This document shows, in pieces, positions 1 to 64,000 of a stretch of 64,000 bases of DNA. Where the stretch lies: contig JACPJR010000009.1 in NCBI GenBank assembly GCA_016187565.1, positions 1 through 64,000 of the forward strand, written 5' to 3'. The position numbers and the translations under genes were made by a program. Numbering within the stretch: position 1 is the stretch's first letter; each line of letters starts with the position of its first letter. The notes below the pieces were generated by a model. That model made no database searches and was not told where the DNA came from. It was given only the letters and a program-made list of their open reading frames with translations. Origin of the DNA: Candidatus Woesearchaeota archaeon. GTDB lineage: Archaea; Nanobdellota; Nanobdellia; Woesearchaeales; JACPJR01.

Positions 1-68
1 ATTTTGGTTCGCTTAATTGCTTTTTTCTTAGTCGATTAAGAAGTAAAAACGCTAGAACAAAAACTTTT

Positions 69-136
69 GCTTGCTGCTTATACAATGAAATTCATCTCTT
101 GGCTAAAGCCAAGTAGGTTTCTTTCATGCAGCAAGC
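69..136 (-). terminator. Structured hairpin after the lysine-catabolic genes
   Basis: Three nested perfect stems are visible: 69-77 with 128-136 (9 bp), 85-90 with 122-127 (6 bp) and 98-103 with 108-113 (6 bp, TAAA loop). On the minus strand the hairpin follows the stop of the LKR-like gene by about 20 bases and is followed by an A-rich then T-rich tract, which fits a transcription terminator or 3' stabiliser. A small RNA with an internal loop is an alternative. A further small inverted repeat lies at 26-43. The rest of bases 1-156 shows no gene. Confidence 0.45.
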
Positions 137-156
137 CTAAATGGAGTTTATGGAGT

Positions 157-1464
157 TTACAAATGCGGTCTGAACTCAGCTAAATCGTTTCTCATCCCAA
201 CCTGTTCTCGAAGCATTGGATGGAAAATCCTTCCGTCACGAACAACCATGCCGTTTTCAGGAAGCGTTGTTCCCTGCGACACAGCTCGTATGATATTCAC
301 AAGATAGGGAAAGATCATTCTAAAATATGCATCAGAGGCTGCTTTTGCGGTTGTTGTTCCTCCGGGAATCATACCTATAGTATTGTAGAGAACACGAGCC
401 CCGTTGCTTTGTTCACGAGGAGAAGAGGCTTCAAAAGTATGTCCATCTGGACCAACCCAATAAAATGCATTGGGGTCTCCCCACTTTGTTTCAAAGGAAT
501 AACGAACACCACCAATAACCGGATCTCCTTCACCATCTGGTGTACTGGATCTATCTTGATCACAAGTATCATCGATAAATACTGCACCCTCTTTCATTGC
601 TGCTAAGACATTTCTGGTAACAATTCTTGGATCACCAGGATTCCAAACGCTCGCATTGATAATTCCATCATATTGAGGTGCTACATCAACCATTTTCACT
701 TCATCTCGAGTGATATCTTTGTAAAGAAGATCAAAAGACAAACCTGCAATCCTGAACTCACGACTCGCTCCACTTGAAACCAATCCGTTTGATCCTCCAA
801 TAATTGCAAAACGTAATCCTCTTTCTTGGTCACCAATTTTTCCATACGCATGAGAAATCTGATCGTAATTTGCTCCGTGAACCTCAGGAAAAAAATGAAA
901 GGGATGACTATTCGCATACCCTTGTGCTCGGTGAGAAAGATTAACACCTTCTAAGAGAAGATGTACACCGCCAACGCCAGCATAATACCCAAGGTTAACT
1001 CCACGACGTTGTTCACCGGTTCTTCCATCCAGAACCCAGATGGTTTCTGGTGAATATGCCGTAACTCCTCCTCGTCCGAGTAATGCGCGCAACTGCTCTG
1101 GTCCTTGCCCTTTTTCAACATGAGCATAAAAGAAATTGACTCCATCAGGAAGAACGCCCTCTACTGGTCGTTGTTTGACATCAAGAAGTATATGACCTGT
1201 TTCCATAACCTCGTCTAAGTCAACGATTCGTGCACCAACAGCTTCATAATCCTTATCGGCGTATCCTGATTTTTCTCCCGCATCTTTTTCGACCATTACT
1301 TCAAGATCAACACGATCTCTGCCATTATCCCACGGTGCATTTTTTAGAAGAGGAACATTCGGTGGTGAAACGGCAACACGAGAGTCACCAGCTTTCATTG
1401 ATTTTACAACACCTAGTCGAACAACACCATCGGTAATTTCTCGTACCATGCTCCCATCCCCCAT
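157..1464 (-). CDS. Lysine-ketoglutarate reductase-like protein (AlaDH/PNT family)
   Basis: This 435-residue protein belongs to the alanine dehydrogenase / transhydrogenase N-terminal family and resembles the lysine-ketoglutarate reductase half of eukaryotic AASS. It would condense lysine and 2-oxoglutarate to saccharopine with NAD(P)H. An N-terminal AlaDH/PNT-type domain is followed by a glycine-rich motif (GVNLGYYAGVGG, about 156) and a nucleotide-binding region (IIGGSNGLVSSGA, about 219-231). It lies 13 bases after the saccharopine dehydrogenase gene on the same strand, so the two AASS halves are separate genes of one operon. An internal ATG at 1449 with a G-rich Shine-Dalgarno is an alternative start. 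Substrate is inferred mainly from the partner gene; a saccharopine-forming LYS1-type or other amino-acid dehydrogenase is possible. Confidence 0.75.
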   Translation of the reverse strand: MGDGSMVREITDGVVRLGVVKSMKAGDSRVAVSPPNVPLLKNAPWDNGRDRVDLEVMVEKDAGEKSGYADKDYEAVGARIVDLDEVMETGHILLDVKQRPVEGVLPDGVNFFYAHVEKGQGPEQLRALLGRGGVTAYSPETIWVLDGRTGEQRRGVNLGYYAGVGGVHLLLEGVNLSHRAQGYANSHPFHFFPEVHGANYDQISHAYGKIGDQERGLRFAIIGGSNGLVSSGASREFRIAGLSFDLLYKDITRDEVKMVDVAPQYDGIINASVWNPGDPRIVTRNVLAAMKEGAVFIDDTCDQDRSSTPDGEGDPVIGGVRYSFETKWGDPNAFYWVGPDGHTFEASSPREQSNGARVLYNTIGMIPGGTTTAKAASDAYFRMIFPYLVNIIRAVSQGTTLPENGMVVRDGRIFHPMLREQVGMRNDLAEFRPHL

Positions 1465-1477
1465 TTATTTTTAACCA

Positions 1478-2839
1478 TTATACTCCTTGTTCCCTTGTCT
1501 CCTGGAAATGAACAACGCCTCTTCCGAGCTTTTCTAAAAGAGGATGGTAAATCTCCGGCAATGTTGGGATATGGACTCCAGACAAGCCTCGAAGGTTACC
1601 TTGAAGTACAAGTTCTGCTGCATAAGCAACAGGTAATCCTACGGTAATTGCCATTGCAGTATCTCCATGAGGGATACCTTCTTTGATAAAAGAGGAGTTT
1701 ACCTGCTCTCTCTGAGAACCGTATGATGCAAGAAGGGTATGATGCATGACAACCAAATCTGTTTGGCCCGGGGCATATTGTAACTTTTGGTTCACCAAAC
1801 TCACGAGTGCATCAAAAGGAACATGAGCATCTGCGCTGAGTTGTTCATCTGAGAAGATACCAAGCCACTCCAGACGTTGCATGACCAGAGAGGAAGCATC
1901 AATACCGAGATATGCTGCAGCTGTTGCTGGTGTAAACGATCCATTTCGGCCCCCGTGTCTAGCGTGCCTATACTTTTCAGAGAAAATATCTCGATAGGTT
2001 TTCACGCTTTCCTCTGTCTTTTTGGCAGTACCATCAAAACATCCAAGTTTCGTAAGTGCCTGTACCGTTTCGCTCCAGCCAGCGTAACGAAGCGTTCCAC
2101 GGAAAAAAGTTTCTACTTCCCCAGTAAGACCATACGTATCAACGTATGGTAATGAATCGCGATTATAATAGGCTTCAAATGTCCTTCCATCAGGAAGCGT
2201 TACGGTAAAGGTTTCAGTGTATAATCTACCTTCTGGAAGCTCTACGATGGTACCAGAACGCATAAATCTTGCTGGGTTTTTTGTTGCCGTAAGCATTCCC
2301 CGAGGACTCCAGCTCAACTGATAACTCAAAGGATTATTTGTAGGATCTGAAGGAAGCCCTCCACAGTAGGACTCAAAAGAAAGGACTCTTCCGCCTCGTT
2401 GATGGACGTCAGCAATCATTCTCATGGCACTCATATGGTCAATGCCTGGATCAAGACCAACCTCATTGAGAAGTAAAACTCCTGCACGTTCTGCAGCTTC
2501 TGACAATTGACGCATCCGCTCTCCTGCATACGAAGGTGTAATGAGATGGATTCCTTTATCAATGCAAACCTCTGCAATATCGGGGTGCATTGGAGGGGGT
2601 AGGAGACTAATAACAAGATCTGCTTTTTGACCATCAGATAGAATAGACCACAGATCACCGGCATCGCTAACCCGCGTTTCTAATGCGTGTCCTTCAATTC
2701 CCCTTATTCTTTCTGCAATACGTCCAGTAGCTTCTGGATTAGAGTCAACAACCAGAAGGTCATAAGAATGCGCTAATTGTTCAATTGCAGGTCCGGCCAC
2801 CTGCCCAGCACCTAAAACAAGGACCTTTTGACGAACCAT
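1478..2839 (-). CDS. Saccharopine dehydrogenase (glutamate-forming), AASS C-terminal type
   Basis: This 453-residue NAD(P)-dependent enzyme matches the saccharopine dehydrogenase half of eukaryotic AASS, which splits saccharopine into glutamate and aminoadipate semialdehyde. The N-terminal Rossmann motif VLVLGAGQVAGPA is at residues 6-18. The family signatures GLDPGIDHMSAM (about 128) and CGGLPSDPTNNPL (about 160) are clear, and the C-terminal half has the expected VGLP and AAELVL segments. It is the first gene of a two-gene operon with the LKR-like gene and diverges from lysS. Direction of flux (lysine breakdown or synthesis) cannot be told, as no other aminoadipate genes are present here. 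Confidence 0.88.
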   Translation of the reverse strand: MVRQKVLVLGAGQVAGPAIEQLAHSYDLLVVDSNPEATGRIAERIRGIEGHALETRVSDAGDLWSILSDGQKADLVISLLPPPMHPDIAEVCIDKGIHLITPSYAGERMRQLSEAAERAGVLLLNEVGLDPGIDHMSAMRMIADVHQRGGRVLSFESYCGGLPSDPTNNPLSYQLSWSPRGMLTATKNPARFMRSGTIVELPEGRLYTETFTVTLPDGRTFEAYYNRDSLPYVDTYGLTGEVETFFRGTLRYAGWSETVQALTKLGCFDGTAKKTEESVKTYRDIFSEKYRHARHGGRNGSFTPATAAAYLGIDASSLVMQRLEWLGIFSDEQLSADAHVPFDALVSLVNQKLQYAPGQTDLVVMHHTLLASYGSQREQVNSSFIKEGIPHGDTAMAITVGLPVAYAAELVLQGNLRGLSGVHIPTLPEIYHPLLEKLGRGVVHFQETREQGV

Positions 2840-2890
2840 GCTATCGGAAATTGCGGGTTATTTATAAATATTTTGACAATCAAAAACAAA

Positions 2891-2904
2891 ATTATTAAAT
2901 ACCC
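2891..2904 (+). promoter_or_regulatory. TATA box of lysS
   Basis: An AT-rich TATA-like element (ATTATTAAATACC) lies about 25 bases before the ATG at 2924, so the lysS transcript is probably leaderless. This spacing decides the start against the upstream in-frame ATG at 2828, which lies in the divergent promoter region. Confidence 0.6.
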
Positions 2905-2923
2905 TCTTTGGTTTCTGGACACT

Positions 2924-4495
2924 ATGCCGGGACAAAGTGAAGAAGAGATTATGGCCCATCGAAGAGCCCTTATCCAACAAATACGTGCTAGCGGAACAAA
3001 TCCGTATCCTTATCGTTTTGCTTTGACACATACAACCGCTGATGTTCGAGCTGCATATGACGAAAGAGTTAATCCCAGAATTTCTCTTGATGACCGGGTA
3101 CTTGTCGCTGGACGAGTGATGGTGATCCGTCGCAAGGGTCGCCAAACCTTCATGGATATGTATGACCAGGGGGGGAAATTACAGATTTCTGTTCGTAGTG
3201 ATAGGGTTGGTAATGACGACTACACAAGAATCAGACAACAGATTGACAGAGGCGATATTGTTGGCATTGAAGGCAAGGTTATGAGAACAAGAACTGGAGA
3301 ACTCACCGTCGATGCTGACCAAGTAACGCTTTTAACCAAATCATTACGACCACTTCCTACACCAGAGTACACAACCGCTGCTGGAGAAAGAAAAGGAGGC
3401 CTTGTAGACCCAGAGCTCATGTATCGACAGCCTGCGCTTCGTTTGATTATGCACCCAGGAGCACGTGACATTCTTTTGAAACGCGCCAAGGCAATAAGTT
3501 CTATGCGTGAAATTCTTGAACGCCATGGCTATACTGAGGTTGAAATACCTACCTTACAACCCGTGTATGGCGGTGCAGCTGCACGACCGTTTGTGACAAC
3601 GATCAACGCATATCGCGGGATGGAGTTGTTTCTCAGTATTTCTCCAGAACTATATCTCAAACAACTCGTGGTCGGTGGCTTGTTTAACGGAGTCTACACC
3701 ATTTGTAAAAATTTCAGAAATGAAGGCGTTGATCGAACCCATAATCCTGAATTTACCATGATGGAATGCTATAAAGCTTTTTGGGATTACGACGACCTCA
3801 TGAAATTAACCGAAAACATGTGGGCAGAAATTTTTGACCGTGTTAATGGTTCTCCTACGGTTCGTTATGCTATGCCTCACCATCCACTTGGAAAGCAAAC
3901 CCTTGATTTTACGCCTCCTTGGAAAAGAGAACGGTTCACTGATCTTATTGCTGAAAGGACTGGATTGGATGTTGAAAAGATGGATGCAGAAGAACTTCGT
4001 CAACGAGCAAGAAAACCCTATAAATCTGGAAAACCGTATCTCCAACTTGATGATCAGGATACCAAGAGCTGGGGTGACATGGTACAACTACTTTTTGAGG
4101 CGTATGTGGAAGACACCATTATTCAACCAACCCATGTTATCGACCATCCGCGTGAAAGTACACCCCTGTGCAAAGGCCATCGTCAGGATCCACGTCTTAT
4201 TGAACGATTCGAACCATTTGTCTATGGTGTTGAAATTGGAAATGCCTACTCTGAATTAAATGATCCTCTGCTTCAACGTGAATTGTTAGAAGCCCAAGTC
4301 AGACAGTTCCGCAGCGGAGATCAAACAGTACCAAATCGTGTCGATGAACCCTTTTGTCGCGCAATAGAATATGGAATGCCACCAACTGCTGGTCTTGGCA
4401 TAGGCATCGACAGATTAGTAATGTTCTTAACAGGCTCTGATTCCATTCGAGAGGTAATTGCTTTTCCATTCATGCGACCCGAGGGAAGCCCTTAA
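2924..4495 (+). CDS. lysS: Lysyl-tRNA synthetase, class II
   Basis: This 523-residue enzyme charges tRNA-Lys. It has an N-terminal OB-fold anticodon-binding domain (about 50-150), then the class II catalytic core: motif 1 near 200, motif 2 with FRNEG at about 263-267 followed by THNPEFTMMEC, and motif 3 GLGIGIDRLVMFL at about 490-502. The ATG at 2924 is preferred to that at 2828 because a TATA box sits 25 bases before it and the N-terminus then matches the family. Many archaea use the unrelated class I LysRS, so this is a bacterial/eukaryal-type gene. The stop overlaps the start of the next gene (TAATG), which implies coupling. The divergent neighbour is the saccharopine operon. Confidence 0.96.
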   Translation: MPGQSEEEIMAHRRALIQQIRASGTNPYPYRFALTHTTADVRAAYDERVNPRISLDDRVLVAGRVMVIRRKGRQTFMDMYDQGGKLQISVRSDRVGNDDYTRIRQQIDRGDIVGIEGKVMRTRTGELTVDADQVTLLTKSLRPLPTPEYTTAAGERKGGLVDPELMYRQPALRLIMHPGARDILLKRAKAISSMREILERHGYTEVEIPTLQPVYGGAAARPFVTTINAYRGMELFLSISPELYLKQLVVGGLFNGVYTICKNFRNEGVDRTHNPEFTMMECYKAFWDYDDLMKLTENMWAEIFDRVNGSPTVRYAMPHHPLGKQTLDFTPPWKRERFTDLIAERTGLDVEKMDAEELRQRARKPYKSGKPYLQLDDQDTKSWGDMVQLLFEAYVEDTIIQPTHVIDHPRESTPLCKGHRQDPRLIERFEPFVYGVEIGNAYSELNDPLLQRELLEAQVRQFRSGDQTVPNRVDEPFCRAIEYGMPPTAGLGIGIDRLVMFLTGSDSIREVIAFPFMRPEGSP

Positions 4496-5952
4496 TGACT
4501 ACTACTGACCGACGTATAGAACGTGCAATGCACGGACTTAACACAAAGATAGAAGGAGAATTCTTTCCTTTCTTGCGGATAAAGACCATTAGTAATCCTG
4601 AGTATGGTCTGCATGACCGTGTGGTTGAAGGTGGAGAATATGTGGCAAAACTGTTAAGGAAGCGGGGGTTTCACGCTGAACTTGTTGATAACACGCCACA
4701 TCCCTTTGTGGTTGCCAGACTAAACTCTTATGATTCTTCCAAGCCAACGGTTTTGCATTACTGCCACTTTGATGTGCAGCCTGCCTCGCGTGATGATCCT
4801 GGAGAAAAATGGATCACTGATCCGTTTGAGCCGTTGGCAAGAACAGAAAAAGTAACCCTCCATGGAGGAAGAAAAGTTACTGATACCAGAATTTATGCAC
4901 GGGGTAGTGTGGATGACAAAGGCCCATTGATGGCACATCTTTGGGCACTTGACGCCTATAATGGTGATCTGCCGGCAAATATTTTCTTTATTGTCGAGGG
5001 GACTGAAGAATGTGGGGATGAAGGCGGCCTGGAAGCGTATATTCAAGATAACGCTCATAATATCCTGCCTACTGTGGTTACGCTTTTTGATTCCATAACC
5101 CATGTACCTGGCATCCCTATGATAACCACCTCATTACGTGGAGCAATTGCTGGAGAGTATACGGTCACAACAGCCAATGCTATCCAACATTCTGGTATTG
5201 ATTCAGGAAATGTTCTTCCGAATCCAATAGATTATGTTATGGCCGTCTGGGGTAGATTAAAAGGTCCTGACGGGCGCGTGCTCATACCGAGGTTTTATGA
5301 AGGAAGAACAACGCTTACCCCTGAAATGCGTGCAGGGTTTGAAGCCCTTCCTTTCGATCAAACAGCATATCAAAAAAGTAAGGGAGCACGCTGGTTGCAG
5401 CCAAGTGATGAACCAGTATGGGAACGGTTATGGTTTGAGCCAACCTTGGAAGCCCATCGTTTGCGTCCAGGGATGGATGGCTCAATGATTCCTCCTGAGC
5501 AGTCACTAAAGTTTACTATCAGAATAGCTCCAGGCCAAGACCCACGGTATCTAGGAAAGTTAGTAGAGCAAGCCATTCGAGGTGCAGCTAGAGAATACAG
5601 AATTCCTGAGGGGAGTTTAACTGTTGCGATGAATCTTGCTCATGCACTCCCTGCGTTTAGTGAACAACAAGGACATCCAATTATCCATCTGATGGAAGAG
5701 GCTCTGAAGTCTGGTTTTGGAGTAGATGATTTCCACTATGTTGGTGGTGGTGGCAGTATTCCTCAGGCTTATGCATTCCAACATCACATGAAATGTCCTG
5801 TTATTGTCAGTGGCCTTGCAGAACCTGGAAGCAATTATCATGGAACCAATGAGAACATTCTCCTTAAATATGGTCTCCAAGCAGGGATTCGATCACATCT
5901 ACAGTTTTATGAAATGCTTGCGGCTTACCATACAGTTAAAAGTCAGCGTTAG
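4495..5952 (+). CDS. M20 family dipeptidase/deacylase
   Basis: This 485-residue cytoplasmic metallopeptidase is of the M20 (PepV/carnosinase/ArgE-like) type and uses two zinc ions. Visible ligands and catalytic residues are H90 and D92 in HYCHFDVQP, D139 in RGSVDDKG, the Glu pair of EGTEECGDEG (about 167), and a late His in NYHGTNE (about 447). A dimerisation lid domain fills the centre. It overlaps the lysS stop by one base and so is translationally coupled to it. The exact substrate (dipeptides, acyl amino acids) is not readable from the sequence. Confidence 0.9.
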   Translation: MTTTDRRIERAMHGLNTKIEGEFFPFLRIKTISNPEYGLHDRVVEGGEYVAKLLRKRGFHAELVDNTPHPFVVARLNSYDSSKPTVLHYCHFDVQPASRDDPGEKWITDPFEPLARTEKVTLHGGRKVTDTRIYARGSVDDKGPLMAHLWALDAYNGDLPANIFFIVEGTEECGDEGGLEAYIQDNAHNILPTVVTLFDSITHVPGIPMITTSLRGAIAGEYTVTTANAIQHSGIDSGNVLPNPIDYVMAVWGRLKGPDGRVLIPRFYEGRTTLTPEMRAGFEALPFDQTAYQKSKGARWLQPSDEPVWERLWFEPTLEAHRLRPGMDGSMIPPEQSLKFTIRIAPGQDPRYLGKLVEQAIRGAAREYRIPEGSLTVAMNLAHALPAFSEQQGHPIIHLMEEALKSGFGVDDFHYVGGGGSIPQAYAFQHHMKCPVIVSGLAEPGSNYHGTNENILLKYGLQAGIRSHLQFYEMLAAYHTVKSQR

Positions 5953-5982
5953 TTTACTTTACTATTTACTATAATCTATCAT

Positions 5983-6720
5983 ATGGCAACTAAAAAACTC
6001 CTCTACACCAAGAAAAAGGTATTTTATGTGAAAGATAGTGCTCAAGATTACCACACCCAGTTTGGCGTCATTAAAGCAAAAGATCTTCAACAAAAGGATG
6101 GTTCAATCGTTACATCCAACACGGGAAAAGAGTTCGTGGTGCTTACGCCCCAATTTATTGATCTGTACGCGAAGATCAAACGAGATGCACAGATCATTCC
6201 TCTAAAAGATGTTGGTGCTATTATAACAACAACCGGAATGGGTGCTGAAACTCGTGTTCTTGACGCTGGTGCTGGCAGTGGCGCATTGGCTTGTTTCTTC
6301 GCCCATCTGGTGAAGGAAGTGGTAACCTATGACATCCGAGATGATTTTATCAAGATTGTAGAACAAAACATAACAACACTTGGCCTAAAAAACATAACCG
6401 TGAGAAAGCAAAACATCTATGATAGCATATATGAAAAGGATACTGCATTTGATGTTGTTTCTCTTGATCTTCCGGAACCATGGAAGGTATTGCCGCACAT
6501 TCATCAAGCCTTAACCATCGGTGGCTTTCTTGTTTCTTATAGTCCAACAATCCCCCAAGTTCAAGACTTTGTCAATGCCGTACATACGTACGACAGATTA
6601 ATTCATCTCAAGACCGTTGAGATTATCCAGCGAGAATGGGATGTTGAGGGGAGAAAAGTTCGACCAAAGAGTATTGGCATCGGTCATTCAGGATTTCTGA
6701 GTTTTGTTCGGTTTGTCTAA
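5983..6720 (+). CDS. trmI: tRNA (adenine-N1)-methyltransferase, TrmI-like
   Basis: This 245-residue SAM-dependent enzyme resembles archaeal TrmI, which makes m1A57/58 in the T loop of tRNA. The N-terminal region has the GxIxxKDL-type barrel typical of the family, and the Rossmann SAM motif LDAGAGSGALACFF starts near residue 92, followed by the acidic YDIRDDF strand. The C-terminal signature with IGHSGFLSFVRFV fits TrmI. It follows the LysRS-M20 pair after about 30 bases and converges with lgt. Length matches the family. Confidence 0.88.
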   Translation: MATKKLLYTKKKVFYVKDSAQDYHTQFGVIKAKDLQQKDGSIVTSNTGKEFVVLTPQFIDLYAKIKRDAQIIPLKDVGAIITTTGMGAETRVLDAGAGSGALACFFAHLVKEVVTYDIRDDFIKIVEQNITTLGLKNITVRKQNIYDSIYEKDTAFDVVSLDLPEPWKVLPHIHQALTIGGFLVSYSPTIPQVQDFVNAVHTYDRLIHLKTVEIIQREWDVEGRKVRPKSIGIGHSGFLSFVRFV

Positions 6721-6738
6721 CGAGTTGTTACAATTCCC

Positions 6739-7506
6739 TTATCTCTGCGAGCGAGTAGAGATTTTGTAAATAAAAACAGTCGCAACAATGGCCATGACCA
6801 GCGAGAAGTATTGTCCGGTACTTATACCAAATAGAATTCTTGGATCGTCTCTCCAAAAGTTCGTGATAAAGCGCAAAACGCCATAAAGCCAGATGAACAG
6901 CCAGAAACGTAAACCCTTAGGAAGGTTCTTTGATTTCCATGTCCAGAAAAGAATGCCAAATATAAAAAGGTTTTTGAGAGATTCATACAGTTGCGAGGGA
7001 TGACGACATCCTTCAACGCCTTGATATTGCACACACCACGGTACGGTTGTTACCGTACCAATCAGCTCAGCATTGATAAAGTTGGCAATCCTTCCAAATG
7101 CCAATGCCAAAGCAGCGGGAATAACGAGAATATCTGCAAGCTCGTAAAAATCTACCTTGTATTTACGACAAAAGAGGTATCCTGCAATAGCAACACCTAT
7201 CAATGCTCCATGAAAAGACATCCCTCCATGCCAGAGATAGAAGAGTTCTAGTGGATTCTCCAGAAATGAACCAAGATTGTAGAACAAAAAAAATCCGAGA
7301 CGTCCTCCAACGATAACGGCAAGGGTAAGATAAATCATGAAATCTAGCAGATTTTCTTCAGTTATGTTCTTGATCTCTTGCTTTTTTGACAAAGAACGAA
7401 GCATAACATAGGCAACAAGAATGCCAAAAACATAGACTAATCCATAATAGCGAATTTGTAGAGGACCAAGGTTAACCAATACGGGATCGATGTTGTGATA
7501 AAACAT
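6739..7506 (-). CDS. lgt: Prolipoprotein diacylglyceryl transferase
   Basis: This 255-residue polytopic membrane enzyme moves diacylglycerol from a phospholipid to the lipobox cysteine of prolipoproteins. Key Lgt motifs are all present: GGRLGFFLFYN (about 67), HGGMSFHGALIG (about 91-103) and the signature GRIANFINAELIG (about 139-151), then HPSQLYES and a late LRFITNFWRDD. Seven hydrophobic segments are visible. Lgt is a bacterial enzyme and is uncommon in archaea, so lateral acquisition is likely. At least three lipobox proteins in this window (near 19.4, 41.2 and 59.3 kb) could be its substrates. How it would act on archaeal ether lipids is open. Confidence 0.95.
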   Translation of the reverse strand: MFYHNIDPVLVNLGPLQIRYYGLVYVFGILVAYVMLRSLSKKQEIKNITEENLLDFMIYLTLAVIVGGRLGFFLFYNLGSFLENPLELFYLWHGGMSFHGALIGVAIAGYLFCRKYKVDFYELADILVIPAALALAFGRIANFINAELIGTVTTVPWCVQYQGVEGCRHPSQLYESLKNLFIFGILFWTWKSKNLPKGLRFWLFIWLYGVLRFITNFWRDDPRILFGISTGQYFSLVMAIVATVFIYKISTRSQR

Positions 7507-7661
7507 ACAGGTAAAAAAAATCGTAGACTATATATGTGTTTCGTTCTCTGGTAATGCCTTCTGGTAATGTCGGTTTTTGGAAACTATGGCCACCTAAGAC
7601 CGAAATGTTTTTATGTACGTCTCTCTTTATACTTACCGTAGATCAACAAGGAGGGATAGCT

Positions 7662-7889
7662 ATGTTAGCCTATGTGTTGATAAAATTAAAACGAGCTGAG
7701 GAAAAAACCTTGAAAGAGGAGTTAGAGAATTTTCCTGAAGTGGAAGAATCTCATGTCCTCTTCGGTGAATGGGATATGATTGCCAAAGTGAATGTAGAAT
7801 CACAAGAGCAATTGGCCTCGTTTATGATTGAGAGAATGCGTCGCTTAAACGGCGTAGCACTAACAAGTACGTTAATTGTTGCTGCGTGA
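7662..7889 (+). CDS. Stand-alone Lrp/AsnC ligand-binding (RAM) domain protein
   Basis: This 75-residue protein has only the effector-binding domain of Lrp/AsnC regulators, with the pattern AYVLIKLKRAEE, a central GEWDMIAKV strand and a terminal LTSTLIVAA strand. No helix-turn-helix is present, so it probably oligomerises with full-length Lrp proteins or senses amino acids alone. The start at 7662 is fixed by a strong Shine-Dalgarno AGGAGGGAT 6 bases upstream; a longer in-frame reading from 7536 is unlikely. The 150 bases before it hold a small inverted repeat (TCGGT/ACCGA) and the divergent lgt start. Confidence 0.82.
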   Translation: MLAYVLIKLKRAEEKTLKEELENFPEVEESHVLFGEWDMIAKVNVESQEQLASFMIERMRRLNGVALTSTLIVAA

Positions 7890-7902
7890 TTCCTTTAGGG
7901 TT

Positions 7903-9153
7903 TTACGAACGGTTCTGAAAGAAGGGTGTGGCTTTTGTTGTTGTTATCTTTCCATTTGCATAAATAAGTTTTCCATTAACAACGGTTATCACTGGCCATC
8001 CCTGAAGGACAAGCCCTTCAAACGGCGTCCAGGTACATTTGCTCAAAAAAGTCTTTCCAGTAACCTGTTGTTTTACCTGAAGATCAACAACAGTAAGATC
8101 AGCGTCATAGCCTTCTTTGACATATCCCTTAGTGCGTAAGCCAAAGATGTAGGCCGGTTTTATGACCATCATCTCCTGAATTCGGTGAAGGCTTATTTTT
8201 CCTTTACCCACTGCATCAAGCATGAGCGGAAGAGCCGTTTCAACACCAGGAACTCCAAACGGAGGATTTATACTTTTCTTCTCTCCTCGTGTGTGAGGGG
8301 CATGATCTGTTCCAAGAGTATCAATCGTTCCATCACTGACAGCATGCCAGAGCGCTTTTTGATCTGCTCGGGTCTTTAAGGAGGGTTTCATCACCGCAAA
8401 TCCATGCAAACGATCTTGATCATTGTCCATCAAGAACAGGTGATGCGGAGTAGCTTCTGCATAAAGAGGGGCTTTTTTGTCACGATGTTTTTTTGCATGA
8501 CGAATCATAGCAATTTCTTCTTTACTACTCACGTGGCAGATGTACAAGGTTGTTCCATAGTTACGAGCAAGAAGTATTGCTTTCTGGACATCTTTTCCTT
8601 CTGCATGCACACAAAGTACTTTCTTTGCTTTGGCAACCATACTAAAAATCTCCTTGAGAACATCTTCATCCTGAACAAGTAACCCACCGGTTGTTTGTCC
8701 CATATACAGCTTTATTGAGCAAATATCGTATCGTTGTAACGCCTTCCTCAGTTCTTCCTGATTATTGGAAACAGCTCCAAAATGAAATCCATAATGTACC
8801 ACACTTTTTGCTGCAAGTTTCTTTTTCTCTTCGAGGGCTTTAATGGTCGTTGTCGGTGGAATGGTGTTAGGCATATCAAAAAAGCCAGTAAAACCGCCTT
8901 TGGCCGCAGCGCAACTGCCTGAGAAAAAATCTTCTTTGTACGTTAATCCTGGTTCTCGAAAATGAACGTGAGGATCAATAAGCCCAGGAAGAATAATACG
9001 ATTTTGGCAATCAATGATAGGTATATTCTGCTTGGCAGGATTAATCTCCGCATTTATCTTCACAATTTTCCCGCCACCTACAAGGACATCAACGAGAAAA
9101 AGCTTGCTTTCTTTCAAGATCTTACCCTTTTTCAGAAGTATTAATGGAGACAT
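7903..9153 (-). CDS. pyrC: Dihydroorotase
   Basis: This 416-residue amidohydrolase closes N-carbamoyl-aspartate to dihydroorotate, the third step of UMP synthesis. Metal-binding HxH lies in the DPHVHFREPG motif, and the late GTDHAPHT motif gives the catalytic Asp. The ATG at 9153 follows GAGAGG and is preferred to the TTG at 9162. It lies on the same strand as the pyrB-I-D-K genes but is cut off from them by a toxin-antitoxin pair on the other strand, so it probably needs its own promoter. The C-terminus converges with the RAM-domain gene. Confidence 0.95.
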   Translation of the reverse strand: MSPLILLKKGKILKESKLFLVDVLVGGGKIVKINAEINPAKQNIPIIDCQNRIILPGLIDPHVHFREPGLTYKEDFFSGSCAAAKGGFTGFFDMPNTIPPTTTIKALEEKKKLAAKSVVHYGFHFGAVSNNQEELRKALQRYDICSIKLYMGQTTGGLLVQDEDVLKEIFSMVAKAKKVLCVHAEGKDVQKAILLARNYGTTLYICHVSSKEEIAMIRHAKKHRDKKAPLYAEATPHHLFLMDNDQDRLHGFAVMKPSLKTRADQKALWHAVSDGTIDTLGTDHAPHTRGEKKSINPPFGVPGVETALPLMLDAVGKGKISLHRIQEMMVIKPAYIFGLRTKGYVKEGYDADLTVVDLQVKQQVTGKTFLSKCTWTPFEGLVLQGWPVITVVNGKLIYANGKITTTKATPFFQNRS

Positions 9154-9208
9154 ACCTCTCAAAAAAAGGTTGCTAGATAAATACTTTTTGTTTGTTTTGT
9201 CAATACCT

Positions 9209-9217
9209 TTATATATT
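9209..9217 (+). promoter_or_regulatory. TATA box of the toxin-antitoxin operon
   Basis: The element TTTATATAT lies about 25-30 bases before the toxin ATG at 9239. It suggests a leaderless transcript and faces away from pyrC. Confidence 0.55.
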
Positions 9218-9238
9218 ACAAATGTTTACAATAGTAAT

Positions 9239-9724
9239 ATGTTTGTCTCAAATGCTTCAACATTAATACTCTTAGCCAAAATAAACTCACTACAAACGTT
9301 TGTGGAGAATGCACCAAGAATCGTAATTCCTGAAGTAGTTCAAGCTGAAATATTTGCAAAAAAGACATTTGATACAATGCTCATCGCAAAGGAGATTCAA
9401 AATAAAAAAATTTCCGTTCAAAAAACAAACCCTAAAAGATGGGAAGCTGTAATCGACCAATTCCGGCTTGACGCTGGAGAGGCTGCAACCTATGCTTTAT
9501 TTGATAAAAGAAAACATGGTGCAATTTTGACTGATGACGGCGAACTTATGAAGGTGTGCAAACTTAAACAGATTCCCTTTATTTGTGCACTCGCAATTGT
9601 TGTTAGGCAGTATGAAAAAAAAGTTATAACAAAAGAGCAAGCATTGCGAAAACTGCAAAATTTAGTTGAAATTGGAAGATACAGTCAGAGAATTTACGAT
9701 CATTTTAAACAGGAGGTAATCTAA
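9239..9724 (+). CDS. PIN-like toxin, DUF3368 family
   Basis: This 161-residue protein has the DUF3368 PIN-like pattern: an N-terminal SNASTLILLAKI strand, an EVVQAEI segment, the LDAGEAATYAL motif at about 78 and an LTDDGEL motif near 99. Such proteins are predicted ribonuclease toxins. The partner antitoxin follows after one base in the order toxin then antitoxin. The ATG at 9239 is preferred to upstream frames that overlap pyrC, because a TATA box lies just before it. The pair sits between pyrK and pyrC on the opposite strand, which points to insertion into the pyrimidine cluster. Confidence 0.82.
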   Translation: MFVSNASTLILLAKINSLQTFVENAPRIVIPEVVQAEIFAKKTFDTMLIAKEIQNKKISVQKTNPKRWEAVIDQFRLDAGEAATYALFDKRKHGAILTDDGELMKVCKLKQIPFICALAIVVRQYEKKVITKEQALRKLQNLVEIGRYSQRIYDHFKQEVI

Positions 9725-9725
9725 A

Positions 9726-10010
9726 ATGGAAACAATATCCGTAAGAATGGACACTGAAGATCTTACCTTCTTCTCTCGGGTTTTAAAAGAAAAAAAATCA
9801 ACCGTTCTTCGTGAGCTTGTACAGGAAGGAAAAAAATATAAGGCGATTGAGCTATTCCGCCAAAAAAAAGTAAGTTTAGGGTTAGGAGCAAGATTGGCCG
9901 GGGTAACCTTAAGCGAATTTATTGATTTGTTACGGGAACAGAATGTGACGCTCAATATCGAGGAGAATGATGTTGAAGAAGCCTTGAAAACAGTAAGGAA
10001 AACGTGGTAA
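9726..10010 (+). CDS. UPF0175-family antitoxin
   Basis: This 94-residue protein has the UPF0175 layout: an N-terminal ribbon-helix-helix-like DNA-binding segment (SVRMDTEDLTFF) and a C-terminal segment SLGLGARLAGVTLSEFIDLL. Members pair with DUF3368 toxins and are thought to bind the toxin and autoregulate the operon. It starts one base after the toxin stop, with AGGAGG just inside the toxin end. It converges with pyrK. Confidence 0.82.
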   Translation: METISVRMDTEDLTFFSRVLKEKKSTVLRELVQEGKKYKAIELFRQKKVSLGLGARLAGVTLSEFIDLLREQNVTLNIEENDVEEALKTVRKTW

Positions 10011-10011
10011 C

Positions 10012-10833
10012 TTAAACTTTATGATGTTCTGCTAAACTTACTTTTCTTCCACTTTTGAGTCTGGCAGTTGCTCCAAATTCTGAAAGTGTTGACAAAACTT
10101 TTCCTGAAAACACTGGCCCGTCAATACAGGTGATTTTATCATTAACCATACACTTGCCGCAAACACCAAACCCGCAGGACATATAACGCTCAAGTGATGC
10201 TTCGCAGGGAATCATGTATTGCATACACAGGGCAACAACCTTTTTCATCATAATCTCTGGCCCGCAGGTGTAGATCATTTTGATTGTTTTATTTGATGAA
10301 AGAACTTCTACAAGAACATCGGTCGTAAAGCCTTTTTTTCCGTGGCTGCCATCATCAGTAGTAATTAACATTTCTTGCTTCTTGTAGCGCTGAAGATAGA
10401 TAAGTTGTGCTTTTGATCGTGTTCCATAGATAATAAGCGGATCTTGTAGTTGGTCTATTAAGGTAGCAACTGATGCAATGCCAACACCACCAGCAACAAC
10501 ACAAGCAGGATTTTTTATCGTAAAGCCTTTCCCGTATGGTCCTCGTATTCCCAAACGGTCTCCTCTCTTTAATCGAGTTAATGCTTGGGTGAAAGGCCCA
10601 ACACTTTGAGCGGTAAACGCAAATTCATTATCAGTAGAGTAAGAAATAGCCATAGGTTTTTCATCAACACCCGGAAGCCAGACCATGACAAACTGCCCTG
10701 GTTGGGGAGGTTTGTTAGATCCATTAAGAAAACTCTTAAAGAAAAAACTACACTGTCCTTTTCCCTCCTCCAAAATACGATGGATGGTCATGACCCGAGG
10801 AACATCTGTTTTACACGAACAATTCGTTTCCAT
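10012..10833 (-). CDS. pyrK: Dihydroorotate dehydrogenase electron transfer subunit
   Basis: This 273-residue flavoprotein passes electrons from type 1B dihydroorotate dehydrogenase to NAD. It has an FAD domain (PGQFVMVWLPG near 47, GPYGKGF near 98), an NAD-binding domain (AGGVGIASV near 112, YTCGPEIMM near 190) and a C-terminal [2Fe-2S] ferredoxin-type cluster with the cysteines of CGFGVCGKC plus a later ITC. It lies 71 bases after pyrD on the same strand. The Shine-Dalgarno region contains two copies of AAGGAGTAT. Confidence 0.93.
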   Translation of the reverse strand: METNCSCKTDVPRVMTIHRILEEGKGQCSFFFKSFLNGSNKPPQPGQFVMVWLPGVDEKPMAISYSTDNEFAFTAQSVGPFTQALTRLKRGDRLGIRGPYGKGFTIKNPACVVAGGVGIASVATLIDQLQDPLIIYGTRSKAQLIYLQRYKKQEMLITTDDGSHGKKGFTTDVLVEVLSSNKTIKMIYTCGPEIMMKKVVALCMQYMIPCEASLERYMSCGFGVCGKCMVNDKITCIDGPVFSGKVLSTLSEFGATARLKSGRKVSLAEHHKV

Positions 10834-10904
10834 AACAACACCTTATACTCCTTATACTCCTTATTGTGTCTTTTGTATCCTTTTTGCTATTTCTTCTTGT
10901 TGTT

Positions 10905-11822
10905 TTACTTTTTCTGTTGTTGGTGTGCGCATCCTCTGATTGCATCAAGCGAGGATATCTTATGCTCTTTCATCCACGATTCCATCTCTTCACAAATCTT
11001 GAGGAAGACCTCATCACCATGATAGTAAACTGCCGTACCAATGCCAACAGCAGTAGCACCAGCCATAATCATTTCAATGGCATCTTTACCCGAGGTTACT
11101 CCACCAGTTCCAATGATCGGAATCTTAACCGTTTCATAGATTTCATACACGCATTTCACTGCTATTGGCTTTAATGCAGGGCCTGAAATGCCACCTATTT
11201 TGCTCGCTAATAGTGGTCGGCAGGTTTCAAGGTCAATAACCATACCAGGATAGGCATTAATGGCAGTAATAGCATCTGCGCCAGCCTCTTCAACTGCCTT
11301 TGCCATTGCTTTGATATCATAGATTTTAGGACTGAGTTTAATGCTTACAGGGATCTTTCCAACATTTCGTTTAACCTCTTTGGTTACCTTTGCTGCTAAA
11401 GCTGGATCTGCGTCATAAACCTGCCCGTAATCCATATGAGGACAAGAAATATCAACTTCGATCATTGCTGGCTTCAACGAAGACATTTTTTTTGCAACAC
11501 TGCCAAACTGCTCCAGAGTATAACCAAAGATACTTCCGATAACAGGAATAGAAAGGTCATCTAAACGCTCAAATTCTGTGCATGCACTCTCAATACCTTG
11601 TCCGGGAAGACCAACACCGTTCAGAAATCCACCGGGATAAGCAAACATCGTTGGATTGGGATTACCTTTTCGCTCTTCATGGCAGAGTGATTTAAGCGTA
11701 ACTGCGCCAGCACCTTTTTTACCCAGACGGTCAATCGATTCTTTGGTTACGCCAAGAATTCCTGAAGCAAGGATAGTAGGATTTTGCAGTCGTATCCCAC
11801 AGAGTGTTATGTTCATGGCCAT
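10905..11822 (-). CDS. pyrD: Dihydroorotate dehydrogenase, class 1B
   Basis: This 305-residue FMN TIM-barrel enzyme oxidises dihydroorotate to orotate with PyrK. The catalytic Cys is in EVDISCPHMDYG (about 126), substrate and flavin residues in SIKLSPKI and TAINAY, and the phosphate-binding end in GTGGVTSGKDAIEMIMAGATAVGIGTA-like segments (about 250-275). Class 1B is indicated by the active-site Cys and by the pyrK neighbour. It follows pyrI by 14 bases. Length matches the family. Confidence 0.95.
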   Translation of the reverse strand: MAMNITLCGIRLQNPTILASGILGVTKESIDRLGKKGAGAVTLKSLCHEERKGNPNPTMFAYPGGFLNGVGLPGQGIESACTEFERLDDLSIPVIGSIFGYTLEQFGSVAKKMSSLKPAMIEVDISCPHMDYGQVYDADPALAAKVTKEVKRNVGKIPVSIKLSPKIYDIKAMAKAVEEAGADAITAINAYPGMVIDLETCRPLLASKIGGISGPALKPIAVKCVYEIYETVKIPIIGTGGVTSGKDAIEMIMAGATAVGIGTAVYYHGDEVFLKICEEMESWMKEHKISSLDAIRGCAHQQQKK

Positions 11823-11836
11823 TTTCTTAGCAGTTT

Positions 11837-13347
<1,511 letters not shown>

Positions 13348-13394
13348 TTACACTTTAATAATAAGCCGAGATTTCTGCACTTTTGGTGATTTAA

Positions 13395-14173
13395 ATGGAA
13401 AAATTGAATGAAAAAAAAGAAAGTGGGTAGTACAGCAATACAGAAGCGGTAGAAGTGCTACTTCTACTAAGAAGGTAGGGAAGCCAAAAACGAGTGTTAA
13501 TCCTTCTTTTGTAAAGAAGGTTGTTGAGATCAGAAAATCTATGGACTATGGGAGTGAAAAAATACATTTTGTTCTCAAGAAGTTTGGATTTGGGGTCTCG
13601 CAGCATATTATCCAAAGGATATTGGATGAACAAGGCTTGACAGAGCCATGTGAAAATAGAAGGGGTCAAAGAAAATACGTGAGATATCAATGGCCTCTAA
13701 TCAACTATATGTGGCATACTGATTGGAGCCAGTACAAAGATAAATGGTATTTATCTTTTATAGACGACAGAAGCAGGAAAATCATGGCTTCTGGAGAGTT
13801 TAACAATGCTTATGAAGAAAATACTATTTTCTTGCTTTACCAAGCCATACTGACAAACGAAGTTTGTCCTGCTATAGTATTAAGCGATAAAGGAACGCAA
13901 TTCTATAACAGTACGCCTAATAACAAGGGTGAATTGACACCAAGTTTATTTGAGCAAGAGCTTAACAAGCTTGGAATAGAGTTCTGGACTTCAAGAAGGA
14001 ACCATCCACAAACAAATGGCAAGATGGAGAAATGGTTTGACACATTCAAGAAAAGAAAGAAGAAGCATCCTGATGAGACTTTACAAGAATTTGTAAAGTG
14101 GTATAATGAGGAGAGAATCCATCATGCTTTGGAGTATAAAACCCCAGAAGAAGTTTACAGAGAAAATCTGTAA
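13395..14173 (+). mobile_element. IS481-like transposase with a -1 frameshift at an A8 run
   Basis: The DDE integrase core is carried by the frame from 13412 to 14173. The catalytic residues are in WHTDWSQYKD, VLSDKGTQFY and NGKMEKWFD. A short frame starts at ATG 13395 (MEKLNEKK) and stops at 13430. Reading -1 at the run of eight A (13411-13418, zero-frame A AAA AAA followed by G) joins it to the main frame and gives about 258 residues. This is either programmed frameshifting or a lesion. The N-terminal helix-turn-helix looks short for IS481. Ends are not resolved: AGTTTACA near 13346 on the left and TGTAAACT near 14196 on the right form an 8-bp inverted match. Confidence 0.75.
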
Positions 14174-14212
14174 ACCAATTACCGAATTGTAAACTGATTT
14201 CCGAATTATACG
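14171..14212. repeat. Imperfect tandem repeat at the right IS end
   Basis: Two adjacent copies of a 19-21 base unit, TGTAAACCAATTACCGAAT and TGTAAACTGATTTCCGAAT, follow the transposase stop. They may be transposase-binding subterminal repeats. The remaining bases to 14331 are AT-rich, with no gene seen. Confidence 0.45.
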
Positions 14213-14331
14213 CTTTTGTTGACGATAGAATACCTCACAATTTGAATATTAGTTGACAAACTGAAAAACTATGTGAAGGGGTGTCTCATTTATAAAGTTT
14301 AAAAATAACCTATATACTGCAGAAGCGACAA

Positions 14332-15561
14332 CTAATATAACCGTTTCATGGTATGATGATCTGTTCCACAACAACCACCAATGATCTTAAGATCAAATCT
14401 ATTTACTAATCCGGTAACTCGACTCGCAAAGTCTTCAACGGGAATGGCCTGTTGTGTTGTCATAGATTCATACTTTCGTGGATCATTTTCAGAGGATGCA
14501 TTCGGATGTATTCCTATAATCCAATCACTATTGCGAGGTCTATCTGGACTGGCCAATCCTCCAAAAGTGGAACCCCCATCTCGTTGTAATTGTTCAAGAG
14601 CACGTTCGGTAACTTCAGGGCTATTACAATTGATAGAAATCCCGACAGGAGGATACAATCCTCTGCTTGCAATAAAATGCCGCAAAGCATTTAATGCCAA
14701 CTCTAAACGCTGAGGACCATAAAGATTATGCTGATCACAATAAAGCCTGCCCTGTTCATCCAAACAAAGTGAGATAACATATTCTTTTTGAGGCTCAATT
14801 GCTTGGAAGGTACTGGTCGTAGGATCATAGGATGGTACCAAACGACCAAATGCTTCAGATCCCATGTATCGTACCTTGTTAAGTAAACTCTCCATATACT
14901 TTCGTGTTCCTGAAGTCGTGAGACGGTCTTTTGAATCGCTGATATGCAACACTTTATGTGCTCTGGTAAAGGCTACTGCAGCACCAATTGCTGCATGTAA
15001 GGAGGGGACCGTTTCAAACATAAGATAATCTAATGGATGTCCAAATCTAATGGCTGCAAATACTTGTGGAAGATACTTATTGTCAATATCTGGAGGGGTT
15101 CTTTCTGCTTCATAACATTCAAATGGCGGTCCAACACTCATCGCAAGTAAGGTATTTTCTCGTGATCGTTGAGCATGTGTTATTGCACCTTGTGCAATAG
15201 TTATAGAATCTAAACAGAACTCTAGACCAAGTGCAGGTAAATTAGGATCAACGCCCCTTACTGACGCAGCTGCTTCAAGAACTTGTTTGGCTAATCGAAA
15301 TGAGGGAGTAACAACAACAAGAGGATGATCATTTGGAACGCTAGCTACATAATCTAGTGCAATTTGTTGCAAATAGGCTTGACCTTTTTCGGTAAGTAAG
15401 GCAGAACAACCAGCTCCAAGAGATTCTAAATTTGGCACTCCTGCTGCCATTTGGGGACTTTCAACAACATCTCGAGCAACTCGTTCAGCAACTTGAGTTC
15501 CATAAGGACCAATAATCGAAAGTCTTTGTCCAGTATTAATGAGATCCGATAATCGTGGCAT
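14332..15561 (-). CDS. Homocysteine S-methyltransferase family protein
   Basis: This 409-residue protein has the zinc-dependent S-methyltransferase barrel that methylates homocysteine. The zinc cysteines are at ISINCNSPEV (one Cys, about 301) and the C-terminal GGCCGTDHHTMKRL (two Cys). The N-terminus (RLSIIGPYGTQV) replaces the usual DGGMGT motif of the family, so substrate use may differ. A TATA box (ATTTATAAA) lies before the start, with a short leader. An MTHFR gene is found near 24 kb, so together they could supply methyl groups for methionine. No cobalamin-binding MetH domain is attached. Confidence 0.82.
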   Translation of the reverse strand: MPRLSDLINTGQRLSIIGPYGTQVAERVARDVVESPQMAAGVPNLESLGAGCSALLTEKGQAYLQQIALDYVASVPNDHPLVVVTPSFRLAKQVLEAAASVRGVDPNLPALGLEFCLDSITIAQGAITHAQRSRENTLLAMSVGPPFECYEAERTPPDIDNKYLPQVFAAIRFGHPLDYLMFETVPSLHAAIGAAVAFTRAHKVLHISDSKDRLTTSGTRKYMESLLNKVRYMGSEAFGRLVPSYDPTTSTFQAIEPQKEYVISLCLDEQGRLYCDQHNLYGPQRLELALNALRHFIASRGLYPPVGISINCNSPEVTERALEQLQRDGGSTFGGLASPDRPRNSDWIIGIHPNASSENDPRKYESMTTQQAIPVEDFASRVTGLVNRFDLKIIGGCCGTDHHTMKRLY

Positions 15562-15684
15562 AGTATCTCATCAGAGAAAATCAGGGGTTTATAAATGTTT
15601 GCTTTGATAGCATTTTTAAGTAGTTACAATCTAGTGGACGTGGCCCATATTTGCTCTGTCTCAATGAAGGAAAAGATACCTTCG

Positions 15685-16470
15685 CTAATAGAACTCCTGA
15701 AGCCTACGTTCGTTTCTCTGTTTTGGCGATTCGCTTTGTCCTTTCCTTGCTTCTCCCTTATCTTCGGTAATAAGACTCATAAATTTCTTCTGCGATCTCT
15801 GTGGAAGCACATCACGCACAAAACGGACTAATGTCTCTGGTTTTCCAAGTGGGGAGGTCTGAAAGATAGGTAAAAGTTTCTCTTCAAAGGAAGGCTTGCT
15901 GACTATTCGTTGAATTTCTGCATTTGTCAGAAGAAGGCTGAGAAGTTGTGCTCTGCTGTTCTGCGTAAGGAGTTTCTCATCCTTGTCAGTGCTTATCAGC
16001 TGGGCAAGTTTTTCTGCATTACCAAGGAATACATATTTCAAGAGCTGTAAGGTCCTGATCACTGGGCTCTGATAATTCTGTTTGTCAAGGGTAGTAAAAA
16101 CATCGTAAAGAACATTCTCAAATCGAAGAATTTGAATGCCTGGAAGCTCTTGGGGCACTTCATTGACGCCAATAACCAGAACTCGGGTATATTCATAGAC
16201 TTCTCCGAGGTGTTCTTTGATACAGGCATTAACGGTCTTGACAACCGCACGACTCGTAAACTTGTTCAAGTATTCTTCAGAAGCTAAGACACTAGAACTT
16301 ACACTGCAACTTAATTCTATATGCTGGATATGCTCTACTTTTTTGTCTTGCAGCTTGATGGCAAGAATATCAACAGTTCTATTTTTTCCTGCTTTAATAC
16401 TGTTAATAGTAAAAAATCCCTGTCGGTGAAGCCACCAATTCATGATCTCCTTTTCAGGATGCATGAGCAC
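15685..16470 (-). CDS. Uncharacterised protein, possible PD-(D/E)XK nuclease-like fold
   Basis: The 261-residue protein starts with EKEIMNWWLHRQGFFT, then AGKNRTVDILAIKL and HIELSCSVS. The order Glu, then xDILA, then hydrophobic-Glu-x-Ser resembles the core of PD-(D/E)XK enzymes, but the final Lys is not evident. The C-terminal half is helical, ending in a charged tail (ESPKQRNERRLQEF). It stands alone, on the same strand as its neighbours. A nuclease role is only a guess from the core pattern. A TTG reading or the ATG two codons later could also start it. Confidence 0.55.
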   Translation of the reverse strand: MLMHPEKEIMNWWLHRQGFFTINSIKAGKNRTVDILAIKLQDKKVEHIQHIELSCSVSSSVLASEEYLNKFTSRAVVKTVNACIKEHLGEVYEYTRVLVIGVNEVPQELPGIQILRFENVLYDVFTTLDKQNYQSPVIRTLQLLKYVFLGNAEKLAQLISTDKDEKLLTQNSRAQLLSLLLTNAEIQRIVSKPSFEEKLLPIFQTSPLGKPETLVRFVRDVLPQRSQKKFMSLITEDKGEARKGQSESPKQRNERRLQEFY

Positions 16471-16542
16471 ACCCCCTAGACCAAGAAAAAGGACGTGAAG
16501 TATTTAAGGTTTTCGAGTAAAGTCATTTTACGTTAATGGTGT

Positions 16543-18006
16543 CTATAAGCACACTCCTAACTTTGTTGCCAAAAATTCAAGTCTTTCTATCACACCTTTG
16601 TTATATCGTCTAAATCCTTCCTCTAATTCAGACCTTTTTTCTATGAGCTGATCTCTTCTAATCTGATATGTAGGACTGGTTATGAAGTTATAATACTCTC
16701 TCATAACACTTTCCCAAATCTGTTTCTCAGTTAAGTGAGGATGATCATAAACTAACCTTGTAGTATCGAATAATCCCCAATCAGGAGAAAGCCTTCTCTC
16801 CTCATGAGCCCACACTTCCCATACTTGAGTCCCAGGCATAGGAGTAAAGCAGGTTAATCTTAATTCGTCATACGGTTGCTCTCCAGATAAGCCCTCATTT
16901 CTTTTTAAATCTTGTAAAGTATAATTTGGTAAACCTGTCATCCTAAAACCCCAACCCAAAATTCCATGTTCTCTTAATAATCTAAAAGGTTCATAGAAAT
17001 CGAGATGTTTTTGTGCTCCTGGTTTCCTTAAATAAACTCTATCTTCACCAGCAGGAGACTCAACACCTACTGCTATTTTTACAAATCTTCCTTTCGCAAG
17101 TTTTTCAACAAAACGAGGTGTCAAAGCTGCTGCCATAGTTTCTGCTGCAAAATGAATACCTATATCTAAATCTCCCAGTTCTCGAACTAATCTTTCAGCC
17201 CATTGACCAAAAAAGTTTTCTCCTTCAAAGAAGATAGTTTTAACTCCGTTTTCATATAATTGTCTAATCTCTTCTAACACGGAATCTGCTGATTTGACCA
17301 ATACCTTAGAACCATAATAGCTTGGAACTTCACAGAATACACATTCCATCGGACATCCAGCAGATTCTTTAATAGAACCGTAATAACCGGGAGGATAAAC
17401 ACCAAAATTTTGAGATTGCCACTTGTCTGAGAATATTCTCCCGTCATAAGGCATTCTCGACGATATAGCATCCAAATCGAGACGATCATTTTTTGTCCAG
17501 TTAGGATTAATTATCTTCTTTTGAGGATCTCTCTTATTGCCGTGTGGACTGTATTGTTTCAGAAAGTCTTGAAATCTACCGAGATTAGTTCCTCTAAACA
17601 CAAAATCAACGCTCTCCATCTCACAAAAATCACTAGGCCTAAATGTAGCGTGGTAACCCCCCACTACGGTAGTTACACTAGGATTTCTGGATTTAATTTC
17701 TTCTGATAATACTCTTACACCGGGCACATGTAAACTTAACGCTGAGAAACCAACAATAGTTGGATTATGCTGTAAAATATCATCAACAACGTCAACTATA
17801 TCTGTAGTTTGTGGCTGAACAACAACGCCATTCCAACCAGCTCTTCTTGCTATATCAGCTACAAAACTTGGTCCTAAACTTGCCTCAGGAGCGGGATCCA
17901 ATAGTTGTCTAAAGGTTAGTTGTATTTCATCTACTTCTGGAATGGTCTGATGATTTGGTAATTGAGGATAGGTAACCACTATTGTTTCAAGACGTTTATT
18001 TATCAT
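16543..18006 (-). CDS. B12-binding radical SAM protein
   Basis: This 487-residue protein has an N-terminal cobalamin-binding Rossmann domain (about 50-150, with VGFSALSLHVPG and VVGGYHATF) and a radical SAM domain with the cluster motif CPMECVFCE (Cx3Cx2C, about 218-225). The C-terminal part is typical of the BchE-like group. Such enzymes perform methylations or rearrangements on unactivated carbons. It overlaps the adjacent upstream methyltransferase gene by 11 bases, so both are one operon, transcribed away from an Lrp regulator. The substrate is unknown. Confidence 0.88.
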   Translation of the reverse strand: MINKRLETIVVTYPQLPNHQTIPEVDEIQLTFRQLLDPAPEASLGPSFVADIARRAGWNGVVVQPQTTDIVDVVDDILQHNPTIVGFSALSLHVPGVRVLSEEIKSRNPSVTTVVGGYHATFRPSDFCEMESVDFVFRGTNLGRFQDFLKQYSPHGNKRDPQKKIINPNWTKNDRLDLDAISSRMPYDGRIFSDKWQSQNFGVYPPGYYGSIKESAGCPMECVFCEVPSYYGSKVLVKSADSVLEEIRQLYENGVKTIFFEGENFFGQWAERLVRELGDLDIGIHFAAETMAAALTPRFVEKLAKGRFVKIAVGVESPAGEDRVYLRKPGAQKHLDFYEPFRLLREHGILGWGFRMTGLPNYTLQDLKRNEGLSGEQPYDELRLTCFTPMPGTQVWEVWAHEERRLSPDWGLFDTTRLVYDHPHLTEKQIWESVMREYYNFITSPTYQIRRDQLIEKRSELEEGFRRYNKGVIERLEFLATKLGVCL

Positions 18007-18640
18007 TTCTTAGAACGATTTTACAAGCTGTTGAGAATGGATTATCACTTTCGTATCTTTCATCAGATTCGACAGTTATTGGTAATCCTGAATGATAGAG
18101 CAGTCTATCATAATCCATTAAAGAATTCCATACAATCGTTTCTTTTGGAAATCCAACGTTGGCTGCGTGATAAGCAATAAGTTCTTGCCATTTAACTATG
18201 TCTTGGTTTCTCGATTTACAATAATCGAGAATGGCCATTTTAGATCCTGGCTTAGTTACCCTTAACATTTCTTCTAAAGCTTTTCTTGGATCTTTAACAA
18301 CACACAAGGTGAACGTAGAAACTGCCCCGTCAAAATAGCTATCTGAAAAGGTCATGGAATGTACATCCATCTCTTCTAGTTGAATTTGAGCTTCTCCTTT
18401 TTTTTCTCTTGCTACCTCAAGCATTCCTGGTGTAATATCAATGCCAACAACACTAACTCCTCTACAAAAATAAGGTAAGTCTAATCCGGTGCCTACGGCA
18501 GCTTCAAGAACGTTGAATCCAGGCTTAATTCCTAAAGACCCAATAAACTCTTTTCTGTCAATATGCCAATATTTTCTCATAACTGTTTCATAGGTTCTTG
18601 CTCCAGAATTGTAAGCCGTTAGTATATGTTGTTGTTCCAT
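17996..18640 (-). CDS. SAM-dependent methyltransferase (UbiE/Methyltransf_11 type)
   Basis: This class I methyltransferase, 214 residues from the ATG at 18640, has motif I VLEAAVGTGLDLPYF, the acidic VVGIDITPGML strand and a typical motif IV region. The ATG at 18640 is preferred over 18691 because it follows GGAG and the N-terminus MEQQHIL then matches the family. It is the first gene of a two-gene operon with the B12 radical SAM gene. It may act on the same molecule, such as a lipid or quinone-like compound, but the substrate is unknown. Confidence 0.82.
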   Translation of the reverse strand: MEQQHILTAYNSGARTYETVMRKYWHIDRKEFIGSLGIKPGFNVLEAAVGTGLDLPYFCRGVSVVGIDITPGMLEVAREKKGEAQIQLEEMDVHSMTFSDSYFDGAVSTFTLCVVKDPRKALEEMLRVTKPGSKMAILDYCKSRNQDIVKWQELIAYHAANVGFPKETIVWNSLMDYDRLLYHSGLPITVESDERYESDNPFSTACKIVLRNDK

Positions 18641-18746
18641 CTTGTTGCTCCATAAAAATAGTAATATGCTATAGTTTAAGTATTTATTCAAACTATTTTT
18701 ACCAAAAAACGAAATATTTATATATTAATTTACCATAATAGTAAGT

Positions 18747-19247
18747 ATGAAAGAACTATTTTCTATAGAATTTGGAGAGAAAATAAAGTTAGACAATAAA
18801 GACAAAAAAATTATAGAATTAATTCAGAAAAATGCAAGAATTTCGATAAGCCAGATGTCTAGAAAAACAGGCATTCCTCGAGATAGTATTAAGTATAGAT
18901 TAAGAAGATTAGAAAAAGAGAAAGTGATTAGATTTTATCATGCCTTTTTAAATCCTTCAAAATTGGGTTACCCTATGTATACTTATGTTACCTTTGTTCT
19001 CTCAAATGTCACACAAGAGAAAGAGAAAGAATTTATCTCGTTCTTGGTGAGTCACCCAAATATTATTTATGTTTCAAAGAACTCTGGTAAATGGGACTTC
19101 ACTATTGGTATATGTTCAAAAGAATTTAAAGAGTTCGATGATATCATCAGAACTGTTAGATTAAAATTCTCAGATATAATAAAAGAATTTGAGTCTAGCT
19201 CGGTAATACAAGAATATAAGTATGATTATATGGCAGATCTAATATAA
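18747..19247 (+). CDS. Lrp/AsnC family transcriptional regulator
   Basis: The 166-residue protein has an N-terminal winged helix (KIIELIQKNARISISQMSRKTG, split by the usual turn) and a C-terminal RAM-like effector domain. It is divergent from the methyltransferase / B12 radical SAM operon, with overlapping AT-rich TATA sequences in the ~100-base gap, so it probably controls that operon and itself. The spacing of the helix-turn-helix (about 22-60) is normal for the family. Confidence 0.9.
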   Translation: MKELFSIEFGEKIKLDNKDKKIIELIQKNARISISQMSRKTGIPRDSIKYRLRRLEKEKVIRFYHAFLNPSKLGYPMYTYVTFVLSNVTQEKEKEFISFLVSHPNIIYVSKNSGKWDFTIGICSKEFKEFDDIIRTVRLKFSDIIKEFESSSVIQEYKYDYMADLI

Positions 19248-19252
19248 AAAAT

Positions 19253-19546
19253 CTATTCAGAAAGATTTGCAAGGAGTTCGAGTTCGGCAAGTGCGTCATC
19301 AAGGCCATCGTCATACAACAGCTCAATCTCATCAGAAGATACTTGCCCTGGTATCTCTTCTGGAATGACATTGTCATCTCTTTCGAACGTCGTATTTTCG
19401 CGTGGTGGTGGTATCATACCTTCATCAGGAAGAATTTTTTCTACAACCTTTTCCTCTCGTTGTTGAGCGCATCCGAGGCTCGTAACTACCAAGAGGATAA
19501 GAAGAATAAAGACCAGTGGTTTTGTAATCCATTTTACCTTGTTCAT
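19253..19546 (-). CDS. Small predicted lipoprotein
   Basis: This 97-residue protein has a hydrophobic signal (residues 11-24) ending in a lipobox TSLGC with Cys at 26, followed by an acidic, low-complexity tail rich in Glu and Asp. It would be anchored outside the membrane by Lgt. It overlaps the stop of the preceding secreted-protein gene by 4 bases (ATGA), so both are co-translated. No domain is recognised. Confidence 0.72.
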   Translation of the reverse strand: MNKVKWITKPLVFILLILLVVTSLGCAQQREEKVVEKILPDEGMIPPPRENTTFERDDNVIPEEIPGQVSSDEIELLYDDGLDDALAELELLANLSE

Positions 19547-20895
19547 GATGTATCCCCATTCATGCTCTTCACACTAACGCTCTTGATAAGCTCACGCCAT
19601 GACTGCTGTGTATCTTTGATGACTGCCTTTTTCTCCTCAAACGTTTTTGCTTCATGGAATGCTACTTTGCTTGCTTCAATATCCACAACAAAAGAGATGA
19701 CGGCATCCTCAGATAATTTGTTTTCATCAAGCAACCGCTCTGCCTCTTCCTCAAGATTGTATAATCGAAACTCAACAAGATCGTAGACTTTCTCAGTTAC
19801 GTCATCCATACAACTTCTTTGCTCGTCTCCACTGAAACGATCACATGCTGCTTTCTCTGTTGCAATATCCCCAAGATGAAGTTGTTGCTTGACGCAAGAA
19901 ACGCGAGGAGGTCCGTTGGGGAAAGACCAACATTTGCCGATAGCCCGATAGGTTGCAACACAGTCCCCCTCATCTTCATCAACCGAACGACAATATTCCG
20001 GGAAAAAGTTTTCGTATTCATCCTCTTCCTCTTCTCTGAGATTGAGACGACATTTTACTCTATCAGTAATAGAAAGATATCCTCCACATTTGAGTGCATT
20101 TCCCTGGTTTGTTTGGCTTACTTCCTTACCTTCCTTCTCTAGCCCTGTCCCGTCTGCTTGGTTACCTGTTGTTGCTTCACTGCACGCTGAGGTTGCATAC
20201 ACATAGTACCTTCCTATACAATTCTGATGGCTAATTTGAAGCACGGTTACGGGTAAAGAATCATTCAAGGAGAGATGATATTTTTCCTTATCGTTACTCT
20301 CTTGTTCTACGTGCAGGTATTTCAGCTCCGGGGAGTATGATGCTGACCCATAACTCAGGATCTCTCTGCTCGAGTTAATAGTAAATGAATAGGTAAGGTC
20401 ATCAAGCGAGGCATTGGCTAAGGTAAACGTAGCTTTAATACCTGTATCGAGCTTTTGGCAGTTTTCAATGGAGAGCGCAACAACCTTACAACTAAATACT
20501 AATCCTGGACAGGTAAAGGTTACGTTTCCATTACGCTCATCGCCAATAAGGTATGATCCGGCGCTTGTTAAAATTGCCTCGTCAGAGGTAAAGGTTGTTC
20601 CTTCCCAAATTCCAGAGAGATTATGCAAAAGAGTTCCGTCATCAAGGTTGGTAATCGTTACTGGAGTTATGGGTGGGTTCTGTCGGAAAGTTACCATGCC
20701 TTTATCATCACAGCTTGGCGTGGTGAGATACGGCCCTGTGCCACTTCCTCCTGAGTTTCCTCCACCTCCTGAGCCACCGCCATCTCCTCCCCCTCCACCG
20801 CCCTTTGCTACCGTGAGAGGTGTTATGAAGAGCATAAGAAAGAAAGGCACGAGAAGGAAGATAAAAACGGTCCTAGAAGCGTATTTTTGGTCCAT
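19543..20895 (-). CDS. Secreted protein with Gly-rich linker
   Basis: This 450-residue protein has a signal peptide (hydrophobic residues 9-28), then a Gly/Ser-rich linker (about 32-52), a beta-rich middle containing many Cys (about 60-290) and an acidic helical C-terminal half. Paired cysteines such as those in CDRFSGDEQRSC and RVSCVKQQ suggest disulphides. It is expected to be extracellular or membrane-attached, with the small lipoprotein gene directly downstream. No family is recognised. Function unknown. Confidence 0.7.
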   Translation of the reverse strand: MDQKYASRTVFIFLLVPFFLMLFITPLTVAKGGGGGGDGGGSGGGGNSGGSGTGPYLTTPSCDDKGMVTFRQNPPITPVTITNLDDGTLLHNLSGIWEGTTFTSDEAILTSAGSYLIGDERNGNVTFTCPGLVFSCKVVALSIENCQKLDTGIKATFTLANASLDDLTYSFTINSSREILSYGSASYSPELKYLHVEQESNDKEKYHLSLNDSLPVTVLQISHQNCIGRYYVYATSACSEATTGNQADGTGLEKEGKEVSQTNQGNALKCGGYLSITDRVKCRLNLREEEEDEYENFFPEYCRSVDEDEGDCVATYRAIGKCWSFPNGPPRVSCVKQQLHLGDIATEKAACDRFSGDEQRSCMDDVTEKVYDLVEFRLYNLEEEAERLLDENKLSEDAVISFVVDIEASKVAFHEAKTFEEKKAVIKDTQQSWRELIKSVSVKSMNGDTS

Positions 20896-20965
20896 ACATT
20901 CACCATTTTTGTGATCAAACTTTACAATTGTGAACTTTTTGCTATTTAAACTTTTCGGAAGTCAA

Positions 20966-21130
20966 AGCTTCATCCAAAAAAAGGGTTAGCAGCCTCAGGC
21001 AAAGTCCCATCAAATGATTGAATCCAACCGACAAGGGGGATGTCCCTTACGGGGAATGTCGGCGATCATAGACGACATAGAGGACTTTGAAGCTGCTAAC
21101 TTGAGCGTTACCAAACTGTTGGATGAAGCT
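20966..21130 (+). ncRNA. Candidate structured RNA, rod-like
   Basis: A 165-base segment folds into one long stepped hairpin: 20966-20977 with 21119-21130 (12 bp), 20985-20993 with 21092-21100 (9 bp), 21000-21007 with 21082-21089 (8 bp), 21014-21020 with 21063-21069 (7 bp with one G-U), 21028-21033 with 21057-21062 (6 bp), and a CCC-TTAC-GGG tip near 21044-21053. The single wobble is G-U on the plus strand and would be A-C on the minus, which favours plus. A TATA-like TATTTAAA lies at 20943-20950, about 25 bases before the first stem. SRP and RNase P signature motifs were looked for and not seen. Confidence 0.6.
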
Positions 21131-21174
21131 GAAAGTCAAAAGGAGTTGCCCAGAATATAGATTCCAGTAGCTAA

Positions 21175-21188
21175 ATTTATTTATATAT
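21175..21188 (+). promoter_or_regulatory. TATA box before the switch-like leader
   Basis: The run ATTTATTTATATAT is a strong TATA candidate. Transcription would begin near 21210, giving a leader of about 225 bases before the ATG at 21437, unusually long for an archaeal mRNA. Confidence 0.5.
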
Positions 21189-21209
21189 GGAGGTCGTGGG
21201 AACAGTATC

Positions 21210-21436
21210 ATGATTAATTTCCAAGCCACACCTGTACCTAAGAGTGTTATGTCTATTCTTTGTCCGATGGCTTGGGCTAAATGTCTGCGTACAGTGGTCA
21301 TTACTGGCGTTATCTGTTAAGTTCCTGCCGTAGGCGGTTCTTAACAATGCACCGGTAATGACGCTACGTTCTCGCTTTACCTGGTGTTCGTTGGAACCGC
21401 CTCCTTTCCCATTTCATAACCAAGGAGGTGAAGAAC
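21210..21436 (+). promoter_or_regulatory. Switch-like structured leader that can hide the Shine-Dalgarno
   Basis: Stem 21297-21307/21352-21362 (11 bp, one G-U on plus) encloses 21315-21321/21340-21346 (7 bp) and a CTGCC/GGCGG tip (325-329/333-337). The segment 21333-21340 (GGCGGTTC) can instead pair perfectly with 21394-21401 (GAACCGCC). Right after it, 21400-21406 (CCTCCTT) is complementary to the Shine-Dalgarno AAGGAGG at 21422-21428. Tip, alternative and Shine-Dalgarno pairings are partly exclusive, the usual design of a translational riboswitch or RNA thermometer. Confidence 0.5.
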
Positions 21437-21778
21437 ATGCAACCACAAATGCACAACTACCATTGTGTAGTGTGCCAGGAGGTTATAACAAACCCCCTCT
21501 GTGCAGATTGTATTGGGGAAGAGATAAAAACCTGGAATGTGGATCTTCAAGTAGGTCTACCTCTTCCGAGTACCGGAGAGTTCATCACCCTGAAATCTCC
21601 ATGGTGCGTCATTTGTGGAAAAAACGTACATGTTTGCCCTTATTGTTCAACAGCAGAGCTCTTTGATTACCTCGAAGAATTTCATCCCGAATTAGTCGAG
21701 ATCTTTCTCTCGCTGTTTAGTTATGACAATGAACACACAGGGTATGAAAGAGTAAAAGAGCACCATAACGTCCATTAA
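21437..21778 (+). CDS. Small zinc-ribbon protein of unknown function
   Basis: The 113-residue protein carries cysteine pairs CVVC, CADC, CVIC and CPYC, which should bind two zinc ions (about residues 9-25 and 56-70), followed by an acidic helical tail. The ATG at 21437 has the Shine-Dalgarno AAGGAGGTG about 6 bases upstream; reading from 21428 is less likely. The long structured leader suggests post-transcriptional control. No family name is recognised. It converges with the radical-SAM-like gene and overlaps its end by 4 bases. Confidence 0.72.
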   Translation: MQPQMHNYHCVVCQEVITNPLCADCIGEEIKTWNVDLQVGLPLPSTGEFITLKSPWCVICGKNVHVCPYCSTAELFDYLEEFHPELVEIFLSLFSYDNEHTGYERVKEHHNVH

Positions 21779-22509
21779 CTTCTTTTCTTTATTATTTTTA
21801 TTCTTAAGTTAGGATATTTTATCAAGCAGGATGCACGCAAATGCTGCATAAACGTAAAGGAAGGTGCACGAATCTTTTGCATGCGTAGGGGCATTACTTT
21901 TGTCGGTTGAAAAGCCTCTAAGATCCAGGTGCAATGCATACCATCAATGCCTGAAGCAATCTTTAAGAGGTCTTCTTTTCGGTACAAGAGCCCTGGAACA
22001 ATGCTTGTTTTGACCTCAAGAGTAAAACGATCATGGATTGCATGTAACAATAGCAGGCTTTTCCTTACCTTAGCCATGGTCTCTTCAAGAGGTGTGAAGA
22101 ATGTTTCCACGTTGTTGATTCGTTGGAAAAAGGGTGCTTCAAAAGGGCTATTCAGGATGAGACGTATTCTATCAATAAGCTTTTGTTGAACGAGATAGTT
22201 AAGTACCTCTGGTTTTGATCCATTAGTTTCAATACCTACTCGTGCATTGAAACGCTTAACAAAGCCAAGCAACGAGAGAAGGGCCTGTCGCTGGATACAC
22301 GGTTCGCCTCCAGTAAAAACAATCTCTTTTGTATATGGAACAATTGATTTAAGTTCTTCTTTAATAGGTTTAAGGTCTACCCGACATTCATCAGAAAATT
22401 CAAGATACATCGGAGTAGGACTAAATGCATATTTAAAATTTGATCCACAGAAAACAAGTCCATGCACTTGACGAGAAATAGGGAAGATGCCAACAATATA
22501 GGCTTCCAT
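21775..22509 (-). CDS. QueE/NrdG-like radical SAM homologue lacking the cluster cysteines
   Basis: The 244-residue protein keeps the fold markers of 7-carboxy-7-deazaguanine synthase and NrdG-like radical SAM proteins, including EIVFTGGEPCIQ (about 63-74), the GIETNGSKPEV strand and a late KTSIVPG strand. At the place of the usual GCNFxCPYC cluster loop it has GSNFKYAFS (about 23-31), so none of the three cluster Cys is left. It is therefore unlikely to bind a canonical 4Fe-4S cluster and may have another role. The rest of the frame is intact, so it is not simply decaying. Confidence 0.68.
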   Translation of the reverse strand: MEAYIVGIFPISRQVHGLVFCGSNFKYAFSPTPMYLEFSDECRVDLKPIKEELKSIVPYTKEIVFTGGEPCIQRQALLSLLGFVKRFNARVGIETNGSKPEVLNYLVQQKLIDRIRLILNSPFEAPFFQRINNVETFFTPLEETMAKVRKSLLLLHAIHDRFTLEVKTSIVPGLLYRKEDLLKIASGIDGMHCTWILEAFQPTKVMPLRMQKIRAPSFTFMQHLRASCLIKYPNLRIKIIKKRS

Positions 22510-22546
22510 AGCATACGAAAAAGCAAAGAGCTATATTTTGCTTTCG

Positions 22547-22678
22547 CTAGGTATCAGAAGCGTCTTGCTCTTGCGATTGTGCTTTTATTTGTCGTACTTT
22601 ATGAGGCGTAGTCCCAAAATCAGTAAGTGTGTCGGTAAGTGTTTTGTTTTTTAAGATAGTACGATAACTGATACTCAT
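22547..22678 (-). CDS. Small hypothetical protein (43 residues)
   Basis: The frame starts MSISYRTILK and ends QDASDT. A strong Shine-Dalgarno AGAGGTGA lies 4 bases before the ATG at 22678, better than that of many genes here. The product is polar, Thr-rich in the middle and Gln-rich at the end, with no signal or membrane segment. It lies between dut and the QueE-like gene, on the same strand. Function unknown; the ribosome site is the main support. Confidence 0.55.
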   Translation of the reverse strand: MSISYRTILKNKTLTDTLTDFGTTPHKVRQIKAQSQEQDASDT

Positions 22679-22751
22679 AGTGTCACCTCTTTTTGCTGCC
22701 AGCGGAACATACCATCAATATCCATCAGTCAAACACGCTTACAAATGATGT

Positions 22752-23180
22752 CTAATGTAATCCTGTACTTCCAAAGCCGTTCCCACTCCGCATGGTCTCG
22801 GCAAGGGACTCTACTTCCTGTACTGTTGCATGAACAACTGGCTGGATAATCATTTGAGCGATACGCATGTGTTTGGTAACCTGGAATGCTTGATCACTAA
22901 AGTTTTTAATAACAACGCTGATCTCACCGCGGTATCCTGAATCAATAACTCCAGCAAAGGTATGGAGTTGGTGTTTAGCGGCTAAACCACTACGATCCCA
23001 AATTAAACCGACATGCCCTTGAGGAATTGCAAGATGTAATCCTGTCTTGATAAGACCCAGTTCCCCGGGTTTGATTATGATTTCTTCGGCAGCCCTAAGA
23101 TCAAAACCCGCATCCCCTTCATGAGCATAGACTGGTAGATCAACCTCCTTGTTATTGCGCTGAATCTGAACGGTTGTCAT
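22752..23180 (-). CDS. dut: dUTP diphosphatase
   Basis: This 142-residue trimeric enzyme hydrolyses dUTP to dUMP and pyrophosphate, keeping uracil out of DNA. Conserved motifs are HEGDAGFDLRA (motif 1, about 20-30), a WDRSGLAAKH region (motif 2), VIDSGYRGEISV (motif 3), MRIAQMII (motif 4) and the C-terminal GFGSTG (motif 5). All five motifs are intact. The 150 bases before it hold a small palindrome (AACCTATAGGTT near 23234) and no gene. Confidence 0.95.
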   Translation of the reverse strand: MTTVQIQRNNKEVDLPVYAHEGDAGFDLRAAEEIIIKPGELGLIKTGLHLAIPQGHVGLIWDRSGLAAKHQLHTFAGVIDSGYRGEISVVIKNFSDQAFQVTKHMRIAQMIIQPVVHATVQEVESLAETMRSGNGFGSTGLH

Positions 23181-23333
23181 TTTCTTCTCTCCTGTGCTAC
23201 GAGTAAGTTCTATTTAAAGTCTATGGAGTCAAAACCTATAGGTTTGAGCCCTTATGTCGTCACTGAGAAATAATTGGAATTTGCTAAAACGACATTAACG
23301 GCAGCGTAAATTCAGGTGTAGAAAAAGAAATAT

Positions 23334-23822
23334 CTAGTGCTTAAACTCAAACAGTGAAATTTTCTTTTGCGAGAGGAGTGTACCATTTTCAGCATTTATT
23401 TTGAGATTAATAGTATAAAATCCTTTAGTCACCAGGGTTATGTTCCAAACTAAGCCGAGCGGAAGATGCTGAATAATGTAGATCTGCCTGAGGGTAGGCT
23501 CATTCTTGTACGTCTCTTGAAGAACCTGTAATGCTTTTGCTTTTGCTTGGTCAAAGGAAACCTTTACTTTGCTTGGTGTTAAGGCAATGATTTTATCTCC
23601 GGGATGCTTAAAAACCTCATCATCAGGAAGCTGCTGCATGGGTTCGCTTACAATAAAACTCGTTACCTTTTCCTGAGTTTCATCATAATAGCCGAACTGC
23701 CATGGCGCATTGGCATCAGTAATCAGCACACCATGGATGAGATAACTCTGTTCATGAGCCTGTTTCCAGCTTTTAAATACAGGATCTTCTTCTAAGCGAT
23801 GAAGTGCATCTACAAAGTCCAT
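23334..23822 (-). CDS. Uncharacterised PepSY-like protein
   Basis: The 162-residue soluble protein begins MDFVDALHRLEEDPVFKSW and has a central ITLTPSKVKVSF-like strand followed by a helix and a beta-rich end with NITLVTKGFYTINLKINAENG, which resembles PepSY-like repeats. No signal peptide is seen. It is divergent from the MTHFR gene with a short shared promoter region. Conserved archaeal proteins of this length exist, but no function can be assigned. Confidence 0.6.
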   Translation of the reverse strand: MDFVDALHRLEEDPVFKSWKQAHEQSYLIHGVLITDANAPWQFGYYDETQEKVTSFIVSEPMQQLPDDEVFKHPGDKIIALTPSKVKVSFDQAKAKALQVLQETYKNEPTLRQIYIIQHLPLGLVWNITLVTKGFYTINLKINAENGTLLSQKKISLFEFKH

Positions 23823-23952
23823 TCATTCAGGAAATAAGCGATGATTTATTAATATAGTGGTGGGAAGGCTATGGGGTAGAGGAAGTATACCTCTTCTCGA
23901 ATCTACTGGTCTTGCAAGTACCTTTTTAAAGACAGACCAACTTTCCTCACTT

Positions 23953-24930
23953 ATGCGTGTTATTGATATTCTTCGACATGGACAAGGGAAAACTCTTTCT
24001 GTTGAAATAGAACCGCCGCTTTTAGGAAAAACAACCGATGCAGTCTTTGCTACCCTTGATGCTCTTGTTGAACTTGGTATCAGCTATATTGATGTGACCT
24101 ATCATGCACAACAGGTTAAAGGACATCATACTGATGCTCTCGGGAGTAAGGTTCCCATCTATGGGAGAGCAAAACCAGGAACCGTAGGTATTGCAGGAAC
24201 ATTAACCGAACGTTATAGAACACAAGGAGTTGCTGTTGTTCCCCATGTTATCTGTACAGGGTTTAGTGCGTATGATACTGAAGGATTTCTTGTTGATCTC
24301 TCTTACTTAGGCATTGAAAATGTCCTTGCGCTTCGGGGGGATCCTCGGAAAGATGGTGATGGAAAATTCCTTCCCTTTGTACCTGAACCAGGAGGACACA
24401 GCTTTGCAAAGGAACTAATGCGACAAATTCGTGATTTAAGAGAAGGTACGTATTGGCCAGGAGAAAAAAACGGATCCAAAATGGATTTTTGTTATGGGGG
24501 AGCATGCTTTCCCGAGGGGAATTCTCAGGCGAGTTTAGAACAAGAAATAACCTGGCTTAAAGAAAAAGTTGATGCAGGAGCAGATTATTTGGTCACGCAA
24601 ATGTTCTTTGACACGCAAGTATATCTTCGTTTTAGAGATGGGGCAGTTCGTGAAGGAATTAATGTCCCTCTTGTTCCTGGGTTACGACCATTATCTACTG
24701 TACGACATCTAACCATATTTCCAGATACCTTTCATTGTCGTATTCCTGATGAACTTAGCACACAGGTCCTTGGTTATAGTAATGCACATGATGTACGGCA
24801 AGCTGGCATTGACTGGTGTGTTCAACAGAGTGAAACATTACGCAAAGAGGGAGCACCGAGTCTACATTTCTATGCCTCACGCAATGCACCTGTTGTAGAA
24901 GTGATTAGGCAACTTACTTCATCTGCTTAA
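23953..24930 (+). CDS. Methylenetetrahydrofolate reductase family protein
   Basis: The 325-residue flavin-dependent barrel should reduce methylene-tetrahydrofolate (or an archaeal C1 carrier). MetF-type motifs are SVEIEPP near the start, the DVTYHA strand, VPHVICTGF, LALRGDPR (about 128-135) and DYLVTQMFFD (about 212-221). The ATG at 23953 is chosen because the fold begins there; the reading from 23857 adds an unconserved stretch over the promoter. With the homocysteine methyltransferase near 15 kb it could form a methionine route. The end overlaps the next gene on the opposite strand by 17 bases. Confidence 0.85.
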   Translation: MRVIDILRHGQGKTLSVEIEPPLLGKTTDAVFATLDALVELGISYIDVTYHAQQVKGHHTDALGSKVPIYGRAKPGTVGIAGTLTERYRTQGVAVVPHVICTGFSAYDTEGFLVDLSYLGIENVLALRGDPRKDGDGKFLPFVPEPGGHSFAKELMRQIRDLREGTYWPGEKNGSKMDFCYGGACFPEGNSQASLEQEITWLKEKVDAGADYLVTQMFFDTQVYLRFRDGAVREGINVPLVPGLRPLSTVRHLTIFPDTFHCRIPDELSTQVLGYSNAHDVRQAGIDWCVQQSETLRKEGAPSLHFYASRNAPVVEVIRQLTSSA

Positions 24931-25159
24931 GGGCTTTCTGCATGAGCGGTAATGCTGCTTCAGCTTCGTCCTTAAAAAGCCTGCCTAGTTTGCTAAAGAC
25001 CCAGTCACCGGTGTTTTGGTCACGGTTTTCGCGAGAAATCTGTAATTTGGGCTGACCGTCATTATAGGAAAAAACACTGACGGTAATCCGCGTTGTTTCG
25101 AAGGCTACAGTTTCACTGAATAATTGTTTATCAAGACTTTTGTCAAATGCCATGTACAA
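24914..25159 (-). CDS. Small conserved-looking hypothetical protein
   Basis: The 81-residue protein (79 if started at MAFDKS, 25153) has alternating strands TRITVSVFSYNDG and PKLQISRENRD, then a helical end LFKDEAEAALPLMQKALKQM. This single-domain alpha/beta layout suggests a small nucleic-acid- or protein-binding module. A Shine-Dalgarno GAGGTGATT precedes the start. No family is recognised. Confidence 0.6.
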   Translation of the reverse strand: MYMAFDKSLDKQLFSETVAFETTRITVSVFSYNDGQPKLQISRENRDQNTGDWVFSKLGRLFKDEAEAALPLMQKALKQMK

Positions 25160-25234
25160 TCACCTCAATACGGAGTTTGCTATTGTTTATATAGTTTTGC
25201 ACCTGCGTAACCTGTAGATTTTAAGTGACGGATG

Positions 25235-25840
25235 TTAAGAATTCGGCTGTTTTAACCTTTTTAAAGGAGAAGCCCATTTATTCAGTCGTTCCTGAACCAA
25301 GAACCAATATAAAAACAGCTCTTTTTCCATCTTCTGATGATCTTTGTACTTTCCTTTGATAATCTTCCAGAATCGTTCATTGTGCTTTCTTTCTTTTAGA
25401 TGAGCAATTTCATGATAAACCACATAATCTACCAAATGCACTGGCAAGTATCTTAACAAACTATTTACCATCAAATTTTTGCTAGAACTACAGCTTGCCC
25501 ATTTAGATTTCATTTCCTTGAAATAGACTTTGTTGACTGTTAAATGTAAGATATGAAGATTTTTCTCAATTATTGAATGAACAAGTTCTTTGAATTCTTC
25601 TTGAGTTCTATGTGTGCTTAACTGTTTGTTTTTGCTGGCTTTGAGAGAATTAAGTATCTCTTTGTGTTTCTTGTAAATCCATTCTTTATGAGTTTCAATA
25701 ATCTTCTTTTCTGATTCATAGTTTTTTGGAAGAATGAGCATGAGATTACCTGTTTTAAACTCTAAACGAGGATAATGAACTGATCGATAGTTCACTGCAT
25801 ATTCAACATCCATGTCGTAGATTTTAATCTTCTTTTGCAT
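25235..25840 (-). CDS. YgjP-type M48-like metallopeptidase (DUF45)
   Basis: The 201-residue protein has the zinc motif HEIAHLKERKHNERFW (HExxH plus downstream His, about 142-157) of the YgjP/SprT-like group. It overlaps the hsdR end by 17 bases and is the last gene of the restriction island. YgjP-like proteases are common companions of type I restriction genes and may process or control the restriction complex. The conserved WASCSSSKNLMVNSLLRYLP segment lies just before the zinc motif. Confidence 0.85.
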   Translation of the reverse strand: MQKKIKIYDMDVEYAVNYRSVHYPRLEFKTGNLMLILPKNYESEKKIIETHKEWIYKKHKEILNSLKASKNKQLSTHRTQEEFKELVHSIIEKNLHILHLTVNKVYFKEMKSKWASCSSSKNLMVNSLLRYLPVHLVDYVVYHEIAHLKERKHNERFWKIIKGKYKDHQKMEKELFLYWFLVQERLNKWASPLKRLKQPNS

Positions 25841-28800
25841 AGGCTTTCACTCTATCCATGAGTTTATCGAATAAAATATTAAGGTTATCAATCCCTAAAC
25901 TGTGACGCTTGAGATATCGTCTAATGAATAGCCTTACCGTCTTTTCGACTTCTTTTTGTGCTGTTGGCTGAGATATCCATCCCGCAAATAGTAATTCATT
26001 CAATGAGATTGACAGTTCTCTGATATCCTCAATTAGTTCCGTATCCTCCCCAAACTTATCTTCAAGAACAAGTAGCAACGAATAATCCAATTTACTTAAT
26101 TTAAGCTCTTTTTGCCTTTGCGAGAGTTGCATGAATTCTTTGATTGCTTTAACTCCTTCTTGGTATATTTTTTCATAGTCCTTTGTTTTTTCTTTCCATA
26201 AATGAAGAAGCCTTTGAACTTTCTCACTAAGACTTTCTGAGACTGGATTTTTGAATTTATCAACGAGAACAAATCGGTTTAAGGTAAAGACTATGTTTGC
26301 TGCTTTTTCTTCTTTGTTCTTGACGTGCTGCTCAAGTCTTCTGAAATAGTCTTCATCAAATTCAATTATGGGAAGAGATTTCTGGATTTCTTCAAGCTCA
26401 GTTGTTTTGTGAATGTACTTTATGGTTTTCTTGAAGTATTGTTCTAAGTATCTATTGTCTTTTGGTTGACTTCTCAGAACAAGTCGTGTATAGTAGGTAT
26501 AAATTGCGCTTATCCACTGATATTCTGAGAAGAGTTCTGCTTTTATTGTGTCGGGGCCAAGCAACTCAAATATTTTCGTCATGTGCTTGTAGTCTTCTAT
26601 GAATGCCTTGCTTTTTTCTTCATTTGAAGTGAGTATCTCCACAGCTTTCAGCAGAGTTTTACGATTATATTGGTTCTTTGGAACGTCTTTGAAAATGTCT
26701 AAGATTTGGTTCACCAATCTTACAAAGTCCTTTCTGATTTCCTCAATGCTAAAGAGTGCACCATTTATCTCTCCTTTGCTGTAAATTTCAAATGCCCTTC
26801 TGAACTCTTTTAAAATTCCAATATAATCAAGAATCAACCCCGCTTCTTTTACATCTTTGTATGGCCTGTTTGTTCTTGCTATTGCTTGCAACAGCTTATA
26901 CTCTTTCAATGGTTTGTCTAAGTACATTGTTTGAAGTATGGGAACGTCAAAGCCAGTCAGAAGCATATCAGTTACAATAATAATCTTTGGCGAGTCTTCC
27001 TCTTTAAATTTTTCAATAACATCTTTTCGAATATCTTCATACTCCTTGCCGTATTGAGCAGTTTCTTCTTTGACATACATAGTAATCCTATTGGGTTCAT
27101 CCCGTGCGCCATAACTGAACACAATATCAGAATATTCTTCAGGAAGATACTTGTCAAGCTCTTTTTTGTACAGTACACAAGACTCTCTGTTTACCGCAAC
27201 AACCATTGCCTTGAATTTACCCTCAACATTTTCTTTGAAATGCTCAGCGATATCTTTCGCCACTTTTGCAATTCTTTGAGGATTCTCAAGATACGCCTTT
27301 AGCAAGCCAATTTTCTTCTTAACGTCCTCTTTAACAACTTCTCTTGCGTCTTCGGGAATTTCTTCATATTCAACTTCCAAAAATGTATCAAGCATTTCTT
27401 TATTCAAATGAACTTCTCTTTCAAGTCTTGGTTGATACGCTATCTTTACAGTAAAGCCATCGTTAATCGAATCTGTAATGAAATATTTGTCAAGGTACTT
27501 CTCTTCTGGAGGATAACTGAATACATCATATGTGTCAACACCTTTCTTAGGTTTTGAGATAGGTGTTCCTGTAAATGCGAAAAAGAACGTGTTCTTGAGT
27601 ATGGCTCTCATTTGAGCTGCTAACGTGCCATATTGTGTCCTATGGCCTTCATCAACGAATGCGACAACATTCTTCCTTGTAAGAATTGTTTCTTTGTCTG
27701 TTGAAATTTTCTCAAGCTCTTTTTGAAGGACGTGAAGTTCTTCAGCTCGAAATTTATGAATTAAAGTGATGAAAATTCCTCGTTTTCCTCTGCCTTGGTC
27801 ATGCTGAAGAACTTTCCTCATACCACTGACCGAACCAATGAGTTCTGGAAGAGTCATGTCCAGAGCATTAAACTCATCATAAAGCTGTTCTTCTAAATCC
27901 TGCCTGTCGATAATAAGAAATATCGTAGGATTAGCCATTGCCTCAGAACGATATAGCTTGTTTGCTGCAAAAATCATTTCTAAAGTCTTTCCAGAACCTT
28001 GCCAGTGCCAGATCAGGCCTTTATTCTTTTCTTCTTTACCTTCAATGTTATTGATGACTCTCTGAACGACTTTTCCTACTGCTCGATATTGCATGTATCT
28101 TGGAAGAACCTTTGTGGCTTCTCCATACTGAACCCTGACATAAACAAAGTTATTGATAATATCGAGCAGTGTTTCCGGGATAAATAGTTGAATAACCGAA
28201 TCGATAGAGTCAAGTTTTTCTGACTTCCATTCATCTATCTTTACATTCTCATTCCAGGGAACAATGGGAAAATACTTAGCTATTTGCTCTGCAGCAACGC
28301 CTATCTGCACATATTTGTAGAGCTCAGGGATATCTTGTTCGTAACTTTTGATTTGTTTGAATGCGTCATACCAATTTTCGGAAAAACTCGCTGGATTCTT
28401 GCACTCAATGTCTACTAAAGGAATGCCATTTACATACAGAAAAATATCTGTTCGTATTTGCTTGTTGCCTCTCGTGTAAACGGCCTGTCTTGTGACAATA
28501 AACTCGTTATTTTGGACATTATCATAATCGAACAGCCTGATTCTCTTGAGCGTTTTATCCTTCTCAATCTTTATGGAGATGCCTTCTTTCAAGTAAAGCA
28601 GTATCTGTTTTATACCCTCTTGATTGCTTGGCTTAAACCTGAGTTCATTGAGTAAATTCTTAATATCCTCATCTCTCAAATCAATAGGATTTATGGCCTT
28701 TACTTGCTTGATTAAATTCCTTATTAAAAGCGGCTCTTCGAAATTATCTCTTTCTAAAGCGTTACCTGGGACAAAAATCCATCCTTTACTTTGAAGCTGT

Positions 28801-28847
28801 TCAACGATATAATCTTCCACGACTGATTTTTCGTTAAAGCGAGGCAT
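25824..28847 (-). CDS. hsdR: Type I restriction endonuclease R subunit
   Basis: The 1007-residue subunit cleaves and translocates DNA with HsdM and HsdS. The nuclease motif is in RTDIFLYVNGIPLVDIECKN (about 133-151, D...ExK). The SF2 motor follows: WQGSGKTLEMIF (Walker A, about 283-293), DEGHRTQYG (motif II, about 398), FTGTPISKP (motif III), then TDMLLTGFDVP and AIARTNRPY (motifs V-VI). The C-terminal helical part binds the methylase. It overlaps the HNH gene before it by 14 bases. Length is normal for the family. Confidence 0.96.
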   Translation of the reverse strand: MPRFNEKSVVEDYIVEQLQSKGWIFVPGNALERDNFEEPLLIRNLIKQVKAINPIDLRDEDIKNLLNELRFKPSNQEGIKQILLYLKEGISIKIEKDKTLKRIRLFDYDNVQNNEFIVTRQAVYTRGNKQIRTDIFLYVNGIPLVDIECKNPASFSENWYDAFKQIKSYEQDIPELYKYVQIGVAAEQIAKYFPIVPWNENVKIDEWKSEKLDSIDSVIQLFIPETLLDIINNFVYVRVQYGEATKVLPRYMQYRAVGKVVQRVINNIEGKEEKNKGLIWHWQGSGKTLEMIFAANKLYRSEAMANPTIFLIIDRQDLEEQLYDEFNALDMTLPELIGSVSGMRKVLQHDQGRGKRGIFITLIHKFRAEELHVLQKELEKISTDKETILTRKNVVAFVDEGHRTQYGTLAAQMRAILKNTFFFAFTGTPISKPKKGVDTYDVFSYPPEEKYLDKYFITDSINDGFTVKIAYQPRLEREVHLNKEMLDTFLEVEYEEIPEDAREVVKEDVKKKIGLLKAYLENPQRIAKVAKDIAEHFKENVEGKFKAMVVAVNRESCVLYKKELDKYLPEEYSDIVFSYGARDEPNRITMYVKEETAQYGKEYEDIRKDVIEKFKEEDSPKIIIVTDMLLTGFDVPILQTMYLDKPLKEYKLLQAIARTNRPYKDVKEAGLILDYIGILKEFRRAFEIYSKGEINGALFSIEEIRKDFVRLVNQILDIFKDVPKNQYNRKTLLKAVEILTSNEEKSKAFIEDYKHMTKIFELLGPDTIKAELFSEYQWISAIYTYYTRLVLRSQPKDNRYLEQYFKKTIKYIHKTTELEEIQKSLPIIEFDEDYFRRLEQHVKNKEEKAANIVFTLNRFVLVDKFKNPVSESLSEKVQRLLHLWKEKTKDYEKIYQEGVKAIKEFMQLSQRQKELKLSKLDYSLLLVLEDKFGEDTELIEDIRELSISLNELLFAGWISQPTAQKEVEKTVRLFIRRYLKRHSLGIDNLNILFDKLMDRVKAYAKED

Positions 28848-29376
28848 TTTTTATCATCCTTTGTTTTTTATGATATTCTAACCAGTGATTGTACATATCA
28901 TCCTCTTCTTTGCTTTTTCTTGATGTTACAAAACCGAATACGCTTTTTAGATAATCTCTATCCATCTTGAAGTCTACCTTATTTTTTAGTCCTAAATGCG
29001 CTTGTATTTCTGCATCTGATGAATCTTTATCTCTCATTTCCCTTGTTATTTTCATAATATCATTTTGGCCGTATTTTGAAACCTTAAATAGGTCAACCAC
29101 TCCAGTTATCTCACAACCCATGCCAGAATGTTTTATTAGATTGCACATTTGGCAAACAATTTGGAAGTTCTTATCGCTATTATTCTCAGGGTCCCCATCA
29201 ATATGATCTACAATTTGGTATTTTTCAGAACGAAAACTACAATAGGCACAGGTATAATTATCTCTATTAAGAATTAGCAACCTCATATTTTGCCATGCTT
29301 CACCCTTCAAGTTATTGGTTTGCTTCTCATTTCTCCATTTTGCAGGCGGAGCGAAGGATAAAATGAGCGGCTTCAT
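28834..29376 (-). CDS. HNH endonuclease domain protein in the R-M island
   Basis: The 180-residue protein contains an HNH nuclease core: CAYCSFRSEKYQIVDHIDGDPENN and QIVCQMCNLIKH (about 39-80), with zinc Cys pairs CAYC and CQMC and the catalytic DHIDGD. It overlaps hsdR by 14 bases and the DUF6155-like gene by 4, so it is expressed with the restriction system. The rest (about 85-180) is a helical unknown. It could be an extra nuclease effector. Confidence 0.85.
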   Translation of the reverse strand: MKPLILSFAPPAKWRNEKQTNNLKGEAWQNMRLLILNRDNYTCAYCSFRSEKYQIVDHIDGDPENNSDKNFQIVCQMCNLIKHSGMGCEITGVVDLFKVSKYGQNDIMKITREMRDKDSSDAEIQAHLGLKNKVDFKMDRDYLKSVFGFVTSRKSKEEDDMYNHWLEYHKKQRMIKNASL

Positions 29377-29870
29377 TGTTTTCCTCCAGTTCTCAGTTCC
29401 TCATATATCTCTTCCAAAGTATCCTTATGTCCCCATCCCTCACAACTTCGCTCAATAATTGAGTCAAGCCTTGCTTTGAATCGAGGTATCAACTTTTGGT
29501 TATTATTCAAAGTTTTAACAATCTGTTCAAACATGGATTCCATACTTGAATAAAACGTCTCATACATGTCTCCGTATTCTTCTCCTAGTTTAACGCCAGT
29601 CTCAACATAGAAGGTCATCAATTCTAAAAGATGCTCTGGCTGTTTTGATATTCTCTTAAAATCAGAAATAACTTTTCTAGCATCACGAAGATTTATTCTT
29701 TCGCTCCAAAGAATATTTTTCAGCTTTTTCTTGTAATAATCAATTGCATTTTCCGGATTTTTCTCAAGTTTCAGCCTCAAAAAGTCTGCATTTTCCTTGT
29801 TTAGGCTGGATAACTCAAGCAGAAGCGAATACAGTTCTTCTTTTCCAAGCTGTTTTAGTGTTGGGTTCAT
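29373..29870 (-). CDS. DUF6155-like protein
   Basis: The 165-residue all-helical protein starts LKQLGKEELYSLLLELSSLNKEN, followed by FLRLKL, which resembles DUF6155 proteins. It overlaps both neighbours by 4 bases (ATGA) and is translated within the restriction island. Function is unknown; a helical adaptor role in the defence locus would fit. Confidence 0.65.
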   Translation of the reverse strand: MNPTLKQLGKEELYSLLLELSSLNKENADFLRLKLEKNPENAIDYYKKKLKNILWSERINLRDARKVISDFKRISKQPEHLLELMTFYVETGVKLGEEYGDMYETFYSSMESMFEQIVKTLNNNQKLIPRFKARLDSIIERSCEGWGHKDTLEEIYEELRTGGKQ

Positions 29871-30706
29871 TTTCCTTTTAGCCGCTTTCTCTTATCTTTT
29901 TCAGGTTCTGAGAGATAATTATCTGGCGAAACGACTTTTGCTCCAGATTCGATTTCGAGCTTTCTTCTGGCATCTCCAGCTATTTTGCCGCCTTTTCGTG
30001 CAGCGTCTTTGCTTTCAACGAACCCTTGTACATTCTTGCCTCTTGTGATTTTTGTTGTTGAGGCTTCTCCAAGCATGGTAAAGATTAGCTCCAAATCATC
30101 CATATGATCTCTAAGATTCTCCTTTTTAAGCCCCTTGAGTTCTTTGTACTCTTCAATAGTCTGACCAAATGTTGCTTTGCTTATCTCGTTAGTAAGAATT
30201 GCGTATTCTCTGTCTTCTTTGACTCCTCTTTTCTTCCATTCGTCTGTCAGTTCTTGTCTAACCGCGATGCCTCTAACTCTCTTTTCAATCCAGTCATCAG
30301 AATAGCCTTTTGCCTTGTAAAGCTCTTTCATTCTTGCCTGGGCAAGCTCTGGGTTCTGTATTTCCTCAACACGCTCATAGCCTACCTGAGCGAGCCACTG
30401 CTTGAACGGCTCAGCTTTTGGAGAGGGGATAGATTGGATTAGCCTGAATATTTCCTTTACATTTCCTACGTCAGTCAGTCTCATCTTGCCATCCGAGGCA
30501 GGCATTTTCAAAGCGTTACAATTTGTAACGGTTTCATTTCCTTCATCTTTTAGCCTTTTTTTAAGAACTCTCCAGTATGTTTGAGGGTTCTCACTCTCCG
30601 ATAAGACCGCAACAATGTCAACTATTGAGAAATACCATTCCTCATTATGCCAAATTCTTCTAATCTTCTTGTCCTGAAAGACAACTAAAGCGTTATGATC
30701 AGTCAT
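29867..30706 (-). CDS. BRO-N domain protein (phage antirepressor type)
   Basis: The 279-residue protein begins with a BRO-N domain (about 5-105; RIWHNEEWYFSIVDIVAVL, SENPQTYWRVLKKRL) as found in phage antirepressors and baculovirus BRO proteins. The C-terminal half has the recurring elements WIEKRVRGIAVRQELTDEWK and EISKATFGQTIEEYK. It is first in a sub-run preceded by its own TATA box and a palindrome at 30773-30789. It starts with the Shine-Dalgarno GAGGAGG. In a restriction island it may act as a regulator. Confidence 0.82.
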   Translation of the reverse strand: MTDHNALVVFQDKKIRRIWHNEEWYFSIVDIVAVLSESENPQTYWRVLKKRLKDEGNETVTNCNALKMPASDGKMRLTDVGNVKEIFRLIQSIPSPKAEPFKQWLAQVGYERVEEIQNPELAQARMKELYKAKGYSDDWIEKRVRGIAVRQELTDEWKKRGVKEDREYAILTNEISKATFGQTIEEYKELKGLKKENLRDHMDDLELIFTMLGEASTTKITRGKNVQGFVESKDAARKGGKIAGDARRKLEIESGAKVVSPDNYLSEPEKDKRKRLKGK

Positions 30707-30772
30707 TTTGCAGCCTCCTCATTGAATAATAGCACCATATATTATGTGAGTAAGTACATATTTCCCTAAAAA

Positions 30773-30789
30773 GTACGAAATTATCGTAC
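30773..30789. promoter_or_regulatory. Palindromic operator candidate before the BRO-N gene
   Basis: GTACGA, five bases, TCGTAC form a perfect inverted repeat in the 90-base gap between hsdS and the BRO-N gene. On the minus strand it lies just upstream of the TATA-like ATAATATATGG (about 30734-30744) used by BRO-N. A dimeric regulator, perhaps the BRO-N protein itself or the HTH protein of the island, could bind here. Confidence 0.5.
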
Positions 30790-30796
30790 GGTTGCA

Positions 30797-32011
30797 TCAT
30801 TGTGTCACCTTCACTCTTTTCTTGCCTGTCAAAAGATCATTCATGAGGCTTTTCTTGATGCTTTCAAGTTTTGATTTCTTGGATTTTTGAATTGAAAGTT
30901 TTTTGTCTATTGTTGACAACATTAACGATATCTTCTTCTGCTCAGTTATCGGTGGTAGAAAAACTTCAAGTTTTTCCAGCTGATTTTTTGTGATTGCCTT
31001 AAATGTCGATCCTCCTGATATGGAGTCCAATTTAGAATTGACAGATTTTAAGTAGAAGAATAAGAATTGGCTATCCACACCATCCTTTGCTCGAATAGCT
31101 CCAACTCCCCTGCCAATACAACAATCAGTATTAGCCATATTTACTTCTCCAACGGGAGCTCTAACTGAAATCAATATATCTCCTTCTTTCGCCACTTTCA
31201 AAGGCTTTGAACAATAGATCGTAGGCGAAGGATGCAAATCGCCAAATTCTGCATTTCCCTGCAAGAAAGGAAGTCCGATTCCATCTCGATTGTATAATTC
31301 TGAAGGAGGGGACTGCCCCATGATCATCTCGAAGAATTTTTCATCTCCCAAAAGAACGGAAGGCCACTTCTTCCCGTCGAACAGCTCCTTCATGAGGCCC
31401 ACCTTGAGCCGTTCGACTCGCTGACTCTCTCTCTCTACGATGTCAAGACGAGTGTCGACGGTGGAGAGAACTTCTGAAATTTTCTTTTGTTCTAAAATAG
31501 GAGGAAGTGGTATGTTTATACGTGCAACTTGTGAGCTATTAAGTGCAGGATACTGTCCTCCAGTCATCATTTTAGTGCATTGATTTATCACTCCCTTAGT
31601 AAATAAAGAATACAACAAGTATTTCGGGTGAATCTTATCTTTCGATGTAAGAACCGCAAAGCCCGTTGAGCATATCTGATTTTCATACTTTTTCTCAACA
31701 ATGGCAAAGGCTTTCAAGTAAGGTCTCACAGTTGACATTATGACGTCGTTTTCATGAACGACTCTTCTAGCCCTTGATGGCGCTTCTTTTCCAATTAGTC
31801 TTTTTACATTTTTTATATTTCCACTTTCATTTTCAACAGACTCAATATCTATATAGAAGAAAGGAGTTTCAGGTTTATTAGAAGGATCTCTGCTTTCTTT
31901 GTTTATTTCAGTAGTCTCATCAAGAGAAAATACTCTCCAATCTTGGGGGATCATTCCTATTTCAGTTTGCTTTAGTTTCTGTTGTGTCATTTTGTTGCTC
32001 TTTTCGCCCAA
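30797..32011 (-). CDS. hsdS: Type I restriction specificity subunit
   Basis: The 404-residue protein has two target recognition domains (about 20-165 and 215-345), each followed by a conserved helical segment: LPPILEQKKISEVLSTVD and LPPITEQKKISLMLSTID. This pseudo-symmetric layout sets the two halves of the DNA target and binds two HsdM. The start overlaps the 120-residue gene before it by 25 bases; the ATG at MTQQKLKQ, 7 residues in, is an alternative. The target cannot be read from sequence. Confidence 0.93.
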   Translation of the reverse strand: MGEKSNKMTQQKLKQTEIGMIPQDWRVFSLDETTEINKESRDPSNKPETPFFYIDIESVENESGNIKNVKRLIGKEAPSRARRVVHENDVIMSTVRPYLKAFAIVEKKYENQICSTGFAVLTSKDKIHPKYLLYSLFTKGVINQCTKMMTGGQYPALNSSQVARINIPLPPILEQKKISEVLSTVDTRLDIVERESQRVERLKVGLMKELFDGKKWPSVLLGDEKFFEMIMGQSPPSELYNRDGIGLPFLQGNAEFGDLHPSPTIYCSKPLKVAKEGDILISVRAPVGEVNMANTDCCIGRGVGAIRAKDGVDSQFLFFYLKSVNSKLDSISGGSTFKAITKNQLEKLEVFLPPITEQKKISLMLSTIDKKLSIQKSKKSKLESIKKSLMNDLLTGKKRVKVTQ

Positions 32012-32349
32012 AACTTTGAGCTATCTCCCATGTGAAACCTTATTTCACCTTCTGCTGTTCCATCAGGATTTACTTTCATCCAACCATCACCGTTTGTGGG
32101 ATCGCATTCATCACTGCCTTCAAATGTGAAGTCATACACTAAATTTTCTCCTGATTTTTTGAAGTCTCCTGACATTGAGCATTGAACGTAGCCGAAATGA
32201 AACTCTCCAATTCCTGATTTTTCTATTTTAATAAATGCCCTTACTTCTTCATTGACATAATCATTATCCCATTCGCTCATTTTAGTTATGCGCCATGTGC
32301 CAATGAAATCCATTTTTTCTCTTCTAATTTGTTTTAGTTTTTGTTTCAT
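31987..32349 (-). CDS. Small beta-rich protein in the R-M island
   Basis: The 120-residue protein has the core MDFIGTWRITKMSEWDNDY, then beta-strand-rich text with GEFHFGYVQCSMSGDF and YDFTFEGSDECDP, consistent with a small beta-barrel. It overlaps its upstream neighbour by 4 bases and hsdS by 25. The ATG at 32313 (MDFIGTW) is an alternative start with AGAAGAG before it. No function is known; it may sense a ligand or foreign component. Confidence 0.6.
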   Translation of the reverse strand: MKQKLKQIRREKMDFIGTWRITKMSEWDNDYVNEEVRAFIKIEKSGIGEFHFGYVQCSMSGDFKKSGENLVYDFTFEGSDECDPTNGDGWMKVNPDGTAEGEIRFHMGDSSKFWAKRATK

Positions 32350-33215
32350 TTTTTCATCTGCCCAAAAAAGTGTGAGATAAAATTCAAATACCCTCTGTTT
32401 CCTCCAATTGATCGGTGCAGTTTTGCAGATTTAATGACGGAAGATAATGATAATGACAAATCGCGTTCATCATAGCTATTCAAGAATAAAACCAGTTTAA
32501 TTTTGCTGATGATCTCCTCTTCAAGCCCGTTGAATGACGCTTTCTCAGATAAGATGTTGTCCCTAAGATTTTTTAGTAATTCAATCACTTCAGAGTCTTT
32601 TAGTGAACTATTTTTTGAATAATGCGACCAAATTGTCTCTTCAATCGCCATAATTATCGGATAAAATGCTTCTCTATTTTTGTCATTTATTGCTTCGAAT
32701 CCACTGCCTATGTCTCTGCATAAGTTAATGACAGCATGCTCATCAGGATTGAAATCCTCTAATTCATCTGCAGCGTCATCTTCTTCGCTATCGCTTAAAC
32801 TTTCTTTAAACCTCTTGTAATGTTTTGGCAGCCTCTCAAGGAATAATTTGTCCTGCATAAGAACTTCCTTAAATAGGTTCAATACATTCTCAGAATGTTT
32901 TGTTCCTCTCCCAGTTAATTCAAGTATAGGACCTTTTAAGTGGTTAGCCATGCTTTTATCATCAGCCCATTTTTCATAAAAATCAAGGTCTTCCCAGCCA
33001 AAGCCAATTGTTGCTATAGGTTCCTCTTCAAAAATCACATTAATGAAAGCCCTTCTGCAATCGCATTTCTTATCGTTGCAGAAGCTTTCTGGAAAATAAT
33101 AATGCCCTTCTGGCAAATCTTTTCCTTTAGGCATAAGAATACACCTTGTTTCCTTTTCGGCTACATCTGGGAACCTATTTGCAAACATTTCCATCATCAT
33201 TTTATTGACCTCCAC
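32346..33215 (-). CDS. Uncharacterised protein of the R-M island
   Basis: The 289-residue protein has an N-terminal cysteine motif FCNDKKCDCRRAFINV (about 43-58) found in several uncharacterised bacterial and archaeal proteins, then FGWEDLDFYEKW and an all-helical acidic remainder. The Cys may bind metal. It is coupled to the next gene by a 4-base overlap. No function is known. Confidence 0.62.
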   Translation of the reverse strand: MEVNKMMMEMFANRFPDVAEKETRCILMPKGKDLPEGHYYFPESFCNDKKCDCRRAFINVIFEEEPIATIGFGWEDLDFYEKWADDKSMANHLKGPILELTGRGTKHSENVLNLFKEVLMQDKLFLERLPKHYKRFKESLSDSEEDDAADELEDFNPDEHAVINLCRDIGSGFEAINDKNREAFYPIIMAIEETIWSHYSKNSSLKDSEVIELLKNLRDNILSEKASFNGLEEEIISKIKLVLFLNSYDERDLSLSLSSVIKSAKLHRSIGGNRGYLNFISHFFGQMKK

Positions 33216-33238
33216 CGATAGTGTGAATCTTTCCTATT

Positions 33239-33907
33239 TCAGTTTGTTTCATTTTGATTCTCTTTTTGCAACGCTGCAAGCACGCACCTAATTTCATCAT
33301 AACTTACCTCAGGCAATAATTCTTTTACTTCTTTGACTGTTGGTGATGGCAGTTTCTTGGCCGTCTCATTTATCATCAGGATTGTTTCTTTTGGAATAAC
33401 GTCCGAACATGCTAAATAATCATTTGAAATAAGCCTAAAAATATGTGTGTAAATTGTTGACTCCACAAGATTCCTTTCTTTTGCTACTTCAGAAACAGTT
33501 TTGCCATCCTGAATTAATTTTAGAGTTTCTTTTTCTGATTCGCCTACAGTGGCAGGCTTAATTTGCTTGATGATTTGCAAAGGTATCTGTTTCTTCTCAT
33601 CTATGACTAGCTTGCCTGCTTGAGTGAGCTCTAATATAGGATAATCGCGTGAATATCCCTGAATTATCTTTCTTTGAATAAGTGTCATATTCTCTAATTG
33701 TTCAATAAATCCCGTAATAGTAGGTATATCAAACCACATCAGTCCGCCATAAACCACTTCATTAGAAATAGGTTTTACCTCTTTTGACTTTGATCCTTTA
33801 AGAAATTGGGCTAGCTTGATCTTTCCGACATGCAGATGCTTAACTGCATTAAGGATTATCCATGTAACTTGATACATCTGTGTTTCAGATTTTGATTGCT
33901 TTACCAT
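33239..33907 (-). CDS. Helix-turn-helix protein of the R-M island
   Basis: The protein is 222 residues from the ATG at 33907 (228 if started at 33925). Two winged-helix-like segments are visible: a first part (about 10-100) and a C-terminal segment with SEKETLKLIQDGKTVSEVAK, then LVESTIYTHIFRLI, resembling the helix-turn-helix near the RecQ C-terminus. It overlaps the SEC-C gene and may bind DNA to regulate the island or act in recognition. The role is inferred only. Confidence 0.62.
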   Translation of the reverse strand: MVKQSKSETQMYQVTWIILNAVKHLHVGKIKLAQFLKGSKSKEVKPISNEVVYGGLMWFDIPTITGFIEQLENMTLIQRKIIQGYSRDYPILELTQAGKLVIDEKKQIPLQIIKQIKPATVGESEKETLKLIQDGKTVSEVAKERNLVESTIYTHIFRLISNDYLACSDVIPKETILMINETAKKLPSPTVKEVKELLPEVSYDEIRCVLAALQKENQNETN

Positions 33908-34454
33908 ATTTCTTGATATCCTCATCTAAGCAGCACTTTTTGTATTTCTTTCCAGAGCCGCAATGACATTGCTCATTTCTTCCTAATTTAGCATTTTTAT
34001 GTTCATGATCTTCAAACTTCTCAATCGTTTCAGGTCCGAAGAAGTCTAAATTATAGTTCTGTAATATTTCAGCCATTTTATTAGAATTTTCTTCATTTGC
34101 AGAAAACATAATCGTGTTGGGAAAGACATATGAGAAAAAATTATTTCCAAGAAGTGCAAAGCACATTTCAGTTTCTTCTTCCCAAAAAACGCCTTTTTTA
34201 TGCTTTAGCGACTCGAGATTCAAAACGATATCCTTGCGAAGCATATCAAAAATTTCTACTATTACACCATCATCAGTTTTTACAATCTTTAAATCCTGGT
34301 CTTTAATAAACTCAAAAAGTGATTTTACAATATCTTCATGATTTTGGTCTTTACCTGAGGATAATCTGTCTTTTAATTCAATGTAATGTGTGAATCCTAG
34401 TTCTTTCTCAAGGTCATCGTTATCTTTTCCAACAAATGATTGTAACTCCCTCAT
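33885..34454 (-). CDS. SEC-C motif protein
   Basis: The 189-residue protein ends in a clear SEC-C zinc motif, NEQCHCGSGKKYKKCC (about 159-174), which binds zinc and can mediate protein contacts. The N-terminal ~150 residues are a helical/strand unknown domain. It overlaps the hsdM end by 4 bases (ATGA) and the following gene by 20-40 bases, so it is made with the methylase. SEC-C proteins are recurrent in defence loci. Confidence 0.78.
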   Translation of the reverse strand: MRELQSFVGKDNDDLEKELGFTHYIELKDRLSSGKDQNHEDIVKSLFEFIKDQDLKIVKTDDGVIVEIFDMLRKDIVLNLESLKHKKGVFWEEETEMCFALLGNNFFSYVFPNTIMFSANEENSNKMAEILQNYNLDFFGPETIEKFEDHEHKNAKLGRNEQCHCGSGKKYKKCCLDEDIKKYGKAIKI

Positions 34455-36217
34455 GTTATCTCCTTCAGGAAACCTTCAATCTTCTTGTCGACTTCGATTT
34501 CCTCTTTCTCGATAGCTTTCAAATCAGCCCATTCTTTCATGACATCGATTACTTCTGTTTTTTCTTCAGGGTAAACGTAAAGAGAGACGTTCAGGTTGTA
34601 GTCATTCTTGCGTATCTCATCAAGCGGAACCATGCGAGAAAATCCTGTTTGTTCTTTCCAGCCTTTGTAGGTGTCAACAAGCTTTTTGATGTTGGAAGTA
34701 GAAAGCCAGTTTAGCTTGCGCACGTCAGGATGCTGTTCGTATTCTGAGGAAGCATTAATGAAGAGAACTCCATTCTTGTGCTTCTTGTTTTTATTGAAAA
34801 TAATAATTGCCCCAGGAGCTCCTGTGTTGTAGAATAGTTTCTCTGGTAACAATATCACCGATTCAATTAAATCGCTTTTGAGACGAGCATCTCCATCAAT
34901 AACAAGCATTCTGATGGCCCTTTCCTTGCCTCCCCTAAACAAGCAACCGTTGTCAATGACAATGCCTACTTTTCCTTTGGAAGAGGCAAGCATGTGCTGT
35001 ATCCATGCCCAGTCTGCGGATTGTTTTGGCACAAAACCGTAATTGAAGCGTTGCTTCCAGAAATCTCCTTTCTTCAAGACAACTTCGTCGTAGCCATCCT
35101 GATTCCAGGGCGGGTTTGCAATAACATTATCGAATTGCTTAACTCCATCAGGTTCCTTAAATTTAGGGTAAAGAAGGGTATCCCCGAAGGCAAGTTTAGC
35201 ATTCTTAATATCATGAATATAGAGATTCATTCGACCAAATGCTAGTGTTTTATGATTTGCTTCCTGTCCGAATAAAAACAATTTGTCAGCTTCTTTCTTT
35301 CCTTTCATCTGCTCAATGTGTTTATACGAAATAATGAGCATCCCATTTGAAGCCGAAGCAGGATCATACACACTCTGGCCTGGCTGAGGATCTAAAACTT
35401 CAACAAGCAACTGAATGACTTCTCGTGGAGTGTAAACCTCACCTTCCTTAGCTTTATCTGGTGCAAAGTAGCGCAAGACCCATTCGTATGCATCACCCAA
35501 AACATCTGCTGAGACGTGGTGAAGTTTTCTTTCGCTAAAAAGCTCAACAAGCTGCCTAAGCATTTCTGCATTTTCCCTGTTGGTAGTGAATTGAATGAAG
35601 TCCATGTTATCAAGAACGTCTTTGAGGTCCTGATTCTTATCTGCCAAGACCTTGAGCGCTTCAGAGAATTTTTCTGGTAACTTGCTTACTTCCTTTCTGA
35701 TGTTTTCCCACAGAAAGTCTTCTGGAATAACAAAGTCGTGGTAGGTTGCATTTTTTGCCTCTTGCTTTGCCTCTTTTTCTTTGAAACCATCTTTTAATGC
35801 TTGCTCGTAAGCGTGCTGATACTCAAGCTCCCACTTATCGCTTATTCTCTTGTAAAATAACAGAACAAGAATAAATTTGTAATCAACACGAGTTCTAATA
35901 AGGTCTGCCGCTTTTTTGAGAATGCCTTCAATATCAGAACGTGAAAGAGTCTCGGCACTAAAAATACTCTTGATGATGTCATCCTTGCTCTTAAGATGGT
36001 AAATGCTTTTGCGTGCGTCTTTAGGATCAGGCACAACAACAATCCATCCTGCCTTTCTAAGTTCTGATAGGACAACGGCAACGCCTTGAACTTTTTCTAC
36101 ATCACCTCGCTGCAGTATTTTTTCAGCATCCTCCATCCTAAATGTTGCTCCCTTAAACTTGTCCCAGAGGACAGTGTATTTGTTTTCAAGCCAATTCGGA
36201 AGCTTTGATTGTGTCAT
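34451..36217 (-). CDS. hsdM: Type I restriction methylase subunit with N-terminal winged helix
   Basis: The 588-residue subunit should methylate adenine in the target. An N-terminal winged-helix-like segment (about 15-75) precedes a helical HsdM domain (about 85-240) and the N6 methylase core, with motif IV NPPWNQ at about 371-376. SAM motif I reads DPASASNGML (about 283-292), where DPxxGxGG is usual, so the Gly of the loop are changed. It is the first gene of the island. Two inverted repeats lie upstream at 36261-36292 and 36430-36468, and a TATA-like CTTTATAAG lies about 20 bases before the start region. Confidence 0.92.
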   Translation of the reverse strand: MTQSKLPNWLENKYTVLWDKFKGATFRMEDAEKILQRGDVEKVQGVAVVLSELRKAGWIVVVPDPKDARKSIYHLKSKDDIIKSIFSAETLSRSDIEGILKKAADLIRTRVDYKFILVLLFYKRISDKWELEYQHAYEQALKDGFKEKEAKQEAKNATYHDFVIPEDFLWENIRKEVSKLPEKFSEALKVLADKNQDLKDVLDNMDFIQFTTNRENAEMLRQLVELFSERKLHHVSADVLGDAYEWVLRYFAPDKAKEGEVYTPREVIQLLVEVLDPQPGQSVYDPASASNGMLIISYKHIEQMKGKKEADKLFLFGQEANHKTLAFGRMNLYIHDIKNAKLAFGDTLLYPKFKEPDGVKQFDNVIANPPWNQDGYDEVVLKKGDFWKQRFNYGFVPKQSADWAWIQHMLASSKGKVGIVIDNGCLFRGGKERAIRMLVIDGDARLKSDLIESVILLPEKLFYNTGAPGAIIIFNKNKKHKNGVLFINASSEYEQHPDVRKLNWLSTSNIKKLVDTYKGWKEQTGFSRMVPLDEIRKNDYNLNVSLYVYPEEKTEVIDVMKEWADLKAIEKEEIEVDKKIEGFLKEIT

Positions 36218-36260
36218 AGCAATGAGGAGATTTCATCATACTTATAAAGTTATCGCTTAT

Positions 36261-36292
36261 TAGATAAGTTAAAAGAAGAATTAGCTTATCTA
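36261..36292. promoter_or_regulatory. Inverted repeat upstream of hsdM
   Basis: TAGATAAG at 36261-36268 and CTTATCTA at 36285-36292 form a perfect 8-bp inverted repeat with a 16-base spacer, just upstream of the minus-strand TATA (about 36241-36250) of hsdM. It is a candidate operator for the island. Confidence 0.4.
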
Positions 36293-36429
36293 TTATCCCC
36301 GCAGTTGACAGAATGGTGACCAATACGTTGCACCTGATAGATTTATAAATCCCCGGTGTTTCAGACGAATATTTGGGAAAATATAATAGAGGACAATAGT
36401 TTTTAATATGTTTTTCCTCAATTATATAC

Positions 36430-36468
36430 TAGAAAACCTAACAAATTATTAAACATTTAGGTTTTCTA
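36430..36468. promoter_or_regulatory. 12-bp inverted repeat before the M50 gene
   Basis: TAGAAAACCTAA (36430-36441) and its exact reverse complement (36457-36468) flank a 15-base AT-rich loop, ending about 25 bases before the M50 protease start. It may be a regulator site or a hairpin. The rest of the 36218-36493 gap has a TATA-like element near 36344 and no gene. Confidence 0.42.
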
Positions 36469-36493
36469 TTATAGAAAGAATAAGCGGTGGGAT

Positions 36494-37108
36494 GTGACCT
36501 CTTTCAGAAAATTTCGGCTCAGGTTTTCACCTGAAGAATGGAGAGATCTTGGTGTTGCTCTGCTTGTTGTCAGTCTTGCATTTACCTTTGCACAACGAGC
36601 ATACTTGCTACCAGACTTTTCCTTTTTTTCGTTTTTAGTAGTCTCCATCATCATCGTGGGGGTTGGCTTTCTGTTGCATGAGCTTGCCCATAAGATCGTT
36701 GCCCAACGATTCGGATGCGAAGCAGTATTCAAGGCAGATTATAAGATGCTCATGGTTACCATTCTTTTGTCTTTTTTTGGTGTTGTTTTTGCAGCTCCTG
36801 GTGGGGTCTTTATTACCGGACATCTCAAAAAGCGAGAGCATGGATTGATCAGTGCAGCTGGACCGGTAACCAACATCATCCTTGCATGCCTCTTCCTGAG
36901 CCTCTCTGCAGTAGGGTTTTCTGCTTCAGGGAAGCATATTCTTCTTGTTGCTTCACTCATTAATAGCTGGCTTGCCCTCTTTAATCTGTTACCGTTTTGG
37001 ACGTTTGATGGTGCAAAGGTTATACAATGGAGCAAAAAAAATTATGTCTTCCTTGTCCTTATCGCACTGGCACTACAGTTTTTCACCTACTTCTTTATAG
37101 GTCAATAA
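36494..37108 (+). CDS. M50 family membrane metalloprotease (site-2 protease type)
   Basis: The 204-residue membrane protein has the zinc motif HELAHKIVAQRFG (about 61-73) inside a hydrophobic segment and the second motif NLLPFWTFDGAKV (about 163-175), with four to five membrane spans. S2P-type proteases cut transmembrane anchors of regulators. The ATG is preceded by GGTGGG. It is short and lacks PDZ domains, as is usual for archaeal members. The substrate is unknown. Confidence 0.87.
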   Translation: MTSFRKFRLRFSPEEWRDLGVALLVVSLAFTFAQRAYLLPDFSFFSFLVVSIIIVGVGFLLHELAHKIVAQRFGCEAVFKADYKMLMVTILLSFFGVVFAAPGGVFITGHLKKREHGLISAAGPVTNIILACLFLSLSAVGFSASGKHILLVASLINSWLALFNLLPFWTFDGAKVIQWSKKNYVFLVLIALALQFFTYFFIGQ

Positions 37109-37140
37109 GCATTGGCTGTAAACTTAGCGGGGTATATTCT

Positions 37141-37229
37141 TGTCGAGTGGAAAGTCTAGTGGTTTATAGCCTCTGTAATGCCAGAATTTAATGGTTTGAG
37201 ACAGTCATTTCACCGTCGGTGCACTCGAC
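37141..37229. repeat. Inverted repeat upstream of the IS6-like transposase
   Basis: TGTCGAGTG (37141-37149) and CACTCGACA (37221-37229) are perfect 9-bp inverted repeats with a 71-base interior that holds a smaller CACC-GTC-GGTG hairpin. They may be part of the insertion element boundary or a structure left of it. The rest of the 37109-37318 gap holds a TATA box near 37247 and a leader hairpin (GCCA, GGTG / CACC, TGGC) ending just before the Shine-Dalgarno GGAGAG. Confidence 0.4.
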
Positions 37230-37318
37230 ATTTCTCGACGTGAAGTATTTAAATAACTCATTCTTAGAAAGAAATAGCCAAACGGTGTTAGAGCACCGAA
37301 TGGCTGGAGAGATTCAAA

Positions 37319-38248
37319 ATGCCCTGTCAAGAACAAATTAAACCTCAAAGGGATGTAAAGACTTCTGACAATAAAAAACCTTCGATTTGTCTTTTCTGTA
37401 AGAGCCAGAATACAGTAAAGAAAGGATTCATAAAGACAGAACATAGAGGGAATATCCAACGATATATCTGTAAAGATTGTAAAAGATCATTTTGTATTGA
37501 CGAAGGATTTTATCGTATGAGAAACAACGAGAACAAAATAACCAAAGCAATTGATCTTTACTTCTCGAACTTGTCCAGTCGTAAGGTAAGGAATACCTTC
37601 AAAAGACATGAAGAGACTAAGATAAGCCATGTCTCAGTGCTTGACTGGTGTAGAAGATATGCTCTCAAGGTTTGGCAGTATGTAGATAGCCTTGCTCCTA
37701 AGCTCGGTGGTAAATGCTATGCTGATGAGACTGAGATTGATTGTGAACAAAGAAATGATATTTTCTGGTGTTCTGTCGATTGGGATACTCGATTTATCAG
37801 TGCGACGCTCTATTCTCCAACAGAACAGGATACCGATGACGCTATTGAGTTCTTTGAAAAGATTAAGGCAAAAGGTAAGCCAAAGTATATTCAAACCGAT
37901 GCAGCTCAGTTTTACCCAAGAGCATTTAACAAAGTGTTTTATTCAAACAAAGGTAAAAGAGAAGATTTGACACAACACAGGGTAGTCAATACCAGCAGAA
38001 CAGGCAAGTACAATGTAAGGATAGAAACGGTTTTCTCTAAGATCAAGGATAGAGTAGAAGATTTCAGAGGATTAAAGGCTCTATGGAGTGCTCCCATACT
38101 CTTGGCGGGTATTATTCTTCAACATAACTTTATAGAAGCCCATACTACGACGGGAGAAATACCTTGTGAATTGGCTGGATTGCAGATAGAAACAGGGATT
38201 AATAGATGGTTAGGGATGATAAGATTAACTCATAAACTAATTAATTAA
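37319..38248 (+). mobile_element. IS6-like DDE transposase with zinc ribbon
   Basis: The 309-residue protein has an N-terminal zinc ribbon (CLFC and CKDC, about 24-58) and a DDE domain with CYADETEIDCE (Asp), YIQTDAAQFYP (Asp) and NVRIETVFSKIKDR (Glu). The layout resembles IS6/IS240 and related archaeal transposases. The frame is intact. A TATA box, a leader hairpin and GGAGAG precede it, so it may be expressed. Terminal repeats are not certain: similar AGAAAGAAA motifs occur near 37270 and near 38333. Confidence 0.8.
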
Positions 38249-38299
38249 CTTTGTGTGGGTAATCAAAAATATATAAAGGGGGAGTATATATCTGTGTAT

Positions 38300-38368
38300 A
38301 TAAGAAAGATGCAGATACAAACGTTCTTTCTAGAAAGAAACGATTGTTAGGACACTGCATCTTTTTTT
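38300..38368 (+). ncRNA. Candidate small RNA with terminator
   Basis: GATGCAG (38308-38314) pairs with CTGCATC (38355-38361), directly followed by seven T. Inside, CGTTCTTTC (38322-38330) pairs with GAAAGAAACG (38333-38342, one bulge). A TATA-like AATATATAAAGG at 38268-38279 predicts a start near 38300. The T-run is only on the plus strand. It could also be the 3' structure or end of the insertion element. Confidence 0.5.
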
Positions 38369-38513
38369 AAATTTGAATCGAAGAAAAATTAAGCTTTTTT
38401 CTTTCATTTTGTTTTCATCCCAAAATGAATTATATTTATATAGAATTGAATCTCTATATAAACATAATTCAAAGTATTGTGGATTTCTATCCATTATACC
38501 TTTGATTTAAAAC

Positions 38514-38545
38514 CAAAGAGCCACGAGCAATCGTGGTTTCTTTTT
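38514..38545 (+). terminator. Hairpin with T-rich tail
   Basis: CCACGA, GCAA loop, TCGTGG is followed by TTTCTTTTT, which looks like a terminator on the plus strand. On the minus strand the same hairpin lies about 15 bases beyond the tRNA 3' end. Confidence 0.4.
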
Positions 38546-38558
38546 ATGATAATAAGTC

Positions 38559-38644
38559 CGCCACCGCCGAGATTTGAACTCGGAAATCCCGTGAAGGAAA
38601 CCAGTGTGTTAAACTGGCGAAATGCCAGATTATCCGACGGTGGC
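38559..38644 (-). tRNA. Class II tRNA, Ser-like body with anticodon AAC
   Basis: The 86-base cloverleaf is complete: 7-bp acceptor stem GCCACCG/CGGTGGC, 3-bp D stem with A14, G18-G19 and A21 in place, anticodon stem CCAGT/ACTGG with loop TTAACAC, a 17-base variable arm, T stem CCGAG/CTCGG with loop TTCAAAT, and discriminator G73. A long variable arm and G73 are serine features in archaea, whereas the loop gives anticodon AAC (38610-38608), a Val codon reader. No CCA is encoded. The minus strand is certain from the T arm. The D loop and anticodon stem can also form a competing CTGGC/GCCAG hairpin, so a pseudo-tRNA is possible. Confidence 0.75.
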
Positions 38645-38662
38645 GTGATTGTGAAAAAGGGA

Positions 38663-38761
38663 CACAAAGGTTAACATCTGGCTACCACCGATTCATCCGT
38701 GCAGGGCGTTCGGATTGGATGCTAACCTCTGTGGCAGACTCCCTCACCGTCTGCAAGTGAG
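38663..38761 (-). ncRNA. Candidate structured RNA upstream of the tRNA
   Basis: Segments 38718-38733 and 38663-38678 pair over 16 positions; the two non-Watson-Crick pairs are G-U on the minus strand and would be A-C on the plus, which supports minus-strand transcription, as for the tRNA. Upstream, CTCAC (38761-38757), GCAGAC (38754-38749), GTGAG (38747-38743) and GTCTGC (38739-38734) interleave as an H-type pseudoknot. TATA-like TTAAAAATT lies at about 38773-38781. The RNA would run into the tRNA about 20 bases later. Confidence 0.55.
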
Positions 38762-38819
38762 ATTTATTCTAAATTTTTAAGCAGAAGTAATCACCTCTCC
38801 GCTTACACTTTCACTCTTC

Positions 38820-39536
38820 TTAGATTATTTCTTTTATTAATTTTTTTCTTTTGTCGTCGGGCAAAACCCATACCATATCTACAATTTCGTCTTTAGTAAT
38901 CCCTATTTTTAACAGTATCTCTTTTAATCCATGATTAGTAAAAAATGTTTGTTGTTCCTCTGCTTTTTCAGTTTCTTTTAAATTTAAATCTATTTCAGCT
39001 AACAACTTAGTATCTCTGTTTCTTTTTACTCTTCCTCCCTTTGTTCTTATTCGACCTATCAATCCAACCTCAAAAAGCATATTCGAAAGAGCCATTGCTG
39101 TAAGTTTATAATGTGATTCTTTAAATTCATTTTCGTCTTTACTCATCAAAAATCCTATAAACTCCTTTCTGGATACATTTTCACTTTTTAAAAAAGAAAT
39201 AATCTCTTTAAATTGTTCTGATGAATGAATAAGAGGTAAAAGTATTTTTCTTGAAGGTTTATGCGTATCTGTATCTTCCTGTATTCTATTAAAATATTCT
39301 CTCCATTCCTGTTGTGGGCTTTTGCGATAACCTCCATTGGGTTTGGTTATCATTCCCAAAGCCATAGAAAATTTTAATAAGTTTCTTATTTTTGGTAATC
39401 TTGTAATTGCTGATTTACCGACGAGAAGTTCATCCCGTGTAAACTCCTCTTGCACTTTTGACAAGTCCTCTTTTACAAACCTTTCAAAACTCGTCAAACT
39501 TACATAATTGTAGTTAACATCTAATATTTTTTCCAT
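38820..39536 (-). CDS. Uncharacterised protein
   Basis: The 238-residue, lysine-rich, mostly helical protein resembles no family known to me. The sections ALSNMLFEVGLIGRIRTKGGRVKRNRDTK and KEILLKIGITKDEIVDMVW look like winged-helix-type strands and a helix-turn-helix, so DNA binding is possible. AT-rich codon use and isolation next to the IS and tRNA suggest an acquired gene. It is divergent from the PAN gene. Confidence 0.55.
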   Translation of the reverse strand: MEKILDVNYNYVSLTSFERFVKEDLSKVQEEFTRDELLVGKSAITRLPKIRNLLKFSMALGMITKPNGGYRKSPQQEWREYFNRIQEDTDTHKPSRKILLPLIHSSEQFKEIISFLKSENVSRKEFIGFLMSKDENEFKESHYKLTAMALSNMLFEVGLIGRIRTKGGRVKRNRDTKLLAEIDLNLKETEKAEEQQTFFTNHGLKEILLKIGITKDEIVDMVWVLPDDKRKKLIKEII

Positions 39537-39618
39537 TTTTTACCTTTATTTTAAAACCGAAAATGATAATGAATGATAACTATATAAAGGTTTTGGTGAT
39601 TTTTTGGAAAAATAATTT

Positions 39619-39674
39619 TTGTGCAGAAAACCTACTTATTGTGCAATTGGCACTTTTTAGGGACTATTTGTGCA
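39619..39674 (+). promoter_or_regulatory. Three TTGTGCA repeats upstream of PAN
   Basis: The heptamer TTGTGCA occurs at 39619-39625, 39639-39645 and 39668-39674 (spacing 20 and 29 bases), and the middle copy is part of GTGC-AATTG-GCAC. They lie 100-160 bases before the PAN start, upstream of a TATA-like TTTTTATAGATC near 39750, and could bind a regulator of proteasome stress. Confidence 0.45.
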
Positions 39675-39778
39675 AAGCTGGTTGGGTTTGGATTAGAAAA
39701 AAAATTGCTTATACCCCTCTTACCTTACAGCCCAAATAAGCACAATATTTTTATAGATCAAATCCATCCTCAATAGCT

Positions 39779-40954
39779 ATGGTAGAGAATAATAAAGCAA
39801 ACGGACATGAAACTAAGGATGGGAGACTTTCAACCGATGATGTTTTTTATAGTTACGCCATTAGCAAGAACCCTCTTGAAGAGGAGAACAAGGCATTAAA
39901 ACTCACGATTATGCAGCTACAGAATGAACTTGACCGTCTGAAAACTCCTCCCCTGATGGTTTGTGAAGTACGCGACTTAATGGAGGATCGTGCAATCATA
40001 AAGATCCCTAATGGAAACTTGTTCTGCGTTAACATCTCACAGCAGGTGAATGAGCTCAAAAGTGGGGATTTGGTCTTAACCGATCAGAAAAATCTGAACA
40101 TTGTTGAGCGGATAGGGAGGTATAAACGCTTTAATGTGGAACAGTTTGTCATTGTTGAGAAACCAAAAGTTCCATGGAACGATATTGGCGGACTTCAAGA
40201 TCAGATTCGAGAGATTGTCGAGGTTATCGAGCTTCCCTTAAAAAAACCAGAGCTGTTTAAGCGCGTGGGAATTCAGCCGCCTAAAGGAATCCTTCTCCAC
40301 GGCCCCCCAGGAACAGGAAAAACATTACTGGCAAAGGCAGTTGCTACCTCAACCAATTCAACCTTTATAGAGGTTGTTGGATCCGAACTTGTCCAGAAAT
40401 TTATCGGCGAAGGTGCACGTTTAGTCAAAGAGATGTTTGACCTTGCGAGAGAAAAGGCTCCTTCCATTGTCTTTATTGATGAGATTGATGCCATCGCAGC
40501 ACAGCGTGTTGAAGTCGGGACTTCAGGAGAACGAGAAGTGCAACGAACCTTTATGCAATTCCTTGCTGAAATTGATGGGTTCAAGAATCTTGATAATGTC
40601 AAGATCATTGGCTGTACGAACCGGAAAGATATCCTAGATCCAGCAATCCTCCGTCCAGGACGATTGGATAGACTTATTAGGGTCCCTAATCCAGACAAAG
40701 ACGGTATCAGAGAAATTTTCAAGATCCATACAAAACCTATGAACCTCGATCAGAAGGTACGGGTTGAGGATCTCTTGGTAAAGATGAAAGACTTTTCGGG
40801 AGCTGAAATAAAGGCCGTTGTTACTGAAGCTGGCTATTTTGCCATCAGAAAGAACCGTGAAAAGGTTTGCGAGGAAGATTTCCTCAACGCGATCAGGAAA
40901 GTAAAGCGGGAAGAAGAGCTTGAAGGCCAGGACTATATCAGGATGTTTGGCTAG
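39779..40954 (+). CDS. pan: Proteasome-activating nucleotidase
   Basis: The 391-residue AAA ATPase unfolds proteins for the archaeal 20S proteasome. An N-terminal coiled coil (about 28-60) is followed by an OB domain (about 60-125) and an AAA module with Walker A GPPGTGKT (about 178-185), Walker B IVFIDEIDA (about 231-239) and the Arg finger region RPGRLDR. The C-terminus ends MFG; the usual HbYX motif (hydrophobic-Tyr-X) is thus present only as hydrophobic-Phe-X. The gene is monocistronic, with upstream direct repeats. Length is near that of other PANs. Confidence 0.95.
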   Translation: MVENNKANGHETKDGRLSTDDVFYSYAISKNPLEEENKALKLTIMQLQNELDRLKTPPLMVCEVRDLMEDRAIIKIPNGNLFCVNISQQVNELKSGDLVLTDQKNLNIVERIGRYKRFNVEQFVIVEKPKVPWNDIGGLQDQIREIVEVIELPLKKPELFKRVGIQPPKGILLHGPPGTGKTLLAKAVATSTNSTFIEVVGSELVQKFIGEGARLVKEMFDLAREKAPSIVFIDEIDAIAAQRVEVGTSGEREVQRTFMQFLAEIDGFKNLDNVKIIGCTNRKDILDPAILRPGRLDRLIRVPNPDKDGIREIFKIHTKPMNLDQKVRVEDLLVKMKDFSGAEIKAVVTEAGYFAIRKNREKVCEEDFLNAIRKVKREEELEGQDYIRMFG

Positions 40955-41052
40955 TATCCAAATTTTAATAGAGGGAGAGGACTAACTAAAAGAGACATTT
41001 TTGTTAGAAACATTTATATAGACATGATACGAAAGGCTTAAAGGTGACGATA

Positions 41053-41496
41053 GTGCTTAAAAGAACTGATGTTGTTATAATACTAGCGTTGATTTCTATG
41101 GTCGTTTTAAGTGGTTGTAACAGTTCAGAAACAAATACCTCCCAACAACCAAAAGTAACGCCAACAAAAATTGCTGAACAATGGGTTAAAGCCCTTATCA
41201 AAGGCACCGGTTCAGAAGAAGTATTTAATTATTTACACTCAGATGTGCAATCATACTATAATTCATACGATCAATGGAATGATGAGTTAGCTAATATGAA
41301 ATATTCTTGGAATTCTCAAGGATTATATTTTGAATATATTGGAGTAGAAAATGAAATCGTAACTAACGATAATGCAACCGTTGAGGTGAAGTATAGATCT
41401 AAGGGTATACTTCAAAAAACGACAACACAGAAATATGAATTTCTGAAAGTAAACAATGAATGGAAATTAAAGGAATACTATGAATTACAGATTTGA
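41053..41496 (+). CDS. Predicted lipoprotein
   Basis: The protein of about 147 residues has a signal segment ending in lipobox VLSGC, then a Ser/Thr/Gln linker and an alpha/beta domain with ATVEVKYRSKG and NNEWKLKEYYELQI, a pattern found in NTF2-like/DUF4878-type domains. The GTG at 41053 is preferred to the GTG at 41044, because the former has GGTGA 5-6 bases upstream. It is expected outside the membrane, modified by Lgt. Function unknown. The 41497-41692 gap after it shows no gene. Confidence 0.72.
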   Translation: MLKRTDVVIILALISMVVLSGCNSSETNTSQQPKVTPTKIAEQWVKALIKGTGSEEVFNYLHSDVQSYYNSYDQWNDELANMKYSWNSQGLYFEYIGVENEIVTNDNATVEVKYRSKGILQKTTTQKYEFLKVNNEWKLKEYYELQI

Positions 41497-41692
41497 ATGA
41501 GAACTGATACGTTATTTATCTTCAATCAACTTCTCCTTTTTATCCCCCAGCCAAAAACAAATAATTTTCCGTTGATACAATAGATTCTCCTGTCTTTTCT
41601 TCCAACGCCTTTAGGAGATTTCAGTAATACTTCTTTTCGTTCCATATGAGTATTCACGCACTGAAAACATTAGAGTTTGTCTCAAAAAATGC

Positions 41693-42298
41693 CTATCGAA
41701 AGATGTGTCTCTTAGAATCTCCTAAGTCTGCCCAATCAATGATTTGCGAGAAATTCTTCCCTGCAATTGGTGATATTTGTGTTTCCGGGTTATATCTCTT
41801 CAGAAGTAATGCAAATGCCTCCCAAAAATCTATCAAACGAGCTTCCGTTGCTCTAATGTATTCGTCTACACCTGTTTTTGGTGGTTCAAGGTCCCTATCC
41901 GGAAAAGATGAGCTGTAAAATACGTGCAAAACCTCTGTTTGAGTTCCGTCGATAGCCCGATATCCACATACAGATTTAAATAACACTTGTAAACCAATAT
42001 CAACCTCAATACTTGCCATATCTCTTCTGAATGCTCCAGCTCTCTCCCCTAATCCATGTTCTTGTGAAAAATCAATCCCTAGTCTGATGTCATGGGGGTA
42101 CAAGTATAGACCTCCGGGGAGTTTCCCATATAGACTACAACTGTTACCAGCATTATTCGTAACAATGTGTCCGCTACATGTTTCAAAGGTATCAACAACA
42201 AAAGGTAATCCCCATAGTGCATTTACTACTTCACGAATCGGATCTTCAATACAAGGTAAAATTCTCGCTCTGTAATCTCTAAGTAAGTCTGGGTGCAT
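41693..42298 (-). CDS. Uncharacterised protein
   Basis: The 201-residue protein resembles no family known to me. It has a Cys-His region FETCSGHIV (about 38-46), a KLPGGLYLYPHDIRLGID segment and a hydrophobic amphipathic end ARLIDFWEAFALLLKRY. No signal or membrane span is seen. A strong TATA-like run (TTATATATAGTATATAATAT) lies at about 42320-42340 upstream, shared with the KH-protein side. Confidence 0.55.
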   Translation of the reverse strand: MHPDLLRDYRARILPCIEDPIREVVNALWGLPFVVDTFETCSGHIVTNNAGNSCSLYGKLPGGLYLYPHDIRLGIDFSQEHGLGERAGAFRRDMASIEVDIGLQVLFKSVCGYRAIDGTQTEVLHVFYSSSFPDRDLEPPKTGVDEYIRATEARLIDFWEAFALLLKRYNPETQISPIAGKNFSQIIDWADLGDSKRHIFR

Positions 42299-42347
42299 GT
42301 CTTGCGATCATTTGAGCATTTTATATATAGTATATAATATAAAGAAT

Positions 42348-42884
42348 CTAAACATTCGGCCGCTGTTTTAATTCTCTTCTTTTTTTCTCTAACCATCGGT
42401 AAACAGAGGAGTGAGGGCTTCCTGAAAGCAGTGATTCAATAGCACGACGGGCGGTTGCAACATTCTCAGGTAATCCAAGAATAGCTATTGTTTTGCCATA
42501 GACACATAAATGAGTTTCTGTCAATGCCTCAATCGTTTTTCGTGATTTGCCTTGCGCTCCAATGACTCGTCCTTTGAGTCGTAAAATATTACCTTTGTTC
42601 TTTATAAAATCAGTAAGAGGGATCATCTCGAAGGTATAATCTTGTTTAAGGAGTAATTTAGCCAGTTCTGGATTAAATCCTCTTCCAATGGCCTTAATAA
42701 TCTCTCTAACAGTAAACAACTGGATTGCGTCATCCCCAGAAACAAAAACATCACCTTCAGTAGAATCTACTTCAATAGAAGTCTTTGTTTCTTGTTCTAA
42801 TTCTTTTTTGACCTCCCCATTCTTTCCAATAAGGACAGCAACCCTGTCTTTTGGGATTCTTAATTCGTATACATAGTTTGCCAT
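42348..42884 (-). CDS. KH-domain RNA-processing protein (Dim2/Pno1-like)
   Basis: The 178-residue protein has two KH domains: the first with LRIPKDRVAVLIGKNGEVKKEL (about 7-26, GxxG as IGKNGE), the second with RLKGRVIGAQGKSRKTIEAL (about 99-115, GAQGK). It matches archaeal Dim2p/Pno1-like proteins that act in 16S rRNA maturation and can bind small-subunit proteins. It is divergent from the NAD kinase gene with a TATA-bearing gap of about 100 bases. Confidence 0.88.
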   Translation of the reverse strand: MANYVYELRIPKDRVAVLIGKNGEVKKELEQETKTSIEVDSTEGDVFVSGDDAIQLFTVREIIKAIGRGFNPELAKLLLKQDYTFEMIPLTDFIKNKGNILRLKGRVIGAQGKSRKTIEALTETHLCVYGKTIAILGLPENVATARRAIESLLSGSPHSSVYRWLEKKRRELKQRPNV

Positions 42885-42984
42885 GAGCTAAAGAAAGTAG
42901 GTTCTTTTTAAAAGGTTATGGCAAAACCTTATAAATGGTGTTCTTTTTTATGGGTTACTCAATTCGGAACATTTGAGGTTTGTT

Positions 42985-43800
42985 ATGCTAATCAAAAATA
43001 TTCTCGTCGTGTATATGCAGCCCCAAAGTCCGGAAGAAAGGGCTACTCTTCATGTAGTTACCTCATATCTAAAGACCTTGCCCCTTACCCTTACCTCGAT
43101 TGAACGTGAATATCTGAATGAAACGATTGTCAAGGGCCGTGACCTTATTTTAACGCTTGGTGGTGACGGAACGTTTATCCGTACCAGCCATCATGTACTT
43201 GATACGACTCCTCTCTTGGGGGTCAATACGAACCCTCTGCAAAAAGAAGGATTCTACATGGCGTGTACTAAAGAAGATTTTGTCGCTAAGATGGAGATGG
43301 TTCGTCATGGTAAAGCCAAACTCATCTCGTACTTAAGGCTAGAAACAACGATAAAAGATCCGCATAAAAATGAAAGAGTAAGAAAAACAGCCTTGGCTAC
43401 CAATGAAGTCTATATTGGGCCGGTCAAACCAAGTCATGCACTTCGCTGCCTTCTAAAGGTCAAGGGAAGAGAAGAACGACAGCTGAGCAGTGGTGTTTTA
43501 GTGGCCACGCCAACCGGATCACATGGATGGGTAAAATCTGCTGGGGGAAAACCCATGAATCTCTCGCGAAAAGCCCTCCAATATTTAGTACGAGAGCCAC
43601 ATGTAGGAAGAGTAAACAAGGCAACGCTTGTGAAGGGCATTCTCCCGGCAAAAGAATCTGTCCACGTAACCACTATCAGTAGTAAAAGCATGGTGGTTAT
43701 CGACTCTTTGAGCGAAGAGTACTACTGTGAAAGAGGGGCTATTATCACCGTAAGGATAACTGAAAAGCCGCTGTATGTCTTTACCTTTCCAAGGAATTAG
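42985..43800 (+). CDS. NAD kinase
   Basis: The 271-residue enzyme should make NADP from NAD. The GGDGT motif LGGDGTFI lies near 57, with the NT(N)PLQ nucleotide segment and ATPTGSHGW (about 172-180). The ATG at 42985 has GAGGT 5 bases upstream; the TTG at 42973 is a weaker start. The end converges with the small zinc-protein gene and overlaps it by 4 bases. The NE motif (TNEVYIGP) is present. Confidence 0.88.
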   Translation: MLIKNILVVYMQPQSPEERATLHVVTSYLKTLPLTLTSIEREYLNETIVKGRDLILTLGGDGTFIRTSHHVLDTTPLLGVNTNPLQKEGFYMACTKEDFVAKMEMVRHGKAKLISYLRLETTIKDPHKNERVRKTALATNEVYIGPVKPSHALRCLLKVKGREERQLSSGVLVATPTGSHGWVKSAGGKPMNLSRKALQYLVREPHVGRVNKATLVKGILPAKESVHVTTISSKSMVVIDSLSEEYYCERGAIITVRITEKPLYVFTFPRN

Positions 43801-43985
43801 TCCAATAACAGCATATCAATACTTTCGTACGGTGCATAGTTGTGCTCTTCATTGATCTTTCGTGCTGTCTTAAATTCTGCCGATGTTGGCATTCTCCTCA
43901 GTCCATCAATAAAGCCGCATTTATTGCACTGCCCGCCTATGGGTACTTTATTTTCTCGACAAAATTCACATTTTTTGAATGCCAT
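43797..43985 (-). CDS. Small zinc-finger protein
   Basis: The 62-residue protein has CEFC and CNKC pairs (residues 6-9 and 20-23) that should bind one zinc, followed by a helix. Its end overlaps the NAD kinase stop. Function unknown; small archaeal zinc proteins often bind nucleic acid or partner proteins. Confidence 0.65.
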   Translation of the reverse strand: MAFKKCEFCRENKVPIGGQCNKCGFIDGLRRMPTSAEFKTARKINEEHNYAPYESIDMLLLD

Positions 43986-44026
43986 AAAAAAGAGAGGAAG
44001 AATAAAAATTTTTAAATGTTTCGTTC

Positions 44027-44590
44027 TTAAGCTTTTCCACGACTTTCGCCAAAAACAAGCCCGCTACCGATAAGATGTGCAACGCGTAAGGGTTCAGGAA
44101 TGTCTGCATGAGTGGTTGTAATCTGAAGCATCTGTGCTACCGTGGTTAAATCAATACCACAGCGTTGTATATAGATCTTTCCTACCCGTTCTATAGGGCC
44201 CGCATGTTCAATCAAGGGTATCTTTGCGTCCTTGTGGAGTTTGTGCAGTGTTTCCTTTATCTTTTCTATGTTTGGAAATTTCCGCATGACAACAATAACG
44301 GGGAGTCTTGTTTCTTTATGAAGGGTTTGCACATCGATGACATTAAACCCTGCTACAGCAATGCCATCTAAAAGAATTGCTTGAAGTTGGGCATGAAATT
44401 TTTTACTTTTGCAAATCATGGTCACGAGCTTTGTTGTTGCGTCATCACCGTCAACTTTTACCATCGTAGAAAGGATACCATCAATAAAAGAGCCACCACG
44501 AAAAACAACCCCAATGACTGGTGTTTCGTGATCATGCCATTTGTCAAAAGGGGCATCATCAATGCCAAGAACCCGTATCTCTTTTTTCAT
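44027..44590 (-). CDS. DUF99 (UPF0215) family protein
   Basis: The 187-residue protein matches archaeal DUF99, which has an endonuclease V-like (RNase H) core. The signature RVLGIDDAPF with two Asp is near the N-terminus, followed by GVVFRGGSFIDGIL, and LIGSGLVFGESRGKA at the C-terminus. The start at 44590 (MKKEIRVLG) is chosen because it overlaps the preceding gene stop by 4 bases (ATGA). Longer readings include unconserved text. Confidence 0.85.
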   Translation of the reverse strand: MKKEIRVLGIDDAPFDKWHDHETPVIGVVFRGGSFIDGILSTMVKVDGDDATTKLVTMICKSKKFHAQLQAILLDGIAVAGFNVIDVQTLHKETRLPVIVVMRKFPNIEKIKETLHKLHKDAKIPLIEHAGPIERVGKIYIQRCGIDLTTVAQMLQITTTHADIPEPLRVAHLIGSGLVFGESRGKA

Positions 44591-44847
44591 CGCTGATGTA
44601 ACCACCATTTTTTGCAGAGGGGGAGGGTCAATGTTGACACAAAAAATGCTGTTGTTGGAACAAGTGCATTGAGCCATGGCTCGGGAAGCTTTACGGTTAT
44701 AAAAAGAACCACCATGACAAGATAAGTTAGTATTGCAATGATCACTTTTCTCGTCCAGGACGTCTCCCACGCCTTATCTGCCTCAACTCGTCTATTGCGC
44801 TCCTTAACCTCCGCAATGTCTTTCGCCAGTTTGGTAAGCGTCGTCAT
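44587..44847 (-). CDS. Small membrane protein with two TM segments
   Basis: The 86-residue protein has a charged coiled-coil-like start (TLTKLAKDIAEVKERNRR) and two hydrophobic spans (about 33-51 and 58-76). It is coupled to the DUF99 gene by ATGA overlap. Such proteins are seen as hypothetical two-TM archaeal proteins; no function is assigned. Confidence 0.65.
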   Translation of the reverse strand: MTTLTKLAKDIAEVKERNRRVEADKAWETSWTRKVIIAILTYLVMVVLFITVKLPEPWLNALVPTTAFFVSTLTLPLCKKWWLHQR

Positions 44848-44957
44848 AGACCTCTCTGAGACAAATTCCTATAAAAAGATTTTGGAGATCTTGGAAAATA
44901 AACACAACGATAAGTATTTATGTCCATCCTGTTTTTATGATGGTATAGTATTGCACC

Positions 44958-45863
44958 ATGGCACGGTCACAACGCTTTTGTTTAGGGGGAATTTATTTAG
45001 TGACACTTTTTCTCGTTGCTCTGAATGTTCGTGCTGCAGAGTGGAAAGAGAATAGCATAACTACACGTGTCTTTAATCATGGAGACGTACAGGTCCAAAT
45101 CATGAATTATACTAGTTTTGATGGTGCGGTTCTTGATGTTGCTGTTGCACAACCGCCGGACTTTAATCCAACCATGCCTTATGATGTGGTGATCCTTGCA
45201 CACGGTGGGGTAGAGAGGGCATGGGACGAAGAAAATCGCTTTGCAAGTAATTTGTTTTGGATGGTACGATTAGCACGGAACAATTATGTTGCACTTTATC
45301 CAGATGCTCGTCTCTTGAGTTATCGAACCTTCGGACCTAAGGACTTAATGACATTAATCTATCTTCTACGAAATAATGAAACAACCGTGCTCGTGGATAA
45401 TATTGCGTGCCATGGAGAAAGTGCAGGGTATCTTTCTGTCTTTACCTTGGTAACCGATTATCCCTCTGCCTGTGATGCTTTTATTGGACTCTATCCTGCA
45501 CAAGATCCAGATAATAGAGAGTACTTTACTGATCCAGAACGCTTAGCAAAAATAACCGCAAAAACATTTTACTCAGTAGGTACTGAAGACGATCCCTATA
45601 CTGGCTATGTCGAGGAGTATGATCTCCTTCTTCCTGAAGCAAACCCTGGCGTTGATTATCAGAGCAGATACTATGAGGGGAGTGGGCATGGATTCTTTTT
45701 TCAGCATGGCAAGTCATTCTCGTATCATGGAAGAGAGTATCAGGCACGCTATGACCCTCATTGGCAAGAGGCAGAACGAGATATGCTTGATTTCTTAGCC
45801 TACAGTCTTCAAGGCAAAGAACCGCCAGTATGGTGGAATACACCGAATGCCCGAAGATCGTAA
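44958..45863 (+). CDS. Secreted alpha/beta hydrolase (dienelactone hydrolase-like)
   Basis: The 301-residue protein has a signal peptide (hydrophobic 9-27, cleavage near AEW), an HGGVERAW oxyanion region (about 75-82), the nucleophile elbow HGESAG (Ser at about 155) and the catalytic His in GSGHGFFF (about 234). It likely acts on esters or peptides outside the cell. It has its own promoter region with a TATA-like TATTTATG near 44916. The substrate is unknown. Confidence 0.78.
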   Translation: MARSQRFCLGGIYLVTLFLVALNVRAAEWKENSITTRVFNHGDVQVQIMNYTSFDGAVLDVAVAQPPDFNPTMPYDVVILAHGGVERAWDEENRFASNLFWMVRLARNNYVALYPDARLLSYRTFGPKDLMTLIYLLRNNETTVLVDNIACHGESAGYLSVFTLVTDYPSACDAFIGLYPAQDPDNREYFTDPERLAKITAKTFYSVGTEDDPYTGYVEEYDLLLPEANPGVDYQSRYYEGSGHGFFFQHGKSFSYHGREYQARYDPHWQEAERDMLDFLAYSLQGKEPPVWWNTPNARRS

Positions 45864-45948
45864 ACAAGCCCATACTACGGGAAATCCGGGAGTATCTTCT
45901 TTCACAACGCAGCGGTAATTTTATAAAACAAGCAACATTGCTCAGGGT

Positions 45949-47133
45949 ATGAATGAAAGCAGAGAGATTGTTCGTACAGAGAACATTCTGGTTATCCACT
46001 ATAGTGAAATTGGAACAAAAGGGGATAACCGAAGCCTTTTTGAACAGTGCTTAGTCCGCAATATTAAGGAAAGATTAGGCACGTTAATCTCGGGTGTGCA
46101 ACGGGAATATGGAAGGATTATTGTAACCCTGCCTGTTGAGGTGAAACAGGAGGAGATTTTCCAGAGAATGCAATTGTTACCTGGAGTAGCATTCTTTGCT
46201 TTTGCGTATCGTTCTTTGCTCGACACTGCTGCTATGAAAGAGATTAGCATTGCATTGTTGAAGCAAAAATCTTTCATCACCTTTAAGGTTGATGTCAAAC
46301 GCTCCAACAAGCTTTTCCCTCAAACGTCGCAAGAGATTGCGAATTCTCTCGGAGATCATATTCGAACAACGCTTCAGAAAAATGTTAACCTCACAAAGCC
46401 AGATCAAAAATTATTCGTGGAAATCGGAGAAAAAAATGCTTACCTTTTTACTGAAAAACACTATGGAACCGGAGGACTTCCTGTAGGAAGCTCCGGAAAG
46501 ATTATTGCATCTCTCTCCGGCGGTATTGATAGCCCAGTTGCATCCTTCCTGATGATGAAACGAGGATGTACGGTTATTTTTGTTCATATCTATAATGAGA
46601 CTGCCAGTGCGCAAAACAACAAGGAAAAGATACAAGAGTTAGTAACGAAACTGGCATCATTCCAAGGAAGGTCAAAACTCCATATTGTTCCGTTCGGCGA
46701 GCTTCAACGATTGATCATTGCAGGATGTCCAGCAAAATCTCGTATGATTCTCTATCGGCGTTTGATGATGCGCATTCTTAACAGCATAGCAAAACAAGAA
46801 AAAGCTCGTGCAATTGTTACTGGAGACAGCATCGGGCAGGTTGCATCACAAACATTAGAAAATCTTCAGTGTATCTATGACGCCTCAACCATTCCCATAC
46901 TTACGCCCTTAAGCGGTATGAATAAAGATGAAATCATTGCCCTTGCTCAAAAGATAAAAACATATGACATTTCTATTCAATCGTCATTGGATTGCTGTTC
47001 ATTTATGATTGCAAAAAATCCAGAAACAAAAGCACGATTACAGAACATTATTGCGATTGAGCAACAGATAGCATTTGCTTCTGCATTAGAAGCATGCTTG
47101 AATGCCAAGGAGACGATTGTTATAGGAACCTAG
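45949..47133 (+). CDS. thiI: tRNA 4-thiouridine synthase
   Basis: The 394-residue enzyme adds sulfur to U8 of tRNA. An N-terminal NFLD-like domain and THUMP domain (about 1-170) are followed by the PP-loop ATPase motif SLSGGIDSPVASF (about 188-200) and DCCSFMI near 347 with the conserved Cys. No rhodanese domain follows, as is usual in archaea, so the sulfur must come by another route. The start at 45949 has the expected N-terminus. Confidence 0.92.
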   Translation: MNESREIVRTENILVIHYSEIGTKGDNRSLFEQCLVRNIKERLGTLISGVQREYGRIIVTLPVEVKQEEIFQRMQLLPGVAFFAFAYRSLLDTAAMKEISIALLKQKSFITFKVDVKRSNKLFPQTSQEIANSLGDHIRTTLQKNVNLTKPDQKLFVEIGEKNAYLFTEKHYGTGGLPVGSSGKIIASLSGGIDSPVASFLMMKRGCTVIFVHIYNETASAQNNKEKIQELVTKLASFQGRSKLHIVPFGELQRLIIAGCPAKSRMILYRRLMMRILNSIAKQEKARAIVTGDSIGQVASQTLENLQCIYDASTIPILTPLSGMNKDEIIALAQKIKTYDISIQSSLDCCSFMIAKNPETKARLQNIIAIEQQIAFASALEACLNAKETIVIGT

Positions 47134-47305
47134 ATTATTATTTGCCTTAGAAAATGATACTGTTTTGATGAAGAAAGTCACAAAAGAAGGGAAAGTAGAC
47201 TACCTCATATCAAGAGACAAAAAACATCTTCTGGTGTTAAAAGAATTTGAAGGCATAAGGATAATAAGCCCTGAAGAAGAAGAATTGGTTAAACTCTTTC
47301 TCTAA
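47130..47305 (+). pseudogene. PIN-domain toxin remnant
   Basis: The C-terminal signature of PIN-family toxins is visible in the frame, notably DYLISRDKKHLL and LKEFEGIRIISPEE (about 47206-47290), opened by an ATG at 47168 or read through from about 47130. The N-terminal half with the first catalytic residues is missing and the region runs into ThiI, so this is a broken remnant. No antitoxin lies beside it. Confidence 0.7.
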
Positions 47306-48047
47306 AGTTTAAATTATTAATCTCAATTTTTTGATTCTGTATATTACTTCTTATTCGAATACCCACGATCAATTTTGGACACAATTTCTCTTTTTTCATA
47401 TGTTGAATAACATCTTTATGACTTTCTGAAACGAACTCACTGTCCTTGCGAATTGCTTTTTCAAAATGAATTATTCTTTCGTTACGGTCTTTTAAAATAT
47501 GATCTTTAACTAATTTAGGGTTATTAGTCAGATTATACCATCCAAACGAACCATCATCATATTGAAGGATTAAATATAGACAATACTTTTTGTTTTTAGT
47601 ACGACGATAATCAATCTTATACTTCTCATCTAATAAAACGGCTTTCCTAAAAATAATATCTTTAAATTGCCAATTATTCCATGTGAGACTCCTCTTTGAT
47701 TCCGAATTTCTTAAATTTTTAAATTTTAAATATTTCCAACTAATGTACAAGTTATAAAGACTTATAAAACTAAATAATAACAAACCTATAATTATGAGCA
47801 TTGAAAAGAAATCTGCTGTCATAAGAAATTGAGTTATCGTTTGAAAAGAAATCACAATACTAATTTTAAAAAATGCTAACGCCACAAGTGACAATAAAAC
47901 AATATTCACTATAACAAAAGCTTTCCTTCTCCATCTAAGATGGGATCTGAATTGATTATATTCAAAATCTCCTTCATATCTGTCTCTTAACAAATCTTTC
48001 TCGCCGTTTAATATATCCTTTAGTGTAGTTAGTATGATTTCTACCAT
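47289..48047 (-). CDS. Membrane protein of unknown function
   Basis: The 252-residue protein has three hydrophobic spans (about 43-60, 68-80 and 83-104) and a long soluble C-terminal part with KYCLYLILQYDDGSFGWYNL (about 157-176) and a charged rest. The N-terminus is cytosolic-looking (LLRDRYEGDFEYNQF). AT-rich codon use is stronger than in neighbours. No family is recognised; its end overlaps the PIN remnant by 17 bases. Confidence 0.6.
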   Translation of the reverse strand: MVEIILTTLKDILNGEKDLLRDRYEGDFEYNQFRSHLRWRRKAFVIVNIVLLSLVALAFFKISIVISFQTITQFLMTADFFSMLIIIGLLLFSFISLYNLYISWKYLKFKNLRNSESKRSLTWNNWQFKDIIFRKAVLLDEKYKIDYRRTKNKKYCLYLILQYDDGSFGWYNLTNNPKLVKDHILKDRNERIIHFEKAIRKDSEFVSESHKDVIQHMKKEKLCPKLIVGIRIRSNIQNQKIEINNLNFRERV

Positions 48048-48125
48048 CGTACATTAGGAAAACGTTTGATCTGCTTAAACATAGAAAAATTTCTCTTCCT
48101 ATATTTGCCTCTCAAAGATTTGAAC

Positions 48126-49907
48126 TTAACTCCTTCTCTCTGCGATAACCTGGAATAATGCCTTTGCTGCTTCTTCTGGTCCTTTAGTTTCATAACCAGG
48201 AATTCCTAGTCTCGTCCTAAGTTGAGCAACAATAATGCCGCTCCTGAAAAATGCTTCAAAGAATTTGATTGCGATTGGTTCATGTAGTTCCTTATATTGT
48301 ATGGGCCCAAAGATATTTGCAAAGTAAGTTGTACTCAATCCCTTCTCGGTTGTTGTTCCCTTGGCCATCCGTTTTCCTTCACGAAAAACACCAAGGGCGT
48401 CCTGCGGAGTATGGAGTTGTTGAAAGAGAGGATGAGTAGCATCAACATTTTCATAATTGTTTGCATACAAAAAATAATCAACGGTATATCCCTGAAGAAC
48501 TTCTTGAAGTGTGGTAATGGGCAATATTGCTCGGGCATTTATTTTTTGTGGACTCATAATAATGCTTCTATCAAGATTTCCAAACGCAAATCCTGGTTGA
48601 AGATCATCTAAACGGACAAATGCACCAGTCTCAGTACCATATGCTTTTATTATATCATACGGAGTTAACTCCAGAGAGCCCATATCATCAAAAATAATCG
48701 TCATATCTCGGATGTAGTCCTTTGCTAAAACACGAAACGCCTCCAAAGATTCAGACTTTCCTGCACCGCTATCACCAAAGATAACGACGTTTGCTGACTT
48801 TCCATTCTTCAGCATGATGTTAACCATAGCACCGTGGACAGGTAATCTGCCACGCTTGATCATGATGCTGTTGTGCAATGTTAGCATCATTTTCTTGAGG
48901 TAGCCAAAATACGCATAGGTCTCATGATCTGGAATCAAACCAACAAAATAGTTATGGACTTTGTCTTCATAAAAAATCGTTTGATCCTTATATCCATCAA
49001 ACACGTCATGAGGAATGCCATAGAAAAATATTGCATCTGGCTTTTTTCCTAACTCTGTTTCGTCTGCCAGTTCAAAGAGATTTGCCAAGGACATGCCTAA
49101 CCCGATAAATGTAGTGTTGAAATAAACAAGAACAGTAAGATCTGCAACCTTCGCTGGATAACATAACCATTCTGCTGGTGACAAATGAAGGGATTGCAAA
49201 ATTGCTGAAGCAGTACTCCCAACAACCTGAAACTGACCTGTTCGTTTGTTCATTGGAGGATCAAGAATTAATGGGGGAACAATAAGGACTTGACGAATGA
49301 CAGGAATTTCTTTTAAAAAGGTATATGGCTCTTGGAGATGCGCCATTGGTTTCTTGACGGCAATCGCTGCTGTCTGACAGCCTGCAGGTAGTTGTCGATA
49401 AATTTTTGGATGATCTCCGGTTATATTCTCACAGATATCGCGGTAGACGCCAAGCACCAAATGATTAAGGGATTCAACAGTTCTATTGAAGGTACGGTAT
49501 GGCCGTTTCTCAAAAGAGTGTTCGCTCTCCATCCCGGAATAACAGACCAAGAATCGTTCATATGACCTCCAGAAGTTGTAAAGGGATTCAACCAACTGGT
49601 GAAGTAGATAACTATCCTTAAAATAAGGGGAAAATGCTGGTTCTTTTTGTAAAAGGTCATTTTTTGGTTTTGAGGATAAATGCAGAAGCAGTAAACAAAG
49701 CTGGTCGTCCTGCTCATATGCAGATAATCCTTGAGGAAAAACACCTAGGTATTTGGAGTTATGTCCCCGTAAATGTTCAAGAAAGCGATGAATGGTCTCT
49801 TTGAAAAGAGCAGAACTTAACAATTCATGGGCAGTCTGACAAACATTCCCGGTTGTTTTGATTATTGCTTGATTGCCATGAAATGAAAACGTATCATACT
49901 CTCCCAT
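48126..49907 (-). CDS. PEPCK/HPr-kinase-fold protein
   Basis: The protein is 593 residues from the ATG at 49907 (610 if started at 49958). The second half holds a P-loop GDSGAGKSESLEAF (about 371-384) of the PEP-carboxykinase/HPr kinase type, then IIFDDMGSLEL (Walker B-like, about 406) and DRSIIMSP. The first half is an unknown domain with a helical start. The ATG at 49907 has GGGGTGG just upstream. It may phosphorylate a protein or small substrate, but the true function is unknown; classical PEPCK residues outside the P-loop are not evident. Confidence 0.72.
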   Translation of the reverse strand: MGEYDTFSFHGNQAIIKTTGNVCQTAHELLSSALFKETIHRFLEHLRGHNSKYLGVFPQGLSAYEQDDQLCLLLLHLSSKPKNDLLQKEPAFSPYFKDSYLLHQLVESLYNFWRSYERFLVCYSGMESEHSFEKRPYRTFNRTVESLNHLVLGVYRDICENITGDHPKIYRQLPAGCQTAAIAVKKPMAHLQEPYTFLKEIPVIRQVLIVPPLILDPPMNKRTGQFQVVGSTASAILQSLHLSPAEWLCYPAKVADLTVLVYFNTTFIGLGMSLANLFELADETELGKKPDAIFFYGIPHDVFDGYKDQTIFYEDKVHNYFVGLIPDHETYAYFGYLKKMMLTLHNSIMIKRGRLPVHGAMVNIMLKNGKSANVVIFGDSGAGKSESLEAFRVLAKDYIRDMTIIFDDMGSLELTPYDIIKAYGTETGAFVRLDDLQPGFAFGNLDRSIIMSPQKINARAILPITTLQEVLQGYTVDYFLYANNYENVDATHPLFQQLHTPQDALGVFREGKRMAKGTTTEKGLSTTYFANIFGPIQYKELHEPIAIKFFEAFFRSGIIVAQLRTRLGIPGYETKGPEEAAKALFQVIAERRS

Positions 49908-49999
49908 AACCACCCCACCCATGCTTAGGAATGAGAGTCGATTTATATAGTTTCGCATGTGTATGCTCTTGGATCAGAAATGTAAAATGAGCAGTTAAC

Positions 50000-50186
50000 T
50001 CAGCGCCAATAATGGCAGTGCGACGGTCAAAACCTCACGTATTCGGTTTTGCCCTACGAGCCACTCCGTAGGAGCCTCGGCTCGCCGCACGCCACGTTGG
50101 CGCTGACGAAGCGGGCCCCCTTCGGGGTGCTTCGTAGGATTGCTCGCAAGCAATCCGTCAGCCGCCATCGGCGTGGCGTGCTTTTT
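50000..50186. ncRNA. GC-rich multi-hairpin RNA or DNA element
   Basis: In an AT-rich setting this ~190-base block is strongly GC-rich and packed with perfect stems: 50087-50096/50172-50181 (10 bp), 50102-50108/50156-50162 (7 bp), UUCG-capped GAAGC/GCTTC near 50108-50133, 50138-50143/50150-50155, 50028-50034/50045-50051, 50053-50058/50067-50072, 50072-50076/50079-50083. A further 10-bp helix 50000-50009/50097-50106 is exclusive with the second stem, or makes a pseudoknot with the first. TATA-like AAATATATAATCC (about 50191-50203) supports a minus start; a C(UUCG)G loop and T5 after the last stem support plus. Confidence 0.55.
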
Positions 50187-50272
50187 ATGGATTATATATT
50201 TGGTTAGACAACTTGACTTTACAAGAAAGTAATCTTTATAAGGTTGGCTTATTTTTTCTTGAAGGGTGAGAT

Positions 50273-50648
50273 GATGAAACAAATAACTCCAGTACTTGCT
50301 CCGCATGCAAAAACCATTCGTGCATCGTACGATCCTTTACGAGATTGGCGTATGGATAAAAAGGGCTATTTTCTCATTCGCATCAATCCTGATACCAAAA
50401 CGCTTGAAGTTGGCCACTGCAAAAAGAACAATGTCATTGAAACCCTTGTTATTGGAGATACGCCAGAAGAGATTTACATGACAATTATCCATGAAAAACT
50501 AAGTGATTTTCCACCACATTGTGCATATCTTGGCAAAGAACTCCAAAAGGCATTTATTGCTCGTGCACTAGGAATTCCCTATGTACAAGATGATCCGCTC
50601 GATCTCTCGTCAATTACTTCTCGCAAAAAGAAGTCTCCAAATCCCTAA
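50273..50648 (+). CDS. DUF4346-like protein
   Basis: The 124-residue protein resembles DUF4346, a domain also seen near methyltransferase subunit A-like proteins. Characteristic text is DPLRDWRMDKKGYFLIRINPDTKTLEV and a GKELQKAFIARALGIPYVQD helix. The first ATGs (50273/50276) are preceded by GGGTGAG. A TATA box (TCTTTATAAGG) lies near 50230. The C-terminal tail is basic. No clear function. Confidence 0.7.
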
Positions 50649-50741
50649 TATTTCGCCATATTCGCGTTCAATGGTACGGCATATTTTGCCGCACTTTGGA
50701 CAAGTGCCGGTCTTTCTGCGGCTTTTCAAGCCGATTATCAC
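50610..50741 (-). CDS. Possible small zinc-ribbon ORF (43 residues, GTG start)
   Basis: The frame encodes RRKTGTCPKCGKICRTIERE with a CPKCG knuckle and one more Cys. It starts with GTG at 50741, about 25-30 bases after a minus-strand TATA-like ATTTAAATTTTACG near 50770, which would give a leaderless mRNA. It overlaps the end of the DUF4346-like gene by 39 bases, tail to tail. The zinc knuckle supports it, but the short length and overlap leave doubt. Confidence 0.4.
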   Translation of the reverse strand: MIIGLKSRRKTGTCPKCGKICRTIEREYGEILGIWRLLFARSN

Positions 50742-50799
50742 ATCAGTTTCCCAATCCAGAACGTAAAATTTAAATATAAGAATATTCTAATATGATACT

Positions 50800-51126
50800 A
50801 TGAGAGAATTGTATGCCCTTCATGCGGAGATGTGCAAAGTGTTTTCAAATCCGACACGATTGGAGATTCTGAATCTCTTACGAGATAAAGAGCGGTCAGT
50901 GACCGAATTAATAAGAAAAACAAGTTCAAGCCAAGCAAACATTTCCCAACATCTATCGGTAATGAAATCTAAAGGGATTTTGCTATCAAAAAGAAAAGGG
51001 AAACATGTTTACTACAAACTAGAAAATCCAAAAATCATCAAAGCCTTTGATCTCATCAGAGAGGTTTTAGGTGAAAGATTAAAGAGAAATGGCAATCTTG
51101 TTAAAGAAGATAGGCAGAGAACATGA
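50800..51126 (+). CDS. ArsR-family regulator
   Basis: The 108-residue winged-helix protein has the ArsR core: PTRLEILNLLRDKERSVTELI (about 19-40), SSQANISQHLSVMKSKGIL (about 42-60) and the wing KRKGKHVYYKLE. Metal-binding Cys of SmtB/ArsR are few; one Cys (MCKVFSN, about 10) is present near the start. It heads the metal island, overlaps the next gene by 4 bases (ATGA) and has a TATA (AAATTTAAATATAAG) at about 50766. Confidence 0.88.
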   Translation: MRELYALHAEMCKVFSNPTRLEILNLLRDKERSVTELIRKTSSSQANISQHLSVMKSKGILLSKRKGKHVYYKLENPKIIKAFDLIREVLGERLKRNGNLVKEDRQRT

Positions 51127-51629
51127 AACCATTGAATCTAAAAGAACTGGATGACGTATCAAAATTAGTGCTTATTGTTTTAGCTGCCATTGTTGGGTAT
51201 TTTCTGGTTTTTGCAATCGTAAGTCCATTCGGGGCGCCACAAGAAACATCGGTGATGCAGACGATGAACACCATGATGGGAGCAAAGATGATGAATTTTT
51301 CTACAACGGGTTCACGTACCATAAATCTTCTTTCGTTGATTTTCGCTGGAGGACTTGGATTCGTAATCTCATTATATCTGTTCGGGACAAAAACAGAAGA
51401 TAAAGAATACCTTATCTTAAGAAAAGCCTTGTCAGAAGACGAAAAGAGAATCCTCGATGAGATAAAAAAGGCTGGAGAGATCACGCAAGATTCATTACGA
51501 TTTCGATTGGATTGGAGCAAAGCAAAGACTTCAACGATTTTGACAAATCTTGACAAAATGAATTTAATTCAAAGGGAAAGGACAGGAAAAACCTATAAAG
51601 TCTATTTGCAAAAAAAACCGTCGGTTTAA
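51123..51629 (+). CDS. Membrane-anchored winged-helix regulator
   Basis: The 168-residue protein has two TM spans (about 14-36 and 65-85) joined by a Met-rich loop (MQTMNTMMGAKMM, about 43-56), and a cytosolic C-terminal winged helix (about 100-160; SEDEKRILDEIKKAGEITQD, then KTSTILTNLDKMNLI). The Met-rich loop could sense copper outside the cell and pass the signal to the DNA-binding part. It is coupled to ArsR by ATGA. A close architecture occurs at 59704-60198. Confidence 0.75.
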   Translation: MKPLNLKELDDVSKLVLIVLAAIVGYFLVFAIVSPFGAPQETSVMQTMNTMMGAKMMNFSTTGSRTINLLSLIFAGGLGFVISLYLFGTKTEDKEYLILRKALSEDEKRILDEIKKAGEITQDSLRFRLDWSKAKTSTILTNLDKMNLIQRERTGKTYKVYLQKKPSV

Positions 51630-51689
51630 AACGGTTTAAGGGGCAAAATAGTTATTCCTGTAAAGATGACAAGATCATGGTGATGGCAA

Positions 51690-52289
51690 ATGAAAAAAAT
51701 AATACAAATAATACTGATTTTAGGAATATGGTTACTGTCAATGGGTGTAGTCGTTGTATCGGCCAATGAAGACCATCAACAGGAGATTGAAGAAGGTAAA
51801 CTGTTGGTAGAGAGTAAAACAAGCTGTGAGGACCTCAATGATGAACAACTGGAGGCAATAGGGGAATATTCTATGGAACAAATGCATCCAGGGGAACAAC
51901 ACGAAACAATGGATTCCATGATGGGTGGAGAAGGCTCAGAAAGTTTACGAGAGATGCACATCACGATGGCAAAACGGCTGTATTGTAACGAGGACACCAA
52001 CGGAATGATGGGTTCTGGAGGGATGATGGGAATGATGAATATGATGGGAGGCAACATGATGGGAAGTTCTCCATCATATTACGGTTATGGCTATAATGGT
52101 TTTTGGAATATTATAGTCTCGCTGATTTTTTTAGTAGGAACAATTGCCTTAATCATTTGGCTTATTTATAAGTTTACAAAAAAAGGAAAAGAGTCTGAAA
52201 CTCCAATGACTATTTTACAGAAAAGATATGCAAAAGGAGAGATAAACAAAAAACAACTTGATGAAATGAAGAAGGAGCTAAGTAAGTGA
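51690..52289 (+). CDS. Secreted/membrane Met-rich SHOCT protein
   Basis: The 199-residue protein has a signal segment (6-25), an acidic region, a Met/Gly-rich stretch (MMGSGGMMGMMNMM and following, about 110-127) typical of Cu(I) binding, a TM span (about 138-160) and a C-terminal SHOCT motif LQKRYAKGEINKKQLDEMK. It overlaps the next gene by 4 bases. It may gather or buffer copper at the membrane. Confidence 0.75.
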   Translation: MKKIIQIILILGIWLLSMGVVVVSANEDHQQEIEEGKLLVESKTSCEDLNDEQLEAIGEYSMEQMHPGEQHETMDSMMGGEGSESLREMHITMAKRLYCNEDTNGMMGSGGMMGMMNMMGGNMMGSSPSYYGYGYNGFWNIIVSLIFLVGTIALIIWLIYKFTKKGKESETPMTILQKRYAKGEINKKQLDEMKKELSK

Positions 52290-52588
52290 TAACCATGGAA
52301 AAAGATAAAAACACATTGATATGGATCTTCATTGCTGTAATTATTGTGCTCCTTCTGATAGGAAGCTTTGGAATGGGTGGTTATGGTCTGATGGGATTCG
52401 GCATGGGTTTTGGGTTTATTTTTATGCTGCTTTTCTGGGGAGTATTAATATGGCTGGTTGTTGCTCTTATCAATGCAGGCCAGTCAGGCAAGAAAGAGGA
52501 AGATCCACTAATCATACTTAAAAAAAGATATGCTTCTGGGGAAATCACAAAGAAACGATATGAAGAAATGAAAAAGGGGATACGTTAA
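52286..52588 (+). CDS. Small SHOCT membrane protein
   Basis: The 100-residue protein (98 from MEKDKN) has two hydrophobic spans (about 9-27 and 34-60, with GMGGYGLMGFGMGFGF) and ends with a SHOCT motif ILKKRYASGEITKKRYEEMKK. It probably partners the Met-rich protein before it. It is in the same operon, followed by the methyltransferase gene after one base. Confidence 0.75.
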   Translation: MITMEKDKNTLIWIFIAVIIVLLLIGSFGMGGYGLMGFGMGFGFIFMLLFWGVLIWLVVALINAGQSGKKEEDPLIILKKRYASGEITKKRYEEMKKGIR

Positions 52589-52589
52589 G

Positions 52590-53045
52590 GTGGTCGCTAT
52601 GAAAATACGAATCTATCCCCCAATTCTTGCAGGAATGTATCTCTTATTTGCTTTAGGGCTAGATTATTTTTTCCCAAGCGTGAATATGGTTCAACCGCCG
52701 TTTAATTTCCTCGGCATTGTTATTATAGTTGGAGGCGTTATTCTTATGGTCTGGGCTTTTCGACGATTTAGAAAAAAAGGCACAACTCACCACCCTTATG
52801 ATGAGCCAACCGTTTTGGTTACTACTGGGCCTTTTAGATTTAGCCGAAATCCTATGTACTTAGGACTTTCTTTTGTGCTTTTGGGAATAGCTATTTTTAT
52901 AGGAACTATTCCTTTGTTTCTTGCACCACTTATGTTTTTTTTGACAATAAACGCAGTAGTTATTCCTTATGAAGAAAGAAAGCTTATGAAAATTTTCGGT
53001 CAAAAATACGCAGATTATAAAAATCACGTCAGAAGGTGGTTTTGA
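52590..53045 (+). CDS. Isoprenylcysteine methyltransferase-like membrane protein (ICMT/PEMT)
   Basis: The protein, up to 151 residues, has four to five TM spans and the family motifs LVTTGPFRFSRNPMYLG (about 89-105) and EERKLMKIFGQKYADYKNHVRRW at the C-terminus, which bind SAM and the phospholipid or isoprenoid substrate. GTG at 52590 or the ATG at 52599 could start it. It lies in the metal operon, as do similar genes in other heavy-metal loci. Its substrate is unknown. Confidence 0.85.
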   Translation: MVAMKIRIYPPILAGMYLLFALGLDYFFPSVNMVQPPFNFLGIVIIVGGVILMVWAFRRFRKKGTTHHPYDEPTVLVTTGPFRFSRNPMYLGLSFVLLGIAIFIGTIPLFLAPLMFFLTINAVVIPYEERKLMKIFGQKYADYKNHVRRWF

Positions 53046-53074
53046 CATTTGGATAAAAAATATGGAGGTTAAAA

Positions 53075-53464
53075 ATGAAAACTGATGATTTTGCATATAT
53101 TGTTGAAACTGAAAAGAGTTTTGATGAAGCAGTTGTTTCAGTTTTGAAAGCCGTTGATCAAAAAGGATGGGGACTATTCCAGATTTATGATGTCAAGGAG
53201 AGATTAGCAGCAAAAGGATTTGAACAAAAGCCTTTGAAAATAATTGAGATCTGTTCAGGGAAATATGCAAATCAATTCCTGAATAAAAATAGGCTGATCT
53301 CTCTTTGTATGCCTTGCAAAATCAATGTGATAGAAGAGAATGGAAAGGTAAAAATTATTGGAATGAAACCGACTATGATCTCTCAGTTCTTTCCAGAAGT
53401 AAGCAAAAGAGAAGCTGAGGGTGTAGAAAGAGACATTATTGAAATGGTGGATACTGCGAGATAA
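53075..53464 (+). CDS. DUF302 protein
   Basis: The 129-residue protein matches DUF302: KSFDEAVVSVLKAVDQKGW, LFQIYDVKERLAAKGFE and the MPCKINVIEENGKVKI strand. DUF302 proteins occur with copper and redox genes. AGGTT before the ATG acts as a Shine-Dalgarno site. It precedes the DsrE gene by 3 bases, so they share a transcript. Confidence 0.85.
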   Translation: MKTDDFAYIVETEKSFDEAVVSVLKAVDQKGWGLFQIYDVKERLAAKGFEQKPLKIIEICSGKYANQFLNKNRLISLCMPCKINVIEENGKVKIIGMKPTMISQFFPEVSKREAEGVERDIIEMVDTAR

Positions 53465-53467
53465 ACG

Positions 53468-53794
53468 ATGAAACTAGGGATAATAGTAAACACAAATGAC
53501 GCAGAAACCTGCTGGAACTGTTTCAGATTAGGTAATGAAGCTCTTAAAATGAATCATTCGGTAAAAATATTTCTGCTTGGCAAGGGCGTTGAGATCGAGC
53601 AGGTGAAGGATGCACAATTTCCACTTCTTGAAGGTTCAATTAAAAAGTTTGTAAAAAATAAAGGCATCATTCTTGCGTGTGGAACCTGCTTGCAGATAAG
53701 AGGAAAAGAAGAAAGTGGTATCTGCCCCATCTCTACAATGGAAGAGCTGTTAAAATTAGTGGAAGAATCTGACCAGATTTTGACGTTTGGCTGA
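53468..53794 (+). CDS. DsrE/DsrF-like sulfur-relay protein
   Basis: The 108-residue protein has the DsrE fold: MKLGIIVNTNDAETCWNCF, LLGKGVEIEQVKD and a Cys motif ACGTCLQIRGKEESGICPIS (about 71-90). Such proteins bind or carry sulfane sulfur. It lies directly after the DUF302 gene in the metal operon and its end touches the next promoter region. Confidence 0.85.
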   Translation: MKLGIIVNTNDAETCWNCFRLGNEALKMNHSVKIFLLGKGVEIEQVKDAQFPLLEGSIKKFVKNKGIILACGTCLQIRGKEESGICPISTMEELLKLVEESDQILTFG

Positions 53795-53906
53795 TAAACC
53801 GCCTTATTGGTCACGTTCTTTTGCATTTTTTCATGTTGCTCCAGTAGAAATTAGTTTCACCAGTATCTTTAAATGGTGTTTCATTTTACTTTGGTGTGGT
53901 GAGATT

Positions 53907-54281
53907 ATGAAAAAACTCTATATTGTTTCACTTGTACTGGTGCTTATGGTCGGCAGTTTAATCTTTTTCGCTGCCAGGAATACAACGGGTAGTGCTGTTC
54001 GTTCAACATCAGCGGCAAGGGGAGATACCTTTGTAGGAAGGATTAGCAATGTCGCTGTTCAGGCAGGAACCCTGAGTGGTATGGGGGTTTATGATCGAAG
54101 TTGCAAGATGGGAACTGATGGACTTACGTCTTGTGATGCAGGAATCGAAACTAAAGAGTACGGACTTTTGAATTTCAAGTATCGCCATGATATGACCAGA
54201 CAACCGTGCCTTGCTCCTAATGACTTAGTAGAAGTGCGTATTTTAGATGCGCAAGGAAACGCTGAAATTCAACGACTCTAA
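53907..54281 (+). CDS. Secreted small protein
   Basis: The 124-residue protein has a hydrophobic N-terminus (about 4-21) and a mature part with two visible Cys (DRSCKMGTDGLTSCDAG) and a beta-rich C-terminal part (PNDLVEVRILDAQGNAEI). A TATA-like CTTTAAATGG lies near 53868. The longer reading from 53787 overlaps the DsrE end and is unlikely. A short archaeal secreted domain of unknown role. Confidence 0.68.
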   Translation: MKKLYIVSLVLVLMVGSLIFFAARNTTGSAVRSTSAARGDTFVGRISNVAVQAGTLSGMGVYDRSCKMGTDGLTSCDAGIETKEYGLLNFKYRHDMTRQPCLAPNDLVEVRILDAQGNAEIQRL

Positions 54282-54304
54282 AATAACGCAGAGGGTTGGT
54301 GGGA

Positions 54305-54517
54305 GACATGGGTTTATGGCAGCAGATCAAAAATAATCATCTTGTATTGATGATGGTTACTTGTATCTTGCCGTTTGCAGTTCTTGCTATTCTCATGTTT
54401 GGATTTGGTATACAATCAAAGTGGTTTACTTTTATAGCCTTAGGCGTTTGCCTTGGCAGTCATCTCTGGATGATGAAATCAATGCACCAACAGAAAGAAG
54501 GGGGTAGTTGCCATTGA
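54305..54517 (+). CDS. Small two-TM protein, DUF2933-like
   Basis: The frame can start at the ATG at 54308 or upstream at 54296 and gives about 70 residues, with two TM spans (about 14-34 and 36-52) and a Cys/His end (GGSCH). DUF2933-like proteins are found in copper and mercury loci. Its stop overlaps the TTG start of the next tiny gene. Confidence 0.65.
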   Translation, partial: DMGLWQQIKNNHLVLMMVTCILPFAVLAILMFGFGIQSKWFTFIALGVCLGSHLWMMKSMHQQKEGGSCH

Positions 54518-54609
54518 ATGATACGCTAAAAACAGTGCTTACTCTTGTCGTCTTCTTAGTTGGCATCTTTTTAATGCTCCTCGTCATGCATCCAGCATGG
54601 TTTAGCTGA
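54514..54609 (+). CDS. Tiny membrane peptide, TTG start
   Basis: The 31-residue peptide begins NDTLKTVLTLVVF and is almost wholly one TM helix, ending HPAWFS. The TTG overlaps the previous stop (TTGA), and GGGGTAG lies just upstream. A single-TM peptide after a DUF2933-like gene suggests a complex partner. The overlap with the cupin gene on the other strand is only at the end. Confidence 0.5.
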   Translation: MNDTLKTVLTLVVFLVGIFLMLLVMHPAWFS

Positions 54610-54919
54610 GGGAAAGCAAAAAGCTGGTGTTTTCTTCTGCATGTAAAGAATGGATAGCATCCATTTTCAGGAAGATAATAACGCCAGGCTGCATGGATAT
54701 GGGTTCTCCTTCAAGTCTGAAAACGCCTTTTCCTTCCAGAACAACAACAGAGCCTTCTTTCGTTGATGTATGATCAGAAATCTCTGTTCCTTTAGCCATG
54801 CAAAATAAGGTAATCTGTTGCTTTTGTGATTTCAAAATAACTTTACTGAAGATTCCACCTTCACTGTACGTGATTAATGATTTCAAGGATTTCCATGAGC
54901 TGCTTTCTGATTTTTCCAT
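54602..54919 (-). CDS. Cupin domain protein
   Basis: The 105-residue protein has the cupin barrel pattern, with TEISDHTSTKEGSVVVLEG (about 45-63) and PGVIIFLKMDAIHSLHAEENT (about 78-98). The His residues (DHTS, IHSLHA) could bind a metal. It is expected to be cytosolic and converges with the tiny TM gene. Substrate unknown. Confidence 0.82.
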   Translation of the reverse strand: MEKSESSSWKSLKSLITYSEGGIFSKVILKSQKQQITLFCMAKGTEISDHTSTKEGSVVVLEGKGVFRLEGEPISMQPGVIIFLKMDAIHSLHAEENTSFLLSLS

Positions 54920-55042
54920 GATAGATATCGGATGGGGGTATTGTTTTTATAACTTTTGTTTTTCGACATTTCTCTAAGTTATAGCTCGGAGAGTAAAGAA
55001 AAAAGCAATACCTTTTTATAAGCCGCAAACGTTTCTCGTACT

Positions 55043-55792
55043 ATGGCTCAGGTCTGGATATATGCATTACTCAGTGTCCTTGTTGTGAGTTTGGTATCCT
55101 TTGTAGGGATATTGACGCTTTCTTTCCGAACAAAGACCTTACAAAAGATGCTGTTGTATATGGTCAGTTTTTCAACAGGAGCTTTGTTTGGTGATGTGTT
55201 CCTCCATCTCTTACCAGAAGTAGCTAATGAACAAGGATTTACGGTAACCATTTCCTTAGCAGTCCTCTTTGGTATTGTGTTCTCATTTGTTGTCGAAAAA
55301 GTCATTCACTGGCGACATTGTCACGTTCCAACGAGTAAAGACCATCCACATCCATTCGCAGTTATGAATCTCTTTGGTGACGCAGTCCATAACTTCCTCG
55401 ACGGCATGATTATTGGCGTAAGCTACCTAGTAAGCATTCCAGTAGGCTTAGCCACAACCGTTGCTGTTGTTCTTCACGAAATTCCCCAAGAGATTGGTGA
55501 TTTCGGTGTCCTGCTTCATGGCGGGTTCTCAAGAAAGCGAGCAATATTGTTTAATTTTCTAAGTGCAGTAACTGCCTTTTTTGGTATGACTATAGCGCTC
55601 ATCGCGGGGTCGTTGGTAGGAGGTCTAACAAACATATTGGTTCCCTTTGCTGCCGGCGGTTTTGTTTATATTGCAGGATCTGATCTTATCCCTGAACTCC
55701 ACAAAGAAGAGAACACGACAAAATCCCTGGTCCAACTCTTTACCTTCCTTCTTGGAATTGCCCTTATGGCTGCATTACTCTTACTTGAATAA
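55043..55792 (+). CDS. ZIP family metal transporter
   Basis: The 249-residue protein has eight TM spans with the ZIP metal site in HNFLDGMIIG (about 116-125) and HEIPQEIGDF (about 148-157). A His-rich loop (HWRHCHVPTSKDHPHP) lies between spans 3 and 4. It should import zinc, iron or related divalent metals. A TATA-like CCTTTTTATAAGC lies about 25 bases before the ATG. Confidence 0.92.
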   Translation: MAQVWIYALLSVLVVSLVSFVGILTLSFRTKTLQKMLLYMVSFSTGALFGDVFLHLLPEVANEQGFTVTISLAVLFGIVFSFVVEKVIHWRHCHVPTSKDHPHPFAVMNLFGDAVHNFLDGMIIGVSYLVSIPVGLATTVAVVLHEIPQEIGDFGVLLHGGFSRKRAILFNFLSAVTAFFGMTIALIAGSLVGGLTNILVPFAAGGFVYIAGSDLIPELHKEENTTKSLVQLFTFLLGIALMAALLLLE

Positions 55793-55818
55793 TCTTAGAA
55801 ATAGTGTCTATAGTTAGC

Positions 55819-56817
55819 GACATAAGTAACGCATGAAGTTTTGCATAAAATTGTGTTCTTGCCAGAAGTTTTCTAATGCTTCTTGCATGTCGTCGATTGT
55901 TGGGAAGTATTGTGATTTTATGACGTTGTTTTTTGTGACTTTCCAACAGGTTTCGATAGGGTTGAGTTCTGGTGAGTATGGGGGAATATGCTCTACGCGG
56001 ATGCGTGGAGCATATTCTGCGAGAAGGTTTTTGACGCATTGTGTTTTGTGAAATCCTGCGTTATCGAGGATGAGAACGTATTTCTTTTTTTGATCAAATG
56101 TTTTGAATAATTCTCGCAAAAAGTGCATGAATGTGAGGCTGTTTTGTGCGATGTAAAAGTCGTAATAAAACTTGTGGCGGCTGGTGAGCGCGCCGAACGT
56201 GATGAGTTTTTTCGAGCTCCAAAAAAATGCGCCTCGTGGTGTTTCTCCTCGAGGAAACCAGATTCGTTTGTACGTTGTTGTTAAGTGAAATCCTGCTTCG
56301 TCAATGGCTACAATCTCATAACCCAGGTATTCTGTTTGAAGTTTTTTTTAAATTCGTCACGAAACGCAGCAACTTTTGCAGGATCATTTTTGATGTGCTG
56401 TGAACGAGGTGTTATTCGAGAGAAATCAAGTTTGTGGAGAATCCGCTCTACATGCCGCGTTGTATAGTTTTTGCCAGTTGTTTTCTGAATGAGTTCAGAG
56501 AATTTTTTTGTGTTAATCGAACAGAAATTCTTGTTTGCTGTGCGAGCTTTGTTCGTAAATTCTTCTTTCAGTTTTGCAAGAGTTTCCTTCGTCAGAGGTG
56601 TTGGTCGCCCGCTGCGAAAGCGGTTTTTGAGACTGCCTGTTTTTTTGTACTTCGCAATCAGTCTGCTTATCGCTGACTGATGGCATCCTGCCAAGTCAGC
56701 GATTTCTTCTTGTGTTTTTCCCTGCTTTGTCCACTTAAGGACAAGTTCTCTTGTTTGTAGGTTGATCATACAAACAAGAAAGCACAGCCCATATATAAAC
56801 TATGCGTTACTTATGTC
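55819..56817 (-). mobile_element. IS630-family insertion sequence, 16-bp perfect inverted ends
   Basis: Perfect 16-base inverted ends (GACATAAGTAACGCAT at 55819-55834, reverse complement at 56802-56817) bound the element. Two frames make the transposase: an N-terminal helix-turn-helix part (56769-56308) and a DDE part ending at 55814. They join by a -1 shift at an A8 run (56349-56342), zero-frame A AAA AAC, the MMTV-type slippery heptamer. Catalytic residues AIDEAG, LDNAGFH and PELNPIE are intact. The stop codon lies just outside the left end, in flanking DNA. A TATA box 25 bases before the ATG suggests a leaderless mRNA. Confidence 0.9.
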
Positions 56818-56955
56818 TTATACTACATATGCTATTTTAGAAAAAACTTATTTGAAAAGTGGTGTCAGCAAGTAATTTTGTTAGCAGACTTAGGCGTAAA
56901 AATTATTAAATCTTGACAATTAGAGTAAGTTAATTTGGTTTAGGGGTGAGAGATT

Positions 56956-57417
56956 ATGGATCAAGACATTTTATCTAAAAAAAGAGGCGAGGTCATAGAG
57001 AAATTCATCAATTGTGAACATCTAATTAATATAATAATCTCACAACATTATTTCAAAAAAATAGAATACTCTTTTTTTTTCGACGTGCTTTATGATGAAT
57101 ATTTCGGTTTTGCACTAAAACGTAGAATTCTAGAAAAAATAGTTCCGGATTTAGATAAAGCAAAGATTCAAACCTTGAATCGACTGAATACTATCAGAAA
57201 CTATTTCGCCCATTGCAGTCAACAATTCTTTGAAGGACATAAAAAGCCAGATCCTACAGCAGGAGGGTTTGTTCCTAACCATAAGGACACTAAGAAGAGG
57301 TTAGATTTAGAAGAGTTATACGACGAATTTATTAAGAAAGAGCCAGAGGTCACTAAATACTTGGGAGAAATATACCGGAAACTTGGTGGAATTTTAATAC
57401 CAGTAAGAAACGAATAA
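56956..57417 (+). CDS. HEPN-like protein
   Basis: The 153-residue helical protein contains RNYFAHC (R81-x4-H86), the catalytic Rx4-6H motif of HEPN ribonucleases, within NRLNTIRNYFAHCSQQFF. HEPN proteins act as RNA-cleaving toxins or as defence and stress factors. The start follows GGGGTGAGAG. No MNT-type antitoxin lies next to it; the only neighbours are IS630 and the DoxX gene. AT-rich codon use suggests transfer. Confidence 0.68.
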   Translation: MDQDILSKKRGEVIEKFINCEHLINIIISQHYFKKIEYSFFFDVLYDEYFGFALKRRILEKIVPDLDKAKIQTLNRLNTIRNYFAHCSQQFFEGHKKPDPTAGGFVPNHKDTKKRLDLEELYDEFIKKEPEVTKYLGEIYRKLGGILIPVRNE

Positions 57418-57518
57418 AAGAGATTTTAGGAAAGATTGGTATGAAAGTAATCGAAGAAAAAGTAACAAAATAATACCCAAGCTTTTTGGACGCCGTTCTT
57501 ACTTGAGTATAACAGTTA

Positions 57519-58052
57519 TTATTCTAAAATAGGATATTTCTGTACAACCGCTTGCTGTGTCCACCATCTTCCCAAGCCAAACCATTGACCTGCTTTTACG
57601 GTTGCAAGGATGAGCAAGACAAGGATATAGATTAAATGGTCATCCAGAAAGGGGTTGTGTTCTGGAGGCAAAACCGCAGTCCACATCAGGAACAGCATCA
57701 ATGAACCACTATAGGCTGCAATACGCATGCCAACGCCAAAGAGCAGTGCAAGACCAATACATAAAAGCCCGATCATAAAAATCCAGTCAACAACCACATT
57801 ACCTGCTATGCTTTGATACATGCTGGCAAATGGTCCTTTGGTAGCGTAGGCTAGAAAACCATTGGTTGGAGAGGTTCCAAGAACCCATGCCTTATCTGAT
57901 GGCGTTGAAAATCCAAGCCCGAAGAGCTTGTCAAAGAATGGCCAGAGAAATATCCATGCCATTCCTAGACGAAGTGTTATCCAAAGATATCTGCTATTTT
58001 CCTCATTTTTTTGTATCTCTTTTTGTCCATCGTTTGTTTGTGATGCTACCAT
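57519..58052 (-). CDS. DoxX/DoxD-like membrane protein
   Basis: The 177-residue protein has four TM spans and resembles DoxX family proteins and the thiosulfate:quinone oxidoreductase DoxD subunit: RLGMAWIFLWPFFDKLFGLG (about 28-47), IAGNVVVDWIFMIGLLCIGLALL, and a GLGRWW end. It may handle electrons or sulfur at the membrane. It overlaps the gene before it by 7 bases. Confidence 0.82.
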   Translation of the reverse strand: MVASQTNDGQKEIQKNEENSRYLWITLRLGMAWIFLWPFFDKLFGLGFSTPSDKAWVLGTSPTNGFLAYATKGPFASMYQSIAGNVVVDWIFMIGLLCIGLALLFGVGMRIAAYSGSLMLFLMWTAVLPPEHNPFLDDHLIYILVLLILATVKAGQWFGLGRWWTQQAVVQKYPILE

Positions 58053-58504
58053 CGTTTACAGCACTCCACCAATTTTTTTATTAAGGTATTCATTCCTTCG
58101 TGGTTCCGGTATAAATAGATTGTGGTAAACAACATCCAGAGACCTAGAACCAAAAGGATGGCACTGGATACTAAGGAACGGGTGATAAGCGAATACGCAC
58201 CGAGAATTAAGCTCAAGAGAAACGGAAGTCTGAATATTTTCAGCGTTTCCCTGACCCTTGCTTCAACAAGATAATAGATCCCGACAGTGGATTCTCCAAT
58301 GAGAAGGGCAACGATCAATGAATCTTCAAATATCCCTAACCACAAAAGTGCTAAGAGTGAAAGCCAGGTAACAAAGACAGACGCACAGATAACACAAAAT
58401 TGTTCTTTTATATTCCCTTTGAATCCAGATTTGAGAATAAGGAAAAGAAAAAACAATCCGGTTATCGTGAGGAGCGCCTGGAGTAATGGTTCCACTATCA
58501 TCAC
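58046..58504 (-). CDS. Polytopic membrane protein
   Basis: The 152-residue protein has five hydrophobic spans and no recognised motif beyond a lone Cys-rich end (VECCKRW). It overlaps the DoxX-like gene at its stop. It lies in a run of membrane proteins of the metal/redox island. Function unknown. Confidence 0.62.
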   Translation of the reverse strand: MMIVEPLLQALLTITGLFFLFLILKSGFKGNIKEQFCVICASVFVTWLSLLALLWLGIFEDSLIVALLIGESTVGIYYLVEARVRETLKIFRLPFLLSLILGAYSLITRSLVSSAILLVLGLWMLFTTIYLYRNHEGMNTLIKKLVECCKRW

Positions 58505-58523
58505 CTTAAGTAATCATCTTTGT

Positions 58524-59081
58524 TTAAATCGCAAATTGGAGCACCAGGCTTATAAGGAACAGGAGAGCGAAGGTTATGGTTAATCCCTGGTACGGTAACA
58601 TCTTACCGTTTCTTAGCGCAGTCATTCTCTCGCTTAGCCATGGTGCAATAGCAACAATAAACCCACCAATGATACTTCCTATTAAAAACAAATTCAGGAG
58701 ATAGGTTCGGTTAAAGATCGTTCCATAATCCCCTCCCCACGAGATGTAGATGGGATAAGGGTTATCGGCAAAGAGTGTTAGGATGGGAATAACGGTGAGA
58801 GCAAAGGAAACGATCAAGAGAATCCAATGTTGGAAAGGAATAAACTGTTTCTTGATCATTCGTGAAACCCACCATCCTGTAGAGATGGCAAATGCTCCAA
58901 TAAAAACTCCGATAACACTGTGGCTTACTCCTAGCCATGCTGCGCCACCGGCGGCGGCAGCAGCACCTGCCGTACATAAGGGACAGTGTGCATGCACCCT
59001 TCCAATCCCAGCCAAGGCTGCCAAGGCCATTGATCCAAGTTTCACTGTTTTAAGACGGTTTTTATTATTTAAACTGCTCAT
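58524..59081 (-). CDS. Polytopic membrane protein with CPLC motif
   Basis: The 185-residue protein has five TM spans and an early thioredoxin-like CPLC pair (AHCPLCTAG, about 31-39) in a Gly/Ala-rich stretch. The Cys pair may take part in disulphide exchange or metal binding. It lies 18 bases after DUF411 and before another membrane gene in the same direction. No family is assigned. Confidence 0.65.
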   Translation of the reverse strand: MSSLNNKNRLKTVKLGSMALAALAGIGRVHAHCPLCTAGAAAAAGGAAWLGVSHSVIGVFIGAFAISTGWWVSRMIKKQFIPFQHWILLIVSFALTVIPILTLFADNPYPIYISWGGDYGTIFNRTYLLNLFLIGSIIGGFIVAIAPWLSERMTALRNGKMLPYQGLTITFALLFLISLVLQFAI

Positions 59082-59099
59082 TCTTGTCCACCAAAAGCC

Positions 59100-59579
59100 C
59101 TACATCCGCATAAATTCGCTGGTTGTCCCATCTTTATGTACTGCATAGATGACAAAATCACCTTGCTTTGATCCTGGCATTCCCGGAGATCCAGAAGGCA
59201 TTCCTGGCATAGCAATTCCTGCAATATCTGGTTGTTCTGTCATCATTTTCTGTATTGCTTCAAGAGGAACATGGCCTTCAACAAAGTAATTGCCGACGGT
59301 TACCGTATGACAGCTCTGCATATCCATAGGGATGCCGTAGTTTTTCTTCACTTTGAGGACATCGTCACTATCTTTGACCGTTACTGCAAATCCTTTTTGC
59401 TCGAGGTATTGGGCATAGAGCGAACAACAGCCACATCCAGGGGCTTTGAAAATAGTGGCGGTCTGAGCACCACCCTTCACGTCCGTAGTACCATTTCCCG
59501 TAGTGCCTTTTGAGCAACCACTTATCAATAAGAGTACACCCAACACAATACTGGTGAACAATATCGGTAATTTCTTCAT
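59100..59579 (-). CDS. DUF411 lipoprotein
   Basis: The 159-residue protein has a signal with lipobox LLISGC (Cys 21) and a DUF411 domain with CGCC (about 50-53), PMDMQSCHT (about 80-88) and EGHVP (about 94). DUF411 proteins are found with copper-resistance genes and may bind copper. A Met/Gly/Pro-rich insert (AMPGMPSGSPGMPGS) extends the end. Expected outside the membrane, attached by Lgt. Confidence 0.88.
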   Translation of the reverse strand: MKKLPILFTSIVLGVLLLISGCSKGTTGNGTTDVKGGAQTATIFKAPGCGCCSLYAQYLEQKGFAVTVKDSDDVLKVKKNYGIPMDMQSCHTVTVGNYFVEGHVPLEAIQKMMTEQPDIAGIAMPGMPSGSPGMPGSKQGDFVIYAVHKDGTTSEFMRM

Positions 59580-59703
59580 GAAATCATCCTCCTTGCTTTC
59601 CGTTATTACTATAATTTCATTAATTCTTGATTAATGGTGTAAAGTTATGTCTTGAGAAAACTGAAATCCTTTATTTAAGTAACGGAGAAACTAGTTTCAG
59701 GAG

Positions 59704-60192
59704 CTATTTCAACACAATAATATTGGTCATTCCTCGACGCTTTCGTTCAAGGACATTATGGTGTTCTAATTTGTCCAGAATTCGAGTTATCTTTACTTTG
59801 GGAAATCCAGTTGTTTTTATGACATCACTCTGATACATAGATCCTTCATGCTCCTTTAGTAGTGTATAAATTATTTTTTCCTCTTCACTAAGGGTAGCGA
59901 GATCAACAGCTTTGTACTGCGATGTTTCTTTTACCTCTGCTTTTCCTCCTGCAATAGTCATATAACTACCGATACCCACTAAAAGAAAACCAATACTAAA
60001 GAGAAAGGTTAAAAGCCAAGATTTATCCTGCTCATGCACCGGACATTGGTTCATTTCAATCGTTGGATTGCTATGGACTGCTTCACAGAGAAATGCATCT
60101 TTTTCGTCACTGTCTTTTTTCAACGACACCAAGGTAAGAAGAAGAATAGCTGCTAACGCAATGACGACCATTCCGAGGGTTCTTTTCTGCAT
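59704..60192 (-). CDS. Membrane-anchored winged-helix regulator
   Basis: The protein is 162 residues from MQKRTL (60192; the ATG at 60198 is also possible). It has two TM spans (about 5-22 and 55-75), an outer loop with Cys and His (FLCEAVHSN, QCPVHEQ) and a C-terminal winged helix (about 95-162). The layout matches the regulator at 51123, so both may report outer metal or redox state to DNA. It follows the peroxiredoxin gene in the minus direction. Confidence 0.75.
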   Translation of the reverse strand: MQKRTLGMVVIALAAILLLTLVSLKKDSDEKDAFLCEAVHSNPTIEMNQCPVHEQDKSWLLTFLFSIGFLLVGIGSYMTIAGGKAEVKETSQYKAVDLATLSEEEKIIYTLLKEHEGSMYQSDVIKTTGFPKVKITRILDKLEHHNVLERKRRGMTNIIVLK

Positions 60193-60246
60193 AATCATGT
60201 TGTGGGTTGGATTTTGTCCGTGAGTATACTTTGACAGTGCAGATAT

Positions 60247-60846
60247 TTAAAGCTTTCCAACTAACTCCAATCCCGGCTTGAGGGTCTGTTTTCCAGGTTC
60301 CCAATTTGCCGGACAAACCTCCCCACCATGCTCACGAACAAACTGCGCTGCCTTGACTTTTCTTAAGAGCTCTTTACTGCTTCTTCCGATGCTGTTATCA
60401 TGAAATTCAAAGGCTTTTATCTTTCCTTCAGGATCAATAAGAATAGTTGCCCGTACACTCAACCCCTCTTCAGCGATATACGTCCCATATGCTCGACAGA
60501 TTTTTCCTGTTGGATCTGCTACCATGGGAAAGGTTATTTTTTGAATGGTTTTTGAATTATCCCACCATGCCTTATGCACGAAGGTGGTATCAGTACTAAT
60601 ACTCAAAACTTCGACATTAGCTTCTTTTAACTGGCCATAACAATCCGCAAGATCCCCTAGCTCTGTCGGACAAACAAAGGTAAAGTCTGCAGGATAAAAG
60701 AATAGCACCAACCACTTCCCACTATAGTCTGTTGATGTCACTTGGATAACTTTATTCTGCTGAAATGCTTGAGCAGTAAAGCTTGGTGCACGTCCGTTAA
60801 TCCTTATCATTGGTTCATGTTCCATAATTTCACCTCGGATTGGCAT
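60247..60846 (-). CDS. Peroxiredoxin (AhpC/2-Cys type)
   Basis: The 199-residue protein reduces peroxides. The peroxidatic Cys is in FTFVCPTELGD (about 56), the resolving Cys in GGEVCPANWEPG (about 173), and the RATILIDPEGKI strand is typical of AhpC-like 2-Cys enzymes. Start by MEHEPM (four residues in) after GAGGTGAAATT is likely. It lies between CopA and a membrane regulator, which fits copper-driven oxidative stress. Confidence 0.92.
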   Translation of the reverse strand: MPIRGEIMEHEPMIRINGRAPSFTAQAFQQNKVIQVTSTDYSGKWLVLFFYPADFTFVCPTELGDLADCYGQLKEANVEVLSISTDTTFVHKAWWDNSKTIQKITFPMVADPTGKICRAYGTYIAEEGLSVRATILIDPEGKIKAFEFHDNSIGRSSKELLRKVKAAQFVREHGGEVCPANWEPGKQTLKPGLELVGKL

Positions 60847-60920
60847 ACATCACTAGCCCGGTTTTGCTTCTGCTCAGAAGATTCCCTTCTTTAAATATCT
60901 TGTTAAGGCTTTTATCTGCT

Positions 60921-63494
60921 TTAGAGTCTCCATCGTCGCATCACCAAAGCATTGCTTACTACAGAGACCGAGCTAAAGGCCATTGCAGCGCCTGCAATAA
61001 TGGGACTTAACAACCAGCCAGTGAAGGGATAGAGAATGCCAGCAGCAATAGGGATTCCAAGGACATTATAGAAAAATGCCCAGAAGAGATTCTGGCGAAT
61101 CTTTCTCATGGTATATTTGCTCAATGCCATGGCCTTAGCCACATCACGCAGATCTTCCTTGATAAGGACAATATCGCCCGATTCAATTGCGATATCTGTT
61201 CCAGACCCAATCGCAATGCCTATATGCGCCTGTGCCAATGCAGGAGCATCATTAATACCATCCCCGACCATGGCAACTCGCTTTCCTTCCTTTTGCAACC
61301 GTTTTATCTCCTCAACCTTTTCTTCAGGCAAAACTTCTGCAAGGACACGGTCAATACCGACGTTCTTTGCAATGGCTTGAGCCGTTCTTGTGTTATCTCC
61401 GGTAAGCATGACCACTTCTTTTCCGAGGTCATGAAGCTCATTAACAGCATCTTTTGCATGCTCTTTGAGGGTATCGGCAACCGCAATAATCCCTGCTATG
61501 TTTTTATCGACCCCAAGAATAATAGCGGTCTTTCCTTCATGTTCTAGTCGTTGGAGAGCCTCCTCGAAAGGTGTAATAGAGATACCTTTGTCTTTCATCA
61601 AAGACCTATTTCCCAACAAAATTCTCTTACGGTCAACAGTTGCTTCTAACCCTTTACCGCTTATCGAAATAAAGTTTGCAGGGTCTCGGAGTTTAATCTT
61701 TTTTTCTGTAGCTTTTTTGACAATTGCCTCTCCCAACGGATGTTCGCTACGCTTTTCGGCAATAGCCGCATATTCTAAAATTTCTGTTTCAGTAAACCCC
61801 TTTGCAGCCACAATATCCGTAACCTCTGGTTCTCCCTTGGTTAATGTTCCTGTTTTATCAAAGACAATGGTTGTAATATCCTGTGCTTTTTGGAGTGCCT
61901 CGGCACTTTTAATCAAAATGCCATGCTCAGCGCCCTTACCTGTTCCTACCATAATGGCTGTTGGTGTGGCAAGTCCCAAGGCACAGGGACATGCAATAAT
62001 AAGTACAGCAACAAAGATCGTTAATGCAAAGGAGAAACTCATGCCCAGAAGCAACCAGATAATAAACGAAACGATTGCGATAACAATGACGGCTGGAACA
62101 AAGTACGAAGAAACCTTATCAGCTAATTGCTGGATAGGTGCTTTGCTTCCCTGTGCCTCTTCAACGAGTTTAATAATCTGTGCAAGTGCGGTTTCTGAAC
62201 CGACTTTTGTTGCTCTGAAGGTAAAGCTTCCCTGTTTGTTGATGGTTGCTCCAATAACCGTATCTCCTTTCTGCTTTTCTACGGGGATGCTCTCTCCGGT
62301 AATCATACTCTCATCAACGCTTGAGTGTCCGTCGACGAGTTGTCCGTCTACCGGAATCTTTTGTCCTGGTTTAACGACAACAAGATCTCCTACTTGAACC
62401 TGTTCAACAGGAATTTCTATTTCTTTTCCTCCACGCTTGACAATTGCGGTCTTTGCCTGTAATCCCATCAACTTTCTAATTGCCTCAGAGGTTCTTCCTT
62501 TTGCAATTGCTTCAAGATATTTTCCCAAGAGGATGAAGGCAATAAGCAAAGCAGCAACCTCATAGTAGAGGTCATGGGGACCATACGTTTGGTTCCCCAT
62601 CCAAATCATGATGGATATAACTACCGAGTAGAGGTATGCAGTTCCGGTTCCAACAGCAACAAGTGTATCCATGGTTGCTGTTCTGGTGCGATAAGCGCCA
62701 AGTAGACCACGAGAATAAAAGAAAGATCCGGCTAACAACACAGGGGTTGCCAAAAGAAATTGGATGAGGGGGAGATTCTCTTCAAGAAACATTGGCAGTT
62801 CAATAGGTAAGAGTGGCATAACCATTGCGAGGATCAAGAGGGGAACAGAAAAAAAGGTGGCGGTGAACATCCTTTGTTTAAGATCACGAATTTCTTTCTC
62901 CCTAGCTTTTTTTTCCCTGTCTACCGATGCACTTCCTGTACCTTCGTCTACGGGAGTATATCCTAAATCAAGAATCGTCTTTTTGATGAGATCCGGAGAG
63001 GTCGTACGTGGGTCATAGGTAATGATTGCTTTCTGCGTAACAAACAATTCTTTTGCAATAACCCCTTTAAGGCGACGTAATGCGCCATCTATGGTACTGA
63101 CACAGTGAGGATTATCCATGCCAACAATGGTAAGTTTAAGTGTTCTTTGTTTCTCATTACCAATGCTCTTACCCATACCATGAGTACTTGCTTCTGGTAC
63201 GCTTTCTGAAATGACTTTATAGCCACTTTTCTCAATAGATTTCACAAGCTCTCCTTTCCCTACATTTACAGGATCAAAGGTAACGTAGGCTTTTTCACTT
63301 GCAAAATTAACTGCTGCTTTTTTTACACCTTGCATTTTGATGAGATTCTTTTCAATGGTCATCGCACAACTTGCGCAATGCATTCCCTGGAGCGAAAGAA
63401 TACACGTTATATCTCCTGAATCCTTTACTGGATCTTTTGTTACTGTAGATCCTGTCGTTACCTTTATATTTCTGGTTTTAGAATCTTTCATCAT
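60921..63494 (-). CDS. copA: Copper-exporting P1B-type ATPase
   Basis: The 857-residue pump exports Cu(I). HMA domain 1 has GMHCASC (about 35-41); HMA domain 2 reads GMDNPHC (about 126-132) and has lost the first Cys. TM spans, the phosphatase loop ITGES (about 395), the CPC motif ([11 protein letters not shown], about 503), DKTGTLT (about 547) and GDGINDAP (about 744) follow in order. An acidic/Lys linker separates the HMA domains from the first TM. It sits in the metal island with DUF411 and peroxiredoxin. Confidence 0.95.
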
Positions 63495-63981
63495 ATCCTC
63501 CTGTTCTTATAATCAGAAGTGTTGCAATGCCACAGGCATACCGCTTTTTGATTTTCTCACCAGGCATTTTATCTATTTCTTCTTTAGGAATATAGTTGGC
63601 TGAGAAGAGCCGAACAAAAGGATAGAACCACCAATGGACGTACCATCGTGGCTTTGTGAGAAGCACGATGATCATAGAGCCTCCTTTCTTTAAATGGCTA
63701 AAATACGCTCGCACAACCCGAGAGGGATTCGTAATGTGGGATAATACCCACGTTGTTATAATGACATCATAGTTTCCCTTGAGTGGTTTTTTGGTGAGGT
63801 CATGGAAATTGAATTTTATTCTCCTTTGCGACCCATACTTTTTGCGTGCTTGGGAAAGCATCTCCTCAGAAAAATCAATGCCGGTGTACTGTTGAAAAGG
63901 AATCTTCTGTTCAAGAAGCCTGCCTGCATTGATGCCAGTTCCACAGCCTAAGTCTAGGATCTGTGTTGTTGGTTTACTCAT
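63478..63981 (-). CDS. SAM-dependent methyltransferase (partial at window edge)
   Basis: The visible frame has motif [17 protein letters not shown] (about 8-23), the acidic [11 protein letters not shown] (about 38) and [12 protein letters not shown] (about 76). The frame stays open upstream of the ATG at 63981 to the window end, and this family usually has about 40 residues before motif I, so the true start is probably outside the window. Substrate unknown. Its end overlaps the copA start by 17 bases. Confidence 0.75.
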
Positions 63982-64000
63982 TTTCTTTACCTGTCGAAGA

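Follow-up and report, generated by a model that had tools for sequence, protein, structure and literature searches.

The element at 49981-50223

The window analysed here is a stretch of 64,000 nucleotides from one contig (JACPJR010000009.1) of a Candidatus Woesearchaeota archaeon. Between a gene for a 610-aa protein (48126-49958), whose kinase-like P-loop region gives a weak PEPCK_ATP match below cut-off, and a gene for a DUF4346 (PterinBD) protein (50274-50648) lies the segment 50000-50186, which the first-pass annotation had picked out as a GC-rich, pseudoknot-capable element in AT-rich DNA. Its composition is as described, with 62.0% GC against a window mean of 39.6% (in round figures, 62% against 40%), and the GC peak among all 187-nt stretches of the window starts at 50001. 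The segment is dense in palindromes. Inverted repeats of 10 bp join 50000-50009 to 50097-50106 and 50087-50096 to 50172-50181, nine of ten bases pair between 50025-50034 and 50045-50054, 8 bp between 50137-50144 and 50149-50156, and 7 bp each between 50102-50108 and 50156-50162 and between 50106-50112 and 50129-50135; further perfect or near-perfect stems exist beyond these six. As annotated, the two 10-bp helices (I4 and I5) interleave, several stems are mutually exclusive, and a UUCG cap at 50121-50124 is formed from CCC-TTCG-GGG. The fold of the segment beats 200 of 200 dinucleotide shuffles on both strands, with z-scores of -5.08 (plus) and -6.29 (minus). Rfam 15, searched at gathering and at relaxed thresholds, returned no family in the window (the best of three weak hits scored 15.4 bits against a cut-off of 66), in agreement with the annotation's remark that the class is not recognised, and a tRNA scan found a single tRNA-Val, distant from the feature.

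Interleaved helices are thus present, although the apparent pseudoknot is better read as two opposed cassettes with a common middle arm, because either cassette can also be found by itself, closed by an outer stem of its own, both in this genome and in others. The mutually exclusive helices follow from the same shared arm. The body of the element is two back-to-back copies of one cassette of about 80 nt, and the left half, reverse-complemented and read beside the right half, is the same unit. The left three-way junction (50014-50093, minus strand) is matched by our covariance model R1 at 68.8 bits (E 3e-13), and the right one (50099-50166, plus strand) at 71.1 bits (E 9e-14). Arm A, CAGCGCCAATAATGGCAGTGC (50001-50021, plus), is the outer 5' arm of the left cassette and is complementary to arm B, GCACGCCACGTTGGCGCTGA (50087-50106, plus), the common middle arm, which takes part in I4 and I5 and can pair with A or with C. 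Arm C, the GTCAGCCGCCATCGGCGTGGCGTGC region (50158-50181, plus), is the outer 3' arm of the right cassette and a near-direct repeat of arm A. Units run in the order outer stem, CGAGCC-type hairpin a, GTAGG, hairpin b, CCGTC, outer stem. In the left cassette (minus strand), hairpin b (50025-50054) has the form CAAAACC..GGTTTTG, with variable arms and compensatory changes, and hairpin a (50057-50084) the form CGAGCC..GGCTCG with an inner CTCC/GGAG. In the right cassette (plus strand), hairpin a (50107-50134) carries the UUCG tip, the conserved junction GTAGG (50134-50138) has its partner CCGTC at 50155-50159, and hairpin b (50137-50156) is built from GGATTGCT/AGCAATCC.

The whole element appears to span 49981-50223 (243 bp), non-coding and under 500 bp. 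On the left is an imperfect terminal inverted repeat, TGTAAAATGAGCAGTTAACT (49981-50000, plus), and on the right a repeat ending in ACTTGACTTTACA (50202-50223, minus), which reads inward as TGTAAAGTCAAGTTGTCTAAC, of TGTAAA.. type and imperfect against the left end. These ends are of the same class as TGTTAAGTAAAGTT/TGTAAAGTAAACTT and TGTTAAGTGCACTTTTTAAC/TGTAAAGTAAAATTTTAAAC, found in two relatives (L075 and L074, respectively), and fit the pattern TGTAAAAT.../...ACTTTACA with one mismatch in the first eight bases; this 8-bp core is the only recognisable part of the terminal repeat. At the ends predicted from those two relatives we looked for a target-site duplication and found AGAAA at 49976-49980 and again at 50224-50228, a 5/5 match of which the chance at fixed spacing is 0.2% of positions. 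Downstream of the element lies a TATA-like CTTTATAA, and the transcript of the next gene therefore probably excludes the element.

Copies, ends and distribution

The segment is one copy of a dispersed repeat and not a single-copy RNA gene. The first-pass annotation had left open a single-copy element, and had named many dispersed copies with no transcription as the observation that would speak for a REP-like DNA repeat. The first half of this, dispersed copies, was found, and the copies are mobile: the archaeon's own genome (1.94 Mb) holds 29 BLAST matches to the repeat and 42 matches to R1. Full or partial copies of the element number about twenty. The copies are modular, differing in inserts that lie between hairpins or within them. 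At the starts of four contigs, members of one cassette subfamily agree in all of 140 nt, a fifth copy being 97% identical, and the subfamily has an exact 3' boundary after GGATGAAGC followed by unrelated flanks; identity over this length at four loci indicates that the subfamily moved recently. The contig tips share a common 141 nt, and the assembly broke at such repeats.

A second element in the window (20967-21130, 163 bp), with ends RGCTTCATCC/GGATGAAGCY, contains just the cassette's tip hairpin (a partial match to the model at 21029-21061). Elements of this type are flanked by clear 9-bp target duplications at seven further loci or more in the same genome, and their ends are those of L081, an element of another genome. 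In some copies a separate multi-hairpin insert of about 124 nt (CAAACTTTACC..AACCAGTTG) is present in whole or in part, placed either between two cassettes or within the loop of hairpin a; loci L012, L014, L015, L018, L021 and L023 contrast in this respect with L011, L019, L020, L024 and L026. At L029 (around 1550, minus strand) a minimal copy has arms A and C fused and lacks all hairpins, and looks like the product expected from deletion between these direct repeats. Another copy (L129, C17:10139-10243) is chimeric, two element families meeting at the common G-run of hairpin a.

Complete elements with clear ends and a duplication are a minority of copies. Terminal inverted repeats are clear at five loci and imperfect in the window copy. 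In L081 the whole element reads TGTTAATTT, GGCTTCATCC...GGATGAAGCC, TGTTAATTT, the outer sequence being the target-site duplication. L064 ends in GTATGYGCATAGCATC with an 8-bp duplication (TAAAATGC), L078 in TTTTGAGTTCT with a 6-bp duplication (AGTATT), and L075 and L074 have TGTNAAGT ends (TGTNAAGTNAANTT) with the 5-bp duplications CACCA and TATTT, respectively. Duplications in relatives are therefore 5, 6, 8 or 9 bp long. In most old copies no duplication can be recognised any longer, and age has likewise left most of the other copies without visible ends. An end-pairing score of 14 was reached by 6 of 101 real elements and by 1 of 299 decoy pairings. Together, a short gene-free body, terminal inverted repeats, target duplications and dispersed copies, some near-identical, are the features of miniature inverted-repeat transposable elements (MITEs). 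Cassette-bearing elements fall into at least four classes by terminal repeat or duplication length, which shows the cassette to be an independent module and more than the interior of a single transposon. Two end classes, GCTTCATCC and TGTNAAGT, were used to look for an autonomous parent in the archaeon's own genome, a draft assembly broken at repeats, and neither yielded one. The TGTNAAGT end pattern is no commoner in that genome than a reversed control, and no protein-coding gene recurs as a neighbour across 61 loci.

Across the order (Woesearchaeota-type), a group of tiny archaea without cultures, R1 matches occur patchily, in 79 of 288 genomes and 68 of 193 genera, often in many copies, the highest counts being at least 16 per genome. 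In a phylum-wide draw, all positives among the matches listed belong to this same order. When 84,980 species were scanned with a degenerate DNA pattern, 43 stretches matched, and for 40 the record is named Woesearchaeota, Nanoarchaeota, Nanoarchaeia or Pacearchaeota. Two other matches, in CP070655.1 (labelled Omnitrophota) and JAAUSR010000169.1 (Thioploca), place an archaeal cassette beside archaeal-looking genes, and judged by these neighbours the contigs are probably chimeric or misbinned. One further match (L219) was set aside as chance, being unmatched by the covariance model. Viral contigs, phages and plasmids gave no cassette match. A literature search on MITEs, non-coding RNA, transposable elements and palindromes of Woesearchaeota found nothing relevant. 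The MITE-like family, large and apparently undescribed, has an unusual conserved core.

Selection on the folded strand

The cassette, clover-like in shape, consists of an outer stem with one bulged base, a three-way junction, a hairpin a with a G/C-run tip and a hairpin b that is free in sequence. We drew the junction by hand for a first alignment of 24 units, from which R1 was built; here 91.7% of paired cells are complementary against 76.6% when shuffled, and compensatory change is seen in 15 of 24 pairs. With 89 units from the archaeon's own genome and the other genomes collected by then, pairing is 92.2% against 73.7% in shuffles, 372 cells are compensatory against 99, and 18 of 23 pairs have changed on both sides; these counts are not of independent events, because copies within one genome are related. 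Shifting the partner by a single column already abolishes the signal. A second set of units, from named public genomes that in part overlap the first set, behaves the same way.

No variation is seen in the 89 units at the A of GTAGG, at the G and T of CCGTC, or at the G following that A and its partner C, and the outer stem keeps one bulged pyrimidine. Where tandem G.A/A.G takes the place of two Watson-Crick pairs, both change together, in 38 of 38 cases. Mismatches are strongly asymmetric, with G.A outnumbering C.U by 149 to 0 and G.U outnumbering A.C by 29 (distinct rows, approximately) to 7 (p 3e-4). Because a G.A mismatch on one strand is preferred over C.U, and G.U over A.C, one single-stranded fold is under selection, and in each cassette it is one specific strand that is selected to fold by itself. 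Neither a plain double-stranded palindrome nor passive correction of one arm by the other would yield such asymmetry. The divergent arrangement is shared by all 24 composites, whose two halves show the same mismatch asymmetry. The suggestion of the first-pass annotation that this is a functional RNA accordingly finds partial support: covariation, conserved non-canonical pairs and strand-asymmetric mismatches do mark a selected structure, whereas the dispersed mobile copies speak against a stand-alone RNA gene.

An additional regularity concerns hairpin a, in which, in all units (50107-50134, for example), the 5' and 3' G-runs match the same C-run. The three runs covary together, as GGGGG/CCCC/GGGG, GAGGG/CUCC/GGAG or AGGGG/UCCC/GGGA, and they may form a pair of alternative hairpins or else a mirror-repeat, triplex-like arrangement.

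Possible roles of the cassette

We consider it probable that the locus carries one copy of a gene-free, MITE-like element whose cassette body has a selected fold acting at the level of DNA. Inverted repeats of the TGTNAAGT type together with a 5-bp duplication point to an element moved in trans by a transposase acting on its terminal repeats. For the relatives, their ends and duplications show this mode of movement; for the window copy it is likely by resemblance. Strict conservation of shape across the order and between unrelated ends suggests that the fold has an effect of its own. The folded strand would most likely be exposed as single-stranded DNA or as an extruded cruciform, for example at a replication fork, where a protein may recognise it and promote the copying or retention of the element. 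One correctly folding cassette lies on each DNA strand of a composite; this favours a DNA-level role over one transcript and makes DNA the somewhat more likely form. Tolerance of G.U and sheared G.A pairs counts in the other direction, fitting RNA at least as well.

One possible alternative, which we regard as unlikely but the most serious of those weighed, is that a functional RNA has spread on MITEs: the cassette would be transcribed, and its three-way junction would bind a protein or act as a regulator, terminator or processing site. Covariation, conserved junction nucleotides, the coupled tandem G.A (38/38) and the excess of G.U over A.C are all typical of selected RNA folds. Single cassettes, moreover, are oriented towards the downstream gene in 21 of the 30 cases with a scorable one, and prokaryotic MITEs are reported to yield stable transcripts (PMC10969869). 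Against this, the cassettes of all 24 composites lie on opposite strands, where no single transcript can fold both, yet both halves are equally asymmetric. The window copy has its TATA-like sequence 3' of the element, leaving it probably outside the next transcript, and Rfam offers no match.

Mobilisation of a REP- or BIME-like element by a RAYT, or by another HUH transposase of IS200/IS605 type recognising the GTAGG-hairpin-CCGTC core, seems improbable. In bacteria, REPs carry a terminal GTAG or CGTC tag and are often found as opposed pairs (PMC3733652). Hairpin b of the cassette is flanked by GTAG and CGTC, one on each side, and because these are the bacterial tags we tested for RAYTs. The RAYT cut-off (NF047646) was reached in 0 of 288 genomes of the order, and even a weak hit is absent from 14 of 23 high-copy genomes. 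The cassette is nevertheless commoner in genomes with weak RAYT-like hits (33/71 versus 46/217, p 1e-4), a co-occurrence with Y1 genes that perhaps arises through general IS load. The archaeon's own genome does encode IS200-type TnpA genes; its Y1 matches number five (the four scanned are IS200-like), and none has a cassette nearby. At two loci (L059 and L061), IS200-type transposase genes each stand beside a copy of the same gene of unknown nature (MDVNKTQVGLYTVTY.., MKVSKTQAGLYTVTY..). The IS200/IS605 pattern lacks terminal inverted repeats with target duplications of 5-9 bp, which the present elements have. They thus depart from the profile of IS200/IS605 derivatives (hairpins on one strand, with neither a terminal inverted repeat nor a target duplication), and equally from that of a REP, a palindrome of 20-40 bp with GTAG or CGTC at one end, since here the tetranucleotides flank hairpin b inside a larger junction. 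An IS200/IS605 parentage, raised by the common 3' ends at contig starts, was dropped in view of the terminal inverted repeats and 9-bp duplications. Lastly, arms made complementary only by template switching in hairpins, one copied from the other and serving no function, are disfavoured and very improbable: hairpin variants reshuffled among copies, inserts nested within loops and the deletion-like minimal copy would fit, but such correction should remove imperfections, and the bulge, the tandem G.A and the invariant unpaired junction A, G and T persist across 68 genera with G.A mismatches only and never C.U.

A mobile element with a DNA-level fold, the reading we prefer, has partial counterparts elsewhere. 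Prokaryotic MITEs, the reviewed archaeal examples of which are from Sulfolobus, Halobacterium, Haloquadratum and Desulfurococcus (PMC10969869), are likewise gene-free, under 500 bp, intergenic and multi-copy, with terminal inverted repeats and target duplications, and presumably moved in trans; the present elements differ in their GC-rich body in AT-rich DNA and in sharing one conserved cassette between unrelated terminal repeats across an archaeal order. With REP/BIME elements and their RAYTs (PMC3733652) they have in common GTAG and CGTC beside a hairpin, opposed pairs, patchy distribution and compensatory stem changes. They differ in being a three-way junction of about 80 nt rather than a hairpin of 20-40 nt, with tags inside the junction and not terminal, in having terminal repeats and duplications and no RAYT above cut-off, and in their archaeal hosts. 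The bcr1-type repeats of Bacillus cereus and the BOX elements of Streptococcus pneumoniae are also modular, mobile, structured and intergenic repeats, in other hosts; the likeness drawn here is one of description. Among small non-autonomous archaeal elements with palindromes are the PATEs and IS200/IS605-derived elements of haloarchaea, from which the present ones are set apart by terminal inverted repeats and target duplications.

A broader interpretation can be offered tentatively. The cassette may be a free-standing three-way-junction module, with invariant junction bases and a switchable tandem G.A, that several unrelated transposon lineages across this DPANN order have captured because a specific protein of the host or the transposon is drawn to its folded strand, whether ssDNA or RNA. 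It would then be a new kind of mobile nucleic-acid module.

In these draft genomes, elements carrying the cassette explain why assemblies break and why GC-rich 'RNA-like' islands occur, and they counsel caution before such islands are called RNA genes. A selected cassette that occurs in about a quarter of the sampled genomes of the order, inside unrelated transposable elements, is a concrete and countable object. It makes testable the question of why short prokaryotic mobile repeats often keep elaborate folds, and whether it is the DNA or the RNA form that is selected.
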